64,000 nucleotides of DNA from Biomaibacter acetigenes (GTDB lineage: Bacteria; Bacillota; Thermosediminibacteria; Thermosediminibacterales; Tepidanaerobacteraceae): positions 124,001 through 188,000 of the forward strand of contig NZ_CP033169.1 in the NCBI RefSeq assembly GCF_003691585.1, written 5' to 3'. Under the pieces are notes generated by a model, which made no database searches, was not told the origin of the DNA, and was given only the letters and a program-made list of their open reading frames with translations. Shown here piece by piece: positions 1-64,000 of the stretch. Position numbers and translations under genes: made by a program. How positions within the stretch are numbered: position 1 is the stretch's first letter; each line of letters begins with the position of its first letter.

Positions 1-186
1 ATAAGGGTAGGCATTGGAAGACCCGAAGGCGAAAAAGATGCCGCAGGCCATGTGCTGGGAAGTTTCTACGGCGAAGAAATAACAAAAATAAAAGCCGCTA
101 TGGAGGCGGCGGCCCAGGCGGCACTTTTGATAATATCCAAAGGCGTCGACGAAGCCATGAACAAATTCAATGCCTTTGAGGCATAA
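1..186 (+). CDS. pth: Peptidyl-tRNA hydrolase, C-terminal part
   Basis: The last 61 residues of an open frame that enters from the left edge. They read RVGIGRPEG, then a VLG-F--EE stretch and a helical tail ending in MNKFNAFEA. This matches the C-terminus of bacterial peptidyl-tRNA hydrolase (Pth), the cytosolic esterase that recycles peptidyl-tRNAs dropped by ribosomes. The catalytic His and Asp lie upstream of the window and cannot be checked. The stop codon is followed within six bases by a REP-type palindrome. The last 13 bases around the stop recur at 2948-2960, next to a second copy of that palindrome. Confidence 0.85.
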   Translation: MRVGIGRPEGEKDAAGHVLGSFYGEEITKIKAAMEAAAQAALLIISKGVDEAMNKFNAFEA

Positions 187-191
187 AACAA

Positions 192-232
192 GGGGTCAGG
201 CTTGAATAATTCACTTATTCAAGCCTGACCCC
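192..232. repeat. REP-type palindrome, family A, copy 1
   Basis: A perfect 18-base inverted repeat: arm 192-209 begins GGGGTCAGGCTTGAATAA, the loop is TTCAC, and arm 215-232 is its exact reverse complement. It sits directly after the pth stop. The same arms recur at 2965-3005 with a different five-base loop (GCGAA), and a damaged half copy lies at 11847-11874. Differing loops with conserved arms are typical of REP/RAYT-type repeats. A role as a bidirectional terminator is possible, but there is no T run. Confidence 0.8.
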
Positions 233-247
233 ATTTACATACCCAAT

Positions 248-804
248 TTATGGATCAACCGTTGGCACGTGTTCGCTATGCCTGAAAGTATTTGGCGCAA
301 TGAAATTGCTCGCCGAAAGAGGTGCATTATCAGCATTCGTCCGGGCTGCCGTAAAGACAAACACTTCCGGAACAATACCTATATATTCAACCTCCCATTC
401 AGTGGGGGGCTTTTGTAAAATAGCAGACCTGGCACATTTTGATTGAATCGTAAGATTAATAGACTGAACAAGCGTCTTAGGATTCGGACATGTTCCTATA
501 TTAAAAAGTCGAGCCGTGACATTTACTGTTGCGTTTGTATTATTAAGGACTTTAACTACTATGCTGTTTGCACCATTATCAGCCACAACCGGACCCGTAG
601 TCAATCTGTCAGTGACTGGAGGTACAATCCGGTCTAATTTGTTTTCGATATCGCGGATTTCCCTTTTTATTTCAACTAAGCCTGTATTGGGGTCATCCAG
701 TTTGCCTTCAATTTCCCGGATTTCTCTTTTTATCTCCGAAAGGCCGAAGCCATCTCAAGATTATCAATAATTTCTTTGATTTTTTCCATAGGATTTTCAC
801 TCAT
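248..804 (-). pseudogene. Hypothetical protein with coiled-coil head, frameshifted
   Basis: Reading the minus strand, an ATG at 804 with a good GGGAGGGG ribosome site starts MSENPMEKIKEIIDNLE. The frame breaks near 748-755. One missing base (GAGATGGC instead of GAGGATGGC) would join it to a long frame ending at 248. The downstream frame has two copies of an EIKREIR-IE-KLD heptad pattern (coiled coil). A beta-rich, Asn- and Thr-rich domain of about 115 residues follows (VVADNGANSIVVKVLNNTNA at its start). I do not recognise the family. Either the gene is broken or the sequence has a one-base error. Confidence that a gene is or was here is fair; its function is unknown. Confidence 0.5.
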
Positions 805-940
805 TTTTTCCCCTCCCATTTTAATGTGTTGATTTATCGTGAAAAAGTGTGTTATACATTGCCAAATAAAATAAATCAGTATACCGACTACATTAAATTA
901 TTTTATTTTCCACTGATTTCCATCAATACCGGTTTCCCCC

Positions 941-1060
941 TCACAGCACCACTAGACATTGCTCTTTGGAACGGCTGTTTATGGCATCGTAAAAGCCCAG
1001 GGCCACATCCTCCGGTATCGCTCTGTTACAAGATCCGTTATTCTTCTCCATAAAAATCAT
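941..1060 (-). CDS. Possible 39-residue protein
   Basis: A short minus-strand frame (MIFMEKNNGSCNRAIPEDVA at its start) has an ATG at 1060 preceded by GGTGAGGGG, a usable ribosome site. It ends in a TGA at 941. It contains a soluble-looking helix (PEDVALGFYDAINSRSKEQC) and two Cys. I do not recognise it. It lies in a 500-base gap between the broken hypothetical gene and azlC, so it may be a remnant of a longer gene. Only the ribosome site and the amphipathic composition support it. Confidence 0.3.
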   Translation of the reverse strand: MIFMEKNNGSCNRAIPEDVALGFYDAINSRSKEQCLVVL

Positions 1061-1189
1061 CCCCTCACCTTTTAATAGAATCAATATATATTATTCAGAT
1101 GATAGGATAAAGTGCGGGGTCATCAGTTCCGTGGATTTCTACGGAAAGGTTAGACATAAGATAAAAAATAGACTCTAAGGGTGGGCTAC

Positions 1190-1218
1190 TTGATAATTGA
1201 TTAAAGTAAAAGTATAAT
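1190..1218 (+). promoter_or_regulatory. Sigma-A type promoter of azlCD
   Basis: TTGATA at 1190-1195, a 17-base spacer, and a consensus TATAAT at 1213-1218. It lies about 100 bases before the azlC start on the same strand. The leader between has no obvious riboswitch. Confidence 0.65.
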
Positions 1219-1315
1219 TTTAAATATAACTTTACCCGCTTGTATTTCGACATTTAATGGTGGGGATAGGAACAGACTTAACTGTGACGTGGGAGTGAGG
1301 AAGGGTGCTTAACTG

Positions 1316-2075
1316 GTGAAAAGTCTATATGTGTCAAAATATCGGCAAGCTATAGCCGGAAAAAAACAGGGATCCATAGAATTCTGCCATGGCCTCAGGC
1401 AGGGGATTCCGATTGCTCTCGGATACATTCCGGTATCCTTTACGTTCGGACTTATGGCGGTCAATGGGGGAATACCGGTTTGGACCGCAATTTTAATATC
1501 TTTATCCAATCTTACATCGGCCGGGCAGTTTGCGGGCACCAATCTTATCATAGCCAATGCCTCACTTTTGGAGATTACCCTGACCACCTTTGTGGTAAAT
1601 ATCCGCTATATGCTGATGTCACTGTCGCTTTCACAAAAGGTCGCTCCGCAAATGGCTTTTTTAAAGCGATGTATTGTGGCGTTCGGGATAACCGACGAGA
1701 CCTTTGCCATAGCCTCCCTGGAAAAAGGAGAAATCACATTCAACTATTTTCTGGGACTTGTCACCTGCCCATATTGGGGATGGGCTTTGGGCACTGCACT
1801 GGGGGCATTGACATCTTCAGTGCTGCCGAAGACGTTTCAGAGTTCCATGGGGATTGCGCTGTATGCCATGTTCATTGCTCTTGTCGTGCCGGCGGCAAAA
1901 AAAATCAAAAGCCGCTCTTGTCGTTGCTATTACTGCTATCTGTATAAGTTCTTTATTTCATTGGGGCCCATATCTCGACCGCATATCGGGGGGATGGAGC
2001 ATTATTTTTGCAACTATCATTGCGTCAGGTGTCGGTGCAGTCCTTTATCCCAGGGAGGAGGATGAATTTGAGTAA
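1316..2075 (+). CDS. azlC: AzlC-family branched-chain amino acid exporter subunit, frameshifted
   Basis: A multi-pass membrane protein with the AzlC signature near its N-terminus (GIPIALGYIPVSFTFGLMA) and the conserved FAGTNLI region, followed by five or more hydrophobic segments. AzlC pairs with AzlD to export branched-chain amino acids. The frame from the GTG at 1316 continues to the run of eight A at 1897-1904. There the AzlC-like sequence moves to the +1 frame (KAALVVAITAICISSLFHWG) and ends at 2075. Removing one A restores a normal protein of about 252 residues. Without it the product gains a Cys/Arg-rich false tail ending at 2065. The corrected stop overlaps the azlD start by 14 bases, as in coupled azlCD pairs. 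This is either a real mutation, slippage-dependent expression or a homopolymer error. Confidence 0.8.
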
Positions 2076-2370
2076 AACGTTGACTGCGGTATTTTTGATG
2101 GCTGTTGTTACTTATATACCAAGAGTGCTTCCCATTGCAGTGTTCAAGAAAAAATTAAAATCGAGATTTTTTCGTTCTTTTTTGTATTATGTACCTTACG
2201 CCGTATTGGGAGCCATGACCTTTCCCAGTATTTTATATTCCACGGGCAATTTATACTCTTCGGCCATTGGCATGAGTGCTGCCCTGGTTTTAGCGTATTA
2301 TGAACAGGGTCTTATGAAAGTGGCCGTAGGGGCCATTTTAACGGTATATATTTGCGGATTATTGTTGTAA
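2062..2370 (+). CDS. azlD: AzlD-family branched-chain amino acid exporter subunit
   Basis: About 102 residues with three to four hydrophobic segments and the AzlD hallmark TYIPRVLPIAVF---KLKS-F--FLYYVPYAVLGAMTFP. AzlD is the small membrane partner of AzlC in branched-chain amino acid (and azaleucine) efflux. The ATG at 2062 follows GGGAGGAGG directly. It overlaps the corrected end of azlC, so translation is probably coupled. A longer reading from 2008 lies inside azlC and is less likely. Confidence 0.85.
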   Translation: MNLSKTLTAVFLMAVVTYIPRVLPIAVFKKKLKSRFFRSFLYYVPYAVLGAMTFPSILYSTGNLYSSAIGMSAALVLAYYEQGLMKVAVGAILTVYICGLLL

Positions 2371-2379
2371 TAGACAGAT

Positions 2380-2399
2380 GGCCGCTGTTGAAAGCGGCC
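2380..2399 (+). terminator. Hairpin after azlD
   Basis: GGCCGCT and AGCGGCC form a seven-pair GC-rich stem just after the azlD stop, between convergent reading frames. There is no T run, so it is at best a weak terminator or an mRNA-stabilising stem. Confidence 0.4.
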
Positions 2400-2404
2400 T
2401 AAAC

Positions 2405-2947
2405 TTAAGCTTCAGAAAAAAGATGTGAGAGAGGCGGAAACAGGAGACCGATTCTTGAGAGCATAAGAATGAAGATCCAGTCCGCCAGGGATAGCGGCAC
2501 GGTGCCGAGAAACGCTCCGACGCCCGGAGTATATATGACCGAGAGCATCATGGTTATCGACATGGCCACAGAGGGGGTTATCAAGCTGTTTTCCGGCTGC
2601 GGGGCATGTTTTTTCCGCACATCATATACGTTCATCATCTGGCTGGTTACTATACTGGCAAAAGCTATGGTCTGGGCCCTGGGGAGCCCATATCTGGATA
2701 GGGCCGCCAGAAACACTCCAAAGGTGGAAAGACTGATACCAGCGCCCTTTGCCGCAATATGGCGGGTGGTTTCCAGATCCAGAATTTCCCGGGGATTTGC
2801 AGGCAGGCGGTCCATGATGTTTTGGGAAGGCAGGTCCAAGCCCAAGGCCAGTGCCGGCCCTCCTTCGGTCACAAGGTTTATCCAGAGGATCTGTCCCGGA
2901 GAAAGGGGCGGCGGCAGAGATGGCAGCATGAGGGCTGAAACCTCGCT
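2405..2947 (-). pseudogene. C-terminal fragment of a P-type cation ATPase
   Basis: About 180 residues closely matching the last part of the complete ATPase at 12070-15021. Shared blocks include LSPGQILWINLVTEGGPALA, the LSTFGVF-ALSRYGLP helix, ASIVTSQMMNVYDVRKKHAP and VAMSI-MMLSVIYTPGVGAF. Homology starts at the EVSA-ML helix and stops abruptly at about 2947, where the pth-tail/REP sequence begins. The fragment has only membrane helices 5-10 and no phosphorylation or nucleotide-binding domain, so it cannot pump. Its extreme C-terminus (PPLSHLFSEA) differs from that of the full copy, which is itself replaced at a recombination joint. It is a relic of gene duplication or gene conversion. Confidence 0.85.
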
Positions 2948-2964
2948 TTTGAGGCATAAACACG

Positions 2965-3005
2965 GGGGTCAGGCTTGAATAAGCGAATTATTCAAGCCTG
3001 ACCCC
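2965..3005. repeat. REP-type palindrome, family A, copy 2
   Basis: Arms 2965-2982 and 2988-3005 are identical to copy 1; the loop here is GCGAA. It is preceded by TTTGAGGCATAAA, the same bases that close pth before copy 1. The pair therefore forms a direct repeat of about 58 bases flanking the azlCD segment. Confidence 0.8.
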
Positions 3006-3006
3006 T

Positions 3007-3606
3007 GTTGCGGTTGTTGGCAAGCCGTGTGTGGTGAAAGCCGCACGCACGGTTTAGAGCTATAGATACATATACCTAAAATTACCGCAATTTTTGACAT
3101 ATTTTTTGCTAAAAGAAGGAAAAACTAAATTTTTGTAGAATAATAATAGCAAGTAACGTGGACATCAAACTAACAATTTTATCGGTGAGATTTATATAGA
3201 AAAGGGTAGAAAAAGGACTCGAAAGGAATGAACGAGAGATGCAAACGTTAAAATGTGCAACAAGAACATATGTTCGTTCGGGGGGGGGGGGGGGGGGTAT
3301 AATATGTAAAAACTACCAAAATTTGGAAGTAATTCATACTCCATATTACAGTGGTTTTATTTTTCGCGAAAACTTCCATTGTTTGCTTACCACTCTAAAT
3401 TGCCTATCCAGGTTTTCCCTTCACTCTTTCCGGTTGCTTGCGAAGGGCATCATGACCCTTCTTTCCTGCACGATTGTTTCCGTAGTATACTATTATAACC
3501 ATTCCCCATAAACAAAGATCATTAGAAGGCTGAACTTTTCACTATCTGGAAAATATTGTATGTTCCAGTGGTGTTAAATCAACCCTTTTACTTTTAACTA
3601 TTAAAA
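3007..3606. other. Non-coding stretch with G18 tract
   Basis: I see no supported gene in these 600 bases. It holds a stem-like CCGTGTGTGGTGAAAGCCGC... motif at about 3023-3053, reminiscent of a group II intron hairpin. A run of 18 G at 3280-3297 directly precedes TATAATATG. AT-rich sequence follows, leading into the riboswitch. A 90-residue frame crossing the G run has no ribosome site and low-complexity start, so I reject it. Confidence 0.5.
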
Positions 3607-3700
3607 TTTATTGTGCTAAAGGCAAACCATCCGAAAGGTTGGGACGCAAAGCCATGGGTCTGTAGCCCTTGAGGTATGACTGCCAGGTTGCCGCAATAAA
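3607..3700 (+). ncRNA. Cyclic di-GMP-I (GEMM) riboswitch aptamer
   Basis: The conserved core GGCAAACC (from 3621), a GAAA tetraloop hairpin, GGGACGCAAAGCC, a second GGG-containing hairpin and GCCAGGTTGCCG appear in the order and spacing of the GEMM-I aptamer. The closing P1 helix is visible as TTTATTGTG (3607-3615) pairing with CGCAATAAA (3692-3700). An intrinsic terminator lies 35 bases downstream and the first gene 50-150 bases after that. It should control the HD-GYP/STAS genes that follow. Whether the ligand switches transcription on or off cannot be settled by eye. CTGCC in the aptamer 3' side can pair with GGCAG of the terminator, which gives a possible antiterminator. Confidence 0.93.
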
Positions 3701-3734
3701 GGTTTCATTATTTGTTTAAATAATGTTCTCTATT

Positions 3735-3761
3735 ACGGCAGCTGATTAGGCTGCCGTTTTT
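3735..3761 (+). terminator. Riboswitch expression-platform terminator
   Basis: ACGGCAGC and GCTGCCGT form an eight-pair stem with a seven-base loop, followed by TTTTT. It lies between the c-di-GMP aptamer and the first gene of the locus, as expected of a transcriptional riboswitch. Confidence 0.85.
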
Positions 3762-3844
3762 CTTATATGTAAATATACCCGCAAATACTCGTGTAAGATG
3801 GACTACGATAGATGAAAGAGAAAGAAAAAAAGGGGGGCCGTCCT

Positions 3845-4576
3845 GTGAATCTAACGGGTATGGGCGATTTATTAATGTCCATGAAAGAGTCCTGGACCAG
3901 GTTATACCTCCACAGCGCTAGCGTTGCCAATCTCACCTTGAGAATATGCACTTTACTACGTCTCGACGAAGTGGAACAGGAAACCGTGATAGCTGGGGCA
4001 TTCCTCCACGATGTAGGAAAGATGTTTGTCAGGCGTGAAATTATCGAAAAGCCGGGCCCACTTACAGAGGAGGAATGGACTGAATTAAAAGAACACACCA
4101 GGCGGGGTGCGTCCGTAGTAGCGGCAAGGGGAGGAGACAATTCCCTGGTGGAAATAATTCGATATCACCACGAATGGTGGAATGGGAAGGGATATGAGGG
4201 GCTGAGGGGGCAGATGATACCCTGGCCTGCCCGAGTCATCGCGTTGGCCGATGCATTGGATGCCATGATTTCCCCAAGGCCTTATCGTCAGCCTTCTAAA
4301 ATGTATGAAGCACTCGAAGAAGTGTACCAGGGTGCCGGTTCCCAGTTCGACCCGAAGTTAGTAGCAGCTTTGGCGGAAGAGCCCTTTTGGCAGACCGCCA
4401 CCTATTGCGATCCGGCCAGGCTGGAAAGGCAGATAGGCGAGGAAAAGCAATGGCTTGTACAATTGGCGGATTCATATGTCACTTTATCTTATCCATTGGT
4501 ATACGCCCAGAGCCAATGGCTGGACCGTTTGCTGGTAATATTGTGGCAATTGAAAGAAAATGCAAAAGGGGGGTAA
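3845..4576 (+). CDS. HD-GYP-like phosphodiesterase domain protein, riboswitch-controlled
   Basis: A cytosolic protein of about 243 residues consisting almost wholly of an HD domain: H near the start (LHSASVANL), FLHDVGK at about 55, then HHEWWNGKGYEGL at about 108-120. In HD-GYP enzymes, which hydrolyse c-di-GMP with a bi- or trinuclear metal site, this last motif reads HHE--DGTGYP-GL. Here the Pro is Glu (GYE), so activity or specificity may differ. The GTG at 3845 has AAGGGGGG seven bases upstream. An ATG at 3812 in the same frame would add 11 residues but has no ribosome site. It is the first gene after the c-di-GMP riboswitch, which suggests feedback. The last 70 residues match nothing I recognise. 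Confidence 0.8.
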   Translation: MNLTGMGDLLMSMKESWTRLYLHSASVANLTLRICTLLRLDEVEQETVIAGAFLHDVGKMFVRREIIEKPGPLTEEEWTELKEHTRRGASVVAARGGDNSLVEIIRYHHEWWNGKGYEGLRGQMIPWPARVIALADALDAMISPRPYRQPSKMYEALEEVYQGAGSQFDPKLVAALAEEPFWQTATYCDPARLERQIGEEKQWLVQLADSYVTLSYPLVYAQSQWLDRLLVILWQLKENAKGG

Positions 4577-4579
4577 AAA

Positions 4580-4714
4580 ATGCAACGGTGTCTTGAATGC
4601 GCGAAGAAAGAACCAGACCGCCCTTGTGTAAAGTGTCAGTATTTTATTCAGCATGGCCCCCTTCGTCGGGTGCCTTCACCACCTATGCCGGTAAAAGCAT
4701 TACTATCAGGTTAG
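4580..4714 (+). CDS. 44-residue protein with two CxxC motifs
   Basis: MQRCLECAKKEPDRPCVKCQ at the start gives CLEC and CVKC, spaced like a small zinc ribbon. A basic, Pro-rich tail follows. The ATG at 4580 follows AAAAGGGGGG at good spacing and overlaps nothing. It begins three bases after the HD-domain gene stops and is on the same strand as the rest of the riboswitch locus. I do not recognise the family. A metal-binding regulatory or adaptor role is a guess. Confidence 0.6.
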   Translation: MQRCLECAKKEPDRPCVKCQYFIQHGPLRRVPSPPMPVKALLSG

Positions 4715-4795
4715 ATAACGAGGACAGCTACAATTCGTTTGAAGAAGGATACATTTAGCAATGGAGTAATTACAGACGGTCCGGAGGTGTTCAGC

Positions 4796-5119
4796 GTGTT
4801 GTCTTTATCCGTTAGTTTAGAAAATCAAGCCACAGTTCTGAGGGTAGCCGGGGAACTTGACCTCTCCACCGTACCTGAATTTAAAGCTTTTTACGAAAAA
4901 CATAAACCTATTAACGGGCTTATTGTTTTCGACATGACTGGTTTAGAATTTGTGGATTCTACCGGTGTGGGAAGTCTCCTGACTATCTGGAAAGATCTGA
5001 ACCAGAGCCAACAGCCGTTTTCCGTCTGCAACCTTAACGAAGATGTTTACGAAGTATTGGATGTGATGGGCGTACCGGATTTCCTGGGCGAGGAACACTT
5101 TAAACGCTCACCATTCTAG
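4796..5119 (+). CDS. STAS-domain anti-sigma factor antagonist (RsbV/SpoIIAA-like), first copy
   Basis: About 107 residues forming a single STAS domain, with GELDLSTV near the start and LEFVDSTGVGSLL around residue 60. The Ser of DSTG is the usual phosphorylation site. Unphosphorylated STAS antagonists bind an RsbW/SpoIIAB-type kinase and free its sigma factor or other target. The GTG at 4796 is chosen because GGAGGTG lies six bases upstream; a TTG at 4739 in frame has no close ribosome site. Neighbours encode a SpoIIE-like phosphatase and an HD-GYP/kinase fusion, which would close the switching cycle. Confidence 0.87.
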   Translation: MLSLSVSLENQATVLRVAGELDLSTVPEFKAFYEKHKPINGLIVFDMTGLEFVDSTGVGSLLTIWKDLNQSQQPFSVCNLNEDVYEVLDVMGVPDFLGEEHFKRSPF

Positions 5120-5162
5120 ATCATCATGGCTTCGCTGACTACTGTAATTGAGGAGAGGACTT

Positions 5163-5708
5163 ATGATTTACGAGTTTCTAATCCCGGTGGTCACCATTGC
5201 CTTTCTTAAAAAAGGGTCACTGCAGCGCCTGTCGGAAACCGAAATAAGGAAGCCATGGATGATCATATCCGGGTTATTGTTACAGTTGGTAGTGATGTTT
5301 CTTTACCATCGCGTTTCGTTTATAAACCAGAGTTTTGCCTTTTGGGTAGTTGTTTCCTACTTAATGCTAATCTATGGTTGCTGGTGCAATCGCCACATCC
5401 CGGGCATTAAACTGTTTATTTTCGGCACCTTACTTAACTTCTTTGTGATAATTGCCAATGGCGGCAGGATGCCCGTATCACTGGATGCGCTGGAGTGGGC
5501 GGGTTTGTCCTCATACATACCTGCGGTAGTGGAAGGGGTGACAAAACACCAACCGCTGACGGAATTCACCCTTCTACCGTATTTAGCTGACGTCATTCCC
5601 TTGCGTCCTCCTTTTGTTTTCAGCAGCATGGTTGTAAGCCCCGGCGACATTGCGGTGACGCTGGGCATCTCATGGTTTATTTACAAGGGAATGGTTAAAA
5701 CAGTATAG
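5163..5708 (+). CDS. DUF5317-like integral membrane protein
   Basis: About 181 residues with five or six hydrophobic helices and the pattern NFFVIIANGGRMPVS in the middle, then a loop rich in Pro and His, then PFVFSSMVVSPGDIAVTLGI near the end. This fits the DUF5317 family of uncharacterised membrane proteins, often found beside HD-domain and signalling genes in Clostridia. The ATG at 5163 is preceded by GAGGAGAGG; an upstream TTG in frame overlaps that ribosome site. No enzymatic role is known to me. Its place between STAS and HD-GYP genes suggests a signal-sensing or transport role. Confidence 0.7.
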   Translation: MIYEFLIPVVTIAFLKKGSLQRLSETEIRKPWMIISGLLLQLVVMFLYHRVSFINQSFAFWVVVSYLMLIYGCWCNRHIPGIKLFIFGTLLNFFVIIANGGRMPVSLDALEWAGLSSYIPAVVEGVTKHQPLTEFTLLPYLADVIPLRPPFVFSSMVVSPGDIAVTLGISWFIYKGMVKTV

Positions 5709-5774
5709 CCATTAGATTTCAAACTTTGGGGCGTAGATCATTAGGGTGAAACAATTCATCCGGGGGGAGGTGAT

Positions 5775-5852
5775 ATGATGAAGAAGGTCTTCTTCTGGTT
5801 GACCGTGGCTTCCATGGTACTGGCTGTTGTGGCTAAATTTCCATGGCGCTGA
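5775..5852 (+). CDS. 25-residue hydrophobic peptide
   Basis: MMKKVFFWLTVASMVLAVVA followed by KFPWR and a stop: one short membrane helix with a positively charged start. The ribosome site GGGGGGAGGTGAT is one of the strongest in the window, which argues that the peptide is made. It sits in the 260-base gap between the DUF5317-like gene and the membrane HD-GYP gene. I do not recognise it. It could be a small membrane regulator or a leader peptide. Confidence 0.5.
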   Translation: MMKKVFFWLTVASMVLAVVAKFPWR

Positions 5853-5966
5853 AATAATTAGCCTTTAACGCAACTGTCTATCTGTAAAGGAACCAGGAAG
5901 TTGATCTACGCCCCATTTTTCAATAGTACCACTTTAGGCTCCGGTTAATAGAAAGGAGGAACAGTC

Positions 5967-8090
5967 ATGCCTCGATACTTAAAAACCTACATATACCTGG
6001 TCACAATTATCGGCATGGCTATTCTCTTGCTGGTGTTATCCGGCCTAAAAATAGAATTTTTGCCTTTTGTTTTGGCAATCGGCCTGATTGCTGGATTGCT
6101 GGAAAAATATGATGTTGAATTACCAAACGGATCTATTGTTTCAGGCTCCACTACCTTCACTTTCGTTGTAATGGCCGTCTACGGCATTCCAGAAGCGGTA
6201 GTAAGTGAGATTATCATTTCTTTGGTCAGTATTCCATTGATTAAAAGCGAGAGAATTAAATTTTTATATAATACAAGCCAGTATATTATTTGTACTGTTG
6301 CCGCAGGATACGGGTATTTGTGGTTAGGGAGCATACCGGGGACTTTTACGTGGTATGATGTTCCCCGTTTACTGTTTGCCATTGCTCTCTACAATATTTT
6401 GAACATCACTTTAATATCCGTCATCATCTCTAAACTGAATGAAAGAAAATACTTCGCCACTTGGATTGAAATGGTCCAAGACGGCGTCTTAATATATTTG
6501 GTTAATTCTTTTTTAAGCGTGCGTCTGGCTCTTTCCTATGAGTTGCATGATCAACTGCAGTTCTGGATTGAAACACTATTTGTTTTTGCAGTTTTCCTAG
6601 CCCTGCGCTATGCTTTTGCCTTATTCATCAACTTGCGGAAAACCTACTTAAGGTCGATGGAATCACTCACTCAATTAACTGAAAACAAACTGTCTATCAG
6701 TGGAGGACATGCCACCAGGGTTGGCAGGATAGCCCGCAAGATTGCGGAAAAGATGAAACTATCCCAGGATGAAATTGATTCAATTCATTATGCGGCCCTA
6801 TTGCACGACTTGGGCAAGACCTACCTGGAGGAAAAAATCTTTCAAAAGCGAGGGCCGCTTACCCTCGAAGAAGAAAGGGAATATCGCAAACACGCGGAAA
6901 TTGGCGCAGATATGGTAAAGGAGATAGCCGGGTTAGCCAAGTCCTCAGAGTATATTCGCTACCACCATGAATGCTGGGACGGCACAGGGTTTCCTGCTGG
7001 TATATCGGGAGAGCATATACCGCTGGGAGCTAGGATTATTGCTGCTGCTGATCAGTACGACCACATTTTTTACAAGAAGAAGTCCCAAACTGATTTCGCA
7101 GCACTGGCGGGAACCAAACTGGACCCCCAGGTGGTGGAAATTGTATTAGGGATTGCTGATTTGCAGGAGGAGCCCGGAAAAATGGCCATGCCAGCCACCA
7201 TTGAAGAGAAACTGATCGAAAACCTTGTGATCAGCGAAGCGCGGAAAAGGGTTTACCAGTCACAACTGTTGGATAAATTTGGTGCGTCTCTAATCGTACG
7301 TTATGATGGTGAGTTTAGAAATGAGGCAGGAGATTCCATCGATATTCCATGCCGGGAGCAAGTAATTACTTTGGTAGAAAAAGCACGCAGACAACAGAGC
7401 GGAGTGCGAGAAATACTCGAAGAAGCGCAATCTGGTAAGATATATGATGTCTACTGTGTGCCTTCTGGCGATCAGGTTAGTGTTATCTTCTTTGATGTGA
7501 CTGACATACTCGAATATGAGAAAAAACAAGAAGAACGAGTTCGAAACCTTTATCGTGAAGTGATCTATTCGGTAACACAGGGAAAACTCTTGCTGGTGGA
7601 ACAAAAGGAAATTGAACTGTTGAAAACAGGGGTATACATATCCAGTCACCCAATCCTTACGAAAACGGATGTCGCCAGCTGCCGCCGGCAGGTGCAGGAG
7701 GTACTGGAGTCTCGTCCTCTACCGTCTAAGGTTAGATATAACATATTGCTTGGTACTTCCGAAGCGGTTACCAATGTATTGAAACATGCGACAGAGGGAC
7801 AAATGAGCCTTTATATGGTCGGTGATCATCTCCGAATTTTCGTGTCGGACAACGGAAGCGGCATAGACTTATCCGAACTTCCCAAGACAACTCTGATGGC
7901 CGGATACTCGACCAAGCACTCTGCGGGATGGGGGTTCTATTTACTTCTAAAGGTGATGGATCGCATTATCCTAAGTACCAGTTCCCAAGGCACAACCATC
8001 ATGTTAGAGATCAACTTAGTTGATGCACCTGAAAAGGTAGCTACTAACAATATTACGATTTTTAAAGAGGAGAATGTACGTCATGCTTAA
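5967..8090 (+). CDS. Membrane HD-GYP phosphodiesterase fused to anti-sigma kinase-like ATPase
   Basis: A protein of 707 residues. Residues about 5-220 hold six to seven hydrophobic helices (MASE-like sensor). An HD-GYP domain follows with HATR, LHDLGK (H280/D281), HHECWDGTGFP-G (333-343) and a C-terminal AADQYDHI helix. A linker region of about 150 residues comes next. From about 560 a GHKL ATPase domain of the RsbW/SpoIIAB type has an N-box (SEAVTNVLKHA, near 595) and a G1 box (SDNGSGID, near 627). So c-di-GMP hydrolysis and a serine-kinase/anti-sigma function may be joined in one polypeptide. The start is an ATG with GAAAGGAGG. Its last bases overlap the second STAS gene, its likely protein substrate. 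Confidence 0.85.
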   Translation: MPRYLKTYIYLVTIIGMAILLLVLSGLKIEFLPFVLAIGLIAGLLEKYDVELPNGSIVSGSTTFTFVVMAVYGIPEAVVSEIIISLVSIPLIKSERIKFLYNTSQYIICTVAAGYGYLWLGSIPGTFTWYDVPRLLFAIALYNILNITLISVIISKLNERKYFATWIEMVQDGVLIYLVNSFLSVRLALSYELHDQLQFWIETLFVFAVFLALRYAFALFINLRKTYLRSMESLTQLTENKLSISGGHATRVGRIARKIAEKMKLSQDEIDSIHYAALLHDLGKTYLEEKIFQKRGPLTLEEEREYRKHAEIGADMVKEIAGLAKSSEYIRYHHECWDGTGFPAGISGEHIPLGARIIAAADQYDHIFYKKKSQTDFAALAGTKLDPQVVEIVLGIADLQEEPGKMAMPATIEEKLIENLVISEARKRVYQSQLLDKFGASLIVRYDGEFRNEAGDSIDIPCREQVITLVEKARRQQSGVREILEEAQSGKIYDVYCVPSGDQVSVIFFDVTDILEYEKKQEERVRNLYREVIYSVTQGKLLLVEQKEIELLKTGVYISSHPILTKTDVASCRRQVQEVLESRPLPSKVRYNILLGTSEAVTNVLKHATEGQMSLYMVGDHLRIFVSDNGSGIDLSELPKTTLMAGYSTKHSAGWGFYLLLKVMDRIILSTSSQGTTIMLEINLVDAPEKVATNNITIFKEENVRHA

Positions 8091-8397
8091 CGTAAAATCC
8101 CGTTTGGAAGGAAAGACTGTAAGGCTCAGTTTAGAAGGCGTATTGGACATCTCCACCGTGGATACTTTTAACGGTCAGACGGAACAACTTTCCGGTATCT
8201 CTGAATTGGTCCTTGACATGGCCGGACTTGAATTCATCGATTCAACCGGGGTTGGTGCTATTCTTCAAGTCGTTCGCCTGTCACAGGAACGTGGTTTTAC
8301 TGTCAGCCTCGAAAATGCCAATGAGAATATATCTGAACTTCTTAACACAGTGGGATTGTTTCAAATCATTGAGGTCTTGCGGAAAGGGGCTAATTAA
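8083..8397 (+). CDS. STAS-domain anti-sigma factor antagonist, second copy
   Basis: 104 residues, one STAS domain: GVLDISTVDTF near residue 20 and LEFIDSTGVGAIL near 55, with the DSTG phospho-acceptor Ser. It resembles the STAS protein at 4796 in layout. The ATG at 8083 lies inside the end of the HD-GYP/kinase gene, with GAGGAG ten bases upstream. An ATG at 8074 is in frame but too close to the ribosome site. It is followed after one base by the SpoIIE-type phosphatase, so kinase, antagonist and phosphatase are translationally linked. Confidence 0.88.
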   Translation: MLNVKSRLEGKTVRLSLEGVLDISTVDTFNGQTEQLSGISELVLDMAGLEFIDSTGVGAILQVVRLSQERGFTVSLENANENISELLNTVGLFQIIEVLRKGAN

Positions 8398-8398
8398 G

Positions 8399-9820
8399 AT
8401 GAGGGCTTCAGGTCGTGCAAAGTACATGGGTGTGTTGTTAGCGGTTGGCGGATTGTTTGGAGCCTCCACGATTATTTTCAGCTGGCAGAAAACCTGGATG
8501 TATTTATTGTTATACTTAATTGGCCTGCTTTTAACTGAGTGGTTTTTTAAAATTGAAATAATTCAGGAGTTATCATTTCTCCCTATTCTCGCCGGGATTA
8601 TGGCTTTTCATTATCCGGTTGTTCAAGCATCATTTATCATGCTGGCCGTTGCCGTTACACAGCTCATTCTCCACCCTAAGGAGACCTGGCGTCATTGGCT
8701 TTTCTGGCTTAAATGGGTGCTTTTGATCATCGTTATGGGAATGATTAACTTGTTAACTGGCAATGTAGCATATGGTAGTCTTTCGTTTTACACCAGCGTA
8801 ATCGCCTCGGTGGCTTCTTTGTACGGAACATTGTTGCTCAGCAGCTATATGGTTAACAAGAAAGGGATTGAATGGAAGAATAGTGGGATATATTACATAT
8901 CTTTGCTTTCCCTTGGTGTGATATTGATTTCTTTTTACCGGTTGGCGCCGTTTTTGATACTGGCCTGTTTATGTATTTTTTCTGTCAGCCTTCATGAGAT
9001 AACAAGGGGGCTTCAGGAATTACAGAAGCGGTCTGATCAATTAGCCCATGAATTGAAGAATACCTTAAGAAGAGAAATACAGTTAGCCCAGCAAATTCAA
9101 AGCAAATTATTAAATACAGGAGTCCCGGAATTCGTGGGTGGACAGGTTGCGGGCACATCGATTGCTGCTTGCTCGATCGGGGGGGATTATTACGATTTCT
9201 GTATACTAAAGAACGGAAAACTTCGGATCGTAATTGGGGATGTGATGGGCAAGGGAATTCCAGCAGCTATGTTGATGTTGTTAACAAGAAGTGCGTTTCG
9301 AAACGCAGCGGAAAAAGGGAGAGGTCCAGGAGAAACGCTAACGATCATGAACCGCATCTTGTACGATGACTTCAAAGCATTGGGTTCATTTGTCACGGTT
9401 TTTTGCGCTGATTACGATCCGCAGTCAAAAATCCTTACTTATGCCAATGCCGGGCACAATCTCCCCCTGATTGTAAAAGGAAGGACGAGAAGCTGTGAAC
9501 AACTACCGGGGAAGGGAATCATGTTGGGAGGGATGCCTCATCAACAGTACCAGGAACATTCAATTCAATTGGATAATGATGATTACGTGTTTTTTTACAC
9601 AGATGGGATTGTAGAAGCACGAAATGAAAAAGGGGAGGCTTTCCGTCTGGAGCGCCTGCGGCAAATTTTAGTCCAGTATGCGAATAGCCCGGCAACAGAG
9701 ATTGAAGATCAAGTTTTCCAAAGGGTTACAGACTTTACGAAAAATTTACCACAGAAGGATGATATCACAATGGTAGTGCTGAAAGTGGCTGATGATAACA
9801 AGCATCTGGCGGCTGTTTAA
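8399..9820 (+). CDS. Membrane-bound SpoIIE/RsbU-type PP2C phosphatase
   Basis: 473 residues. The first 200 hold about seven hydrophobic helices. A short coiled coil (LQKRSDQLAHELKNTLRREI) leads into a PPM/SpoIIE catalytic domain with GGDYYDF, GDVMGKGIPAAM, NAGHNLP, FYTDGIVEA and QKDDITMVVLK, so the acidic metal ligands are present. Such enzymes dephosphorylate STAS antagonists and reverse the kinase step. The ATG at 8399 comes one base after the stop of the STAS gene and has GGAAAGGGG upstream; longer readings run into the STAS frame. The membrane part suggests an external or lipid-phase signal. Confidence 0.88.
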   Translation: MRASGRAKYMGVLLAVGGLFGASTIIFSWQKTWMYLLLYLIGLLLTEWFFKIEIIQELSFLPILAGIMAFHYPVVQASFIMLAVAVTQLILHPKETWRHWLFWLKWVLLIIVMGMINLLTGNVAYGSLSFYTSVIASVASLYGTLLLSSYMVNKKGIEWKNSGIYYISLLSLGVILISFYRLAPFLILACLCIFSVSLHEITRGLQELQKRSDQLAHELKNTLRREIQLAQQIQSKLLNTGVPEFVGGQVAGTSIAACSIGGDYYDFCILKNGKLRIVIGDVMGKGIPAAMLMLLTRSAFRNAAEKGRGPGETLTIMNRILYDDFKALGSFVTVFCADYDPQSKILTYANAGHNLPLIVKGRTRSCEQLPGKGIMLGGMPHQQYQEHSIQLDNDDYVFFYTDGIVEARNEKGEAFRLERLRQILVQYANSPATEIEDQVFQRVTDFTKNLPQKDDITMVVLKVADDNKHLAAV

Positions 9821-9923
9821 TAGCAGCTTTATTGTTCGCATCCCCGACCTTATTCGAAAAGACCTGGAAGTGATAGGGTTTTTCCGGGTGCTAGAAGTTC
9901 TAGAGACAAATCCCAACGCTTAG
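9792..9923 (+). CDS. Short overlapping frame resembling a STAS-domain tail
   Basis: A 43-codon frame starts inside the end of the phosphatase gene and ends before the FapA-like gene. Its second half (IPDLIRKDLEVIGFFRVLEV, then LETNPNA) looks like the C-terminal helix region of a STAS protein (compare LLNTVGLFQIIEVL in the gene at 8083). The ribosome site is weak. It is most likely the remnant of a third antagonist gene lost by deletion, but a small real protein cannot be excluded. Confidence 0.33.
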   Translation: MITSIWRLFNSSFIVRIPDLIRKDLEVIGFFRVLEVLETNPNA

Positions 9924-9940
9924 CAGGAGGTGAGTTCATT

Positions 9941-11785
9941 ATGAAAGAAGAGACTACCCGGGGCTCCCCCGAAGCAACGGCGAGCGCAGTAGACAATGCT
10001 TTTCCGGACGGAGAAGCGGTGGGTCCATATGCTTTTGTGAAACAGGGGTGCCTTGTTGTCCGACACCGACCAGAGGGACCTTACCCGGTAGTGGTACCTT
10101 GCCCAGGGGTAAGACTGATTGTTAACGGCCGGGAGTGCATTCAACCCACCCCCGTATCCATGAAGGATACCGTGCGGGTGGAAACGGTGGAAGAGCGAAG
10201 AGAAGGGAAATGGTCTGTGACCGTTTCTTCCGATGGTCTACAAGCAATATTGCAAATGCGCCCCAAGGTAATAGTTCACCGGGAACTGCCGGATCTTCCG
10301 CCTGCCAGAATATTGCAACTGTCGGTAGTGGAGCAGGAAGAATGTCTTCCCCCGCTCACATGGGACGAACTATTGCAGGAGTTATCCCGGTTGGGGATTA
10401 ACTATGGCATAGACTGGGAAGCATGCTCTCGTAGTGTTACATCCTGCGCTGAAGAGGAAGTGATTGTCGCCAGAGGTATTCCTGCAGAACCAGGAAAAGA
10501 CGGCCGGGTAGAATTGCTTTTTTCCTCTAATCCCAGGGTACCGGTACTGGCGGAGGAAGATGAAACGGTAGATTTCCGGAAACGCTATGTTTTTACTTCG
10601 GTGGAGGCGGGAGAAATCCTTGCTGTCAAACACCCGCCTGAGTCGGGACATCCCGGCACCAGCGTCAAGGGTGAGGTAATTATGCCGCCGTCGCCCCGGG
10701 ACTTTATCCTTTCTGTAGGCGAAGGAGCGGTGCTTACCAGTGATGGTGAACGGGCTGTAGCGGCCCGGTCTGGACGTCCTGCAGCCTCCCGCTGGCGTAA
10801 CATGGTGAAGGTAAGTGTATTGCCTGAGTTGGTGCATGCCGGTGACGTAGACCTTGCTTCAGGTAACATTGTCTTTAAAGGAGATATCCTAATTGCCGGA
10901 AATGTGACAGAAAGGATGGCGGTAGAAGCGGGCGGGAATGTTAGGGTGGGAGGGTTGGTCTCCGGTGCGAGGGTTCAAGCTACGGGATCCATCCTGATCA
11001 GAGGGAATATCCTGTCATCGGTGGTAATCGCAGGAAGAGTTCCTGCTTTTCTACAACGGATGTTGCCACAGGTTCATGCCTTAGCGGTCGGTTTGCAAGA
11101 AATGATCATGGCTATCCGGCAGTTACTGGGTCACCCGGCGTTCAAGCAGGGCGATCTTAAAGGCGGTATCGGCCCCCTGGTAAAGTTGCTGTTGGAGGGG
11201 AAGTTTCGCCATCTTCCTGCTGCCGCCAATACCTTCAAGAAGCAGGTTGAAACTATGCCGCCGGGAATGGCCGCTGAAGGCCTGGAAGAGTTTATCCGGG
11301 AAGTCGAACGGGCGCTGGTTCGTTCCCCTTTGGCAGTGCGTGAGCTCCAGGAGATCGAAACATTGGCCCGACGAGCCGGGGAATGGGAACAGGTCTTTGC
11401 GTTCTCGCCATCTGCAGAAAGTGATGTGGTGGCGTCAAGCGTCCACAATTCTACAGTTATAGCTACTGGCGATGTCCGGGTGGTGGGCAGCGGTTGTTAT
11501 ATTTCCCAGATTCAAGCTGGTAAGAAAGTGACTGTATCCGGGGTATTTCGCGGTGGCGAGATACAGGCTGGTGGGGATGTGCATGTGGGAGAGCTGGGGT
11601 CCAAAGGTGGGGCCACCACCAGGGTGGTGACTGGCCCAGCAGCCGTGGTTACCGTGGGATACGCCTTTGAAAACGCTTTGGTATTGGTGGGCGGGCGGGC
11701 TTACCGTTTTGATAAGGAGGAAAAAGATGTCCGATTGTGGTTGGATAAAGAAGGGAATCTGAGATCCTATGGAATTCCAGCTTGA
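9941..11785 (+). CDS. FapA-family (DUF342) protein
   Basis: 614 residues. The N-terminal third carries GIPAEPGKDGR and V-AGEILAVK-P, features of the FapA/DUF342 family. A right-handed beta-helix of Gly-rich repeats follows (GDVDLASGNIVFKGDILIAG, then GGNVRVGGLVSGARVQATGS). A helical insert occupies about 365-490, and the helix resumes to the end (GDVRVVGSGCYIS, GGEIQAGGDVHVGELGSKGG). FapA relatives are linked to flagellar assembly, polar localisation and c-di-GMP-related surface behaviour. Its ATG has AGGAGGTGAG. It is the last gene of the riboswitch locus, fitting an output near cell surface or motility. There are no flagellar genes nearby. Confidence 0.8.
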   Translation: MKEETTRGSPEATASAVDNAFPDGEAVGPYAFVKQGCLVVRHRPEGPYPVVVPCPGVRLIVNGRECIQPTPVSMKDTVRVETVEERREGKWSVTVSSDGLQAILQMRPKVIVHRELPDLPPARILQLSVVEQEECLPPLTWDELLQELSRLGINYGIDWEACSRSVTSCAEEEVIVARGIPAEPGKDGRVELLFSSNPRVPVLAEEDETVDFRKRYVFTSVEAGEILAVKHPPESGHPGTSVKGEVIMPPSPRDFILSVGEGAVLTSDGERAVAARSGRPAASRWRNMVKVSVLPELVHAGDVDLASGNIVFKGDILIAGNVTERMAVEAGGNVRVGGLVSGARVQATGSILIRGNILSSVVIAGRVPAFLQRMLPQVHALAVGLQEMIMAIRQLLGHPAFKQGDLKGGIGPLVKLLLEGKFRHLPAAANTFKKQVETMPPGMAAEGLEEFIREVERALVRSPLAVRELQEIETLARRAGEWEQVFAFSPSAESDVVASSVHNSTVIATGDVRVVGSGCYISQIQAGKKVTVSGVFRGGEIQAGGDVHVGELGSKGGATTRVVTGPAAVVTVGYAFENALVLVGGRAYRFDKEEKDVRLWLDKEGNLRSYGIPA

Positions 11786-11846
11786 TAAACTTCACGAGCA
11801 AGGGAACAGATTATGTTCAGGAAATAATCCGGAGCTTTGAGCAGCA

Positions 11847-11874
11847 AATAAGCGAATAATTCAAGCATGACCCC
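11847..11874. repeat. Damaged half copy of REP family A
   Basis: AATAAGCGAATAATTCAAGC followed by ATGACCCC reproduces the loop and right arm of the palindrome at 2965-3005 with two changes. The left arm is gone. It lies just before the Doc and ATPase remnants, again at a recombination joint. Confidence 0.6.
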
Positions 11875-11882
11875 TTCCCCCC

Positions 11883-12098
11883 TTATATCGGCGATGTGTT
11901 TTGTTCAAGCCATGCTGTTAACTCTTCTTTAGAAAGTTCACCTGATGACAGCTTTATCATCATTTTAAATGCCTCTTTTTCCGAAGCTATAATTTCAAAG
12001 CCATTTCTTTGGAGAAAGATATCCATTGTTACAAAAGCTATTCTTTTATTTCCGTCTATGAATGGATGATTATTGCATAAATGGTAGCCATATGCGGC
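11883..12098 (-). pseudogene. Doc/Fic-family toxin, C-terminal fragment
   Basis: On the minus strand a frame of about 71 codons reads AAYGYHLCNNHPFIDGNKRI, then AFVTMDIFLQRNGFEI, then a helical tail to a stop at 11883. HPFIDGNKR is the Fic-fold active-site motif of Doc (death-on-curing) toxins, which phosphorylate EF-Tu. The first half of the toxin and any antitoxin are missing. The frame is cut where it meets the 3' end of the P-type ATPase, whose last dozen codons run through this sequence in another frame. It is too short for activity and marks a fusion joint. Confidence 0.8.
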
Positions 12099-15021
12099 GA
12101 AACATCAGCCCCAGCCTGGAGAGGGCCAGGATGAAGAGCCAGTCCACGAGGGACAGCGGAACGGTGCCGAAAAAGGTTCCCACGCCCGGGGTATATATGA
12201 CCGAGAGCATCATGGCTATCGACATGGCCACCGATGGAGTTATCAAACTGTTTTCCGGCTGCGGGGCATGATTTTTCCTCACGTCATATACATTCATCAT
12301 CTGACTGGTGACTATGTTGGCAAAGGCCATAGTCTGGGCTTTGGGAAGGCCGTACCGGGAAAGGGCCGTCAAAAATACCCCGAAGGTGGAAAGCCCTATG
12401 CCGGTGCCTTTTGCCACGATTTGGCGAGAGGTTTTGGGGTCCAGGATATTTTCCTGGGGATTTCTCGGCATTCGGTCCATTATGTTTCTGGAAGGCTGGT
12501 CCAGGCCCAGGGCCAGTGCGGGGCCGCCCTCGGTCACCAGGTTTATCCACAGGATCTGCCCAGGAGAGAGGGGCACAGGTAGACCCGCCAGGGAAGTCAG
12601 CATAATGGCGGAAACCTCTCCGAGATTGCCTGACAGCACATATCTTAAAAATTTCTTTATGTTGTCGTTTATGGCGCGGCCTTCTTCTACAGCCCGCACT
12701 ATGGTTATGAAATTGTCGTCGGTTATGGTGACGGAGGAGGCTTCCCGGGTGACGTCGGTGCCGTTTTTGCCCATGGCGATACCAATGTCCGCCTCCTTTA
12801 TGGCCGGGGCGTCATTCACCCCGTCTCCGGTCATGGCAACTATGTGGCCGGTATTTTTAAAGGCCTTCACTATCTTTAATTTATGTTCCGGCAGAGTCCT
12901 GGCGAAAACCGTTACATGTTCTATCTCTTTTTCCAATTCCTTCTGGGACATCCTGTCAAGATCAGCCCCTGTGAGTATTTTCCCACCATTTAATAGAGTA
13001 AGCTCCCGGGCCACTGCCGTTGCCGTGCTGGGATGGTCTCCGGTGATCATCACCACGTGGATGCCCGCCCGGTGACATTTCTGTATGGCCTCCCGTGCTT
13101 CAGGCCTGGCGGGGTCCGCCATGCCCAGAAGCCCCCCGAAGACCAGGTCACGGTCAATTATTTCCTGATCCCCTGAATAGTCTTCCGGAAGTTCCCTGTA
13201 AGCCACCGCCAGGACTCGAAGGGCATCATCAGCCATTTTATTGTTTTGTTCCGCCAGGAGTTTCTTTTGCTCCTCATCCATGGCGGCTACATTGCCTTTG
13301 AAATAAATGTAATTGCAGTATTCCAGTATGACATCGGGAGCGCCCTTTAAAAATACCAAGTTCTTACCGTTTACCTCTTTGAATACCACCGCCATCCTCT
13401 GGCGGGTGGAATCAAAAGGCACCTCATGGATCCTGGAAAATCTCGACAATAGGTCATCCAGGTCCAAACCTCCATCCAGCACGGCCTTCAACATGGCGAC
13501 TTCGGTGGGATCTCCGTCAAAGGTGCCATCGGCCTCGAGTTTTACATTATTGCAAAGGGCTGCACAGGTCAAAGCCTGGCAGAGATCCGGGAAGTCCGAA
13601 GGGATTATTTCTTTTTCTCCCCGGTAAAAACCGGCTTTCAGGTCATTGCCCTTCAGATGGATAAGCTCTCCGCCGCAGAAAATCTCCTTTACCGTCATCT
13701 CGTTTTTGGTGAGGGTGCCGGTCTTATCACAGCATATAACGGTAGTGGAGCCCAGAGTCTCAATGGCCTGCATCTTTCTGACAATAACGTTTTCCCGGGC
13801 CATCCTCCTGGTGGAAAATGACAGGGAAATGGCGAGGATGGCGGATAATCCTTCAGGGATAATACTTACCGCCAGGCTTATGCCCACTCTGAGCATAGGC
13901 AAAAGGCTCTGGCGCCGAATGATTCCCGACAACACCACTATAGAGGAAAGGCCCAGGCACAGGAAAGTAAGGCTTTTACCCAGGCGTTCCAGCTCCTGCT
14001 GCAACGGTGTGGATGATTCCTTGATGGAAGACAGCAGATTTCCTATCTGTCCCATCCTGGTGTCCCGACCGGTGGCAATGACGATGGCCCGCCCCCGGCC
14101 TTTGACTATAAAAGTGCCCATAAATACCATGTTGGACAGCTCCGCCAGATGCCGGCTGCGGCATATGGAAGTGTTTTTGGAAATCGGTAGAGACTCCCCC
14201 GTAAGGGCCGATTCCACCACTTCCAGGCCATGGGCTTCAATTACTCTGGCATCTGCCGGCACCTTGCACCCCGCGGAAAGTTCTATCACATCTCCCGGCA
14301 CCACCAGATCTGAAGATATCTCCAGCGGCCTGGCATCCCTGATGACCCTGGCCCGGGAAGCGGACAGCCTGTTTAACTCCGCCAGGGCTTCTTCCGCTTT
14401 ATATTCCTGGGCACTTTGCAGAAAGGCCTCCAGAATGACAATGGCGGCAATGGTGACTCCGTCGGTGATTTCACCCAACAAAAAAGAAAGCCCTCCGGCC
14501 ACCACCAGGACTCTTGGTAAAAATTGCTTAAACTGGGAGATAAAAATGCGCCAGAAGCTCTTTTTATCCTGAACAAATAGCGAATTTTTACCATACAGTG
14601 CCAGCCTGTGTCTGGCCTCCCGCCCATCAAGCCCGGAAAGAGGGTTTGTCCTTTGTGCCGCTATCACCTGGTTTATGCTCATTTCCGACCATTTTAAGCT
14701 TTTATCCTTTGCTTCATTTTCGGGCTTTTCCCGGAAGATGAGCTTTTCCGGTCCCAGCACGGAAATAATGTAGTGGGTTTTAACCACTTCCCTGGTCAGA
14801 GCCGACGGCTTAATCCTGTCTTCCTCAAAAAAAATCAGCGCCCTGCCGGTACAGGAATCAGCGTAAACCATAGTGACTCCGGGCTTTGACGAAATATATC
14901 TTGTGAAGGCATCGGCAGATTTTTGGTTTTTGTAAATGCCGGGTACCCTTATCCTTATGCGCCCGGGAACATATCGGATATCCTGCTTAAAACCGTAGAC
15001 TGCCCCCATGCCTGTTTCCAC
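12070..15021 (-). CDS. SERCA-like P-type cation ATPase with N-terminal PGRIR domain
   Basis: 983 residues. Residues about 10-75 form a small ferredoxin-like (HMA-type) domain with RYVPGRIRIRVP and no CxxC. A standard P-ATPase follows: cation ATPase N-domain, TGES near 273, PEGL in helix 4 near 387, DKTGTLT with D432, and TGDGVNDAPA. Helix 6 reads NLVTEGGPALALG, so the Asp of the Ca2+-pump motif NLVTDG is Glu. It probably exports a divalent cation; the metal is unknown. The GTG start follows AAGGGAG. The last residues (RRIWLPFMQ) run into the Doc fragment and replace the native C-terminus seen in the fragment at 2405. It is divergent from a second ATPase gene cluster. Confidence 0.85.
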   Translation of the reverse strand: METGMGAVYGFKQDIRYVPGRIRIRVPGIYKNQKSADAFTRYISSKPGVTMVYADSCTGRALIFFEEDRIKPSALTREVVKTHYIISVLGPEKLIFREKPENEAKDKSLKWSEMSINQVIAAQRTNPLSGLDGREARHRLALYGKNSLFVQDKKSFWRIFISQFKQFLPRVLVVAGGLSFLLGEITDGVTIAAIVILEAFLQSAQEYKAEEALAELNRLSASRARVIRDARPLEISSDLVVPGDVIELSAGCKVPADARVIEAHGLEVVESALTGESLPISKNTSICRSRHLAELSNMVFMGTFIVKGRGRAIVIATGRDTRMGQIGNLLSSIKESSTPLQQELERLGKSLTFLCLGLSSIVVLSGIIRRQSLLPMLRVGISLAVSIIPEGLSAILAISLSFSTRRMARENVIVRKMQAIETLGSTTVICCDKTGTLTKNEMTVKEIFCGGELIHLKGNDLKAGFYRGEKEIIPSDFPDLCQALTCAALCNNVKLEADGTFDGDPTEVAMLKAVLDGGLDLDDLLSRFSRIHEVPFDSTRQRMAVVFKEVNGKNLVFLKGAPDVILEYCNYIYFKGNVAAMDEEQKKLLAEQNNKMADDALRVLAVAYRELPEDYSGDQEIIDRDLVFGGLLGMADPARPEAREAIQKCHRAGIHVVMITGDHPSTATAVARELTLLNGGKILTGADLDRMSQKELEKEIEHVTVFARTLPEHKLKIVKAFKNTGHIVAMTGDGVNDAPAIKEADIGIAMGKNGTDVTREASSVTITDDNFITIVRAVEEGRAINDNIKKFLRYVLSGNLGEVSAIMLTSLAGLPVPLSPGQILWINLVTEGGPALALGLDQPSRNIMDRMPRNPQENILDPKTSRQIVAKGTGIGLSTFGVFLTALSRYGLPKAQTMAFANIVTSQMMNVYDVRKNHAPQPENSLITPSVAMSIAMMLSVIYTPGVGTFFGTVPLSLVDWLFILALSRLGLMFRRIWLPFMQ

Positions 15022-15037
15022 TGGCTCCCTTCAAAAC

Positions 15038-15052
15038 TTAACATAATGTTAA
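15038..15052. promoter_or_regulatory. Palindromic operator candidate between divergent genes
   Basis: TTAACAT, one A, ATGTTAA: a perfect seven-base inverted repeat. A further half site TTAACAT lies at 15071-15077. It is located between the ATPase start (minus strand) and the gene at 15142 (plus strand), a natural place for one regulator to control both. Confidence 0.45.
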
Positions 15053-15141
15053 CATTTTCTTAATGAGGGTTTAACATGCGCCAAATAAAATAAAATAGGG
15101 TTTTTCTTGAAGTTCGGTTTCTCCAAAAGAGGTGAATTAAA

Positions 15142-15828
15142 ATGATTGTATTTGAAAAAAATGCAACATTTTTTGATGAAAACGACTGCTGCAATCTGGT
15201 AGACGAGCTGGAAAACTTGATTAAACATGAGACTGCGGCATATTTTGATAAACTCCAATTAAATATCGACACATATGCTTATTTTCTTGCAAATTATATA
15301 TTTTTATACGGAGAAAAGAGCGCTGAAAAATTTTTATTTTCTTCCGTAAACTACCTTCAATTCATCGATACCCTTACGGAAAAGATAAAATTGCGCCTGG
15401 AAGCATTTTTTGGAAGGCCTGTGGTAAAACAGGATATTCCCGACCTTTTGCCTGAAACGGCAGACCTGGATGACGAGATAAAAGATATGACAAAGACCCA
15501 CCTAGTCTCTTTCTTATGCGAAAAATTGTCCCAAAAGGCCTTCAGGAATGCATGTAAAGCACTGCTGCCTTTTCCCGTAGACTTCCTGGTTTCGGAGGTC
15601 AAACCGGAAGAAATATTGTTTGAAGGCATATCCGGCGACGATATCAAAAAAGACCGATTGGTAAAAATACAGGCACTCCTGGAAGGCATGTTCAAAAGCC
15701 TTCGGCTCAAGACCCAGGAAATTTTATGCCGGCAAGTGGTAGACGATGTCTACAGCCTGTGGGATGAAACATGTGAAAACTCAAGTCCGGAATTTTTGGG
15801 AGAAGAAATTAAAGAAGATGCGGTATAA
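15142..15828 (+). CDS. Hypothetical helical protein
   Basis: 228 residues, soluble, rich in Leu, Asp, Glu and Lys, mostly predicted helix by composition, with no signal peptide or membrane span. Features include a CCNLVDELENL stretch near the start and SFLCEKLSQKAFRNACKALL in the middle. I do not recognise the family. The ATG at 15142 follows AAAGAGGTG. It stands alone between the divergent ATPase and the DUF6110-like gene, followed by a weak terminator. It may belong functionally with the ATPase cluster, but only position supports this. Confidence 0.6.
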   Translation: MIVFEKNATFFDENDCCNLVDELENLIKHETAAYFDKLQLNIDTYAYFLANYIFLYGEKSAEKFLFSSVNYLQFIDTLTEKIKLRLEAFFGRPVVKQDIPDLLPETADLDDEIKDMTKTHLVSFLCEKLSQKAFRNACKALLPFPVDFLVSEVKPEEILFEGISGDDIKKDRLVKIQALLEGMFKSLRLKTQEILCRQVVDDVYSLWDETCENSSPEFLGEEIKEDAV

Positions 15829-15866
15829 CGGCCGCACAACTGAATTACCCCTTACTTTGAACACAG

Positions 15867-15890
15867 GAGCTAAAAAGGCTCTTTTTTATT
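15867..15890 (+). terminator. Weak terminator after the helical protein gene
   Basis: GAGC, a seven-base A-rich loop, GCTC, then TTTTTT. The stem is short. The same design recurs after the gene at 18391. Confidence 0.5.
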
Positions 15891-15997
15891 TTGCATCGTT
15901 TTTTTGGATAAAAACATAGCCATGGGAAAAAATATAAAAAACATAAAAGGCTTTATTCAAAATGATCCAAAACCGGTAAATTTTTGGAGGTGATTTG

Positions 15998-16210
15998 ATG
16001 TTTAGCGAAGAATTCTGGTTTGGAGCAGGCGCTTTTGCGGCACTGATGCTTTTGAGAAAGCCCGTAAGAAAACTTGCGGTGATGACCGCCGGGGCCGTGC
16101 TGGCGGTAGGTGACAAAGTCAAAGAGGCTTATCATGAAATCAAGGAAGAGATCGAGGATATCGTAGCCGAAGCCTATGCAGCCAATATGGCCGCAAAGAA
16201 GGGTGAGTAG
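15998..16210 (+). CDS. Small membrane-anchored helical protein (DUF6110/FezA-like)
   Basis: 71 residues. A Gly/Ala-rich membrane segment (FWFGAGAFAALMLL) is followed by RKPVRK, a second apolar helix and an acidic amphipathic helix (KVKEAYHEIKEEIEDIVAEA). It resembles the small DUF6110-type proteins that often precede P-type ATPases in Firmicutes. In ferrosome-forming bacteria a small protein of this general type accompanies the P1B ATPase FezB; this link rests on memory of the family. The ATG at 15998 follows GGAGGTGATT. The stop is three bases before the ATPase start, so the two are co-transcribed. Confidence 0.65.
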   Translation: MFSEEFWFGAGAFAALMLLRKPVRKLAVMTAGAVLAVGDKVKEAYHEIKEEIEDIVAEAYAANMAAKKGE

Positions 16211-16213
16211 TAT

Positions 16214-18295
16214 TTGACCCCAAACATCGAGATAAGATCCAGGATTCCCGGGAGAATCAGGTTCTGGGTACCGGCCCTTTATCGTCGGCAAGACTATAAA
16301 AACAAAATAGAGTTTTATCTGCGCCGGGAACCCGGCGTAAAAAAAGTTTCCGCAAACCCCAATACCGGCCGGGTGCTGGTGCTTTTCTACCCGGGGGTGG
16401 AAGAGGGGCGGCTGGCTTTAAAAATTCTTTCGTCAAAATGGCAGGAGCCGGTTCAAAAAATCTCGGAAGAAGACGAGATCCAGGGACTGCCTGTAGCGGA
16501 AACCATCCTTTCCGGAAGCACCCTGGCGGCACTGACATTAAAACAGGTGCTGGCAGGCAAATCTCCCCTCACCACCGACTATGCCGTGCTTTATCTCTCT
16601 TCCGCCGTCTCCATGATTGCCGGTTACCCCATACTGAAGAAGGGCGTTTCGCAGGCCGTCAAAAAAGGCGGCATAAATTATGAGCTGGTAATGGGCGCCG
16701 CCACATTCATTACCCTCGTGCTCAGGGAAAGCCTCTGGGGGCTGGCAGTGGTGTTTTTATTGAATCTTTCTACGGTTATCCAGGAAATCGCCGTAAGGCG
16801 GGCGGAAAAGTTGTACCGAGTTTTCCCCGAAAAGCAGATGCCCTATCTGAAGACCGACATCATGCCCGGGGATACATTCACCGCAGGCACCGGAGATATG
16901 ATTATAGCTGACGGAAGGGTGGTAAAGGGTGAAGCGGTGGTAGATGAGTCTATCCTCACGGGAGAATACATGCCCCGTTTCAAGAATGAACAACAACACG
17001 TGCTGGCAGGGACCCGGGTCATGAGCGGAGAGATAAAGGTGATGGCCGAAAGGTCGGGCCGGGATACCCGCATGGGCGAGCTCCTTTCTATGCACGACAA
17101 TTATCTTGATGCAAAGACCGCATACGGTGAAAAGGGCGAGAGACTGGCGGAGAAAATAACTCCTTTTGCCCTTGTCACATCCGGTGTGGTATTTGCCTTC
17201 AGTCGCGACTTTTTAAGGGTGCTGGCCATGCTGCTGTCGGCATCGCCCAGGGCATGTACCCTGGCGGGTACCCTGCCGGTAAAGCTGGGAGTGGCCCGGG
17301 CCGCTCGGGAAGGAATTATAGTGAAGAGGCCGGCATCACTTGAGAAGCTGGCGGATATAGATGTGGTTTTTTTCGACAAGACCGGCACTCTTACGGAAGC
17401 AAGCCCGGTGGTAAGCCGGGTATTGCCCATGAGGGGCTACAGCGCCGATTTCGTGGTAAAAACCGCCGCATCATTGGAGACGGGAAGTGTCCATCCCCTG
17501 GCATCGGCCATTCTAAAGGAGGCCAGGATAAGAAATATAACCCCGGTACCTCCCTCCGTGAGCCGGGAAGTGGCCGGCAACGGCATAAAAGGTTTTATAG
17601 ACGGGCAAAAAATCATAGTGGGAAGCCATGACTTCATGGTGGTGGAAGGTGTGGACATATCCGACAGCCTGCCTAAAGCCCGCCGCATACAGCACTACGG
17701 CGAAAGTGAAGTTTATGTGGCAAAAGAGGGGAGGCTCATAGGCCTCATCGGAATCCGGGACACTCTCAAATCTGCCGTCTCGGAAATGATACACAGGCTC
17801 TATAAGAGGGGCATCGCCAGGGTGGGCATTATAAGCGGAGACAGCTCCCAGGCCGTAAAACGCATAGCGGAATCCTGCGGCATAGATCTAATCGAAAGCT
17901 CCCTTTCGCCTGAAGAAAAAGCGGAAATCATAAAGTCGTATAAAAGACAGGGGCATAAGGTGGCCGTAATAGGCGACGGCATAAACGACATACCCGCTAT
18001 GGCGGCATCCGATGCGAGCATATGTTTTGGCCGGGGGCTGCTTCGGGTTGAAGATTTTGCAGATATTGCCATTTTAAATAATGATATGGAAAATATACCC
18101 AAATCCATAATAATAAGCAGGAAAATGCAGCATGTGGCAACCCGAAACCTGGCCATGGCTGCCGGAGCCAATATAGCTGGTATTGCTCTTTCGGCTTTAA
18201 AAATCATAGATCCTTTTTTTGCCGCCGTTTACTATAATTTAAACTCCCTGGCGGTGCTCATCAATTCCATGGGAGTCTTAAACATGAAAATCTAA
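16214..18295 (+). CDS. P1B-type metal ATPase without CPC motif (FezB-like)
   Basis: 693 residues. An N-terminal HMA-like domain (residues 4-60) contains SRIPGRIRFWVP and lacks CxxC; the three spaced Arg recall the R3 motif described for FezB. The core has DESILTGE near 238, DKTGTLT with phosphorylated D388, a HP-type motif (GSVHPLA) typical of heavy-metal P1B pumps, and GDGINDIPA. In helix 4, where P1B pumps carry CPC or SPC, the sequence is S344-P345-R346-A347-C348. That points to an unusual substrate or mechanism. TTG start with GGGTGAG. It is the core of a cluster with three small membrane/coiled-coil proteins. Confidence is high for a P-type ATPase and moderate for a ferrosome role. Confidence 0.8.
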   Translation: MTPNIEIRSRIPGRIRFWVPALYRRQDYKNKIEFYLRREPGVKKVSANPNTGRVLVLFYPGVEEGRLALKILSSKWQEPVQKISEEDEIQGLPVAETILSGSTLAALTLKQVLAGKSPLTTDYAVLYLSSAVSMIAGYPILKKGVSQAVKKGGINYELVMGAATFITLVLRESLWGLAVVFLLNLSTVIQEIAVRRAEKLYRVFPEKQMPYLKTDIMPGDTFTAGTGDMIIADGRVVKGEAVVDESILTGEYMPRFKNEQQHVLAGTRVMSGEIKVMAERSGRDTRMGELLSMHDNYLDAKTAYGEKGERLAEKITPFALVTSGVVFAFSRDFLRVLAMLLSASPRACTLAGTLPVKLGVARAAREGIIVKRPASLEKLADIDVVFFDKTGTLTEASPVVSRVLPMRGYSADFVVKTAASLETGSVHPLASAILKEARIRNITPVPPSVSREVAGNGIKGFIDGQKIIVGSHDFMVVEGVDISDSLPKARRIQHYGESEVYVAKEGRLIGLIGIRDTLKSAVSEMIHRLYKRGIARVGIISGDSSQAVKRIAESCGIDLIESSLSPEEKAEIIKSYKRQGHKVAVIGDGINDIPAMAASDASICFGRGLLRVEDFADIAILNNDMENIPKSIIISRKMQHVATRNLAMAAGANIAGIALSALKIIDPFFAAVYYNLNSLAVLINSMGVLNMKI

Positions 18296-18390
18296 AAACT
18301 TTTTTCAGCATATTAAATTTTTCAAGGGGCAGATTAAAGATGAGAGGCTATATAAAATCCAATTCCCATAAAAGAAAGGGAGGGATAATA

Positions 18391-18732
18391 TTGCCGATTT
18401 TAAAACCGTTTTTCTGGGGTCTGGGGGCCGCAGCCCTGGCCTATATGGTGACTCCCAGAGTAAAAAAAGTTGCCAGGCCCCTGCTGGTCAAGGGAGTCAG
18501 CGGTGCCATAGGCCTGGCGGAAAAGGGCAAGGAGACGGTGGAAGAATTCAGGGACCGCCGCAGGGAAAAAGCCCGGGAAACCGCGCTCGGAACCGACTCC
18601 AGCTATGATAATGCCCTGGAGCAGATGCGCCAGGAAAGAAACCATGCCCTCAATGAAATAAAAGAACTAAAAAATGTGATATCCCAGCTGCAAAACGAGA
18701 TAAATGAAATCAAACAGAAAAACGAGGAATAA
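18391..18732 (+). CDS. Membrane-anchored coiled-coil protein of the ATPase cluster
   Basis: About 113 residues: an apolar Gly/Ala segment (PFFWGLGAAALAYMVTP), a basic stretch (RVKKVARPLLVKG), a glycine-containing helix (AIGLAEKGKE), and a long charged coiled coil to the end (ELKNVISQLQNEINEIKQ). The TTG at 18391 has AAAGGGAGGG six bases upstream and gives an N-terminus aligned with the 71-residue neighbour. An ATG at 18340 in frame would add 17 basic residues. The RPL-VK segment recurs in the gene at 18854, so these proteins share a module. I infer a scaffold or membrane-shaping role next to the metal pump. Confidence 0.65.
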   Translation: MPILKPFFWGLGAAALAYMVTPRVKKVARPLLVKGVSGAIGLAEKGKETVEEFRDRRREKARETALGTDSSYDNALEQMRQERNHALNEIKELKNVISQLQNEINEIKQKNEE

Positions 18733-18751
18733 AGTTTATTTTGTTATAAAG

Positions 18752-18775
18752 GAGCTCCAAAGGCTCTATTTTTTT
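18752..18775 (+). terminator. Weak terminator in the ATPase cluster
   Basis: GAGC, loop TCCAAAG, GCTC, then a T-rich run (TATTTTTTT). It lies after the coiled-coil gene and may reduce read-through into the ferritin-like gene. Confidence 0.45.
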
Positions 18776-18853
18776 GTCCAGGTTTTTGCATAATTTTAGC
18801 TGTACTGGAAAAAAATATACCTCGTAAATAAATCGTGGAAGAGGAGTGATAAA

Positions 18854-19516
18854 ATGAAAGAATATGAAGAAATTGTAAAATCCCTTCAAAAAGGCTTAGA
18901 AGCTGAACATACAGCTATAGACCAGTACCGGGCCCAGCTTGAAAATCTAAAAAATGCATATGCCCGCCAGGTTTTCGGCCATGCTTTAAGACATGAGAGA
19001 GAACATGCCGGGCATTTTGCCAGGGCTTTGAGTTTTTTTTCCAGGCAGAACGCCATGCCGGGCCTGAGGGAATCACTGGGACTGGTGGGCCAGAGGCTGG
19101 GCATGTGGAGCAGGACCACCGAGGCCAAAGGATTCCTGGCAGGAATAGCCGCCGCCTTTATAGGGGCAACTCTGGCGCCGGGCATCAAGAAAGGTTTAAG
19201 GCCCCTGGCGGTAAAGGCTACCCAGGGAGTAATGACCATATCCGAAAAAGCCCGGGATGCCATTGATTCCATGAGTAAAGGTGTAAAAGAGATTGCTGAT
19301 GAGGCCAAAAAAATAAAGGATGAAGAATTTGCCCGGCTGTCTGCGGAAAAGGATGAGCTGGAAAAAGCTATCATGGAAGAATTGAAGGGAAATCATGAAT
19401 CGGCTTTGAAGGAATTGATGGACCTTAAAGATGAAATCACAAACCTCAAGAGCGAGTTAAGCAAAATCAAGAAACTGGGACAGGAAGTCATTAACCCCGA
19501 AGAAGACGATGACTGA
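18854..19516 (+). CDS. Ferritin-like head fused to membrane/coiled-coil module
   Basis: 220 residues. Residues 10-60 form two helices with clustered ligands: E16, E18, H19, D23, Y25, then RHEREHAGHF with an ExxH motif at E48-H51. This is like one half of a rubrerythrin or encapsulated-ferritin four-helix bundle, so it may dimerise to bind iron. A Gly/Ala apolar segment follows (FLAGIAAAFIGATLAPGIKK), then RPLAVKATQGV, and a coiled coil of about 80 residues. The second half repeats the module of the gene at 18391. The ATG has GAGGAGTG upstream. An iron-binding, membrane-attached protein beside a P1B ATPase supports an iron-compartment hypothesis. Confidence 0.65.
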   Translation: MKEYEEIVKSLQKGLEAEHTAIDQYRAQLENLKNAYARQVFGHALRHEREHAGHFARALSFFSRQNAMPGLRESLGLVGQRLGMWSRTTEAKGFLAGIAAAFIGATLAPGIKKGLRPLAVKATQGVMTISEKARDAIDSMSKGVKEIADEAKKIKDEEFARLSAEKDELEKAIMEELKGNHESALKELMDLKDEITNLKSELSKIKKLGQEVINPEEDDD

Positions 19517-19570
19517 TATTTTATATCCCGACCTCTTACCTTCGACTTCCGGCCTCCGATATCCTATAAA

Positions 19571-19595
19571 AGGATTTGCCGTTTCGGCAAATCCT
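19571..19595. terminator. Hairpin between convergent genes
   Basis: AGGATTTGCCG, loop TTT, CGGCAAATCCT: an 11-pair perfect stem between the ferritin-like gene and the convergent flavoprotein gene. It has no T run, but placement fits a bidirectional terminator. Confidence 0.5.
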
Positions 19596-19597
19596 AC

Positions 19598-20863
19598 CTA
19601 ATCCGGCATCTGACTTTCAGCCTCCGCTATGGCCGCATATTTTCCCGCCGTAAAGCCCGAGGACCAGGCCCACTGCAGGTTAAAACCTCCGCATTCCCCG
19701 TCGATGTCTATTATTTCACCGGCGAAAAACAACCCCTTTATAAGGCGAGATTCCAGGGTGCGGGGGTCTATGCCGCTGGTATCCACACCGCCGGCGGTAA
19801 CCTGAGCGCTGGGCCAGGACCTGGTGCCGGTGATATTGAAACGCCAGTCCGAAAGTATTTCGGCGATTTTTCGGATATCGCCTGCAGAAAGGCTTCCTAC
19901 CGGGACATTCAGATCTTTTATTCCCGCCTGTTTTAATAAGACCCTGATAAGCCTTTTATTGATAAGTCCTACCAGGCTGAACTCCACGGTCTTTTCAGGC
20001 ATGTTTTCAAAGCGGAGGGCTAGAAGTTCCTGAAGTTCGGTTTTAGACATGGTGTCGATTATAGATACCTTCAAAACCGCTTCCTCTTTTTTTTGCAGCA
20101 GCTCTCCGGCTTTTCGGCTCAACTGCAAAATAGGCGGTCCCGATATACCGTAATTGGCAAAAAGGATATCCCCCCTGCCCTTTGCCATAGTTTTCCCTCC
20201 GGACAGGATCTCGACGGTGCCCACAAACTTTACTCCTTCTATCTGTTTGAAAAAATTTCCTTCCAGTTTCAACTGGACCAGGGCTGGGAAAATATCTACG
20301 ATTTTATGGCCCATCCGGCGGGCCAGATCATATCCGCTGCCGTCGGAACCGGTGGAGGGCATGGCCTTTCCGCCGCAGCAGAGGATTATCCTGTCACCGT
20401 GAAAGAACCTGCCGTCCTGTGTTTCCACAGAAAAGTCGCCTTCCTGCCCGGCAATATTTTTCACCGGGCTATTACAGCAAATGTTGACGCCCTGTCGGTT
20501 CAGTTCATAAAGCAGCACATCCAGCATACTGGAGGCCTGGTCCGACATGGGGAAAACCTTTCCGCATTCTTCCACCTTATGGGCAATGCCAAGCCTTTCA
20601 AAAAAAGCGATGGTTCTGGAAACATCAAATTCGGAAAATGCCCCATAAATAAATTTGGGATTTTTACCGTGATAATGGTCTATATCTGCATAAATATTAG
20701 TAAAATTGCAACGGCCATTGCCAGTCACAAGGATTTTCTTCCCCACCCGGGGGTTTTTCTCCAGCAACGTAGCGACGGCGCCGTGCATCCTGGCGGAAAT
20801 GGCAGCCATCATTCCTGAAGCCCCGCCGCCAACGATGATCACATGTTTTGCACCGTTAGACAT
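19598..20863 (-). CDS. HI0933/BaiN-family flavoprotein (NAD(P)/FAD-dependent oxidoreductase)
   Basis: 421 residues. A dinucleotide-binding start (VIIVGGGASGMMAAISA) is followed by the family hallmark VTGNGRCNFTN, then FPMSDQASSMLDVL in the middle. The C-terminus carries the FAGEIID-DGECGGFNLQWAW-SG signature of HI0933-like proteins. The family binds FAD and acts as a reductase of unknown physiological substrate; BaiN-type members reduce bile acid intermediates. The start ATG at 20863 follows GGAGG; a longer reading crosses a REP-like repeat and is rejected. The gene is single and convergent with the ATPase cluster. Confidence 0.87.
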   Translation of the reverse strand: MSNGAKHVIIVGGGASGMMAAISARMHGAVATLLEKNPRVGKKILVTGNGRCNFTNIYADIDHYHGKNPKFIYGAFSEFDVSRTIAFFERLGIAHKVEECGKVFPMSDQASSMLDVLLYELNRQGVNICCNSPVKNIAGQEGDFSVETQDGRFFHGDRIILCCGGKAMPSTGSDGSGYDLARRMGHKIVDIFPALVQLKLEGNFFKQIEGVKFVGTVEILSGGKTMAKGRGDILFANYGISGPPILQLSRKAGELLQKKEEAVLKVSIIDTMSKTELQELLALRFENMPEKTVEFSLVGLINKRLIRVLLKQAGIKDLNVPVGSLSAGDIRKIAEILSDWRFNITGTRSWPSAQVTAGGVDTSGIDPRTLESRLIKGLFFAGEIIDIDGECGGFNLQWAWSSGFTAGKYAAIAEAESQMPD

Positions 20864-20895
20864 TTCATTTCCTCCAAACAACCTGCTTATATTAT

Positions 20896-20954
20896 TGGGG
20901 ACATTCCTACCTCCACCGGTCTCCTGCCCTAGAAGAGGAGGTGTGTCCCCAAAC
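20896..20954. repeat. REP-like inverted repeat, family B
   Basis: TTGGGGACA on the left and TGTCCCCAA on the right, with further pairing between CCTACCTCC and GGAGG inside. It lies in the leader of the flavoprotein gene. The GGGGAC theme recurs at 35600 and 39949. Confidence 0.5.
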
Positions 20955-21072
20955 CTATTATACCAAAAAAATAATAATTTCTCCTTTGCAGAAATATATT
21001 TTATTAAAGAAATGGCCCTTTTGACCGTCCGGAAAAAAATCATAATTAAAAATATCGACTGGAGGAATTGTT

Positions 21073-21750
21073 ATGGCAAATCAGGGAAGGATTAAGTTCA
21101 CACTTCTTGCCGTTTCGCGGCTGTACAACACCCGGGTGAGCCTCGTGGGAGTAGACGAAAACCGCCGGTGGATAAGGCCCATGCCCATGTACCAATCCGA
21201 CCTTTATAACGGTGAGGAAAAAAATTTCGACATATTCGGCATCACCGAAATCAGCATCAACGACTGGTGGGGGGCGGCTCCCCGCCCCGAAGACAGGTTT
21301 TTCGTGAGAAATGAGCAGATGGTCCCGAGCCTTGTTAAGGTATTAAACGAAGTGGAAAAGGTGAAGCTTCTGCGATCCCTGGTCGATTCCTCGGCGGATT
21401 TCATATTCAGCCGGGGAAGGACTTTAGGCCTCATAAAACCAAACGTCAAGGATGTCAACTTCCGGCGCAACCCTTACAATCCCCTGGAATACGAAGCCCG
21501 CTTTGTGTTTGAAGACGGCACTGGGGGCATTGAACACAACTGGATGGCCACCGACCTTTTATGGTATCAAAAATTTCATGATTTCATCCGGGAAAACCCC
21601 GGCATGCTTTCGGCAAAATTAAAGGAGACAAAAGAAATGCTAAATACCCGAGAAACTTATTTTGTTGTAGGCCTCACCAAAATATTCATTGAAAATCCCG
21701 GCCCCTACGGCGGCTGCTGGCCCCAGGTGCTGGGAGTGATAATTTTATAG
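21073..21750 (+). CDS. Dual-OB-like domain protein of unknown function
   Basis: 225 residues, soluble. It starts GRIKFTLLAVSRLYNTRVSL and VGVDENRRWIRP, has PEDRFFVRNEQ in the first half and ends in NPGPYGGCWPQVLGVII. The layout (two beta-barrel-like halves with a WIRP motif and a closing WP-V-GVI strand) fits the family annotated as dual OB-containing proteins, which has no known function. The ATG follows TGGAGGAATTGTT. No functional partner is evident; it lies between a flavoprotein gene and an IS200 element. Confidence 0.55.
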   Translation: MANQGRIKFTLLAVSRLYNTRVSLVGVDENRRWIRPMPMYQSDLYNGEEKNFDIFGITEISINDWWGAAPRPEDRFFVRNEQMVPSLVKVLNEVEKVKLLRSLVDSSADFIFSRGRTLGLIKPNVKDVNFRRNPYNPLEYEARFVFEDGTGGIEHNWMATDLLWYQKFHDFIRENPGMLSAKLKETKEMLNTRETYFVVGLTKIFIENPGPYGGCWPQVLGVIIL

Positions 21751-21780
21751 GTGCCAGGCACTCACTTATTCACTTATGGA
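21751..21780. repeat. Short intergenic repeat, family C, copy 1
   Basis: GGTGCCAGGCACTCACTTAT followed by TCACTTATGG, starting at a stop codon. A close relative (GGTGCCAGACCCTCACTTTT, then TTACTTATGG) starts at the patatin stop at 47532. GTGCCAGGCAC is itself a palindrome. Confidence 0.5.
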
Positions 21781-21910
21781 ATTATCAAACAATATAAAAC
21801 TCAGCGTAAATTTTAAGCAGGAGGCAACTCCTGCTTAATTATTTGTATAACGAAAACCACCTGCTATGCAGGTGGTTCCAAAAAGCTTATAGCTATGAGT
21901 AGAAATAAAA

Positions 21911-21967
21911 AACCTCCTTTGTTAGAATGGATGAAGGTCTGTCAATCGCATCAAAACAAAGGAGGTT
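21911..21967 (+). promoter_or_regulatory. Ribosome-site-sequestering hairpin of tnpA
   Basis: AACCTCCTTTGTT (21911-21923) is a perfect complement of AACAAAGGAGGTT (21955-21967), which contains the tnpA ribosome binding site. In the mRNA this 13-pair stem would hide the site and hold transposase synthesis low, as known for IS200. Confidence 0.8.
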
Positions 21968-21974
21968 ATCCAAA

Positions 21975-22448
21975 ATGGATAATGAAAGTTTATCACATAC
22001 CAAATGGAATTGTAAATATCACATAGTATTCGCACCGAAGTATCGAAGACAAGTAATATATGGGAAAATAAAGGCTGATATAGGGAAAATATTAAGGAAA
22101 CTATGTGAATACAAGGGCGTGGAAATAATAGAAGCAAATGCCTGCAAAGATCACATACACATGTTGGTCAGTATTCCACCTAAAATAAGTGTATCACAGT
22201 TCATGGGATACTTGAAGGGGAAAAGTTCGTTGATGATATTTGATAGACATGCAAACCTGAAATACAAGTATGGGAATCGACAATTTTGGTGCAGAGGATA
22301 CTATGTAGATACAGTGGGTCGCAATAAAAAGGCAATAGAAGAATATATCAAGAATCAGTTACAGGAAGATATAGCAAGTGACCAAATAAGCTTAAAAGAA
22401 TACATTGACCCGTTTACGGGTGAGCCGGTAAACAAAGGCAAAAAATAA
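21975..22448 (+). CDS. tnpA: IS200/IS605-family transposase TnpA (Y1)
   Basis: 157 residues. It opens with WNCKYHIVFAPKYRRQV, carries the HUH metal motif as HIHMLVSIPP near residue 60 and a catalytic Tyr helix (EEYIKNQLQED) near 125. These are the hallmarks of Y1 transposases, which cut and rejoin single-stranded hairpin ends. Length is normal for IS200. The ATG at 21975 follows AAAGGAGGTTATC; an in-frame start at 21927 lies in the regulatory hairpin and is rejected. The gene looks intact. Confidence 0.92.
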   Translation: MDNESLSHTKWNCKYHIVFAPKYRRQVIYGKIKADIGKILRKLCEYKGVEIIEANACKDHIHMLVSIPPKISVSQFMGYLKGKSSLMIFDRHANLKYKYGNRQFWCRGYYVDTVGRNKKAIEEYIKNQLQEDIASDQISLKEYIDPFTGEPVNKGKK

Positions 22449-22622
22449 AAATGCCCCTTTAGGGGCAGCCTGAAAAAATACGCGGTTGGCAGACCATTCA
22501 ACGAGCCTTAAGGCTCAGCCAGTAAATGCCCTTATAGGGCTAGTGCAAACCACCCGCTAAGCGGGTGGTGATGATTAAGTAATGTCACCAACTTCCGATT
22601 CTGCTAATTTAATATCTTTTCC

Positions 22623-22652
22623 TTGAAAAGAAGGCTTTTGGTGCCATATAAT
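22623..22652 (+). promoter_or_regulatory. Promoter of the mannitol operon
   Basis: TTGAAA at 22623-22628, an 18-base spacer, and TATAAT at 22647-22652. It is the only good promoter between the IS200 element and mtlA. Confidence 0.55.
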
Positions 22653-22664
22653 AATAATTAGAAA

Positions 22665-22722
22665 AGGCTATATTATTAAGTAAATGTCACTAAATGAATG
22701 GTGACATAATTTAATATAGCCT
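22665..22722 (+). promoter_or_regulatory. Long dyad in the mtlA leader
   Basis: AGGCTATATTA...ATGTCAC pairs with GTGACAT...TAATATAGCCT, separated by a ten-base loop. It spans the start of the mtlA transcript. It could be the MtlR operator or an RNA structure that affects mtlA expression. Confidence 0.5.
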
Positions 22723-22750
22723 GAAATTAAAAAAATAAGGGGGTTTATTT

Positions 22751-24115
22751 ATGAGGGCAAAGATTCAGGCCTTCGGAAGATTTTTAAGCGGTATGGTGAT
22801 GCCCAACATAGGTGCTTTTATAGCGTGGGGACTAATTACTGCTTTCTTTATCCCCACCGGTTGGATGCCCAATGAGCACCTGGGCAAACTGGTAGGGCCC
22901 ATGATTGTATATCTGTTGCCACTGCTCATAGGATATACTGGTGGAAAACTGGTGCATGGCGTCCGGGGCGGCGTAGTAGGTGCTGTGGCTACCATGGGTG
23001 TGGTGGTGGGTTCTGATATCCCCATGTTCATGGGAGCCATGATAATGGGGCCCATCGGAGGCTATGCCATCAAGAAATTTGATGATGCGGTACAGGACAG
23101 GATACCGGCCGGATTTGAGATGCTGGTAAACAACTTTTCTGCAGGAATCATAGGTATGATAATCACCCTCCTGGCCTATATGGTTATAGGTCCTGTGGTT
23201 CTAGGGCTAAACAAGTTCCTGGCTGCTGGAGTTCAGGCCATAGTAAATGCGGGCCTGCTTCCGCTGGCATCGCTTTTCATCGAGCCGGGCAAGATACTGT
23301 TCTTAAACAATGCCATAAATCATGGGATTCTGGCTCCTCTAGGAGTAGAACAAGTATCCCAGGCAGGAAAATCAATATTTTTCCTGTTGGAGACAAACCC
23401 GGGGCCAGGTCTTGGAGTACTGCTGGCATACTGGCTGGTGGGCAAAGGAATGGCAAAGCAGTCGGCTCCCGGTGCCATAATAATCCACTTTTTTGGTGGG
23501 ATCCATGAGATATATTTCCCTTACGTTCTGATGAATCCCATATTGATACTGGCAGTCATCCTGGGCGGCGCCACCGGGGTGTTCACCTTCGTATTGCTGG
23601 GAGCGGGCCTGGTGGCAACTCCTTCACCGGGCAGCATATTTGCCGAAATCGCCATGACTCCCAAGGGCGGATACTTCCCTGTGCTTGCCGGTATAGCACT
23701 TTCGGCAGTGGTCTCATTCCTGGTGTCTTCGGTGCTTTTGAAGAGATTCGCCGCCGAGGAAGGCGATATCTATGCAGCCCAGGACATGGTTGATAAGCTT
23801 AAGGGCAAAAAGGCCTTTCACGCCGTGGGACAGAAATCTTCGGTGGAAAAGATAGTGTTTGCCTGTGATGGCGGCATGGGTTCTTCAGCCATGGGCGCCT
23901 CTGTATTGAGAAAGAAGATACAGCAGGCAGGCCTTGACGTAAAAGTAATACATGCTGCCATAAATGAGATACCACAAGACGCCGATATAGTGATTTCCCA
24001 TAAGGAGCTTACTGACAGGGCAAGGGCCGCTGCGCCCGATGCCGAGCATATATCTATCGATGCTTTTGTGAACAATCCCGTCTACGACCAGATAGTAGAT
24101 AGGTTGAAAAAGTAA
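22751..24115 (+). CDS. mtlA: PTS mannitol transporter subunit IICB
   Basis: 454 residues. Residues 1-340 form the EIIC-mannitol channel with eight or more hydrophobic helices, including GHGILAPLG-like NHGILAPLGVEQ and the GGIHEIYFPYVLM active-site loop. After a linker, an EIIB domain carries the phosphocysteine motif FACDGGMGSSAMG (C372). It imports and phosphorylates mannitol to mannitol-1-phosphate; the EIIA partner is encoded at 26344. The ATG follows AAGGGGG. It is the first gene of a four-gene operon with mtlR, mtlF and mtlD. Confidence 0.95.
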   Translation: MRAKIQAFGRFLSGMVMPNIGAFIAWGLITAFFIPTGWMPNEHLGKLVGPMIVYLLPLLIGYTGGKLVHGVRGGVVGAVATMGVVVGSDIPMFMGAMIMGPIGGYAIKKFDDAVQDRIPAGFEMLVNNFSAGIIGMIITLLAYMVIGPVVLGLNKFLAAGVQAIVNAGLLPLASLFIEPGKILFLNNAINHGILAPLGVEQVSQAGKSIFFLLETNPGPGLGVLLAYWLVGKGMAKQSAPGAIIIHFFGGIHEIYFPYVLMNPILILAVILGGATGVFTFVLLGAGLVATPSPGSIFAEIAMTPKGGYFPVLAGIALSAVVSFLVSSVLLKRFAAEEGDIYAAQDMVDKLKGKKAFHAVGQKSSVEKIVFACDGGMGSSAMGASVLRKKIQQAGLDVKVIHAAINEIPQDADIVISHKELTDRARAAAPDAEHISIDAFVNNPVYDQIVDRLKK

Positions 24116-24124
24116 GGTAAATGA

Positions 24125-24157
24125 TATAATAAGAGTAACAGCCAGAGCTGTTACTCT
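24125..24157 (+). promoter_or_regulatory. Possible mtlR promoter with palindrome
   Basis: TATAAT at 24125-24130 (with TTGAAA 15 bases upstream) is followed at once by AGAGTAACAGC, loop CAGA, GCTGTTACTCT, a perfect 11-pair dyad at 24132-24157. It may be an operator at the start site of an internal promoter, or an RNA stem between mtlA and mtlR. Confidence 0.4.
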
Positions 24158-24200
24158 AACTTTAAAGGCAGGACAGGATAAAAATTCCGGAGTGAAAAAA

Positions 24201-26315
24201 ATGAAGCAGACCTTCACCGAGAGACAGCGAAATATAATTTCGTATTTGCTGAAGGGTCCCGCCACCACCGAAAAACTGGCGCACAGCCTTGGAGTGAACA
24301 GAAGGACCGTCCTCCGGGAACTGCCCCAGCTTTCAGAAAAACTGGAGGCCTTCGGCGTCAAACTGGAGCGCCGGGCAGGGGCGGGCCTGAGGATATGGGG
24401 AGAAGAACATGCTCTTTCTCACCTTGAGCAGGAAATGAAAAATGCGCCGGATTCTTCAAAACTTACTCCGGAGGAAAGACGCCATTTAATCCTGCTGTCT
24501 TTGCTGGAACAAAAACAGCCCGTAAAACTGTACGCCTTTGCCAGACGTTTTAACGTGACAGAAGCCACCATAAGCTATGACCTGGATAAAATCGAGGAAG
24601 AGCTTTGGGATTATGATATAAGATTGATAAGGCGTCCTGGCCTCGGAATTAAACTCGAGGGGGCGGAAAGCAGCCTGCGCAGGCTCATACTGGACCTGTT
24701 CTATAAAAATTTCCAGGAAGAACATCTGTTAAGGATATTGAAAGATAATGTTTCGGGGGGTGAAATGCTAAAAAATGACACTCCTCCGACTGGAGCAAAA
24801 GTCATCCCCTGGGAATATGTTTTGAAATTCATAGATGGCCGTATGGTGATGCAAATTGAAAAGATCCTGGATGAAGTGCTTAAAAGTTCAAATTTTCCCC
24901 TGGCCGACAGTTCCTATGCGGGACTTCTGGTCCATATCGCCCTGGCCATGGACAGGCTGAAGGACAAAGATGCCATAACCATGGATAAAGGGCTGCTTTT
25001 GAACCTCAAGAAAACCCGGGAATTCAAGCTGGCCAGGGAAATAGCCCGTTCTCTTGAAAAACATTTTGAACTCACAATTCCTGAAGAAGAAATGGGATAT
25101 ATAACCATGCACCTTCTGGGAGCTAAACTCCGCATAGATGGAGGATTGGATGAATTTTTCATGATAGATCACCGGGAGGCTACTGAAGCAGCGCACAGGA
25201 TTTTGAAACAGGCGGGAGAGGAATTGAAAGTAGAACTCCTCAAAGACAGGAGGATCCTGGAAGGCCTGGCGGTACACCTGAAACCCGCCATTTCCCGGCT
25301 CAAACTGGGGATGGAGATAAGAAATCCTCTGCTCTCACAGCTAAAACAAAACTATCCGGAAATAATGCAGGTGGCCCGGAAAGCGGGAAAAACTCTGGAA
25401 GATATTTTCCATGTGCGGGTACCAGAATCGGAAATCGGATATATAGCCATGCATATAGGCGCCGCCCTGGAGAACAAAACCGAAAGGCACAGCATCAAGG
25501 CGCTGCTGGTGTGCGCCAGCGGCATCGGTAGCGCCCGGATGCTGGCAAGCCGCGTGCAAAAGGAACTGCCGGAGCTGGTAGTGCAGAATGTGGTTTCCCT
25601 GGGCGAAGTAAAGCAAACTCTGGAGAAATACCCTTTCGTCGATATGGTGCTGTCAACGGTACCCCTGGAGCTTGACCGTATACCGGTGCTCAGGGTGTCC
25701 CCCCTGCTTACGGAAAGTGAGATCATGAGAATAAAGGAATTCCTGAAATCGAAGGATTTGGCCAATTCTTATGAAAAAACCGTTCCGCCGGGGGAAAACA
25801 CGAAGCACCCGGTTCGCGATATTCCCGAAAATAAATTCAATGGAGCTTCTACTGTATTTGAACTGCTGGAAGATTTCATGTTGGTACAGGACCTGGAGGC
25901 GGAAAATACCGCCCTGTTCGTAAAAAAGATTGCGGCTCATATAGGTAGCAGAGTGGAAGTGATTTCTCCGGAAAAAATAGCGGAGGATTTATTGGCACGA
26001 CAAAACGTCGCAGGCTGCGGAGTTCCCGGGGAGCGCCTGGCCGTTCTCCATGCCCGGAGCTCGGGGGTGAAGAAACCTTTCCTGGGAGTATTCAGACTAA
26101 AAAAGAGTATCGCTATGGAAACCATGGATGGAAAAACGGAGGAAGTTGACGTCGCCCTGGTGATGCTGCTTCCTTCCAGTCCCCTGCCTGAAGAAAGGGA
26201 AATAATGGGTACTATCAGCGCAGCTATCATCGAAGATCCGGACCTGCCGGGCCTTTTTCTCAAGGGCTCCGGTGAAGAAATAATTAAAGCTCTTATAAAA
26301 GTATTTAAAAAATAG
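24201..26315 (+). CDS. mtlR: MtlR, PRD-containing activator of the mannitol operon
   Basis: 704 residues. An N-terminal HTH region (RQRNIISYLLKGPATTEKLA) and a second winged helix lead to two PRD domains (about 200-300 and 310-415) with conserved His (LVHIALAMDRL, MGYITMHLLG, IGYIAMHIG). An EIIB-like domain follows with VCASGIGSARM near 430, and an EIIA-like domain from about 560 with AVLHARSSG. This is the architecture of MtlR from Geobacillus and Bacillus, in which phosphorylation by HPr and EII proteins sets activity. The ATG at 24201 has GGAG eight bases upstream; a GTG nine bases earlier is too close to it. Confidence 0.93.
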   Translation: MKQTFTERQRNIISYLLKGPATTEKLAHSLGVNRRTVLRELPQLSEKLEAFGVKLERRAGAGLRIWGEEHALSHLEQEMKNAPDSSKLTPEERRHLILLSLLEQKQPVKLYAFARRFNVTEATISYDLDKIEEELWDYDIRLIRRPGLGIKLEGAESSLRRLILDLFYKNFQEEHLLRILKDNVSGGEMLKNDTPPTGAKVIPWEYVLKFIDGRMVMQIEKILDEVLKSSNFPLADSSYAGLLVHIALAMDRLKDKDAITMDKGLLLNLKKTREFKLAREIARSLEKHFELTIPEEEMGYITMHLLGAKLRIDGGLDEFFMIDHREATEAAHRILKQAGEELKVELLKDRRILEGLAVHLKPAISRLKLGMEIRNPLLSQLKQNYPEIMQVARKAGKTLEDIFHVRVPESEIGYIAMHIGAALENKTERHSIKALLVCASGIGSARMLASRVQKELPELVVQNVVSLGEVKQTLEKYPFVDMVLSTVPLELDRIPVLRVSPLLTESEIMRIKEFLKSKDLANSYEKTVPPGENTKHPVRDIPENKFNGASTVFELLEDFMLVQDLEAENTALFVKKIAAHIGSRVEVISPEKIAEDLLARQNVAGCGVPGERLAVLHARSSGVKKPFLGVFRLKKSIAMETMDGKTEEVDVALVMLLPSSPLPEEREIMGTISAAIIEDPDLPGLFLKGSGEEIIKALIKVFKK

Positions 26316-26343
26316 CACCATAGACTTATTAGGAGGAACTTTT

Positions 26344-26814
26344 ATGGCTTTAAACTGGTTTAAGAGACAGAGCAAGAAAAAAGAAATATTGACCCGGGAT
26401 GGCATACTGGTAAAAATGCATGCAAAAGATAAATATGAAGCAATAGAAATGGTAGGAAAAATTCTTGTGAAACAGGGGAAGGTCCAGGCATCATATATTG
26501 ATGCTATGAAAGCCCGGGAAAATATGCTTACCACATATATAGGCAACGGGATAGCCATTCCTCATGGCGTAGGAGAAGCAAAAGATAAAATAATCGAAAG
26601 CGGCATTGCCGTGGCTCAGTTTCCCGAAGGAGTAGAATTTGGCGAAAATCAGAAGGCATACCTTGTCATAGGCATTGCCGGTAAGGGTGACGAGCATCTC
26701 AACATCCTGGCAAATATAGCTTCCGCCTGTGAGGATGAAAAAAAGGTGAAAAAACTCATAAATAGTACTTCTGCCGATGAGATATATGAGATGCTCACCG
26801 AGGAGGTGTCTTGA
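26344..26814 (+). CDS. mtlF: PTS mannitol-specific EIIA
   Basis: 156 residues. An EIIA(Mtl/Fru) domain carries the phospho-acceptor motif NGIAIPHGVGEAK (H74). It passes phosphate from HPr to the Cys of MtlA. The first 12 residues (MALNWFKRQSKK) form a short extension. The ATG follows AGGAGGAACTTTT. The stop TGA abuts the mtlD start, so the two are translationally coupled. Confidence 0.95.
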   Translation: MALNWFKRQSKKKEILTRDGILVKMHAKDKYEAIEMVGKILVKQGKVQASYIDAMKARENMLTTYIGNGIAIPHGVGEAKDKIIESGIAVAQFPEGVEFGENQKAYLVIGIAGKGDEHLNILANIASACEDEKKVKKLINSTSADEIYEMLTEEVS

Positions 26815-27963
26815 TTGAAAAAAGCAGTGCATTTTGGGGCCGGTAATATTGGGAGGGGGTTTATCGGCCTATTGCTTTCAAAAGCGGGGTATGAAGTAAC
26901 TTATGTTGATAAAGTTTCCGAAATCATTGACGCCATTAATGATAAAAAGTCTTATACGGTGATGATAGCAGGAGAAAAAGAAGAAAAAATAATGGTAGAA
27001 AATATAATGGGCATTCTTTCTTCCGACGAACAGAGCGTTTCAAAAGCTATAATGGAAGCAAATATAATTACTACGGCAGTGGGGCCCGAGGTGCTGAATA
27101 AAATATCCCTCCAAATTGCGGCAGGTCTTAAAATGAGACTTATGAAAAAAACTGTCGAACCTTTAAATATAATTGCATGTGAGAACAAGGTGGGAGCGTC
27201 GGAATTTTTAAAGCATGAGGTTTTTAAATTTCTTACACCGGCGGAAATCGCAGCTATTGAACCGTCAGTCGGATTTCCCAATGCGGGAGTTGACCGGATA
27301 GTCCCGCCGCAAAAGAACGATGATATTCTGTCGGTCATGGTGGAACCTTATTTTGAGTGGGTTGTCGACAAAAAAGCTTTTAAAGGGGCCATCCCTGAAA
27401 TTCCGGGCATGCGGGCGGTGGAAGATCTGCAAGCTTACGTGGAACGAAAAATTTTTACTTTAAACACCGGCCATGCCGTTGCAGCTTATCTGGGATATTT
27501 AAAAGGTTATAAAACCATACAGGAATCTTTAAAGGATTCTAAAATATTTGATACTGTAAAAGGAGCCATGGAGGAATCGGGCAAATATCTTACGCAACGA
27601 TTCGGATTTTCTGTCGAAAAACATGAATACTATATACAAAAGACATTATTCAGATTTCAAAATCCTGCCCTGAACGACGAAGTGGTAAGAGTAGGGCGGA
27701 AACCTCTAAGAAAACTGGGCCCCGAAGACCGGCTGGTATTTCCTGCGGTAAAAGCACTGGAGCTCGGGGAAAATCCGGTGAATCTTGCCTCCGGAATTGC
27801 GGCCGCACTGGAATTCGATTATAAGGGTGACGAAGAAGCCTGTATAATACAGCACATGATTAAAACCGTGGGAATAGATGAGACACTTTACAAGATTTGC
27901 GGAATTTCCCCCGAACATCCGTTAAATAAAATGGTAAAATATGCTTTAGTAAAAACAATTTAA
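26815..27963 (+). CDS. mtlD: Mannitol-1-phosphate 5-dehydrogenase
   Basis: 382 residues, normal for the family. The N-terminal Rossmann motif HFGAGNIGRGFIG binds NAD. The middle has PNAGVDRIVPP and the C-terminal half LNTGHAVAAYLGYLKGY with the catalytic Lys/His region. It converts mannitol-1-phosphate to fructose-6-phosphate. The TTG start directly follows the mtlF stop, with AGGAGGTGTC upstream. It is convergent with the NhaC-family gene, and the two stops overlap by four bases. Confidence 0.95.
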   Translation: MKKAVHFGAGNIGRGFIGLLLSKAGYEVTYVDKVSEIIDAINDKKSYTVMIAGEKEEKIMVENIMGILSSDEQSVSKAIMEANIITTAVGPEVLNKISLQIAAGLKMRLMKKTVEPLNIIACENKVGASEFLKHEVFKFLTPAEIAAIEPSVGFPNAGVDRIVPPQKNDDILSVMVEPYFEWVVDKKAFKGAIPEIPGMRAVEDLQAYVERKIFTLNTGHAVAAYLGYLKGYKTIQESLKDSKIFDTVKGAMEESGKYLTQRFGFSVEKHEYYIQKTLFRFQNPALNDEVVRVGRKPLRKLGPEDRLVFPAVKALELGENPVNLASGIAAALEFDYKGDEEACIIQHMIKTVGIDETLYKICGISPEHPLNKMVKYALVKTI

Positions 27964-29270
27964 CGTATTTTCAAGCGGTTTTTTTTCACTCTGGGAAACC
28001 CAAAGCCAATGGCGACAAGTGCCATAATGCCCAGCAGGTACGGATAATAAAGCGTCGGCATTATCTCTATGGGGGAGAGTTTTGATATGCTGCCTGCCAG
28101 CAACAGTTGAGCACCGTAAGGAATGATGCCCTGCCATACGCAGGAGAATATATCCAGCATGCTGGCGCTGCGCCTGGGGTCTACGCCGTTTTCATCGGAT
28201 ATCTTTTTGGCCATGGGACCGGTTATGACTATGGCCACTGTGTTATTGGCCGTACAGATGTCGGCTACTGACACCAGGGCGCCTATGCCCAGTTCCGCTC
28301 CTTTTACACTCTTTATTCTGCGGCTTATTGCATCCAGAAGGTAATCAATACCCCCCTCTTTAGTTATCAGCGCCGCCAGGCCCCCTATCAGCAGGGAAAG
28401 GATAAAGATCTCCTGCATGGAACCGAAACCCTCATATATTTTCTGGGTAAAGCCGATAAGAGTAAAGCTGCCGTCGGCAAGACCAATTACACCTGCCAGT
28501 AAAATTCCTAAAATTAAAACCAGGAAGACGTTCATTCCCACCAGCGCAAGTATTAGCACCGCAAGGTAGGGAAATATTTTTAATACATTGTATTGAAGTC
28601 CGGCGGGTATCTGACCGCTCACCCCAAAAATTATCATGAGTATAATGGTCAGTAGGGCAGCGGGCAGGGCAATTTTAAAGTTCATTATAAACTTGTCTTT
28701 CATGGCGCAGCCCTGGGTCCTGGTAGCCGCTATGGTTGTATCTGAAATCATTGACAGGTTGTCCCCAAACATGGCGCCTCCCACTACAGCCCCTACCGCC
28801 ACAGCAAGGGGTAAATGGGCTTTTACCGCCATGTCAGCTGCAATAGGAGCTACTGCCGCGATGGTGCCCATGGAAGTGCCCATGGCTGTAGCGACGAAGG
28901 CAGCGATTATAAATATTCCGGGCAGAATAAGACCGGGCGGTATGATGGAAAGGCCGAAATTAACGGTGGAATCCACACCTCCCATGGCTTTGGCCACAGT
29001 GGAGAATCCTCCGGCCAGAAGGTAAATCATGCACATGATGACGATATTGCTCTCACCGACGCCTTTAACAAAGGTATCCATTTTTTCGTCAATACTACCT
29101 TTTCCGATAATAAAAGCTATTATGATACCCACTATTGCTGCCACCGGCGAGGGAAGCTGGTAAAAGGCAAAATCCACTCCTTTTACATTGAAATAAATGC
29201 CCGTCCCCAAAAACAATACCAGAAATACTACCAGAGGTAAAAGAGCCACAGGATTTTTTCTTTGTTCCAT
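27960..29270 (-). CDS. NhaC-family Na+/H+ antiporter-like transporter
   Basis: 436 residues with about eleven hydrophobic helices. Family features include FVATAMGTSMGTIAAVAPIA, GGAMFGDNLSMISDTTIAAT with its conserved Asp/Ser pairs, and ADICTANNTVAIV near the C-terminus. NhaC relatives exchange Na+ for H+ or for organic ions such as malate/lactate. Here it follows methionine gamma-lyase on the same strand with a 118-base gap. Import of methionine or export of a breakdown product is therefore plausible, but this is inference. The ATG has AAAAGGGGGATC. Confidence 0.85.
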   Translation of the reverse strand: MEQRKNPVALLPLVVFLVLFLGTGIYFNVKGVDFAFYQLPSPVAAIVGIIIAFIIGKGSIDEKMDTFVKGVGESNIVIMCMIYLLAGGFSTVAKAMGGVDSTVNFGLSIIPPGLILPGIFIIAAFVATAMGTSMGTIAAVAPIAADMAVKAHLPLAVAVGAVVGGAMFGDNLSMISDTTIAATRTQGCAMKDKFIMNFKIALPAALLTIILMIIFGVSGQIPAGLQYNVLKIFPYLAVLILALVGMNVFLVLILGILLAGVIGLADGSFTLIGFTQKIYEGFGSMQEIFILSLLIGGLAALITKEGGIDYLLDAISRRIKSVKGAELGIGALVSVADICTANNTVAIVITGPMAKKISDENGVDPRRSASMLDIFSCVWQGIIPYGAQLLLAGSISKLSPIEIMPTLYYPYLLGIMALVAIGFGFPRVKKNRLKIR

Positions 29271-29298
29271 ACAGATCCCCCTTTTTATTTAATTCGGG

Positions 29299-29339
29299 AA
29301 TTGCCGGCGGTTTAAAAACTTGACCGGCAGTTCCTGATA
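29299..29339. repeat. Hairpin between megL and the transporter gene
   Basis: GGGAATTGCCGG and CCGGCAGTTCC form an imperfect stem of about ten pairs in the 118-base gap. It may stabilise or process the polycistronic mRNA or attenuate the downstream gene. Read on the plus strand it is followed by a T-rich tract. Confidence 0.45.
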
Positions 29340-29388
29340 ATTTTTTTCTTTTTTTTAATTGACTCACATGCCTGTTTTTATATTTTCC

Positions 29389-30588
29389 TCATCGTTTTAT
29401 CGCAACGGTCTCTTCAACTTTCTTTAAAGCCTGATCCAGATCGGCGATGATATCCTCGACATCCTCGATGCCCACCGAAAGTCGTACCAGCCCATCGGTG
29501 ATGCCAGCCTTCAGCCTTTCCTCCGGCGGCACCGGCGAGTGAGTCATCGATGCGGGATGCTCAATAAGCGAATCCACACAGCCAAGACTTACGGCCAGGG
29601 TTATCAATCTCACACTGTTCATCAACACCTTGCCGGCTTCAAGGCCCCCCTTCACCTCAAAGCAGATCATGCCGCCGAATCCATCCATCTGCCCTGCCGC
29701 CAGTTCGTGCTGGGGGTGGGATTTAAGCCCGGGATAGTAAACTCTTTCAATCATAGGATGCCCTTCAAGATATTCGGCTATTTTCATAGCGTTCTGGCAG
29801 TGGCGCTCCATCCGCACGCCCAGTGTTTTCAGGCCCCGGAGCAGCAACCAGGCGTCAAAGGGCGAGATAATGCCGCCAAAATCCTTGAGATAAGGGATCC
29901 GCATAGTGTTGAGCAGGTCCCTGGGGCCAACTATTATCCCGGCTATAACGTCCCCATGGCCACCGATGTATTTCGTGGCACTGTGGACTACCACATCGGC
30001 TCCGTGTTCAATGGGCCTCTGTAGATAGGGCGACATGAAGGTGTTGTCCACTACAAGGAGTGCGCCGTACCTGTGGGCGATATCCGCCGCTCCTTTGAGG
30101 TCTACCAGTTTAAGAGTGGGGTTGGCCGGAGTTTCCACATATACCACTTTTGTATTTGGCCTCATGGCTTTTTCGATATTTGCAAGGTTCGAAGTATCCA
30201 CCAGAGTAACTTCTATGCCGTATTCGGGCAGTAATTCGCTGATGAGGCTGTGGGTGCAGCCGTAAAGGGTGCTGCCGCCCACGATGTGGTCGCCTTTTTT
30301 CAAAAGAGAAAGAAGCACCGTTGAAATGGCGGCCATGCCCGAAGCTGTAGCAATGGCGGCTTCCCCGCCTTCAAGGGCGGCCATTTTTTCCTCCAGTTCA
30401 GCTTCAGTCGGGTTTCCCAGCCGGGTGTAAATGTACCCCCACTCTTCTCCTGCAAATCTCCGGGCTCCCTGGTCTACATCTTTAAACACGAAAGTGGAAG
30501 TCTGATAGATAGGAGTTACATGGGCGCCCGTTACCGGACACGGTTTTTGCCCCGCATGAATGGCTTTTGTATTAAACTTTATATCCAT
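29389..30588 (-). CDS. megL: Methionine gamma-lyase (PLP enzyme)
   Basis: 399 residues of the Cys/Met metabolism PLP family. It has [20 protein letters not shown], the PLP-binding region with [21 protein letters not shown] containing the Schiff-base Lys near 209, and a closing [18 protein letters not shown]. The motif [10 protein letters not shown] has the Cys that distinguishes methionine gamma-lyases from cystathionine gamma-synthases. It should split methionine into methanethiol, 2-oxobutyrate and ammonia. Cystathionine lyase activity cannot be excluded. A textbook sigma-54 promoter lies upstream, and the divergent activator gene next door probably controls it. Confidence 0.87.
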
Positions 30589-30638
30589 AATTTTTAACCC
30601 CCATAGTATTTTTATTTGCCTGCTGCCATATTATAAAA

Positions 30639-30653
30639 GCAAAAACCGTGCCA
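30639..30653 (-). promoter_or_regulatory. Sigma-54 promoter of megL
   Basis: On the minus strand: TGGCAC, five bases GGTTT, TTGC. This matches the -24/-12 consensus exactly, 51 bases before the megL start codon. The adjacent gene encodes a sigma-54 activator. Confidence 0.88.
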
Positions 30654-30724
30654 CCTGCCGTGAAGCTGCATTTCGGGGATCGTGGTAATTTTTTTTACCG
30701 CTTTTTAAACCTTAATTGGTAAAT

Positions 30725-30745
30725 ATATTAACCATTGGTTAATAT
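30725..30745. promoter_or_regulatory. Enhancer (UAS) palindrome for the sigma-54 activator
   Basis: ATATTAACCA, one T, TGGTTAATAT: a perfect ten-base inverted repeat, about 80 bases upstream of the -24 element. A weaker related dyad (AAACC-TTAA-TTGGT) lies at about 30707-30719 and a half site TTTTAACCAT just after. Spacing fits a tandem activator binding region. Confidence 0.75.
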
Positions 30746-30801
30746 TTTAACCATAAAGAGCAAAACAATACACTATCCCCGGACTAGTGCAGATATCTTT
30801 G

Positions 30802-32385
30802 CTAAGTTTCACCCTGGGTTATCCCGTACTCTCTCATCTTGTTAATAATTGTGGCATGGGAAACGCCCAGCGCCCTGGCGGCCTGTCTTATGCTCCCGCA
30901 CTTTCTTAAAGTCTCTCTGATGGCTCTCTTTTCAGTCTCCGCCACCAGGTCCTTCAGTTTTTTCTGTTGGTGGTTCTCTCTTTCTCCAACATCCATGGAA
31001 GACTCAAATTCTTCTTCCCTTAAGATAAGGTGCCTGGATTCTATCCAGCCGTCGCACAGATTTATAGCCCTCTCGATTACATTGGAAAGCTCCCTGATGT
31101 TCCCCGGCCAGTCATAATTCATAAGTTTTTTTAGCGCCTCTTCACTTATGCCTTCCACCTTTCTGTTCATCTTATGGGAAACTTTTTCTATAAAATGTCG
31201 GGTGAGGACGGGAATATCATCTTTCCTTTCCCGGAGTGGCGGTAGCATGATGGGTATGACATTCAACCTGTAGTAAAGGTCGTCCCTGAACTGGCCTGAT
31301 TTCATCAATTTTTCCAGGTCCCGGTTGGTGGCTGCGATTACCCGGACATCCACCGGAATCTCCTCATCGGCCCCTACCCTTCTTATCCTGCCCTCCTGGA
31401 GCACTCTGAGTAGTTTTACCTGGAGATGTGGCGAAAGTTCACCTATCTCATCAAGGAAAATTGTACCTTTGTCGGCATATTTAAACAGCCCCTGCTTCCC
31501 ACCTTTTTTTGCTCCGGTAAAAGCGCCTTCCTCGTAACCGAATAGCTCGCTTTCCAGGAGCGTGTCCGGCAGCGCCGCACAGTTGACCGGTACAAAGGGC
31601 CTATCTCTGCGGGGGCTGGCCATGTGAATGGAACGGGCGAAAAGTTCCTTGCCTGTGCCGCTTTCCCCGCGAATGAGCACAGTAGAATTTCCCTTAGCCA
31701 CTATGCGGGCTATTTCCTTCACCTTCTTTATCTTTTCACTCTCACCGATTATCTCGTCGAAAGTTATCATGGGAGGCCGGGTAAAGGAATATACCAGGTC
31801 CATGACCCTTTCAATGTCCTGCAGTGAAGCCACTGCTCCGATGGGATGCCCCTCTTCATCGAGGATTGGCCTTCCGGAGGTGATGTAATGGCTTCGCGTG
31901 GTTTCGGTATTCAGAATAATCTCTTCATTATCATAACCTTCACCTGTGGCAATGGTTTTTAACATAGGTAGGTCCGGTGCGAGAAGTTCGGCTAAATTTT
32001 TCCCCAGGGCATCTTTAGCCTTTATCTTGAGAATCTTTTCGGCGGCGGGGTTAAAAGTGGTTATAACGCCTTCCCTGTCTACGGCGATTATGCCTTCCCC
32101 GGCGGCGTCCAGCACTGCTTGAATGTGCTTTTCCCTTTTTTCCTGGGGAAGAAGCTCTATCTCCTGTACACTTATGACGTCTTTTTCTTTCAGAAACTGT
32201 TCTTTCAAAAAATCCAGATTTATATTGCCTTTTCTTTCAATTTTTATGCACGCAAGCCCCGGCTCCACCTCCATGGCTTTCAGGTTTATGCCATACCTGT
32301 AGAGCACTTTCAATACATCCAGCGCCATACCCACTCGGTCGCGGGTGCTGACCCTTATACGTACCGTTTCGCTCAAAGTGATCAT
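30802..32385 (-). CDS. Sigma-54-dependent activator with ACT and PAS domains (TyrR/PhhR-like)
   Basis: 527 residues. An ACT domain (1-75; [20 protein letters not shown]) suggests amino acid binding. A PAS domain (about 85-190; [19 protein letters not shown]) follows, then a AAA+ domain with GESGTGKE, the sigma-54 contact loop [10 protein letters not shown] and [22 protein letters not shown]-terminal TyrR-type HTH ([20 protein letters not shown]) closes the protein. The stop at 30802 faces the regulatory region of megL, so the gene lies upstream of the promoter on the same strand. The ligand is probably methionine or a related amino acid, by context only. Its own promoter is not obvious. Confidence 0.9.
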
Positions 32386-32538
32386 CTCCTCTCTTGATTA
32401 CTCGGTAAAGCTAGCTGGCAATTATTCATTAAAAGCAGCAACTTTTATTTATTTTTTTTCCTGGAAATGCTATACTAGAGAAAATAGTCGAGGAAAATAT
32501 ATAGCAAAATTTTGTTACCGAAAAATTATAAATACTCA

Positions 32539-32567
32539 TTGACAGCGAAAAAAAGTAATAGTATAAT
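32539..32567 (+). promoter_or_regulatory. Consensus sigma-A promoter of the selenoprotein gene
   Basis: TTGACA at 32539-32544, exactly 17 bases, TATAAT at 32562-32567, both perfect consensus. The start codon follows at 32594 with GGAGGTGAGG between. Confidence 0.85.
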
Positions 32568-32593
32568 AAAATCAGCAAACGGAGGTGAGGAAA

Positions 32594-32881
32594 ATGGAAA
32601 AAATAGAGATTGATGAGAGGGCCAAAAAATATATCCAGGATAAGAAAAACGACACCATCACCATAAAGCTGGAGCGCTACGGCGGCGGTTGAGCCGGGTG
32701 TACTTACATGCCTGCCGTGTACGTAGGCGCGCCTGCTGATGCCAGCGAATACACTCTAAAAGAGGTAGACGGCATAAAAGTCTATGTCAGCCCCTTTGTC
32801 AGCATGGAAAGAGGCCTCAAGATATTCCTTTCGGGTTTCGGCATGTTCAAGGGCCTGGCAGTTGCACCGCTAAGTTATTAA
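32594..32881 (+). CDS. Small selenoprotein, HesB-like CC/Se-motif family
   Basis: A frame with a perfect promoter and ribosome site (GGAGGTGAGG) runs from the ATG at 32594. It meets a TGA at codon 33 (32690-32692) and continues in frame for 62 more codons to TAA. Around the TGA it reads ERYGGG-U-AGCTYMPAV. The rest (YVGAPADASEYTLKEVDGIK, then VYVSPFVSMERGLKIFLSGF) is a beta-rich HesB-like fold. This matches small Firmicute proteins with a Cys or Sec at the GG-U position. A bSECIS candidate is present: TGCCT/AGGCG stem, 11-base loop starting with G, 21 bases after the TGA. A simple nonsense mutation is the alternative but is less likely given conserved coding after the TGA. No sel genes are in the window. 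Confidence 0.77.
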
Positions 32882-32887
32882 TGTAAA

Positions 32888-33658
32888 TCAGGACTTTCGG
32901 TGTTCCTTATAAAGCTGTATGAACTTTAGTATAAAACTGAACTCTTCGGCTGTACAGTCTGCCACCAGCTCCAGGACCGACCGGACTTTCGGGTCTAAAA
33001 AAAGCTCTTTTAAAGCGGGGTTCATGGGCTTGAAAAGCGATGAAATCTCATCATCGTCTGCCACAAAATAGCATGGCGAAAGGGAGAGGGCTGATGCGAT
33101 CTTTTCCAGAGTCTTTATGGAAGGCTCCACCCTGCCGCTTTCGATCTGGCCGATGAGGCCCGTGGATACGCCGGCTTTTGCGGCCAGGTCTGCCTGGGTG
33201 AGATCCCGCTCCCGGCGAATCTTCTTTATCTTGTAGCCCACATGGCTGGTGGCGGATATCAGGTCTTCGGGGCAAACTTCCAGAGCCCGGGCGATAGTCC
33301 TCAAAGTGGACACCGCCGGCAGCACTTTGCCTTTTTCTATATGGCAAAGATAGGCTGCGGAAATGCCGGCCTTTTCCGCCAGTTTTGATTGGGAAAGCCC
33401 CTTTTTCTGGCGCAGCAGGGCTATCTTCTCACCGAGGGCTGTGGGACCGGGTGTAATGGTATCCGCTTCGGGGAAAAAACCTTCTTTTGACACATTTAGA
33501 GCTGAAGCCAGCTTTTCTATGGTTTCAAGAGAAGGCTGCTTTTTGCCCCGCTCAATTTCGCTCAGGTATGAAACCGAAAGTTCCGCCCGCTGGGCAAGCT
33601 CCTGCAGCGATAAATTTCGCTTCCGGCGAAGACTGCGGATTAATCTACCGTCTATCAT
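32888..33658 (-). CDS. Regulator with three tandem XRE-type HTH domains
   Basis: About 256 residues. Three Cro/cI-type HTH units lie in tandem: LIRSLRRKRNLSLQELAQRA (1), KIALLRQKKGLSQSKLAEKA (near 75) and KIKKIRRERDLTQADLAAKA (near 140). Each ends in the usual SYLSEIERGKKQPSLETIEK-like helix. A 60-residue C-terminal part may dimerise. Most such regulators have one HTH, so one polypeptide may contact three half-sites. The ATG at 33658 has AAGGGGTG nine bases upstream; an ATG at 33664 is also possible. Two palindromes in its promoter suggest autoregulation. It is tail-to-tail with the selenoprotein gene. Confidence 0.85.
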   Translation of the reverse strand: MIDGRLIRSLRRKRNLSLQELAQRAELSVSYLSEIERGKKQPSLETIEKLASALNVSKEGFFPEADTITPGPTALGEKIALLRQKKGLSQSKLAEKAGISAAYLCHIEKGKVLPAVSTLRTIARALEVCPEDLISATSHVGYKIKKIRRERDLTQADLAAKAGVSTGLIGQIESGRVEPSIKTLEKIASALSLSPCYFVADDDEISSLFKPMNPALKELFLDPKVRSVLELVADCTAEEFSFILKFIQLYKEHRKS

Positions 33659-33686
33659 AAACATGCACCCCTTCAAGAATTCTATA

Positions 33687-33741
33687 ATATTTGGGTTTTA
33701 TCAAATATAATTATATATACTATAAATTAATTATAGTATAT
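33687..33741. promoter_or_regulatory. Two palindromic operators upstream of the triple-HTH regulator
   Basis: ATATTTG (33687-33693) pairs with CAAATAT (33702-33708). Further upstream, ATATACTATAA, five bases, TTATAGTATAT form a perfect 11-base inverted repeat at 33715-33741. Both lie within 85 bases of the regulator start on the minus strand. Confidence 0.5.
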
Positions 33742-33922
33742 TAAAACATCCCGGTCAATTTAAAAAATCTTGTTTAAGATATCTAATTTTGCAAGACTTA
33801 TAAGGAAAAGTGAAATAATAAAAAAGACATACCATCAGCGACACGTTTCTCACCTAAATCAAATTTAAGAAAGGCCCCACGGGGGCGAAAATCCTAAAAT
33901 TAAACTAAAGGAGGATTTCATA

Positions 33923-34237
33923 ATGAAACCGATAACCGTTACCGATGACAATTTTGACCAGGAAGTACTCCAGGCCGAAGGTAAAGTCCTTGTGGATATG
34001 TGGGCACCCTGGTGTGGCCCCTGCCGCATGATGGCTCCGGTGGTGGACGAGATTGCTGCCGAATACGAGGGCACCCTCAAGGTGTGCAAATTGGATGTGG
34101 ATGAAAACCCCGAAACCGCAGCCCGCTACGGAGTAATGAGCATCCCCACCCTCCTGGTGTTCGAAAACGGCCAGGTGGTAAATAAGCTCATAGGCTTCAG
34201 GCCAAAGCGCGACATTCTTGCAGAAATCGGCGTATAA
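33923..34237 (+). CDS. trxA: Thioredoxin
   Basis: 104 residues with the canonical active site WAPWCGPCRMMAP (residues 28-40), the conserved cis-Pro segment MSIPTLLVFENG and a normal thioredoxin length. It is the general cytosolic disulfide reductant. The ATG follows AAAGGAGGATTTCATA. A strong terminator follows. No thioredoxin reductase gene is adjacent. Confidence 0.95.
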   Translation: MKPITVTDDNFDQEVLQAEGKVLVDMWAPWCGPCRMMAPVVDEIAAEYEGTLKVCKLDVDENPETAARYGVMSIPTLLVFENGQVVNKLIGFRPKRDILAEIGV

Positions 34238-34250
34238 CCTCCCTCAAATT

Positions 34251-34280
34251 AAAGCCCTGCCTACCGGCGGGGCTTTTAAT
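34251..34280 (+). terminator. Terminator of trxA
   Basis: AAAGCCCTGCC, loop TACC, GGCGGGGCTTTT, then a short T/A tract. A strong GC-rich intrinsic terminator. Confidence 0.85.
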
Positions 34281-34335
34281 TTTGCACGGTATACGGTACA
34301 AAGAATTGCAGATTCCGGAGATTTCGATTTAAAAA

Positions 34336-35298
34336 ATGTCCCCCATGTGCATGTATTCAGCCGGGGATGACGGAAAGCCCAATGACTGGCATTTCGCCCA
34401 TTATGCCGCTAGGGCTGTAGGAGGTGTGGGGCTCATCATGCAAGAAGCCACTGCGGTGGAAAGGCGGGGGAGGATCAGCGCCAACGACCTGGGCCTCTGG
34501 GAGGATTCCCAGATAGAACCCTTGAAAAAGATAGTGGATTTTGTCCATTCCATGGGGTGCAGGATGGGAGTCCAGCTGGCCCATGCGGGAAGAAAGTGCG
34601 GTGTCAAGGGCGAAAGGATAGTGGCGCCATCGAGCCTTCACTGGAGCGATGAATACCCGGTACCGGCGGAACTTTCGAAAGATGAAATAAAAGGCATTGT
34701 TAAAGCCTTCGGTTATGCGGCCAAAAGGGCCGTAAAAGTTGGTTATGATACGGTGGAAGTCCATGCGGCCCATGGATATCTTCTCCACGAATTTCTTTCA
34801 CCTTTGTCCAACAAGCGTACCGATGAATACGGCGGCTCCAGGGAAAACAGAGTCAGGTTTCTGAGAGAGGTTTTGATGGAAGTCCGCTCTGCTATTCCCG
34901 ATGACATGCCCCTTATCGTGAGGCTGTCGGCCACCGACTTTATGGAAGGCGGTCTTGACATCACCGAAACCATCGAAATAGTAAAACTCATCAAAGATAA
35001 GGTAGATTTGGTCGATACCAGTGCCGGAGGTCTGCTTTCTCCAAAGTTAGAGCTGTATCCCGGGTACCAGATAAATTATTCCGAAGCTGTAAAAAGATCT
35101 ACCGGCCTTCCCACCGCAGCCGTGGGCCTCATAACCACCCCGGAACTGGCAGAAGAGGTCATAGGCAATGAAAGGGCGGACCTGGTGGCCCTGGGAAGGG
35201 TCTTGCTTCGCCAGCCTTACTGGCCTATGTATGCAGCCCATGTATTGAAAGAGGATATCCCGATTCCCGAACAGTATTTAAGGGGAAAATATAGATAA
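34336..35298 (+). CDS. Old-yellow-enzyme family NADH:flavin oxidoreductase, N-terminus shortened
   Basis: 320 residues of the YqjM-type FMN TIM barrel: QLAHAGRKCGVKG, VEVHAAHGYLLHEFLSPLSN and the C-terminal GRVLLRQPYWPMYAA. The enzyme reduces activated C=C bonds with NAD(P)H. Homologues begin about 20 residues earlier (first beta strand and LKNRIV before MSPMCMY). Here an in-frame TAA stands just before the ATG, while LKN can be read in another frame (TTAAAAAAT). The start region therefore looks deleted or shifted, and there is no good ribosome site. The gene may be a recent pseudogene or be expressed poorly. Confidence 0.72.
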   Translation: MSPMCMYSAGDDGKPNDWHFAHYAARAVGGVGLIMQEATAVERRGRISANDLGLWEDSQIEPLKKIVDFVHSMGCRMGVQLAHAGRKCGVKGERIVAPSSLHWSDEYPVPAELSKDEIKGIVKAFGYAAKRAVKVGYDTVEVHAAHGYLLHEFLSPLSNKRTDEYGGSRENRVRFLREVLMEVRSAIPDDMPLIVRLSATDFMEGGLDITETIEIVKLIKDKVDLVDTSAGGLLSPKLELYPGYQINYSEAVKRSTGLPTAAVGLITTPELAEEVIGNERADLVALGRVLLRQPYWPMYAAHVLKEDIPIPEQYLRGKYR

Positions 35299-35304
35299 AC
35301 CTAT

Positions 35305-35480
35305 CTTGCACTTCGTGGAGTTTCGCCGGCAATTCGGCATCCTGCCTCAGCTGCCGGCCGCAGGGCTCGTGCCCTGCCTGTCCTTCGCTTGTTCTAAACT
35401 CAAGAGCGACAACGGCGCAACTTATCGGTGCTTTTGGCCATCTCCAGGCAGAGGACTTGGCTTTTACACTTGAGTCAATA
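35305..35480. other. GC-rich structured intergenic segment
   Basis: No gene is visible. Two hairpins stand out: GCCGGCA...TGCCGGC at about 35329-35362, and GCAGGG-CTCGT-GCCCTGC just after. The composition differs from the AT-rich sequence on both sides. It may be a degraded repeat element. Confidence 0.4.
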
Positions 35481-35494
35481 TTTTATGGCATGAA

Positions 35495-35549
35495 TTGACA
35501 AAAATAAGGATAGAATATATAATATAAACGCAAATGCAAATAACTTGCA
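35495..35549 (+). promoter_or_regulatory. Promoter and Fur/Zur-type operator of the metal ABC operon
   Basis: TTGACA at 35495-35500, 17 bases, TATAAT at 35518-35523 (both consensus). Twelve bases later TGCAA, five bases, TTGCA form an inverted repeat (35535-35549) placed to block transcription. The Fur-family gene at the end of the operon could encode the repressor. Confidence 0.7.
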
Positions 35550-35599
35550 ATTAATTAAGTTAGATTTAAACCGGGATGAAAAAGCTCATTTATACCGAG

Positions 35600-35625
35600 G
35601 TGACAAGGGGACGGAATTGGTGACA
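35600..35625. repeat. REP-like repeat, family D, copy 1
   Basis: GTGACAAGGGGACGGAATTG then GTGAC. The element at 39949-39975 shares TCA-GGGGACGG and a closing TGACA. Such short GGGGAC repeats are common in anaerobic Firmicute intergenic regions. Confidence 0.45.
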
Positions 35626-35645
35626 ACACGCGAGGTGCATTATTT

Positions 35646-36455
35646 ATGAACGTTAAAGAAAAAATGAGTAACTTTAAAAAAAATCATGTTAAGATAAGCC
35701 CTGATAGAATGCATCAAAAGGATCATTTTACCGACGAAGTGGTAAAGCTTACCGATGTTACTTTTGCCTATAACGGCACTCCGGTGCTGGAAAATATAAA
35801 CCTTTCGGTGCAGGTTGGGGAATTCCTGGCCCTTATCGGCCCCAATGGTGCCGCCAAGTCCACCCTCATGAAGCTCATGGTGGGGCTTTTAAAGCCAAAG
35901 GCCGGAGAGGTAAGGCTTTTTGGTCAGGATATAAAGAGGTTTTGTGATTGGAACAGAATAGGTTATGTTTCCCAGCAGGCAGCCCATGTCAATACGGCCT
36001 TTCCCGCCACGGTGGAGGAAGTGGTGTCATCGGGATTTTACAGCGGCTTCGGGAAGCTTTTTGATAGCAAAAAGAGGCAGGAGGCGGTGGAGCATGCCAT
36101 GAAACTTACCGGGATTTCGGAACTTTCCCGCCGGCTCGTAGGCGAGCTTTCCGGCGGCCAGAGGCAGAAGGTCTTTGTGGCAAAAGCTCTGGTGAAAAAC
36201 CCTGAAGCTTTATTCCTGGATGAACCCACAACGGGCATCGATGCCGCGTCCCAGCAGGAGTTTTACAACCTGCTCATGGACCTGAACAGGAATGAAGGAA
36301 TTACCGTAGTCATCATCACCCATGACATAGGGGCGGCCTTCGGCAAGGCAAAAAAGATCGGTTGTGTGCGGGATAAAGGTGTCTACATCCATGAAAATAC
36401 AAATGAAGTCACCCAGGAGCATATAGCCGAGGTACTGGGGTATAAATTAAGTTGA
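35646..36455 (+). CDS. znuC: Zinc/manganese-type ABC transporter ATP-binding protein
   Basis: 269 residues. Walker A reads GPNGAAKST (Ala where most have Gly; this variant is known in ZnuC/AdcC-like ATPases). The protein also has a Q-loop (IGYVSQQAAH), signature LSGGQRQKVFVAKAL, Walker B ALFLDEPTTGID and the switch His (ITHD). It powers uptake of Zn2+ or Mn2+ with the permease at 36552. The first 35 residues (NVKEKMSNFKKNHVKISPDR and following) are a basic extension not usual in the family; a later start is possible. No substrate-binding protein gene is in this operon. Confidence 0.88.
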   Translation: MNVKEKMSNFKKNHVKISPDRMHQKDHFTDEVVKLTDVTFAYNGTPVLENINLSVQVGEFLALIGPNGAAKSTLMKLMVGLLKPKAGEVRLFGQDIKRFCDWNRIGYVSQQAAHVNTAFPATVEEVVSSGFYSGFGKLFDSKKRQEAVEHAMKLTGISELSRRLVGELSGGQRQKVFVAKALVKNPEALFLDEPTTGIDAASQQEFYNLLMDLNRNEGITVVIITHDIGAAFGKAKKIGCVRDKGVYIHENTNEVTQEHIAEVLGYKLS

Positions 36456-36551
36456 AGTGGCGCGGGACGTTTCGTTTGCCGCATATATGTCAGGATAGGG
36501 GGCGGTTCCATGTTCCAAAACAAGGGACTGTTATCAGGAGGTCTTATCTAA

Positions 36552-37361
36552 ATGTATATCTTTACTTTTGACTTTATGCAAAGAGCTTTTATAGCCGGCA
36601 TAATCACCGCAGTACTGGCCTCCGCCATGGGAGTCTTTGTGGTTTTAAGGCGCATGTCCATGGTGGGAGACAGCCTTTCCCATGCGGCCCTTTCAGGAGT
36701 GGCAGCGGGAATGCTGTTCGGGTTTTACCCCTTTTATGGGGCGTTGATTTTTTCAGCACTGGCTGCGCTTTTCATTGAAGCCATCCGAAAGGCTTTCAAG
36801 AAATATGCCGAAGTGGCCCTGGCGGTGGTGATGTCCGGGGGCATGGGCCTTGCAGTGGTCTTCATAAGCCTCGGAAAATCCTTTAATGCGGACCTTTTTT
36901 CATACCTCTTCGGAAGCCTGGTGGCGGTATCCCCTTCCGATGTATGGGTCATATCCGGCACGGGGCTTTTTATAATCCTGTCACTGGTGTTGCTTTCCCG
37001 GGAGCTTTTTTCCATCACCTTCGACGAGGAATCGGCCAGGCTTTCGGGGATACCGGTGGGGGTAGTAAACACATATTTCACTCTACTCACGGCTCTGGCT
37101 GTAGCCCTTTCAGTAAGGGTAGTGGGGACATTGCTGGTTTCGGCCCTCATGGTAATTCCTGCCGCCGTAAGCCTTCAGATTGCCAGGAGTTTTAAGGCTA
37201 CCTTCGTCATAGCTGTGGGAGTGGCCGTCCTTTCCGTAGTTTTAGGACTGTATATTTCCTTCGTGTTCGACGTGGCTCCCGGCGGCACTATTGTACTCAT
37301 AGCGGCGGCAATTTTGACGGTGGTGCTTATAGTAAGAGGATTCGAAGGTAAATTGACATAA
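36552..37361 (+). CDS. znuB: Zinc/manganese-type ABC transporter permease
   Basis: 269 residues with about eight hydrophobic helices and the ABC-3 family pattern: LASAMGVFVVLRRMSMVGDS and LSHAALSGVAAG near the start, then GTLLVSALMVIPAAVSLQIA. It forms the membrane channel for Zn2+ or Mn2+ together with the ATPase upstream. The ATG follows AGGAGGTCTTATCTAA. Spacing to the ATPase gene is 96 bases. The metal cannot be told from sequence; the Fur-family gene downstream has a PerR/Zur-like metal site. Confidence 0.88.
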   Translation: MYIFTFDFMQRAFIAGIITAVLASAMGVFVVLRRMSMVGDSLSHAALSGVAAGMLFGFYPFYGALIFSALAALFIEAIRKAFKKYAEVALAVVMSGGMGLAVVFISLGKSFNADLFSYLFGSLVAVSPSDVWVISGTGLFIILSLVLLSRELFSITFDEESARLSGIPVGVVNTYFTLLTALAVALSVRVVGTLLVSALMVIPAAVSLQIARSFKATFVIAVGVAVLSVVLGLYISFVFDVAPGGTIVLIAAAILTVVLIVRGFEGKLT

Positions 37362-37372
37362 GGAAATATTAA

Positions 37373-37401
37373 TTCAAGTCAAGAAACGTTTCTGACTTGA
37401 A
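37373..37401. repeat. Palindrome between permease and Fur-family gene
   Basis: TTCAAGTCA and TGACTTGAA flank AGAAACGTTTC, which is itself nearly palindromic, so the whole 29-base element is a near-perfect inverted repeat. It could be an operator of the Fur-family gene or a REP-like element. Confidence 0.5.
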
Positions 37402-37417
37402 TAGGATGGGAGCAAGT

Positions 37418-37846
37418 ATGATGAATATCGATGAAATGCTAAAACAAAAGCAATTGAAAGTCACCCCTCAGCGCAAGGCAATACTCACTGTGCTGGAAAG
37501 ATCCGAGTCGGTTTTGAGCGCCCAGGAGCTTTTCAGAGAGGTGCTGGAGCTTTTGCCCGGCACCAACTTTTCCACCATATATAGAAACCTTGATACGCTT
37601 CTTTCTAGAGGGCTTTTATGCCGCATCCCCCGGGAAAACGGCGGCGACCTGTATGAGATACGCAGGGAAGAAGGACACCACCATCATGTCATATGCAAGG
37701 GCTGTGGAGCATCGATCCCTGTGGATTTCTGCCCTATGGAAACCCTGAACTGTCAACTGGAGGAATATGGTTTTACTCCCACAGAGCACCATTTCGAGGT
37801 ATATGGACTCTGCAGCAAATGCAAAAAACAACATCGCATTCCATAA
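37418..37846 (+). CDS. Fur-family metal-responsive repressor (Zur/PerR-like)
   Basis: 142 residues. The DNA-binding half has VTPQRKAILTVLERSESVLS and NFSTIYRNLDTLLSRGLL. The metal region has EGHHHHVICKGCG, EHHFEVYGLCSKC with two CxxC pairs for structural zinc, and the HHHH loop for the sensing site. The gene is last in the metal ABC operon and probably represses it in response to Zn2+ (or Mn2+/Fe2+). The ATG at 37418 follows GGGAGCAAGT; a TTG at 37397 lies in the palindrome and is rejected. Confidence 0.88.
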   Translation: MMNIDEMLKQKQLKVTPQRKAILTVLERSESVLSAQELFREVLELLPGTNFSTIYRNLDTLLSRGLLCRIPRENGGDLYEIRREEGHHHHVICKGCGASIPVDFCPMETLNCQLEEYGFTPTEHHFEVYGLCSKCKKQHRIP

Positions 37847-38002
37847 AAACTCAGATTCAGCTTACTGAAGAACAATATGAGGCATTAAAATGTATGGTAG
37901 ACACAGAACATTTCAATGTCGGAAATCATTCGCAGCAGCATAGACAATATGGACCGGGCCATCATAGAGAACCTCAGCAGACGGATAACACGGGAATCGT
38001 AA
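37843..38002 (+). pseudogene. Ribbon-helix-helix (antitoxin-like) remnant, frameshifted
   Basis: Directly after the Fur stop a frame reads KTQIQLTEEQYEALKCM, then VDTEHF. At about 37914 it must shift one base to continue SMSEIIRSSIDNMDRAIIEN, then LSRRITRES and a stop at 38002. Joined, this is a CopG/ribbon-helix-helix protein of about 53 residues, the DNA-binding part of many type II antitoxins. It has no start codon of its own and no toxin partner, so it is a relic. Confidence 0.65.
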
Positions 38003-38077
38003 AAAAATTTTTTCCGGACACATATTGCGTATCCAGAAAAACTGTGGTAAAATAATTAAAAATAAAAGTGTTTTAAT

Positions 38078-38426
38078 TTGATGAAGGGGAAGAGTAACCC
38101 TGATGGAAGGTTAAAGAGAGCCGCCGTTGGTGGGAGTGTGGTACCGGAAGTCAAGGTGAATGGGCCCCGGAGATGATGTGGCGAAAGAAAGTCGAGTAGC
38201 CGCATACGGAAAGTCTCCCGTTAGCACAGGACAGGATATCGCAATTTTGCCGTATCCGAAAAAGAGGGTTTTGCATTAGGTGGCAGCAGAGCACTTTATC
38301 CTAAGGATAAAGTGCTTTTTTGATAATAAAGCCGACCGGCCTCCATCAGATTCGCCATGCAAAGCCAATTTGGGTGGCACCGCGGAAAAAGCATCCGTCC
38401 CTATCATGGGACGGGTGCTTTTTTTG
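38078..38426 (+). ncRNA. T-box leader RNA, tryptophan-specific
   Basis: It has AGAGAG and GTTGGTG of stem I, a specifier region GGTGAATGGGCC with UGG (Trp) at 38161-38163, and the T-box sequence AATTTGGGTGGCACCGCGG at 38367-38385. An intrinsic terminator follows at 38391-38425. The T-box bulge TGGC (38375-38378) pairs with GCCA-3', the acceptor end expected of tRNA-Trp (discriminator G). Codon, acceptor and downstream genes (TrpB2-like and TrpP-like) agree. Uncharged tRNA-Trp should stabilise the antiterminator and turn on the genes. Confidence 0.93.
38391..38425 (+). terminator. T-box terminator
   Basis: GCATCCGTCCC, loop TATCAT, GGGACGGGTGC, then seven T. The left arm overlaps the region that would pair with the T-box sequence in the antiterminator. 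Confidence 0.9.
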
Positions 38427-38598
38427 ATGGCGGAAAAGAACCAGACAGGCGAAAAGAGATTTTCTCGATAAAAGCAGGCTCAAAGCCTTGCGCCGGGATA
38501 CCTGGAGGTGATGCCTTTGACTTGAAGGGAACTGAAATATAAAAGAAGAACGACGACCGATATGGAGATACAATTAATTATGAAAGGAACTGATTTTC

Positions 38599-39948
38599 AT
38601 GGATGAGATTAAAATACTTCTGACTGAAAAAGAAATGCCGACCCACTGGTATAACATCCAGGCTGACATGCCGAACCCCCTGCAGCCGCCCATTAGCCCC
38701 CGGACCGGAGAGGTTATGGCGCCGGAGGAACTGGCGGTGATCTTTCCGGAAGCTCTATTAAAGCAGGAGATGTCTCGCGAAAGATTCGTAGAGATCCCCG
38801 ATGAGGTCCGGGAAATCTACCGGCTGTGGAGGCCTTCACCGCTCTTTCGTGCCCGTCGGCTGGAAAAGGCCCTGGATACCCCCGCCAGGATATATTATAA
38901 ATACGAGGGGGTAAGCCCCGCCGGTAGCCACAAGCTCAACACCGCCGTGCCCCAGGCATATTACAACAAAAAAGAGGGTATAAAGAGACTTTCCACCGAG
39001 ACCGGCGCCGGGCAGTGGGGCAGCGCCCTGGCCATGGCCTGCAGCTTCTTCGGCCTGGAGTGCACCGTGTATATGGTGAAAGTTAGCTTCCAGCAAAAGC
39101 CCTACCGGAGGTCCATGATGCAGGTATTCGGAGCCGAAGTCATCCCCAGCCCCAGCGACAGGACTGAGGCGGGCAAAGCTATTCTGGCAAAGGACCCCGA
39201 TTCCACCGGCAGCCTGGGTATAGCCATAAGTGAAGCTGTGGAAGATGCGGCGACCCATGATGATACCAACTACGCTCTGGGGAGTGTGCTCAACCATGTG
39301 GTGCTCCACCAGACGGTTATAGGCCTGGAGGCCAAAAAGCAGATGGAAAAGGCGGGATATTACCCCGATGTGGTCATAGCCTGTTCCGGTGGGGGAAGCA
39401 ATTTCAGCGGCCTGGCCATGCCCTTTGTGCATGACAAGATAAAAGAGGGTAAAAACACCCGTATAATGGCCGTAGAGCCCACCGCATGCCCCAGCCTCAC
39501 CAGGGGAAAATTTACCTATGACTACGGCGATACGGCACACCTGACTCCAAAGATGATGATGTATACCCTGGGCAGTGAGTTCGTACCCCCGGGAATCCAT
39601 GCAGGTGGCCTTAGGTACCACGGTGCATCACCCATCCAGAGCCAGCTCCTGCATGACGGCTTAATCGAAGCAAAGGCATATGGGCAGTTATCAGTGTTTG
39701 AAGCCGCAAAAATGTTTGCTCAAAATGAAGGCATCATCCCGGCTCCCGAATCTTCCCACGCCATAAGGGCCGCTATAGATGAAGCCCTGGCGGCAAAGGA
39801 AGCGGGAGAGGCCAGGACCATACTGTTCAACCTCAGCGGCCACGGCCACTTCGACATGAGCGCCTATGACGCCTACCTCTCCGGTAAGCTAACAGATTCA
39901 AGCCTGCCGGAAGATACATTGAAAGAACTTATAAATGCATTGCCTTAA
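38599..39948 (+). CDS. trpB2: TrpB2-type tryptophan synthase beta subunit
   Basis: 449 residues, longer than TrpB1 (about 400). It starts [13 protein letters not shown], typical of TrpB2. PLP-Lys motif GSHKLNTAV lies near 112, [12 protein letters not shown] near 135, and the phosphate-binding [12 protein letters not shown] near 260. It joins indole and serine to give tryptophan, normally as a stand-alone or salvage enzyme. No trpA or other trp genes are adjacent. The T-box upstream and the TrpP-like gene downstream fit a tryptophan salvage operon. The ATG at 38599 is preceded by GAAAGGAACTG. Confidence 0.93.
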
Positions 39949-39975
39949 TGTCACGGGGACGGTTCCTTTGACACA
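39949..39975. repeat. REP-like repeat, family D, copy 2
   Basis: Starts at TGTCACGGGGACGGTTCCTT and closes with TGACACA; TGTCA and TGACA at the ends are inverted. It directly follows the trpB2 stop. A further hairpin (GGGCGGCAGAT/ATCTGTCGCCC) lies at about 39991-40023. Confidence 0.5.
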
Positions 39976-40068
39976 TAAAGTTACAAAAAATGGGCGGCAG
40001 ATGAAATTGTTCTATCTGTCGCCCCAGATAAACTACTATACCAAAAAAATTTTTAAGGAGGAATTTCC

Positions 40069-40578
40069 ATGAAACTGAAAGATATGGTATTAACCGCTCT
40101 GTTACTTTCAATAGGCCTGGTGCTCCACCAGATCACCCCGCCCATCGTGGGTGGCATGAAGCCCAACTTCCTGCTGGCGATGCTCTTTGTAGCCCTTTAC
40201 ATCAACAACAGCCCCAGGAACGCCTTCTTGGCGGGCGTCATTGGCGGGACTTTCGCAGCGCTTACCACCAGCTTTCCCGGCGGCCAGGTGGCCAACTTCT
40301 TTGAAGAGATCATAACGGCCTTTGTAGTATCATTGCTCATAAAGCTGACGGCCAAAATGAGCCCACATCTATCGGTACCTCTGGTAGGATTTATCGGGAC
40401 CGTGGAAAGCGGCACGGTGTTTCTTACCATAGCCCTGCTGGTGGTGGGCAGCCTGCCGGTGGCCTTCCCGATTCTGTTTACCACGGTGGTAATTCCCGCC
40501 GCAGTCATCAACACCTTCGTAACATACATCTGCTACAATGTGGTATTCTCGGCAAGAAAGGTGATGAAGAAGGCGTAA
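40069..40578 (+). CDS. trpP: TrpP-family tryptophan transporter
   Basis: 169 residues with five or six hydrophobic helices, starting KLKDMVLTALLLSIGLVLHQ. It carries the small-membrane-transporter pattern GGMKPNFLLAMLFVALYI and a Gly/Pro loop (SFPGGQVANFFEE). It fits the TrpP/YhaG family of tryptophan importers, often under a Trp T-box or TRAP control. The ATG follows AAGGAGGAATTTCC. It is read with trpB2 from the T-box promoter; a strong terminator follows. Confidence 0.85.
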   Translation: MKLKDMVLTALLLSIGLVLHQITPPIVGGMKPNFLLAMLFVALYINNSPRNAFLAGVIGGTFAALTTSFPGGQVANFFEEIITAFVVSLLIKLTAKMSPHLSVPLVGFIGTVESGTVFLTIALLVVGSLPVAFPILFTTVVIPAAVINTFVTYICYNVVFSARKVMKKA

Positions 40579-40590
40579 CCCCGATGATAT

Positions 40591-40623
40591 AAAGCCTGCA
40601 GCTTCGAAGCTGCAGGCTTTTTT
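40591..40623. terminator. Bidirectional terminator between trpP and tex
   Basis: AAAGCCTGCAGCTTCGAAGC and TGCAGGCTTTTTT: a 13-pair stem with T run on the plus strand and A run on the left that serves the convergent tex gene. Confidence 0.9.
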
Positions 40624-40631
40624 GCATGCCC

Positions 40632-42749
40632 CTATATCCCCTTCATGGTCAGGCTTATCCTGTTTCTTGCCGGCTCTACGGAGAGCACTTTCACCTTCAC
40701 CGTGTCCCCGATGTTCACTACATCAAAGGGCGATCTAACGAAGTCTTCGGAAAGCTCAGATATGTGGCAAAGGCCGTCCTGGTGGACTCCTATGTCGATA
40801 AATGCACCGAAATCCGTAATGTTGCGCACGGTGCCGTAGAGCACCATGCCCGGCTTTAAGTCTTTGAGTTCCAGCACATCGGTGCGGAATATAGGCGGGG
40901 GAAGTTCCTCCCTGGGATCCCGGCCAGGCTTCCTGAGTTCCGAAAGAATATCCTTCAGAGTCGGTATGCCGGCATCCAGGGCTTGCGCCATCTCTTCTAT
41001 TTCATCTTCGGAGAAAGACCTGGTCCTGAGCTCCTGAAGCGGATATTTTTCCATTACCTTTTCGGCTATACTATAGCTTTCGGGATGGACGGCGGTATTG
41101 TCCAGGAGGTTGTCGCTTTCGGGAATCCGGAGGAATCCTGCGCACTGCTCGAAGGCCTTTGGCCCCAGTTTGGGGACCTTCAGAAGCTCCTTCCGGGACC
41201 TAAAAATGCCGTTTTCTTCACGGTGTTTTACTATGTTTTCTGCAATAGAGGCATTCACACCGCTCACATATTTTAAAAGGGAGGGAGAGGCGGTATTCAC
41301 ATCCACGCCGACACTGTTTACGCAGTCCTCCACCACGCCGGAGAGCTTTTCCGAAAGTTTCTTCTGGTTTACATCATGCTGGTACTGCCCCACGCCCAGG
41401 GCCTTGGGATCAATCTTCACCAGTTCCGCCAGGGGGTCCAGCAGGCGGCGGGCGATGGATACGGCGCCCCTGTAGGAAACATCGAGCTCCGGGAATTCCC
41501 TGGTGGCAAGCTCTGAGGCGGAATAAACCGAAGCCCCGGCCTCACTTACTACTACATAGGATATCGGCCTTTCCATTTCCTTTATCAATTCACTCAAAAA
41601 TTTTTCGCTTTCCCTGGAAGCGGTGCCGTTGCCCAGGGATATAACATCCACCCCGAACCTTTCAATCAGAGCTTTAAGCTCCTTTGCCGCTTCTTCCGTC
41701 TTGTTTTGCGGCGGCGTGGGGTAGCAAACCGTATGGGCCAGCAGTTTCCCGGATGCATCTATAACCACTACCTTGCACCCGGTGCGGTATGCCGGGTCAA
41801 ATCCCATAATGATTTTGTTTTTCACCGGGGGCTGCAGCAGCAAATTCTTAAGGTTTTTCGCAAATATATTCAGAGCCTTTTCTTCAGCCTTCTCGGTGAG
41901 CAGGTTCCGGATTTCCCTTTCTATGGAGGGTTCAATCAGCCGCTTATAAGCATCCTCCACTGCCTTTTCCATGAGTTCCATGGTGCGGGAATTTTGCTTT
42001 ATGTACCTGGATTTTATGATATGGAGTATTTCTTCTTCCGGAGCTTCGATCTTAACCTGTAAAAATTCTTCCCTCTCACCCCGGTTTATGGCTAAAATCC
42101 TGTGGGATACGATTTTTGCCACGGGCTCCCGGAAATCGTAGTACATGGAATATGTAGACACTTCCTCTTTCAGCCCTGCAGTCCGCACCGTCCCCTTTTT
42201 CCAGGTAACATCCCTTATGATTTTTCTAAGTTCCGCATCATCGGATATCTCCTCGGCTATGATATCCAGGGCTCCGGCCAGGGCGTCTTCGGCACTTTCT
42301 ACACCCTTTTCCGGGTCCACGAAGGCCGAAGCATCTTCCGGACCGATAGGTGTATCCTGGGCCAGCACCCTTTGCGCCAGTGGTTCCAGCCCCTTCTCCC
42401 TGGCGATGGTGGCCCGGGTCCGCCTCTTGGGCCTGAAGGGCCTGTATATATCCTCCACTTCCTGCAGAGTATCCGCCCGAGAAAGGCTTTCCTGAATCTC
42501 CGGGGTGAGCTTGCCCATATCCTCCAGCAACCTTGCAACTTCCGCCTTACGATCTTCAAGGCTTCGTAGATATGACAGCCTTTCGGAGAGGTTCCGAAGC
42601 TGTTCGTCGGTAAGGCCTCCGGTGGCTTCCTTGCGGTAGCGAGCTATGAAAGGCACGGTGTTGCCCTCGTCCAGCAGGTTCACCGCAGCCTCTATTTGAT
42701 TTTCCCTGATATTTAGTTCCTGCGCCAGCCTTTTGATAATTTTTTCCAT
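40632..42749 (-). CDS. tex: RNA-binding transcription accessory protein Tex
   Basis: 705 residues. The Tex N-terminal helical region (VPFIARYRKEATGGLTDEQL) leads to a YqgF-like RNase H fold (IMGFDPAYRTGCKVVVIDAS). Helix-hairpin-helix repeats follow (VNTASPSLLKYVSGVNASIA, LLKVPKLGPKAFEQCAGFLR). A C-terminal S1 RNA-binding domain closes it (GMVLYGTVRNITDFGAFIDI). Tex binds RNA and RNA polymerase and affects transcription and stress survival. The ATG at 42749 has GGAGGATGTC. It is a single gene, ending at the shared terminator. Confidence 0.95.
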   Translation of the reverse strand: MEKIIKRLAQELNIRENQIEAAVNLLDEGNTVPFIARYRKEATGGLTDEQLRNLSERLSYLRSLEDRKAEVARLLEDMGKLTPEIQESLSRADTLQEVEDIYRPFRPKRRTRATIAREKGLEPLAQRVLAQDTPIGPEDASAFVDPEKGVESAEDALAGALDIIAEEISDDAELRKIIRDVTWKKGTVRTAGLKEEVSTYSMYYDFREPVAKIVSHRILAINRGEREEFLQVKIEAPEEEILHIIKSRYIKQNSRTMELMEKAVEDAYKRLIEPSIEREIRNLLTEKAEEKALNIFAKNLKNLLLQPPVKNKIIMGFDPAYRTGCKVVVIDASGKLLAHTVCYPTPPQNKTEEAAKELKALIERFGVDVISLGNGTASRESEKFLSELIKEMERPISYVVVSEAGASVYSASELATREFPELDVSYRGAVSIARRLLDPLAELVKIDPKALGVGQYQHDVNQKKLSEKLSGVVEDCVNSVGVDVNTASPSLLKYVSGVNASIAENIVKHREENGIFRSRKELLKVPKLGPKAFEQCAGFLRIPESDNLLDNTAVHPESYSIAEKVMEKYPLQELRTRSFSEDEIEEMAQALDAGIPTLKDILSELRKPGRDPREELPPPIFRTDVLELKDLKPGMVLYGTVRNITDFGAFIDIGVHQDGLCHISELSEDFVRSPFDVVNIGDTVKVKVLSVEPARNRISLTMKGI

Positions 42750-42840
42750 GACATCCTCCCGCTCAAATTTCTTAGTATTCCCCTATATTCTATATCAACG
42801 GCAGGATCTATTCAATTTGAATTTTATATGCACAAATTTG

Positions 42841-42873
42841 AAAAGGGCCACCCGACCTTGGGGTAGCCCTTTA
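42841..42873 (-). terminator. Terminator of the ornithine cyclodeaminase-like gene
   Basis: On the minus strand AAAGGGCTACCCC, loop, GGGTGGCCCTTTT. A ten-pair stem just after the stop at 42881. Confidence 0.75.
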
Positions 42874-42880
42874 AAATGTA

Positions 42881-43649
42881 TTACAGCTTCAGCTTCAAAC
42901 CCTTGCCCTGTTCAATGGCTCTGTTAAATATTTCTCTTGCCATAACCATATCACATACAGAAATTCCTATGTTGCTGCATACGATAAGCTGATTGTCATT
43001 GTCTCTTCCCTTTTTAGAACCGGCAATAATTTCTCCGGTTTCACAGTAGATGTCTGGAAGTCCGTCGGGGAAATATCCCATATCTGCAAAAAGCTTATGC
43101 TCGTCTATGCTGTCGACGATGTATTTGTCCGCCATCCTGGGGATTTCGGGATCCCAGAAGGTGTTCAGGTCGCAGGGCAGAATGGTCTGGCCTTTGGATA
43201 CCCATTCCTTCTTGACTACCGAAAGTGTCTCGCGGATTATGAGTGTAGCCGAACTCATTACCTCACAGCTCTTGGCCAATTCTTCGGGGCCGTTTGCCTT
43301 TATGATTTCGGCATCCACTTCAGGCTGCAACTCTTCCACCAGCTTATCCATGACTTCTTTTCGGATATCGTAAACGTAAATTTTCTTCAAGTTTTTCAGG
43401 GTGTGTCCGATGAATCTCACATGTCCGACGCCCTGAACGCCGCAGCCAAACATACCGAAGGTCTTCGCATCAGGATGGAGCGCCGCTGCTGCCAGCGCAG
43501 TGACAGCAGGAGTCCTCATGGCAGTCAACCAGACGCAATCCATCACGGCAATGGGGCATCCTGATAGAATATCGTTTAGAATCAAAAGGCCTGTAGTCTG
43601 GGGAAGGTTGAATTTGACCGGATTGTTGGGATAACATTCTATCCATTTT
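42881..43649 (-). pseudogene. Ornithine cyclodeaminase/mu-crystallin family enzyme, N-terminus deleted
   Basis: The frame covers about 256 codons: KWIECYPNNPVKFNLPQTTG, ILND-LSG-PIAVMDCVWLTA, and the Rossmann motif GMFGCGVQGVGHVRFI. The C-terminal half is complete. Family members are about 320-330 residues; the first 65-75 (substrate and NAD-binding start) are missing. Homology ends at about 43649, exactly where the oppositely oriented activator gene begins, itself lacking its N-terminus. A single deletion that removed the shared intergenic region would explain both. An internal TTG at 43585 could start a shorter product, but that is unlikely to be active. Confidence 0.8.
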
Positions 43650-44985
43650 GCGCATCTTTAATCCGGCTCAGGAAAAGTTGGATGGATGCAGGGCATGTGA
43701 TGTTTTAGGAAAGCATGTCACCGAAGTCTATAAACTCGACTGGCAAAGCAGCCTGCTGTTAAAGGTTTTAAAAGAAGGAAGGCCCATCCTAAATTATCAT
43801 CAGACATACAACACCATGGCGGGTAAGGTCGTGGATATAATATGCAGCGTGTTTCCTATATATCAAAATGGGGAAGTCGCAGGTTCTGTGGCCATAACCC
43901 GGGATTTCACGAATTTCCGCAACATGGCAGAAAGGTTATTGGACATGCAGGAAAGTCTGGCCATGAGAAGCCTGCAACCTGCGAGAAAGATTGAAGAAGA
44001 TAAGGGCATCAAGAGTTTTAGGCAAATGGTGGGCAACAACCGGCGTTTAAAGGAAGCGGTGAGACTGGGGGAGGGCGCATCAAAGACCGATTCTCCGGTT
44101 TTGATATGCGGTGAAACCGGTGTGGGTAAAGAATTATTTGCGCGATGCATTCATGAACAGGGAAAGCGCGCAAAAGGGCCGTTTCTGGCCATTAACTGTG
44201 CCGCCATTCCCGAATCTTTATTGGAGGGAATCCTTTTCGGCACCGAGAAGGGTGCTTTCACCGGGGCGGTATCCAGAAAAGGTCTTTTGGAACAGGCTTA
44301 TGGCGGTACGCTTCTTCTTGATGAAATAAACTCCATGCCGCTTGCCCTTCAAGCAAAACTTTTACGGGTGCTTGAAGAAAAAAAGGTTCGGCGTTTGGGG
44401 GGAAGCGAGGAACACGAAATAGATGTCCGTATAATCAGCAGTTGCAATGTGGAGCCCATGGAGGCCATCGTCGCCCGGCAGTTAAGGGATGATTTGTTCT
44501 ACAGGCTTGCCGTAGTATACATTTATATACCCCCGCTTCGGGAGAGGATGGATGACCTTGAAAGCCTCACACGGCATTTTATAGAGGTTATGAACATTCA
44601 ATTCGGCAAAAATGTAAAGGGACTTTCGCCGGAGGTAAAGCAGGCCTTTTTTAGATATGACTGGCCCGGCAACATAAGGCAGTTAAAGAATTGCATCGAG
44701 GGGGCTATGAATGCGGTAGCTGTGGATGAATCCTTACTTTTGTCGCACCATATCCCTGAGTATCTGAGGATGTTTCCGCAGCAAAATAAATACCCGTCGG
44801 CTCCAAAACCGGAGTATTCGGTCGGGCAAAACATTTTTGCAAAGATAGAAGAAATGGATAAGCAAAAAATAATTGAAGCTCTAAAACAAACTAATGCAAA
44901 TATCACCAGAGCCGCCGCCCTATTAGGCATGAGCCGGCAAAACCTGCAGTATCGACTTAAAAAATATGGAATTGAACGTTCATAA
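43648..44985 (+). CDS. RocR-like sigma-54 activator, N-terminally truncated
   Basis: About 445 residues: the second part of a PAS domain (RIFNPAQEKLDGCRACDVLG, KHVTEVYKLDW), a AAA+ domain with GETGVGKELFARCIH, GTEKGAFTGA (sigma-54 loop) and DEINSMPLALQAKLLRVLEE, and a Fis-type HTH (ANITRAAALLGMSRQNLQYR). RocR-type activators control arginine/ornithine catabolism. It is head-to-head with the ornithine cyclodeaminase-like gene, its likely target. The PAS start and promoter are missing at the joint (43646-43651), and the TTG at 43648 has no ribosome site. It is probably not expressed normally. Confidence 0.75.
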   Translation: MRIFNPAQEKLDGCRACDVLGKHVTEVYKLDWQSSLLLKVLKEGRPILNYHQTYNTMAGKVVDIICSVFPIYQNGEVAGSVAITRDFTNFRNMAERLLDMQESLAMRSLQPARKIEEDKGIKSFRQMVGNNRRLKEAVRLGEGASKTDSPVLICGETGVGKELFARCIHEQGKRAKGPFLAINCAAIPESLLEGILFGTEKGAFTGAVSRKGLLEQAYGGTLLLDEINSMPLALQAKLLRVLEEKKVRRLGGSEEHEIDVRIISSCNVEPMEAIVARQLRDDLFYRLAVVYIYIPPLRERMDDLESLTRHFIEVMNIQFGKNVKGLSPEVKQAFFRYDWPGNIRQLKNCIEGAMNAVAVDESLLLSHHIPEYLRMFPQQNKYPSAPKPEYSVGQNIFAKIEEMDKQKIIEALKQTNANITRAAALLGMSRQNLQYRLKKYGIERS

Positions 44986-45087
44986 AGCGGGGTTATGTCT
45001 CTTTTATATTTTTACGAATCTATGATATAATTGAGAGAAATAAAAGAAGAGGTAAAATGTTTTCGAATTTTAAGGATAGGTGACGTT

Positions 45088-45849
45088 ATGGACCATTCTG
45101 ATGAAAAGATGCTGGAGGCAAAGATAAGGGATCTATTCGCAATAGCCCGGAAAAATCGGGAGTACCGGGCTTCCAATTTTCTAGACCCGGGGCAGCAGAA
45201 CCTGGCGGAGACGGTGGTCCGGAGCTTCCCCGGCATGGAGTATTATTTTGACGGGGGCTATAAGGAGGCCGAGCGCAAGGTGCTGGTGGCATATCCGGAT
45301 TTTCTAAAGGACGAACCCTTCCATGCGCCCCTGGGCGCCCTCAGGATAACCCCTAAAGACCCCGATGAGCACCCGGGCCACCGGGATTTTCTGGGGGCCA
45401 TGCTGGGGCTTGGTATCTCCAGGGAGAAGGTGGGTGACATCCTGGTCACAAAAACCGGAGCCGATGTCATCGTAAAACAGGAGATAACGGAATACATCGG
45501 GCTAAATCTCCTGAAGGTGGGAAGCACTCCGGTATCGGTGGAGGAGATCTCTTTGAAGGAGCTTCTGGCACCTGAAAGAAGGTATAAGGAAATGAAGAGC
45601 ACCGTGGCGTCCCTTCGTCTTGACGCCATCGCCAGCCTGGCCTTCGGTATATCCCGCTCCAAGATGGCCCCCTTTATAAAAGGAGAGAATATCAGGCTGA
45701 ACTTCAGAGTTGTCAAAGACCCTTCCACTCCGGTGAAAGAGGGTGATGTCATATCTGCATCCCGCCTGGGCAGGGCAAAGGTGCTGGAAGTAGGCGGCCA
45801 GAGCAAGAAGGGAAGAATCTATGTCAGGGTACACAAGTATATTTCATGA
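45088..45849 (+). CDS. ylmH: YlmH-family S4-domain RNA-binding protein
   Basis: 253 residues. The N-terminal YlmH domain has DPGQQNLAETV and the middle LGALRITPKD-DEHPGHRDFL with GAMLGLGISREKVGDILV. The C-terminal S4 domain has LRLDAIASLAFGISRSKMAP and FIKGENIRLNF. YlmH binds ribosomal RNA and acts in rescue of stalled nascent chains; it is usually in the ylm/divIVA cluster, absent here. The ATG at 45088 follows AGGATAGGTGACGTT; an ATG-less extension upstream to 45031 is rejected. A TATAAT at about 45023 may be its promoter. Confidence 0.9.
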   Translation: MDHSDEKMLEAKIRDLFAIARKNREYRASNFLDPGQQNLAETVVRSFPGMEYYFDGGYKEAERKVLVAYPDFLKDEPFHAPLGALRITPKDPDEHPGHRDFLGAMLGLGISREKVGDILVTKTGADVIVKQEITEYIGLNLLKVGSTPVSVEEISLKELLAPERRYKEMKSTVASLRLDAIASLAFGISRSKMAPFIKGENIRLNFRVVKDPSTPVKEGDVISASRLGRAKVLEVGGQSKKGRIYVRVHKYIS

Positions 45850-45917
45850 TTTTTCGAGAATAAATTTTGTAAGAATAAATATCCTAAAAAATGGGAATTG
45901 TTGGAGGGGGCTGTGCC

Positions 45918-46562
45918 ATGTTTTATTCAATAGTGAAAGCCCTATCTTTTTTACTTTTTAAAGCGACCGGAGGCATCAGGGTCTATGGTGCCGAACGGCT
46001 GCCCAAAAAAGGGCCCCTGATTATTGTGTCAAACCACCAGAGCCTGATAGACCCCTTTGTGCTGGTGACCTGCATCCCGATGAGGATAGTTTTCTTTGCG
46101 GCGGCTTACCTTTTTAAGATCCCTGTGGTAAGACAGGTCCTGACCTGGGGAGGTGCCATACCGGTCCACGGTGAAAAGGGAGATTTCGGCAGCTTTAAAA
46201 AGGCCCTGGAAGTGCTGCAAAAGGGCGGTGTCATTGGACTTTTCCCCGAAGGAGGGGTAAGCCCCGACGGAAACCTTCGGCCTTTTATGCAGGGATGGGC
46301 ATATCTTGCCGCGAAGTCCGGAGCACAGGTTTTGCCCGTGGCCATCCGGGGAAGCCGCAATGTCCTGCCGGTGGGAAGTTTCATCCTCCGCCGGGGCAGG
46401 ATCACTTTAAACATAGGAGATGTGATGACCTTTTCCGGACAGGGGAAAGTAAGCCGGGAGAATATGGGAGAGATGAATGAGAAGCTGGACAAAGAGTTCA
46501 GGCAGCTATTCAACGCGCAATTTAACGGGAGGATTTTTAATGGAGCAAGTAAAAGCATATGA
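45918..46562 (+). CDS. plsC: 1-acyl-sn-glycerol-3-phosphate acyltransferase
   Basis: 214 residues. It has an N-terminal hydrophobic anchor, the acyltransferase motif NHQSLIDPF (HX4D) near residue 45, and the second block LFPEGGVSPDGNLRPFMQGW. It makes phosphatidic acid from lysophosphatidate at the membrane. The ATG at 45918 follows GGAGGGGGCTGTGCC. Its end overlaps the patatin gene by 23 bases, so lipid synthesis and lipid hydrolysis genes are coupled. Confidence 0.92.
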   Translation: MFYSIVKALSFLLFKATGGIRVYGAERLPKKGPLIIVSNHQSLIDPFVLVTCIPMRIVFFAAAYLFKIPVVRQVLTWGGAIPVHGEKGDFGSFKKALEVLQKGGVIGLFPEGGVSPDGNLRPFMQGWAYLAAKSGAQVLPVAIRGSRNVLPVGSFILRRGRITLNIGDVMTFSGQGKVSRENMGEMNEKLDKEFRQLFNAQFNGRIFNGASKSI

Positions 46563-47532
46563 TACAAATATCCCTGCAGCGGAAGTTACGGTAAATTCCA
46601 CAATACCTTTCAGGGATTCCGGCAGCGGCAGGCCCCGCATCGCCCTTACCCTGGGCGGCGGAGGAGCCAGGGGATTGGCCCACATAGGAGTGTTAAAAGT
46701 TCTGGTTTCCGAGGGCATCCCTGTGGACTTTGTAACCGGGGCCAGCATGGGAGCCGTCATAGGGGGCGCCTTTGCAGCCGGGTTTCCTGTAGAGGAAATG
46801 GAGCAGATAGCCATAAAGACCGGTATAAAAAAGATGCTCTCCTGGGCGGATTTTATATGGCCCCGGCGGGGCCTGGTGGCCGGGGACAGGGTGGAGAAAA
46901 ATTATGAACAAATTACCTTCGGCAAGAACTTCGATGAGCTTGACATCCCTTCCACCTTTGTGGCCACAGACATAGATACCGGAGAGGAAGTAAGGCTCAG
47001 CTCCGGGAAAGTGGCAAGGGCCCTCAGAGCCAGCACCGCGGTGCCGGGCATTTTCAACCCCGTGTATATGGACGGCCGGAGGCTGGTGGACGGCTCCATA
47101 GCCGCATCGGTGCCGGTATCCGCAGCCTTTTCCATGGGCGCCGATGTGGTCATCGCCCTGGATGTGAGAAGTGATGTGGATGCCACCGAAAAACTCATGC
47201 GCATAAAAAACTGGTGGAACAAAAAGAAAAACTCCAGAAAAGTTTCGTATCTTGCCCTTTCCGGAGGCTTTGTCTTAAAATATGTAGAGCCGGTACTGCC
47301 GGAAAGCATAAGCTTCGTAGCAAAGACTCTGGAATTTTGCAAAAAGAAAGGCGATGACTATGAGCTTTGCAAAGATACCGCCGGTTCCGGAGGACAAAAT
47401 CGCAGTATGATTGCCATAAAGCCCAGGGTGAGCCACATAAAATGGTTCCAATTCTATAAGGCAAAGGAATGCATAACCGCCGGCGAAAAAGCGGCGGAAG
47501 AAGCCCTGAGGGATCTGGAAAAGATAATGTAG
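46540..47532 (+). CDS. Patatin-like phospholipase
   Basis: 330 residues. The patatin fold has the oxyanion loop GGGGARGLAHIGVL near 32, the nucleophile motif GASMG near 65, and the catalytic Asp in VDGSIAASVP near 180. It hydrolyses acyl esters of lipids and resembles the RssA/YlbK group. There is no signal peptide, so it is cytosolic or membrane-peripheral. The ATG at 46540 follows GGGAGGATTTTTA inside the end of plsC. A REP-like repeat starts at its stop codon. Confidence 0.88.
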   Translation: MEQVKAYDTNIPAAEVTVNSTIPFRDSGSGRPRIALTLGGGGARGLAHIGVLKVLVSEGIPVDFVTGASMGAVIGGAFAAGFPVEEMEQIAIKTGIKKMLSWADFIWPRRGLVAGDRVEKNYEQITFGKNFDELDIPSTFVATDIDTGEEVRLSSGKVARALRASTAVPGIFNPVYMDGRRLVDGSIAASVPVSAAFSMGADVVIALDVRSDVDATEKLMRIKNWWNKKKNSRKVSYLALSGGFVLKYVEPVLPESISFVAKTLEFCKKKGDDYELCKDTAGSGGQNRSMIAIKPRVSHIKWFQFYKAKECITAGEKAAEEALRDLEKIM

Positions 47533-47562
47533 GTGCCAGACCCTCACTTTTTTACTTATGGC
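47532..47562. repeat. Short intergenic repeat, family C, copy 2
   Basis: GGTGCCAGACCCTCACTTTT then TTACTTATGGC, starting at the patatin stop. It matches the element at 21751-21780 at most positions. It fills the gap between convergent genes. Confidence 0.5.
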
Positions 47563-47565
47563 ATC

Positions 47566-48717
47566 TTATACACAGGCCGGTTCATACACCAGTTCTCCCG
47601 TCTCATATCTGTGAAGATTCAATATTTCAATGGGCAAGTGGCATTTGCCTTCAGTGATAAGCTCCGCCAGCAGCAAACCTATGATGGGGCCCATCTGGAA
47701 GCCGTGCCCGCTCCAGCCCAGGTCCAGATAAAAACCCTCCACAGGTGTGGCACCTATGATAGCCTGGGAATCAGGGGTCATATCATAAAGCCCCGCCCAG
47801 TGCCTTACAATGCGCACATTCTTTATAGCCGGCAGGTGAAAAACGAATTTTTTCACCGCATCCTCCAGAAAACGCCAGCTGGCATCGGTATTAAACTCTT
47901 TTGGTTCATGTTCCGGGTCCCCCACCCCCATGAGAATAGTGCCGTTGGGGTTTTGCTTAAAATAGGTGCCGTGCTGGGACGAAAGTACCATGCAGGGCAG
48001 AAAATATTCCACAGGCTCTGTCACAAAAATCTGGTGCCGTTCGGGATAAACCGGCACATCCAGGCCCACCATAGCAGAAAGTCGCCTGCCGTAAGCCCCG
48101 GCGCAGTTTACTATTACCGGAGTATCTATGGTACCCGCTGTGGTGCGGACCCTGAAATTTCCCGGAGATAAAATCTCTATTCCTGTGACCTCGGTATATG
48201 TATTTATATCCACTCCCAGCTTCCTGGCTGCGGCCGCGTAGGCATACGTCACCTGGAAGGGATTGGCGTGGCCATCCCTGGGGTTAAACGACCCTCCCAC
48301 CACCCCTTCAATGTTAAGCTTCGGCACTATGTCCTTGATTTCCTCGGGGCTTAAAAAGCGCGAGTCTTCTATGCCCAGGCTGTTTTGCAGCTTTATGTTT
48401 TGCCTGAGCTGCTCCGCCTGGGATTCGCTGTAAGCAAGCCATATGTAGCCTCCATGGGTTATCTCCAGGCTCCTGTTCCATCCCAGTTCTTCGTCCAGAT
48501 TTTCCAGTATCTCCATGCCTTCTTTCATGAGCAGGCAGTTTATCTCGGTACCGAACTGGTGCCTGATGCCGGCGGCGCACCTGCCTGTGGCTCCGCTGGC
48601 GATATAGTCTTTCTCCAGAAGCACCACATCCCTCATGCCCTTTCTGGCAAGGTTGTAAGCCACGGAACACCCGTGAACCCCTCCGCCAATGACTACAGCC
48701 TGAGCTGTATTTTTCAT
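47566..48717 (-). CDS. FAD-dependent amino acid/sarcosine oxidase-like enzyme (DAO family)
   Basis: 383 residues. The FAD-binding start is VVIGGGVHGCSVAYNLARKG, followed by GATGRCAAGIRHQFGTEIN. The C-terminus has WAGLYDMTPDSQAIIGATPV and DLGWSGHGFQMGPIIG. This is the layout of sarcosine-oxidase-beta/glycine-oxidase-like enzymes, which oxidise secondary or primary amines of amino acids. In an anaerobe it is more likely a dehydrogenase using an electron carrier. It is divergent from a saccharopine-dehydrogenase-like gene with a shared palindromic region. The start ATG has GGGAGGCGCAATCC. Confidence 0.85.
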   Translation of the reverse strand: MKNTAQAVVIGGGVHGCSVAYNLARKGMRDVVLLEKDYIASGATGRCAAGIRHQFGTEINCLLMKEGMEILENLDEELGWNRSLEITHGGYIWLAYSESQAEQLRQNIKLQNSLGIEDSRFLSPEEIKDIVPKLNIEGVVGGSFNPRDGHANPFQVTYAYAAAARKLGVDINTYTEVTGIEILSPGNFRVRTTAGTIDTPVIVNCAGAYGRRLSAMVGLDVPVYPERHQIFVTEPVEYFLPCMVLSSQHGTYFKQNPNGTILMGVGDPEHEPKEFNTDASWRFLEDAVKKFVFHLPAIKNVRIVRHWAGLYDMTPDSQAIIGATPVEGFYLDLGWSGHGFQMGPIIGLLLAELITEGKCHLPIEILNLHRYETGELVYEPACV

Positions 48718-48737
48718 GGATTGCGCCTCCCTGAAAT

Positions 48738-48780
48738 AATGTTGTAATGTACATTGTCATTATTTAGATTATACAACATT
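48738..48780. promoter_or_regulatory. Inverted repeat between the divergent amino acid genes
   Basis: AATGTTGTA (48738-48746) and TACAACATT (48772-48780) form a perfect nine-base dyad with a 25-base centre holding ATGTACAT. It lies just upstream of the oxidase gene and is a good candidate operator. Confidence 0.5.
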
Positions 48781-49017
48781 TACAATAGAGAGTAAATTGA
48801 AATTGTTAAATATTAAATAAAAAGCATGTAAATTTCGAAAGATAGTAATCGATACAATAGCCTGCAAATAGGTACGTCTGGCAGCAGAGTTGGTGCAGGT
48901 GATTGAAAATTTTTTTATTTATGAAGGAATAAACCCGAACCATATAGAATAAATATTCAAAGTTCACTTAAAAACAACTCTATTTTTTATAAATTAATGA
49001 ACAAGGGGGATTTTTAC
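48781..49017. other. AT-rich intergenic stretch
   Basis: No gene is seen here. It carries the upstream region of the saccharopine-dehydrogenase-like gene; I cannot fix a promoter with confidence. Confidence 0.4.
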
Positions 49018-50172
49018 ATGAAAATAATCGTTCTTGGCGGTGGGCTGGTGGGCGGTGTCATTGCAAAGGACCTGGCAAAAGACGGCGACCTTGAGGTCAC
49101 CGTGGCCGACATTAACGGTGAAACCCTGCAAAATCTACAAAAGCAAGCACCTGTGAAAGCCCGCCAGGCGGACCTTTCTAAACCGGGGCTTATAAAGGAA
49201 TTGGTTTCGGACTACGACATGGTGGTGGGGGCCGTCCCGGGATTCCTTGGGCTTTCCATGGCGCGACAGGTGATAGAGGCCGGAAAAAACCTGGTGGACA
49301 TCTCTTTTGCACCCGAAGACTATACTGTTTTAGACGGGCTGGCCCGGGAAAAAGGAGTCACGGCCCTGGTAGACTGCGGAGTGGCTCCGGGCATGAGCAA
49401 TATCCTGGTGAGCTACCTGGCCGGCTGCCTTGATGAAGCTCAAAGTGCCGAGATACTGGTGGGGGGACTCCCCCAGGTCCGGTACTGGCCCTACGAATAT
49501 AAAATAGTTTTTTCCGCCATAGACGTCATAGAGGAATACACCCGGCCCGTGCGCCTGGTGGAAAACGGCAGGGTGGTGGAAAAACCTGCCCTGTCGGACC
49601 TGGAGCTTATCGACTTTCCCGGCATAGGCACTCTGGAAGCCTTCAACACCGACGGCCTCAGGAGCCTCATACATACCATGAACATCCCCAACATGAAGGA
49701 AAGGACCCTGAGGTTCCCCGGCCATGCCGAGAAAATGAGGATGCTCCGGGAGACGGGCTTTTTTAGCCAGGAACCCATGGAAATCAATGGCGCCGCCATC
49801 AGGCCCATCGATTTTACCGCAAAACTGCTCTTTCCGTTGTGGAAATTGAAAGAGGGAGAAAAGGATTTTACCGTCATGAGGGTGGAAGTCAAGGGGAAAA
49901 AAGATGGTAAGGAAGCAAGCCTTTCTTATAATCTGGTAGACTACTTTGACGAAAACACCGGCACCACTTCCATGGCCAGGTGCACCGGATTTACCTGTGC
50001 CATCATGGCCAGGATGGTGGCAAGGGGAGAATTCAGGCACCCTGGAATCTGTCCGCCGGAATATGTGGGGCAGGCCCACGGGGTATTCCGGAGACTTTTG
50101 GAAGAATTGGAAAAACGGGGAGTAAAATACGTGCCGGATAAACCTCAAAAAAATAGTAATTCCGCAGTCTAA
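49018..50172 (+). CDS. Saccharopine/lysine dehydrogenase-family enzyme
   Basis: 384 residues. The Rossmann start is [20 protein letters not shown]. It has a [10 protein letters not shown] loop, [20 protein letters not shown] near 125, and a C-terminal region with [16 protein letters not shown]. This matches the saccharopine dehydrogenase/L-lysine 6-dehydrogenase group that oxidises amino groups with NAD(P). The ATG at 49018 follows AAGGGGGATTTTTAC; an in-frame ATG at 48997 lacks a site. Pairing with the amine oxidase next door suggests a shared amino acid breakdown route. The substrate is not certain. Confidence 0.82.
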
Positions 50173-50336
50173 TTAAAGCCGTTAAGGCGAAACCCTGGAA
50201 CCAATTCGGCATATCCGGCAGTGTCCAGCACCTGGCAGGCATACAGACATCCGAGCATATCATCGCCATAAACAAAGACCCCGATGCCAGTATATTCAAA
50301 GTGGCTGACCTGGGCATAGTTCCTCTAAATAGATGA
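50172..50336 (+). pseudogene. Electron transfer flavoprotein alpha subunit, C-terminal remnant
   Basis: A frame of about 54 codons after the saccharopine dehydrogenase stop reads [20 protein letters not shown], then [20 protein letters not shown]. This is the FAD-binding C-terminal signature of EtfA. It has no start, lacks the first 250 residues and ends early after IVPLNR. It is a remnant and cannot function. Confidence 0.8.
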
Positions 50337-50337
50337 A

Positions 50338-50535
50338 TATGATAATTTTGCAAATGACCTGATAGGAAGTGGTGACAGGGAGCTTTATTATAACGGATAT
50401 CTTTTCTCCGAAGATGCAAAACAGAGGCTCTATAACACCAATATGGTGCTATATTTTCTTGATTATCTCAGCCGATTTCAAAAGTACCCGAAAAATATCC
50501 TGGATTTGAATATAAGGACTGATTACAAACAATGA
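50338..50535 (+). pseudogene. AAA-ATPase/PD-(D/E)XK family remnant
   Basis: About 65 codons: YYNGYLFSEDAKQRLYNTNM, then VLYFLDYLSRFQKYPKNILD and LNIRTDYKQ. This matches the end of the AAA-ATPase-like domain of a large family of putative nuclease-linked proteins (W-NGY-F followed by LYN--MV-YFL). It begins where the etfA remnant ends and has no start codon. Confidence 0.65.
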
Positions 50536-50613
50536 CGTTGTCGGCATCCCTGGCGAAACATGCTGCGGCTACTACAGCATCGACACCGGAGAGCTTAAGG
50601 AGGTGGGGTAAAC
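50536..50613 (+). pseudogene. Short unidentified coding remnant
   Basis: Reads VGIPGETCCGYYSIDTGELK, then EVG and a stop, in frame after a base or two of the previous remnant. Cys-Cys and the closing GELKEVG look protein-like. I do not recognise it. Confidence 0.3.
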
Positions 50614-50710
50614 ACGCCCCTTAATATTTTATGCATTTGTGATGGACCAACAACACATTGCCTTCAAAGTTAAAGACGCAAAATGGCCCGAAAAGTATCA
50701 TATATTTTTC

Positions 50711-50743
50711 AACATACCCGTGATTTGGGTATGTTTTGTTTTA
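50711..50743 (+). terminator. Terminator upstream of the cas operon
   Basis: AACATACCC, loop GTGATTT, GGGTATGTT, then TTGTTTT. It insulates the cas operon from the debris region. Confidence 0.8.
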
Positions 50744-50831
50744 TAATTAAAATAGTATCATGGTTACCAGATTACAACAAAGAAAATATCTCTTAAGTTA
50801 TTATATAGAATAATTCTTTAATCAAAATATT

Positions 50832-50861
50832 TTGGTTTATGGCAGGATTTTCTAATATGAT
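50832..50861 (+). promoter_or_regulatory. Possible cas operon promoter
   Basis: TTGGTT, 18 bases, TATGAT, 70 bases before cas6. It is only a moderate match to the consensus and is offered because nothing better lies in the gap. Confidence 0.4.
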
Positions 50862-50934
50862 GTAGAATATTTCAACATTGGACAATTATCATCAAATAAT
50901 GATAAAAATATACATTTTATGGAAGGGGGATTTT

Positions 50935-51711
50935 ATGAGGATCAGGCTGACATTTAATACCGACGGTAATCTCATAATACCGGTGCAGTACAATTATTTG
51001 ATTCAAAGCATGATTTACCGCAATATTTCCCCTGGCCTTGCGGATTTTTTACACGACCATGGATACATCATCAATGGCAGGCAGTTCAAGCTATTTACTT
51101 TTTCACGCCTGGAAGGCCGTTTTATCATGAGAAAGGATAAAAAAATAGAATTTACTTCCCCTGTTCAGTTGACTGTAGCTTCAGCGGTGGAAAAGTTTTT
51201 GAGGGAACTGGCCGAAGGCATGCTCAGAAATGACAATTTGAATATCAATGGACAGAGGCTGATATTGGAAAGCGTAGGAGTATCCCAGCCGCTGGAAGAT
51301 GAAGATTTTGGAGAAGAAATCACCATAAAGATGCTTTCTCCCATGGTGGCATACAACACCGTAGAAAGAGATAACCGTTCCAGGACATATTATTTTTCTC
51401 CGTGGGACGAGTGGTTTTCAGAGCTCATCAGGTCAAATCTTGAGAAAAAATATAAACTGGTAACGGGGGGTACCACTGGCGGTGACATCCAGATCATCCC
51501 TATTGGCCCCAGGGACGAGAAATATTGCAAGGTGCTTGATTATAAGAAAACGGTGGTCAAGGGATGGCTAGGCATCTACAAAGTCAGGGGCGACAAAAGG
51601 CTTATGAAGATAGCTTATGACACAGGGCTTGGGAGCAAGAATCCCCAAGGGTTTGGATGCTTCGAGATCATCGGTGGCATTAAAAACTGGCCGGGAAGGA
51701 GGCCAGTTTAA
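50935..51711 (+). CDS. cas6: CRISPR RNA endoribonuclease Cas6
   Basis: 258 residues. It starts with a ferredoxin-like RAMP strand (RIRLTFNTDGNLIIPVQYNY) and ends with the Gly-rich loop GLGSKNPQGFGCFEI, the hallmark of Cas6. It cuts the repeat RNA to make crRNA guides with an eight-base 5' handle, here expected to be ATTGAAAC. H or K active-site residues cannot be set by eye; LADFLHDHGY holds candidate His near residue 40. The ATG at 50935 follows GAAGGGGGATTTT. It is first of the type I-B operon. Confidence 0.93.
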   Translation: MRIRLTFNTDGNLIIPVQYNYLIQSMIYRNISPGLADFLHDHGYIINGRQFKLFTFSRLEGRFIMRKDKKIEFTSPVQLTVASAVEKFLRELAEGMLRNDNLNINGQRLILESVGVSQPLEDEDFGEEITIKMLSPMVAYNTVERDNRSRTYYFSPWDEWFSELIRSNLEKKYKLVTGGTTGGDIQIIPIGPRDEKYCKVLDYKKTVVKGWLGIYKVRGDKRLMKIAYDTGLGSKNPQGFGCFEIIGGIKNWPGRRPV

Positions 51712-51761
51712 GAGGGTCGGGTTGCATATTATTTGCACTTATTGGTTAGGAGGGTAAGGAT

Positions 51762-53556
51762 ATGCTTTCTGCAGTAAAGGACATCGGGAAATTGATTATA
51801 GAAAGGGAAGGGAGGGATTTGCTGAGTATCCTGGTGGAAGACCCGGATTCCAACGGCAGTTACAAAAAGGTCATCACTATCGTATTAGAACAAAAGGATA
51901 ACGGCTTTAAGTTTGCCGGCGTAGAGACAGAGGAATATGACAGCGGCAAAAAAAATGAAGTATTTATACAGAAGCGGGGCTGCCAACGGTGCAGACCTTT
52001 CACCTACCGCAAAACTCAGCGGTAAACCAGAAGGTACCTTTGACAGAAAGATCCTGGGCTGGTTCAACATCCTGGACGATAAGAAAACAAAGTTGACGGA
52101 TGCGGAAAAGATTTTTTTGAACGGTATCCGTGATGTCCTCAAAGAAAATGCCGGTTTTATAAAAAGAGAAATCCTGACCATTCGGGAAAAAACGCCCAAA
52201 AAAGAAGGAATTGTAGTAACTTTAAAAATTAAAAATCAGGATTTAACGAAATATGTGGGAGACTTTCCGGTATTCAGAGAATTTTTAAAAAAACAGGTAA
52301 ACGATAAGGCTTTTAGTATTTCCGCTGCCAATAAGATGTGTTCCATATGCGGTGAGAAAAAGGCTACAGTTTTCGGAAATCTTGATACTTACGCTTTTTA
52401 TACCCTCGACAAACCCGGGTACATAACTGGGGGCTTTGATGAAGCAAAAGCCTGGCGGAACTTTCCTGTCTGCCCCGAATGCAAACTGGCGCTGGAAGAG
52501 GGTAAAAAGTTTGTAGAATCAAACCTGACCTTCAAGTTCTGCGGCATCAGATACAACCTCATCCCAAAATTTATTCTCGGGGAATATGGAATATCGGACG
52601 AGATAATAGATATTTTTACAAATACTTCCCGCATTGTTTCCCTGAAGCAAAAAGTCATGGAAAGGATAGCAAACGACGATGAAGAAATCCTTGATGTTTT
52701 AAAGGACCTGAATGATGTAATAACTTTGAACTTCCTTTTCATACAAAAATCGAATGCGGCGGAAAGGATCCTCCTCAATATAGAAGATGTTTTTCCCTCC
52801 CGGATAAGGAAAATTTTCGACATAAAGCACGAAGTCGATTATGTTTACAACAGCAACTTTACTTTCGGCACCATCAGGAATTTCTTCTCCAAATCAGACC
52901 CCAACAAGAGGGATTATGATCTGGATGGATATTTCCTGGACATTGTCGACAGGATCTTTAAAGACCGCCCGGTAAGTTTCTATTTTGTCCTGCAATTTAT
53001 CATGAAAAAAATAAGGGATGAATTTATCAATGATCGCTATTTTTATCTATCAGTCAGAAATGGTATGATGTCGGTAAGCTTCTTAGAAAAGCTTGAACTT
53101 ATAAAAATGGAGGAAGATATCATGGAAGAAAGTATTTTTGACGGGATGTTCAAAAAATACGGCCCTGCCTTTGAAACACCTTTAAAACGGGGATTGTTTC
53201 TCTTGGGGTCTTTAACGGAGCTGCTGTTAAGAAAACAGTATAAAGAACGAAGCTCCAAGCCATTTATGAAAAACTTAAAGAGCCTGAAAATGTCAGAAAG
53301 AGATTTCAAAAGCCTTTTGCCGGAAGTTCAGAACAAATTGGAAGAATATGATTCCTTCGATAAAGGCAAAAGGATGCTGGCTGCAGAGGCGTCCAACTAT
53401 CTCCTACAGGCAGGGGATAACTGGAAGATGCCTGTGGATGAGATGAATTTTTATTTTGCCTGCGGAATGAATCTGGTAAATGATGTGGCCGATATCATTT
53501 ACCCTGATAAAAAAGTGGCAGAGCAGGAATTGGGGCAGGAAGAGGCAAACCAGTAG
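51762..53556 (+). CDS. cas8b: Type I-B large subunit Cas8b (Csh1/TM1802), frameshifted
   Basis: The frame from the ATG at 51762 (LSAVKDIGKLIIEREGRDLL) runs into eight A at 51948-51955. The Cas8b sequence then moves to the +1 frame (MKYLYRSGAANGADLSPTAK) and continues to 53556. Dropping one A gives a protein of about 597 residues. A zinc-ribbon pair is visible (KMCSICGEKKATVFGN and VCPECKLALEEGKK), typical of the TM1802 family. Cas8b recognises the PAM and recruits Cas3 in the Cascade complex. If the shift is real, interference is lost unless slippage at A8 repairs it. The rest of the operon is intact, so a homopolymer error is as likely. Confidence 0.88.
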
Positions 53557-53670
53557 CCGTAAAATGAGATGTTTGCTTAAAATATGCTTGAAATTGCATA
53601 TGGTTTTTGTAGATATGAATTATTAACAAAAATTGAATATTTTAAAGATAAAAATGGGAGGAGATAGAAA

Positions 53671-54579
53671 ATGGCCAATATTAAAAACCGTTCCGAGATT
53701 TTATTCGTGTATGATATCACTGATGCAAATCCCAATGGGGATCCTGTAGATGAGAACAAGCCCAGGGTGGATGAAGAGACTGGAGTAAATATCGTCACCG
53801 ATGTGAGGTTAAAAAGGACCGTGAGAGATTATTTGCACGATTATAAAAATCAGGATATTTTTATACTGGAATTAAGAGACGACAAAGGAAATTTGAAGAC
53901 GAAGGAAGATAGGCTGGCGGAATTCAAAGATAACACTGATTTGATTAAAAAATGCATAGATGTGAGATTATTTGGAGCTACAACAGCAGTAAAAGATAAA
54001 ACCATGACATTGACCGGCCCGGTGCAATTTAAATACGGGAGGTCTTTGCACAGGGTAGATATGACTTATGTCAAGGGCACTACTGTTATGCCTTCAAAAG
54101 AAGGCAATAAGCAGGGCACCTTCACCGAAAGGTACATACTCCCCTATTCCCTTATAGCCTTTTACGGTATAGTAAATGAAAATGCCGCCGCAGCACAAGG
54201 CATAGACCTTTCCGAAGAAGACGTATCCCTTCTTCTTGAAGGCATATGGAACGGCACAAAAAACCTCATGTCAAATTCCAAAACGGGACAAATGCCCCGG
54301 CTCCTGCTGCAGGTGGTTTACAAAGAAAAGAATTTCCACATGGGGGAACTGGACAAAAGAATAAGATTTGTAAGTGACAAAAACGACGAGGAAATTAGGG
54401 ATATAAAAGACGGAAGGCTGGATATCACGGAACTTATAAAAGCCCTGAAACTCCATAAAGACGCCATCGAGCGGATAAACTATAAAGCGGATGAAAGACT
54501 TACTCTGATTCTGGAGGGAAAGGAAATCTGCCTGAAAGAGGCACTATCCGGTTTTATTGCTAATGAACTTTCATTTTAG
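53671..54579 (+). CDS. cas7: Cascade backbone protein Cas7 (Csh2, type I-B)
   Basis: 302 residues. The start SEILFVYDITDANPNGDPVD is the Cas7/DevR signature; FGATTAVKDKTMTLTGPVQF and SLIAFYGIVNENAAAAQGID lie in the middle. Several copies line the crRNA in Cascade. The ATG has GGGAGGAGATAG upstream. It lies 114 bases after cas8b on the same strand. Confidence 0.95.
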   Translation: MANIKNRSEILFVYDITDANPNGDPVDENKPRVDEETGVNIVTDVRLKRTVRDYLHDYKNQDIFILELRDDKGNLKTKEDRLAEFKDNTDLIKKCIDVRLFGATTAVKDKTMTLTGPVQFKYGRSLHRVDMTYVKGTTVMPSKEGNKQGTFTERYILPYSLIAFYGIVNENAAAAQGIDLSEEDVSLLLEGIWNGTKNLMSNSKTGQMPRLLLQVVYKEKNFHMGELDKRIRFVSDKNDEEIRDIKDGRLDITELIKALKLHKDAIERINYKADERLTLILEGKEICLKEALSGFIANELSF

Positions 54580-54589
54580 AGGGGAATGA

Positions 54590-55309
54590 ATGATGAAGAC
54601 ACTGGTATTTGACGTATATGGGGATTTTGGCCATTTCAAAAAATTTTATACGACATCATCCCCTCTCACCTTTGCTTTTCCCCCGCCTCCTACAGTGAGG
54701 GGGATGTTGGGTGCTATAATAGGGGTAGACAAAAACGACTATCTCGATGTACTGTCGCATGATAAGTGCAAAATTGCCGTCAGAATTCTTTCGCCGGTGA
54801 AAAAAATCCGCATGGGGCTAAATCACATAAATACGAAAGGGAATTACTGGATTCCGGCAAAAAAAGGGTCTCATGAGGCCAGAACCCAGATACGCACCGA
54901 GTTCTTGAAAAATCCTGCCTACAGGCTTTACGTCTGCCACGAAGATGACCAGATTCAAAACCGCTTTGTGGAAAATATTCGATCCCACAAAACAGTATAT
55001 ACGCTGTCCCTTGGGCTCAGCGAACTTTTAGCGGATTTTAAGTTCGTGGGGCTTAGTGAGTTTACCGAAAGAAAAAACGGGGAAGGCCATATAACCACCG
55101 TAATTCCAATGAGTGTTATAGATGAATACGGTATAACCTTTGAGAAAGACAAAAAGTACTTCAAAGAAAAAATAGCGATGGAAATGACCCGGGACCGCGT
55201 TGTGGAAAGATATGAGGACGTGATCTTCGAAGTCCAGGGTAAAACAATTTATGCCCGCACTAACATTTACTGGGAGGACGAAAAAGGTGAACGCATCATC
55301 TTCTTCTAA
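54590..55309 (+). CDS. cas5: Cascade subunit Cas5 (type I-B)
   Basis: 239 residues. The start LVFDVYGDFGHFKKFYTTSS and the Pro-rich segment TFAFPPPPTVRGMLGAIIGV are diagnostic of Cas5h/Cas5b. It binds the 5' handle of the crRNA in Cascade. Two ATG codons in a row follow AGGGGAATG. Its end overlaps the start of cas3. Confidence 0.94.
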   Translation: MMKTLVFDVYGDFGHFKKFYTTSSPLTFAFPPPPTVRGMLGAIIGVDKNDYLDVLSHDKCKIAVRILSPVKKIRMGLNHINTKGNYWIPAKKGSHEARTQIRTEFLKNPAYRLYVCHEDDQIQNRFVENIRSHKTVYTLSLGLSELLADFKFVGLSEFTERKNGEGHITTVIPMSVIDEYGITFEKDKKYFKEKIAMEMTRDRVVERYEDVIFEVQGKTIYARTNIYWEDEKGERIIFF

Positions 55310-57656
55310 CCTTTATTCCCACCCGGAAAAAGCCTTGGAAGAACATATGATAAATGTGGCAGATATAGCACAGCAAAACCTGAGGCAAAGTCCAGCCAAT
55401 TTTCCCGGCCAAATAACCAGGGACAGGTTGTTTAGGTTGATAAAGACATGCGGCCTGCTCCATGACCTGGGGAAAGCCACCGGCTTTTTCCAGAGGTACC
55501 TTTTTGCCTCTGAAGAAGAAAAGAAAAATCTCAAGTCTATGGAAGAAACCCATCATGGGCTTCTCTCGGCAGTAGCATGTTTTTTTGCGGCCAATGCCGA
55601 ATTCGAGCAGGATGAAGATTTAAAAGGCGATGACAGGAGTTTTTTGTCCTTCATCGCCTTTTTGACCGTTAAAAGGCATCACGGCAATCTGGAAGATATA
55701 GTGGATGAGGCCGTGTTAAATGATAAAGAACAGGTGCTCATGGCACAGATAGAAAGTATCGATGAGAAAAAGCTTACTATCTTAAATACGGCTCTTAAAC
55801 AAAACGGTTTAAAGCAGGATATAACTGTAGAAAATTTGAAAAAATGGGTAATGAATCTTTCAGGAGAATTGAGGTCTATACGGAGAAAACTCAGAGGTCT
55901 TGGGCGCAGTAGAAGATTAGACCCTTACCTTATCACCAACTATCTTTTTTCCCTTCTAATAGATGCCGATAAGAGTGAAGTATCCACAGGTAAAGTGCTG
56001 GAAAGAAATGATGCGAACCTTGACTCGTCTATTGTAGATAAATATAAGGAGTCGATGAACTTCAAAGATACATTTTTAAATAAACTGAGGCAGAAAGCCT
56101 ATAATGAGGTAGTTTACAGTCCTCTGGACCTTGAAAAAAGAGTGTATTCCATAAACCTTCCGACCGGCCTGGGCAAGACTCTGACATCTCTTGCTTTTGC
56201 CCTGAAACTCAGAAAGGAGGTCCATGCAAAAAAAGGCTTTTTCCCCCGCATCATTTATTCGCTGCCTTTTCTCAGCATTATTGAGCAAAATGCCGGCGAA
56301 TTTGAAAAGGTGCTTAAAGCCGGCGGCTTGGATGTGGACACCAGCCTGCTCTTAAAACACCATCACCTGTCTGAATACACCTATAAAAAAGATGATGAAG
56401 TGTATGAGCCGGACGATGCCAAGATTCTCATAGAAGGCTGGAATTCGGAAATCATAGTTACCACATTTGTCCAGCTGTTTCATGCACTATTATCCAACAA
56501 AAACAAAAACCTTCGAAAATTTCACCGGCTCTCGGGCAGCATCATCATACTGGATGAAGTTCAGTCCATACCATTTAAATACTGGCTGCTGGTGAGGGAA
56601 ATTCTGAAAACATTGATTGAACAGATGGATTCCTATGTGGTTTTTGTGACTGCTACAGAACCCATGATTTTTTCGAGAGAAGAAGTTTTTCCACTGACAG
56701 ACAGAAAGAAATACTTTAATGTTATGGACAGAGTGGTAATAAAACCAGAGATAACACGCGATATAAGTGTAGAAGAATTTGCCGAAAGCATTGAAATAAA
56801 TGACGGTAGAAGTTATCTGTTTATTTTGAATACCATCAGGTCTGCGAAAACTTTTTATAATTTGCTGAAGCAAAAGGCAGGAGAAAAAGAAGTGGCGTTT
56901 CTCTCCACCCATGTGGTCCCCTTTGAGCGGCTCAGGCGTATAGAAAAGATGCGCGACGGCAGAGTCAGCATTGCTGTTACGACCCAGCTGGTGGAGGCGG
57001 GAGTCGACATAGACTTTAATGTGGTATACAGAGACCTGGCGCCCCTTGACTCCATAAACCAGTCTGCCGGGCGCTGCAACCGCAACTGGGGGAAAAAGGG
57101 TGAAGTAATCGTGGTATCCCTGAAAGATGAAAAAAGATTGTACTCATCTTACATATACGACGATGTACTGCTGGACATGACCCGACGCATATTGCAGAAA
57201 AAAGAGATCATAGAGGAAAAAGATTTTCTTGAATTAATCGAATCGTATTACAGAGAAATGCAGGATAAAAAATCCAGTGACAGGTCCCGTGAACTTCTTT
57301 CGGCAGTTTACAGCATGAAATATACCAGCGTAGATGAAACTCCATGCATTTCGGATTTTAAATTGATTGATGAGGATTATCCCAAACTGGATGTCTTTAT
57401 AGAACTGAACGATGAAGCGGAGGAAATATGGCAGGATTATATCAGGATAAAGGAAATAAAAAACATCATCAAGAGAAGGCTGGCTTTCAGCCAAATAAAA
57501 GCCGATTTTTATAAATACACCGTATCAATTCCTATGAATGTGGCAAACTTACCTCCGGAAGTGGCGAATTTTCGTTATGTCAATAGGAATTCTCTGAAAG
57601 ATTATTATGATGAAGATACAGGTTTTAGATGTGAAGGGGTGACGGCCCTGTGGTAA
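55287..57656 (+). CDS. cas3: CRISPR nuclease-helicase Cas3
   Basis: About 789 residues. The HD nuclease domain comes first: H in the EEHM helix, LLHDLGKATGFFQRYL near 60, HHGLLSA, and KRHHGNL. The helicase domain has Walker A NLPTGLGKT near 300, IILDEVQSIP (DEVQ box), and the C-terminal SAGRCNRNWGKKG. It degrades foreign DNA bound by Cascade. The GTG at 55287 lies inside cas5 with GGGAGG nine bases upstream; an ATG at 55251 in frame lacks a site. No insertion or break is seen. Confidence 0.95.
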   Translation: MNASSSSNLYSHPEKALEEHMINVADIAQQNLRQSPANFPGQITRDRLFRLIKTCGLLHDLGKATGFFQRYLFASEEEKKNLKSMEETHHGLLSAVACFFAANAEFEQDEDLKGDDRSFLSFIAFLTVKRHHGNLEDIVDEAVLNDKEQVLMAQIESIDEKKLTILNTALKQNGLKQDITVENLKKWVMNLSGELRSIRRKLRGLGRSRRLDPYLITNYLFSLLIDADKSEVSTGKVLERNDANLDSSIVDKYKESMNFKDTFLNKLRQKAYNEVVYSPLDLEKRVYSINLPTGLGKTLTSLAFALKLRKEVHAKKGFFPRIIYSLPFLSIIEQNAGEFEKVLKAGGLDVDTSLLLKHHHLSEYTYKKDDEVYEPDDAKILIEGWNSEIIVTTFVQLFHALLSNKNKNLRKFHRLSGSIIILDEVQSIPFKYWLLVREILKTLIEQMDSYVVFVTATEPMIFSREEVFPLTDRKKYFNVMDRVVIKPEITRDISVEEFAESIEINDGRSYLFILNTIRSAKTFYNLLKQKAGEKEVAFLSTHVVPFERLRRIEKMRDGRVSIAVTTQLVEAGVDIDFNVVYRDLAPLDSINQSAGRCNRNWGKKGEVIVVSLKDEKRLYSSYIYDDVLLDMTRRILQKKEIIEEKDFLELIESYYREMQDKKSSDRSRELLSAVYSMKYTSVDETPCISDFKLIDEDYPKLDVFIELNDEAEEIWQDYIRIKEIKNIIKRRLAFSQIKADFYKYTVSIPMNVANLPPEVANFRYVNRNSLKDYYDEDTGFRCEGVTALW

Positions 57657-58147
57657 AACTCATAACAGGGACCCTCATACAGAGCTATAATATTTGCAAA
57701 AGGCAGACATGGCTTATGGCCCACCAGATCATACCCGATCAAGATCACCCGTATATAGAAATGGGCCGGCTCATAGATGAGGAAAGCTATGACAGAGATA
57801 AGAAAAAAATAAACTTTGAAAATGTGGTCCTCGATCTAGTGAGATCCGATGAAGGAGATATAATAGTGGGCGAAGTCAAAAAAAGCTCCAGAGCAGAGGA
57901 AAGTGCCAGGATGCAGCTTGCATTTTATTTATACAAGCTCAAGGAAAGCGGGGTTAATGCCCGGGGTGTTCTGCTTTTTCCCGAAGAGCGAAAGAGAATA
58001 ATGGTGGAACTTACGCCAGAGCTTGAAAATGAGCTGGAGCAAATCTTTAAAGATATCGAAAGGGTCATATTTCAGGCAACACCGCCTCCTTTTAAGAAGA
58101 TAGGTTACTGTAAAAATTGTGGATACAAGGAGTTTTGCTGGTCATGA
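57650..58147 (+). CDS. cas4: CRISPR adaptation nuclease Cas4
   Basis: 165 residues. A RecB-like nuclease core contains GEVKKSSRAEESARMQLAFY. One Cys lies near residue 16 (YNICKRQTW) and three at the end (YCKNCGYKEFC), together the usual 4Fe-4S site. It trims prespacers and helps select the PAM with Cas1-Cas2. The GTG at 57650 overlaps the cas3 stop and its own stop overlaps the cas1 ATG. Confidence 0.93.
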   Translation: MVKLITGTLIQSYNICKRQTWLMAHQIIPDQDHPYIEMGRLIDEESYDRDKKKINFENVVLDLVRSDEGDIIVGEVKKSSRAEESARMQLAFYLYKLKESGVNARGVLLFPEERKRIMVELTPELENELEQIFKDIERVIFQATPPPFKKIGYCKNCGYKEFCWS

Positions 58148-59136
58148 AAAAGCCGATTTACATATTTTCCAGCGGAGAACTTAAAAGAAAGGACAATACC
58201 ATATATTTTGAAAACGAAGAAGGCCAGAAATTCATTCCGGTGGAAAACACCAGTGAAATATTTGTCTTTGGCGAAGTGAATGTCAATAAAAGATTTCTGG
58301 AATTCATAACCCAGGCCGAGATAATTCTCCACTTTTTCAATCATCATGACTATTATGTCGGGTCTTACTACCCCAGAGAACATCTCAACTCTGGCTTTAT
58401 GATATTAAAGCAGGCTGAACATTACCTGGATGCCGGCAAAAGGCAAAAATTAGCATCCGAGTTTGTTATGGGGGCATCCAAAAACATACAACATGTACTC
58501 AGATATTATTCCAACAGGGGCAAGAATTTAGCTGAAGTTGAAAATGGAATAAAAAATCTGGAACAAAAAATCTATGCCTGCTCAGATGTGGAAGAATTGA
58601 TGGCTATAGAAGGCAACACCCGGGATTACTATTACAAGGCCTTTGACTATATCCTGGAAAAACCTGAGTTCACTTTCGGGCAAAGGACCAGGCGGCCACC
58701 TCAGAACAATCTCAATACACTCATAAGCTTTGGCAATTCAATGATATATACCATAGTATTGAGTGAAATTTATAAAACCCACCTGGATCCCAGGATAGGT
58801 TATCTCCATGCAACCAACTTCCGCCGATTCACCCTCAACCTTGACATAGCGGAAATATTTAAACCCATTATAATTGACAGAGTAATTTTCACCTTGATTG
58901 GTAGAAATATGATAACAAAAGATGATTTTGAAAAAAGCACAGCAGGTATAGTTCTCAAAGAAAATGCAAGAAAAACCTTTGTGGAAGAACTGGAAAATAA
59001 ATTGAAAACCACCTTCAACCACAGGACTCTCGGTAAAAACGTTTCCTACCGCCGCCTGATAAGGCTAGAGCTTTACAAACTGGAAAAGCACCTGATGGGT
59101 GAAGAAGAGTATAAACCGTACGTTGCCAGCTGGTGA
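58144..59136 (+). CDS. cas1: CRISPR integrase Cas1
   Basis: 330 residues. It starts PIYIFSSGELKRKDNTIYFE, has EGNTRDYYYKAFDYI near 165 (metal Glu), HATNFRRFTLNLDIAEIFKP near 225 (metal His and Glu/Asp), and SYRRLIRLELYKLEKHL near the end. It joins new spacers to the leader end of the array. The ATG overlaps the cas4 stop as ATGA. It looks intact. Confidence 0.95.
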   Translation: MKKPIYIFSSGELKRKDNTIYFENEEGQKFIPVENTSEIFVFGEVNVNKRFLEFITQAEIILHFFNHHDYYVGSYYPREHLNSGFMILKQAEHYLDAGKRQKLASEFVMGASKNIQHVLRYYSNRGKNLAEVENGIKNLEQKIYACSDVEELMAIEGNTRDYYYKAFDYILEKPEFTFGQRTRRPPQNNLNTLISFGNSMIYTIVLSEIYKTHLDPRIGYLHATNFRRFTLNLDIAEIFKPIIIDRVIFTLIGRNMITKDDFEKSTAGIVLKENARKTFVEELENKLKTTFNHRTLGKNVSYRRLIRLELYKLEKHLMGEEEYKPYVASW

Positions 59137-59255
59137 AATAAAAATATCTTTGACAAAGAAGCGAGCACGGATAACCATTGCGCAATGCCTTTTATATGTC
59201 ATCGTTCGCGAAGCGGGCAAGGCCGAAAAACAATGGATTTCGTGGAGCCAAAATA

Positions 59256-59519
59256 ATGTTTATAATTTTAGTATACGATGTAGGAGAAAAAAGAGTTGGG
59301 AAAGTTCTTAAAATATGTAGAAAATATTTGAACTGGGTTCAGAATTCCGTTCTTGAAGGCGAAATATCTGATGCAGGATTTAAAAAGTTGAAACTTGAAC
59401 TCAAACGAGCTATCAACGATCAAGAGGATTCGGTTATTTTCTACATACTTCGGACCACAAAATACTCATCAAGAGAGACAATGGGTATCAAAAAAGGCGG
59501 AGATGAAATGATTATTTAA
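59256..59519 (+). CDS. cas2: CRISPR integrase subunit Cas2
   Basis: 87 residues. The start FIILVYDVGEKRVGKVLKIC is the Cas2 first strand with catalytic-type Asp, followed by the helix KYLNWVQNSVLEGEI and DSVIFYILRTTKYSSRETMG. It bridges Cas1 dimers. The ATG at 59256 is chosen because the VYDVGEKR strand must lie at the N-terminus. The 119-base gap after cas1 is larger than the other gaps in this operon and has no gene. Confidence 0.93.
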   Translation: MFIILVYDVGEKRVGKVLKICRKYLNWVQNSVLEGEISDAGFKKLKLELKRAINDQEDSVIFYILRTTKYSSRETMGIKKGGDEMII

Positions 59520-59526
59520 AAAAATT

Positions 59527-59577
59527 AATGTCGTCGACCTCCGGTAATGTAAAAACATCCGGACTTCGACGACATTA
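59527..59577 (+). terminator. Large hairpin between cas2 and the CRISPR leader
   Basis: AATGTCGTCGACCTCCGG pairs with CCGGACTTCGACGACATT (two mismatches in 18) around a 14-base loop. It may terminate the cas transcript or belong to the leader. Confidence 0.6.
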
Positions 59578-59718
59578 CATTATTATATACATTAAGCCTT
59601 CCAAGCCTTTATTTTTATGGAAAGAGATGATATAATTTAATTAATAGTTGACCTTCCATATATTGATTCGACATGTATAATACTATAGATATCCCACAAT
59701 TTTCGCCTATTTGGATTG
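59578..59718 (+). promoter_or_regulatory. CRISPR leader
   Basis: An AT-rich stretch directly before the first repeat, with TATAAT at 59676-59681 in the orientation of the array. It lies beside cas1-cas2, which fits the integration end. The exact promoter -35 is not clear. Confidence 0.65.
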
Positions 59719-62700
59719 GTTTTTAGCCTCCCTACGAGGAATTGAAACAAGGAGTTCGCAAGGTTGCATCATAATTTGAGGCTGGGTTTTTAGCCTCCCT
59801 ACGAGGAATTGAAACTGCGGTTTGTTCCTGTAATTCCGGTTGTTCTTTGAGTTTTTAGCCTCCCTACGAGGAATTGAAACGGTTTTGCCTTCTATATATC
59901 TTGCACGGATTAGATATGTTTTTAGCCTCCCTACGAGGAATTGAAACCAGAATCGCTCTGTGGTGAGTTCCTGGCATCCAGGGTTTTTAGCCTCCCTACG
60001 AGGAATTGAAACTTCTTAACAATGCAAATCACCTCCTACATTCATGCGGTTTTTAGCCTCCCTACGAGGAATTGAAACGTTGTTGTATGTTTCGTTGTAT
60101 CCAACAATATTTTTGGTTTTTAGCCTCCCTACGAGGAATTGAAACAAAAATCCGGCGTGCCGCTGGAAAGCTTTTTCCATTGGTTTTTAGCCTCCCTACG
60201 AGGAATTGAAACACTTTTTGCCCTTCAATGCTTATAAGACGCTTCATGGTTTTTAGCCTCCCTACGAGGAATTGAAACATGTCGATGCTATGTTGTTTGA
60301 TGAATTCCCGAAATGTTTTTAGCCTCCCTACGAGGAATTGAAACCTGCTCAGACCTCCTTTAAAGGGCACCATTAAAGGGCGTTTTTAGCCTCCCTACGA
60401 GGAATTGAAACTCTTTTTGTTCGGTTTCATATTTTCGGCCACAGTTGCGTTTTTAGCCTCCCTACGAGGAATTGAAACCGGAAAACGGCCCATTGCGGTA
60501 TGAATTTCCGGAGAGTTTTTAGCCTCCCTACGAGGAATTGAAACAGGACCTTGTGGACAAATACATCGCCAAGATCCACGTTTTTAGCCTCCCTACGAGG
60601 AATTGAAACCTTCCTGGAGAGGGGTCGGTTCATTCCCAGGCCGTTTGGTTTTTAGCCTCCCTACGAGGAATTGAAACTATTTAAGTAATGTATACCAAAA
60701 TTCCAGTGGATGAGTTTTTAGCCTCCCTACGAGGAATTGAAACTATCATCTCCTGGTGGGCATGCTTTGAAACATTTTGGTTTTTAGCCTCCCTACGAGG
60801 AATTGAAACTTTATTTTGGGTGCTCATTATTTGGCAGATTTTGCAGTTTTTAGCCTCCCTACGAGGAATTGAAACTTTTAAAAAATTTTTTAAGCTATCT
60901 TCAGAGGTCTCCGTTTTTAGCCTCCCTACGAGGAATTGAAACGGGCGCCGTAGGGCGATACTTCCAGCAGTATGCCCTGTTTTTAGCCTCCCTACGAGGA
61001 ATTGAAACGAAGGAGAAGAAAAAGACATCGAGTTTTTCGAGTCCGTTTTTAGCCTCCCTACGAGGAATTGAAACTTCAGGAAAAAGAGTATCAAAAGTAT
61101 ACTGCTGAAGTTTTTAGCCTCCCTACGAGGAATTGAAACAGTGCGTTTTGGATTTGCTCAATTTGGTCTGGTTCGAGTTTTTAGCCTCCCTACGAGGAAT
61201 TGAAACGTATATGCAAGTAGATATTCTTTTACCCATGCCGGATGTTTTTAGCCTCCCTACGAGGAATTGAAACTGTTTTACTCCCCTCTCTGTATTTGCT
61301 TTATTTATCTATGTTTTTAGCCTCCCTACGAGGAATTGAAACATCTATCTTCCAATGAGGTATATTGTTTCTCAAGTAGTTTTTAGCCTCCCTACGAGGA
61401 ATTGAAACTCCAGGTCGGTATCTGCGAATCCTACTCCGGAGCCAGTTTTTAGCCTCCCTACGAGGAATTGAAACAAGTGATAGAAAAATTTAAAAAGCTC
61501 ATGCCAGGGGTTTTTAGCCTCCCTACGAGGAATTGAAACTGGGACTGCTCGTCAGTCAGCACTATCAGGCGGTCATAGTTTTTAGCCTCCCTACGAGGAA
61601 TTGAAACAAGAAGGGCTTCGGCCATTCTATTCCGGCCAAACCGTTTTTAGCCTCCCTACGAGGAATTGAAACGAACGCTCTGCGCTGGGGTTTTTCGGCA
61701 TTGTAGGGTTTTTAGCCTCCCTACGAGGAATTGAAACATAAAAGATGATAGCCTGGCAACATTTAATCATCTCCGTTTTTAGCCTCCCTACGAGGAATTG
61801 AAACTCCCCTGCATGCCAAGCCACTTCATTATCGGGAATAGTTTTTAGCCTCCCTACGAGGAATTGAAACATTCCGATACTCAACCTGTTCCCTGGGCCG
61901 TTTCTGTTTTTAGCCTCCCTACGAGGAATTGAAACCTGAAAAAATGCGTTGTAATATTCATCCGTTAATTCGTTTTTAGCCTCCCTACGAGGAATTGAAA
62001 CGAACTTCACCGCCGGTGGCAAATGTGAAGTATACTCCGGTTTTTAGCCTCCCTACGAGGAATTGAAACAGGGTGCCGATGCCGAAGCCCACGCAATATA
62101 TCTTCGTTTTTAGCCTCCCTACGAGGAATTGAAACACCGCCTCCCTCCTTTGGGCCGCCCGCTTGAATGCGTTTTTAGCCTCCCTACGAGGAATTGAAAC
62201 GCATGTCCTTTTCCAGGGCATAAATAATTTCCGGTGTGCGTTTTTAGCCTCCCTACGAGGAATTGAAACTGCTTCCTTCTCGAGATAGTCGGCTGCGGCT
62301 TCCTGAGTTTTTAGCCTCCCTACGAGGAATTGAAACTCGGGCTGATTCTTACTCAAAACGAGGAAACTGTCGGTTTTTAGCCTCCCTACGAGGAATTGAA
62401 ACATTAATCCGGGGTCTGGATTTGGAATATGTAGGAAGTTTTTAGCCTCCCTACGAGGAATTGAAACTGCTCTTTGACAACTTTTTCCCCTCCTTCAGCT
62501 TTCGTTTTTAGCCTCCCTACGAGGAATTGAAACGAAGAACTGGCAAATGATTCATTTATAAAAAATGAAGTTTTTAGCCTCCCTACGAGGAATTGAAACA
62601 TATAATCCCTGGCTCCGCCCAGATTGGGAATTCCGTTTTTAGCCTCCCTACGAGGAATTGAAACGAGCTTGCCGAGGTCCGCAAACTCCGGAATGATTGT

Positions 62701-64000
62701 GTAGTTTTTAGCCTCCCTACGAGGAATTGAAACACTGTAATAATATCCCCGAAGTCCACATATTTAGTTTCGTTTTTAGCCTCCCTACGAGGAATTGAAA
62801 CTTTATAAAAAATGAAAAGGAGAATGGGAAAATGAAAAGGTTTTTAGCCTCCCTACGAGGAATTGAAACTTTTATCCAGCGCCGACACGTGTACGAGAAT
62901 CGTGCGTTTTTAGCCTCCCTACGAGGAATTGAAACATTAAATCGAAATGCAGAAGATAGAAGGCCGATGCTTGTTTTTAGCCTCCCTACGAGGAATTGAA
63001 ACGCTTCGGGATATGTTCTTTCCTTTGCGCCCTCGGGTTTTTAGCCTCCCTACGAGGAATTGAAACAGAACAGGAGTTATGGACCGCTCAAGACGCAGAA
63101 AAGTTTTTAGCCTCCCTACGAGGAATTGAAACGGGCAACACCGGCATCGAGGAATTTTTGAACCTTATGTTTTTAGCCTCCCTACGAGGAATTGAAACCA
63201 ATTAAGACCTTATATCTTCCCAGGCCAATTCCAGGTTTTTAGCCTCCCTACGAGGAATTGAAACGGATATTTCCGATGCTATAAGCATCATTTTCCGCCG
63301 GTTTTTAGCCTCCCTACGAGGAATTGAAACAGAACAGGAGTTATGGACCGCTCAAGACGCAGAAAAGTTTTTAGCCTCCCTACGAGGAATTGAAACGGGC
63401 AACACCGGCATCGAGGAATTTTTGAACCTTATGTTTTTAGCCTCCCTACGAGGAATTGAAACTGCACTGGTGGATATACGGGCAAGAAAAAATACCCGAG
63501 TTTTTAGCCTCCCTACGAGGAATTGAAACATCCTGGAGCCGGAACTAAAAAAAGCAGGATTCAATCCGTTTTTAGCCTCCCTACGAGGAATTGAAACTCT
63601 TCAAACCATCTAATTCTCCGCCGTATTGTCTTGGTTTTTAGCCTCCCTACGAGGAATTGAAACAAAAGGAACCGGAGGGATTAAAACGTTTAAGCCTGGG
63701 TTTTTAGCCTCCCTACGAGGAATTGAAACATACATTGCAGAATCAGGTAAATGCCGGAGCTGGAACGTTTTTAGCCTCCCTACGAGGAATTGAAACTCCT
63801 TTTCCCTGAAAGTTCGAAGATGCCTGCTTTTGTTTTTAGCCTCCCTACGAGGAATTGAAACTATCAAATCACAATTAATAGCACTGCATTTCAGTATGTT
63901 TTTAGCCTCCCTACGAGGAATTGAAACTCTCAATACCGATGCGGTCATAACGGCTCTGACCATAGGTTTTTAGCCTCCCTACGAGGAATTGAAACCCTTT
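59719..64000 (+). CRISPR. Type I-B CRISPR array, at least 65 repeats, runs off the window
   Basis: The 30-base repeat begins GTTTTTAGCC and ends GAATTGAAAC, with TCCCTACGAG between. I count 65 copies from 59719 to 63995, all identical by eye, separated by spacers of mostly 35-38 bases. The array continues past base 64000. GAATTGAAAC is the usual I-B repeat end and gives an ATTGAAAC crRNA handle. Spacers at 63067-63102 and 63133-63168 recur exactly at 63331-63366 and 63397-63432. The spacers at 62534 and 62802 share a 15-base overlap. Identical repeats and an adjacent adaptation module suggest a recently active system. Confidence 0.99.

Follow-up and report, generated by a model that had tools for sequence, protein, structure and literature searches.

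The locus at positions 32594-32881 raises a simple question: does a frame with a single internal TGA encode one selenoprotein, and if so, to what family does it belong and what might it do? The window, meaning the whole stretch of DNA analysed, spans 64,000 nucleotides of Biomaibacter acetigenes (G000:C1 124001-188000), whose genome is 3.4 Mb on one contig. A sequence-only reading of this DNA had proposed an unannotated small selenoprotein with a perfect promoter, a ribosome site, and a 95-codon frame interrupted only by TGA at codon 33 in a GGG-U-AGC context. All of these elements are present where that reading placed them, and the features that define the gene are listed below.

32539..32567, + strand: sigma-70 promoter TTGACA-17-TATAAT, with 12/12 consensus bases and a conserved GCG directly after the -35 box
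32581..32588, + strand: perfect ribosome-binding site GGAGGTGA, 5 bases before the ATG and kept in orthologues
32594..32881, + strand: predicted gene for a 95-residue selenoprotein of the CC/Se motif family, with TAA as stop codon
32690..32692, + strand: in-frame TGA at codon 33, the sole TGA of the frame, predicted to be read as selenocysteine (Sec, U)
32699..32701, + strand: codon for Cys36, the Cys of the U-A-G-C motif; its conservation is limited to the window's order, and U-C or U-x-G stands in other members

Comparison with homologues makes it nearly certain that this 95-residue gene encodes a real bacterial selenoprotein of the CC/Se motif family, a confidence that covers the selenoprotein and family assignments and not the function. 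With the TGA read as Sec, the protein scores 93.8 bits against NCBIfam NF041239, "CC/Se motif family (seleno)protein" (cut-off 40), and its residues 3-91 align with model positions 2-89 of 91. This is the best match in the NCBIfam scan and agrees with the family suggested earlier. Taken separately, the segments on either side of the TGA also match NF041239, the post-TGA one with 53 bits. Across six orthologue pairs, dN stays far lower than dS both before and after the TGA, and substitutions are mostly silent; for the post-TGA part and the nearest orthologue, dN is 0.06 and dS is 0.51. The earlier claim that coding character continues past the TGA is thus borne out by both substitution pattern and family score. 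The 12/12 promoter with the same GCG recurs in most orthologues within the order and also in the distant member L031.

A family member over the NF041239 cut-off occurs in 38 of 101 relatives, mostly with one internal TGA. The TGA stands at the same place in 28 aligned homologues, seven codons before a nearly invariant Pro, while Cys replaces Sec in ten named loci (L051, L065, L067, L068, L069, L071, L083, L085, L087, and L091). Column 33 is the only invariant Cys/Sec column in a 32-row alignment. The neighbouring Cys shifts, with U-A-G-C in the window's order and U-C-G in many other members.

These alignments also bear on two readings in which the TGA is a stop. A mechanical scan lists both parts as small ORFs in their own right, a peptide of 32 residues that would end at a genuine TGA stop and a second ORF of 57 residues starting from ATG 32708, but this division of the locus is extremely improbable. 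ATG 32708 is not conserved (it is CTG in L023, L024, L025, and others) and falls within a predicted beta strand, TGA-bearing members never carry TAA or TAG at codon 33 and the others carry Cys, and both halves belong to one family model and one fold. That the frame is instead a pseudogene, or carries a sequencing error that created an internal stop, has a vanishingly small probability: a frameshifted copy does exist in the related genome G004, but the same TGA is found in 28 homologues from separate assemblies, dN is well below dS on both sides, and the promoter and ribosome site are intact. The selenoprotein reading is retained in what follows.

The family itself already has a name in NCBIfam and appears among the prokaryotic selenoproteins listed by a 2026 review (PMC13188914). 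The kind being known from that review, the window gene is an added member and founds no new class; the sequence-only interpretation as a selenoprotein is supported, and its novelty needs to be toned down. The family has been predicted in Moorella thermoacetica with its motif given as CxxU (PMC13188914 Table 1). The window protein resembles the NF041239 family in its full-length match, its length, and its Sec at the family's position, but its motif is U-A-G-C, whereas the review gives CxxU and many members have U-C. It appears to share with the HesB-like selenoprotein TIGR01911 (motif UxGP) a general HesB/IscA fold and a Sec at the first ligand position, but it has Cys rather than Pro three places after the Sec, and TIGR01911 gave no match in the NCBIfam scan at E 10, the window motif being UAGC and not UxGP. 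A plasmid collection held no homologue of the window protein and none of the UU protein described below, the family profile had no match among PDB sequences, and an Rfam search over 32400-33000 returned sub-threshold chance matches only, nothing meaningful.

The genome carries the machinery that reading UGA as Sec requires. A search for selA, selB, selC, and selD, proposed in the sequence-only reading, located selD, selA, selB, and tRNA-Sec (selC) in one cluster at G000:C1 1992727-1997230, each above its curated cut-off. Neither outcome that the sequence-only reading had named as refuting, a genome lacking sel genes or homologues lacking Cys and Sec at codon 33, was thus observed. The selD gene of the same genome (L019, G000:C1:1996307-1997230) has an in-frame TGA of its own (TCSSG-U-AAKLG), so that, by analogy with a well-known case, production of selenophosphate synthetase in this organism must itself depend on reading UGA as Sec.

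The gene and SelA also travel together. SelA is over its cut-off in 70 of 101 relatives and present in all 36 relatives with a TGA-bearing copy that is not visibly broken (hypergeometric p 3.6e-8 for the link, with related genomes treated as independent). Within the window's taxonomic family, the gene is found in 5/5 genomes with SelA (G000, G001, G002, G005, and G007), and an intact gene is found in 0/8 genomes without it, some of these assemblies being incomplete. One such genome, G004 (L188 / L072), retains the frameshifted remnant. In G006, G008, G009, G010, G011, and G012, the coding region is gone and the 12/12 promoter is kept. At these loci (L189, L191, L192, L195, L208, and L209), the orphan promoter, with its GCG, faces the 3' end of a convergent helix-turn-helix (HTH) gene, and an antisense transcript to that HTH gene is one possibility for its persistence.

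Decoding of the UGA would further depend on a bacterial Sec insertion element (bSECIS), and a candidate hairpin follows the TGA.

32709..32729, + strand: bSECIS-type hairpin, with stem 32710-32715/32723-32728, outer U-G pair 32709/32729, and loop CGUGUAC at 32716-32722

In a gapless alignment starting at the TGA, a stem at columns 21-26/34-39 is common to 28 sequences and was found by RNAalifold unguided. Counting the outer pair, 92.3% of cells are paired, with changes on both sides that keep pairing in 4/7 pairs; as a control, the hairpin slid by 1-3 columns has 22-40% paired. One covarying pair lies at non-silent positions, where Thr41 occurs with Val44 and Ala41 with Ala44 or Val44, combinations demanded by base pairing. 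The Val codon in the loop is GTG in 28/28 sequences, whereas GTG makes up 46/205 Val codons elsewhere in the same genes.

The published bSECIS limits are an upper stem of 4-16 bp, a loop of 3-9 nt with G in its first two positions, a distance of 16-37 nt from the UGA, and an energy of -7.5 or lower (PMC13188914). The window hairpin lies within all of them, with a stem of 6-7 bp, a 7-base loop, G at loop position 2, 23 bases from the UGA, and -8.9 kcal/mol for the hairpin alone. The minimum-energy structure predicted for the 48 bases that follow this gene's UGA is a different, longer one that is no better than shuffles (z -0.27), and the assignment of this putative element rests on its conservation. 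The stem-loop proposed earlier is real and conserved, but its limits were slightly off; given the conserved stem and loop, 23 bases and not 21 separate the TGA from the loop.

The predicted protein structure points to a known fold. An AlphaFold2 model of the window protein has a pLDDT of 91.8, and the solved structures in the PDB that match it best are those of SufA and IscA, with a Foldseek E of 2.5e-5 and, for 1s98, a Z of 8.7 over 87 residues, in accordance with the HesB-like fold that had been proposed. A profile comparison aligns Sec33 with IscA Cys35, an alignment that is weak alone (probability 6%); the IscA sequence used in it agreed with 1s98. The window protein resembles the A-type carriers IscA and SufA in its predicted fold and in Sec33 at the place of IscA Cys35. 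It differs in lacking the C-terminal CxC of IscA, which is absent from every other aligned member as well, and in sequence scores far below the IscA, SufA, and ErpA model cut-offs (TIGR00049, 17.7 of 58.8 bits; SufA, 18.8 of 136.2; Pfam PF01521, 18.1 of 26.3).

A role as an A-type carrier of iron-sulfur clusters (IscA/SufA/HesB), with selenium as a ligand, would suit the fold and the position of Sec33, and one UU paralogue adjoins a gene for an Nfu scaffold. The missing CxC makes a standard carrier role improbable, however, and the low model scores weigh against it, as do neighbours that belong to thioredoxin, zinc transport, and arsenic genes and not to isc/suf. The window protein is probably not a standard iron-sulfur carrier, and an A-type carrier with a selenium ligand is quite unlikely. 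The conserved surroundings of the gene are the following.

32888..33676, - strand: convergent protein with three HTH_3 domains, adjoining the gene in 14 loci, a candidate regulator
33923..34237, + strand: thioredoxin TrxA, a conserved neighbour
35646..37846, + strand: zinc-type ABC transporter ATPase and permease and Fur-family regulator, conserved neighbours

In the window's order, the gene is flanked on one side by mannitol PTS genes and on the other by a block comprising the HTH protein, trxA, the zinc-type ABC transporter, and the Fur-family regulator. Thioredoxin, ABC transporter, and Fur genes are also near the distant member L128. No intrinsic terminator was found between the selenoprotein gene and the convergent HTH gene. 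Paralogues of the gene adjoin arsD-arsA or arsR-arsA-arsE.

The promoter offers a second kind of association. The signature TTGACAGCG-N14-TATAAT has two perfect copies in the genome, in promoters that are almost identical, one at window positions 32539-32567 and the other at G000:C1:2760105-2760133, where it precedes a thioredoxin/glutaredoxin-domain protein with a GroES-like gene. Among relatives, genes for a NapH-like iron-sulfur membrane protein and an ACR3-like transporter have the same signature in front of them. Across 21 genomes, 37 of the 504 perfect promoters have GCG after TTGACA, and about 20 of the 37 belong to the gene itself or to loci from which it has gone; with those removed, roughly 17 of 484 compare with 7.6 expected if all triplets were equal, which is a crude background. 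The enrichment is weak, so a regulon defined by this promoter signature is a lead only. Small MerT-like and FmdB-like genes with an in-frame TGA also lie behind the same signature in other genomes (L174 1561-1869; L206 600-812; L165 1580-1825).

Taken together, the neighbours and promoter twins point to thiol/selenol chemistry that involves soft metals or metalloids, in a protein that would be reduced by thioredoxin. Neighbourhood and modelled fold suggest, as the most likely function, a protein linked to thioredoxin/glutaredoxin that either binds soft metals or metalloids or undergoes selenol-thiol redox cycling, a tentative proposal held at somewhat short of even confidence. A narrower role, confined to selenol/thiol oxidoreduction or peroxide scavenging with thioredoxin as the recycling partner and without any metal function, draws on the trxA gene adjoining the gene in the order and on the twin promoter before the Trx/Grx protein. 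It is nonetheless rather unlikely: the family has no common resolving Cys, the second residue being C34, C36, or neither.

The hairpin would recruit SelB with Sec-tRNA, as established knowledge of bacterial selenoproteins suggests, and UGA 33 would be decoded as Sec. Sec33 takes the place of the first cluster-ligand Cys in the predicted IscA/SufA fold. Under the broader proposal, metal(loid) binding or redox chemistry could proceed through Sec33 and, in the window's clade, the nearby Cys36, with the protein kept reduced by the thioredoxin/glutaredoxin system.

A sister gene outside the window broadens the family. This paralogue, at G000:C1 998081-998365 (L053 1582-1872), has two adjacent TGA codons (...NIHG-U-U-NAFYAPSG...). 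It scores 35.5 bits against NF041239 with Cys put in, which is below the cut-off, and some of its relatives score above it. Among 398 sampled genomes, 10 keep the tandem TGA, at 11 loci; it is also kept in L055 from one more genome of the first sample, and in 9/9 loci of a separate named collection that partly overlaps the other samples; its carriers in that collection include Thermosediminibacter litoriperuensis, Thermovorax subterraneus, an Anaerosolibacter MAG, and Alkaliphilus peptidifermentans. In all, the window genome and at least a dozen other genomes have the TGA-TGA paralogue. Family members with Cys-Cys at the tandem position exist, as do Sec-Cys members.

Behind the TGA-TGA comes a strong hairpin whose four-base loop mostly starts with G, with 97.8% of cells paired. 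Its distance is 24 bases to the first TGA and 21 to the second, which places both within bSECIS range of one hairpin. Both tandem codons of the predicted UU gene are likely read as Sec. In the window's order, the UU gene follows an aldehyde ferredoxin oxidoreductase gene and a ThiS-like gene; elsewhere it adjoins arsD-arsA (L108), arsR, arsA, and arsE (L111), an ArsR-type regulator (L110), or nfu (L107). None of the 119 families in the 2026 review has a UU motif (PMC13188914). A partial literature search for adjacent Sec or tandem UGA in a bacterial selenoprotein found none, a result that does not establish absence from the literature. It is conceivable, at slightly under an even chance, that the CC/Se family includes a subfamily in which one hairpin drives Sec-Sec insertion, and that the whole family is a selenium-based binder of soft metals or metalloids such as arsenic, with the window gene as its single-Sec branch.

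The gene enlarges the CC/Se family with a well-supported member and provides a natural knock-out series, in that close relatives without selA are also without the intact gene and several keep its perfect promoter. Beyond membership, the function and the tandem-UGA branch are the interesting parts. Links to arsenic and thioredoxin genes suggest a testable function for the family. Decoding of the tandem-UGA genes would be striking, because one hairpin would have to drive two successive Sec insertions, and if both codons are read as Sec, their products would contain a natural vicinal diselenol.
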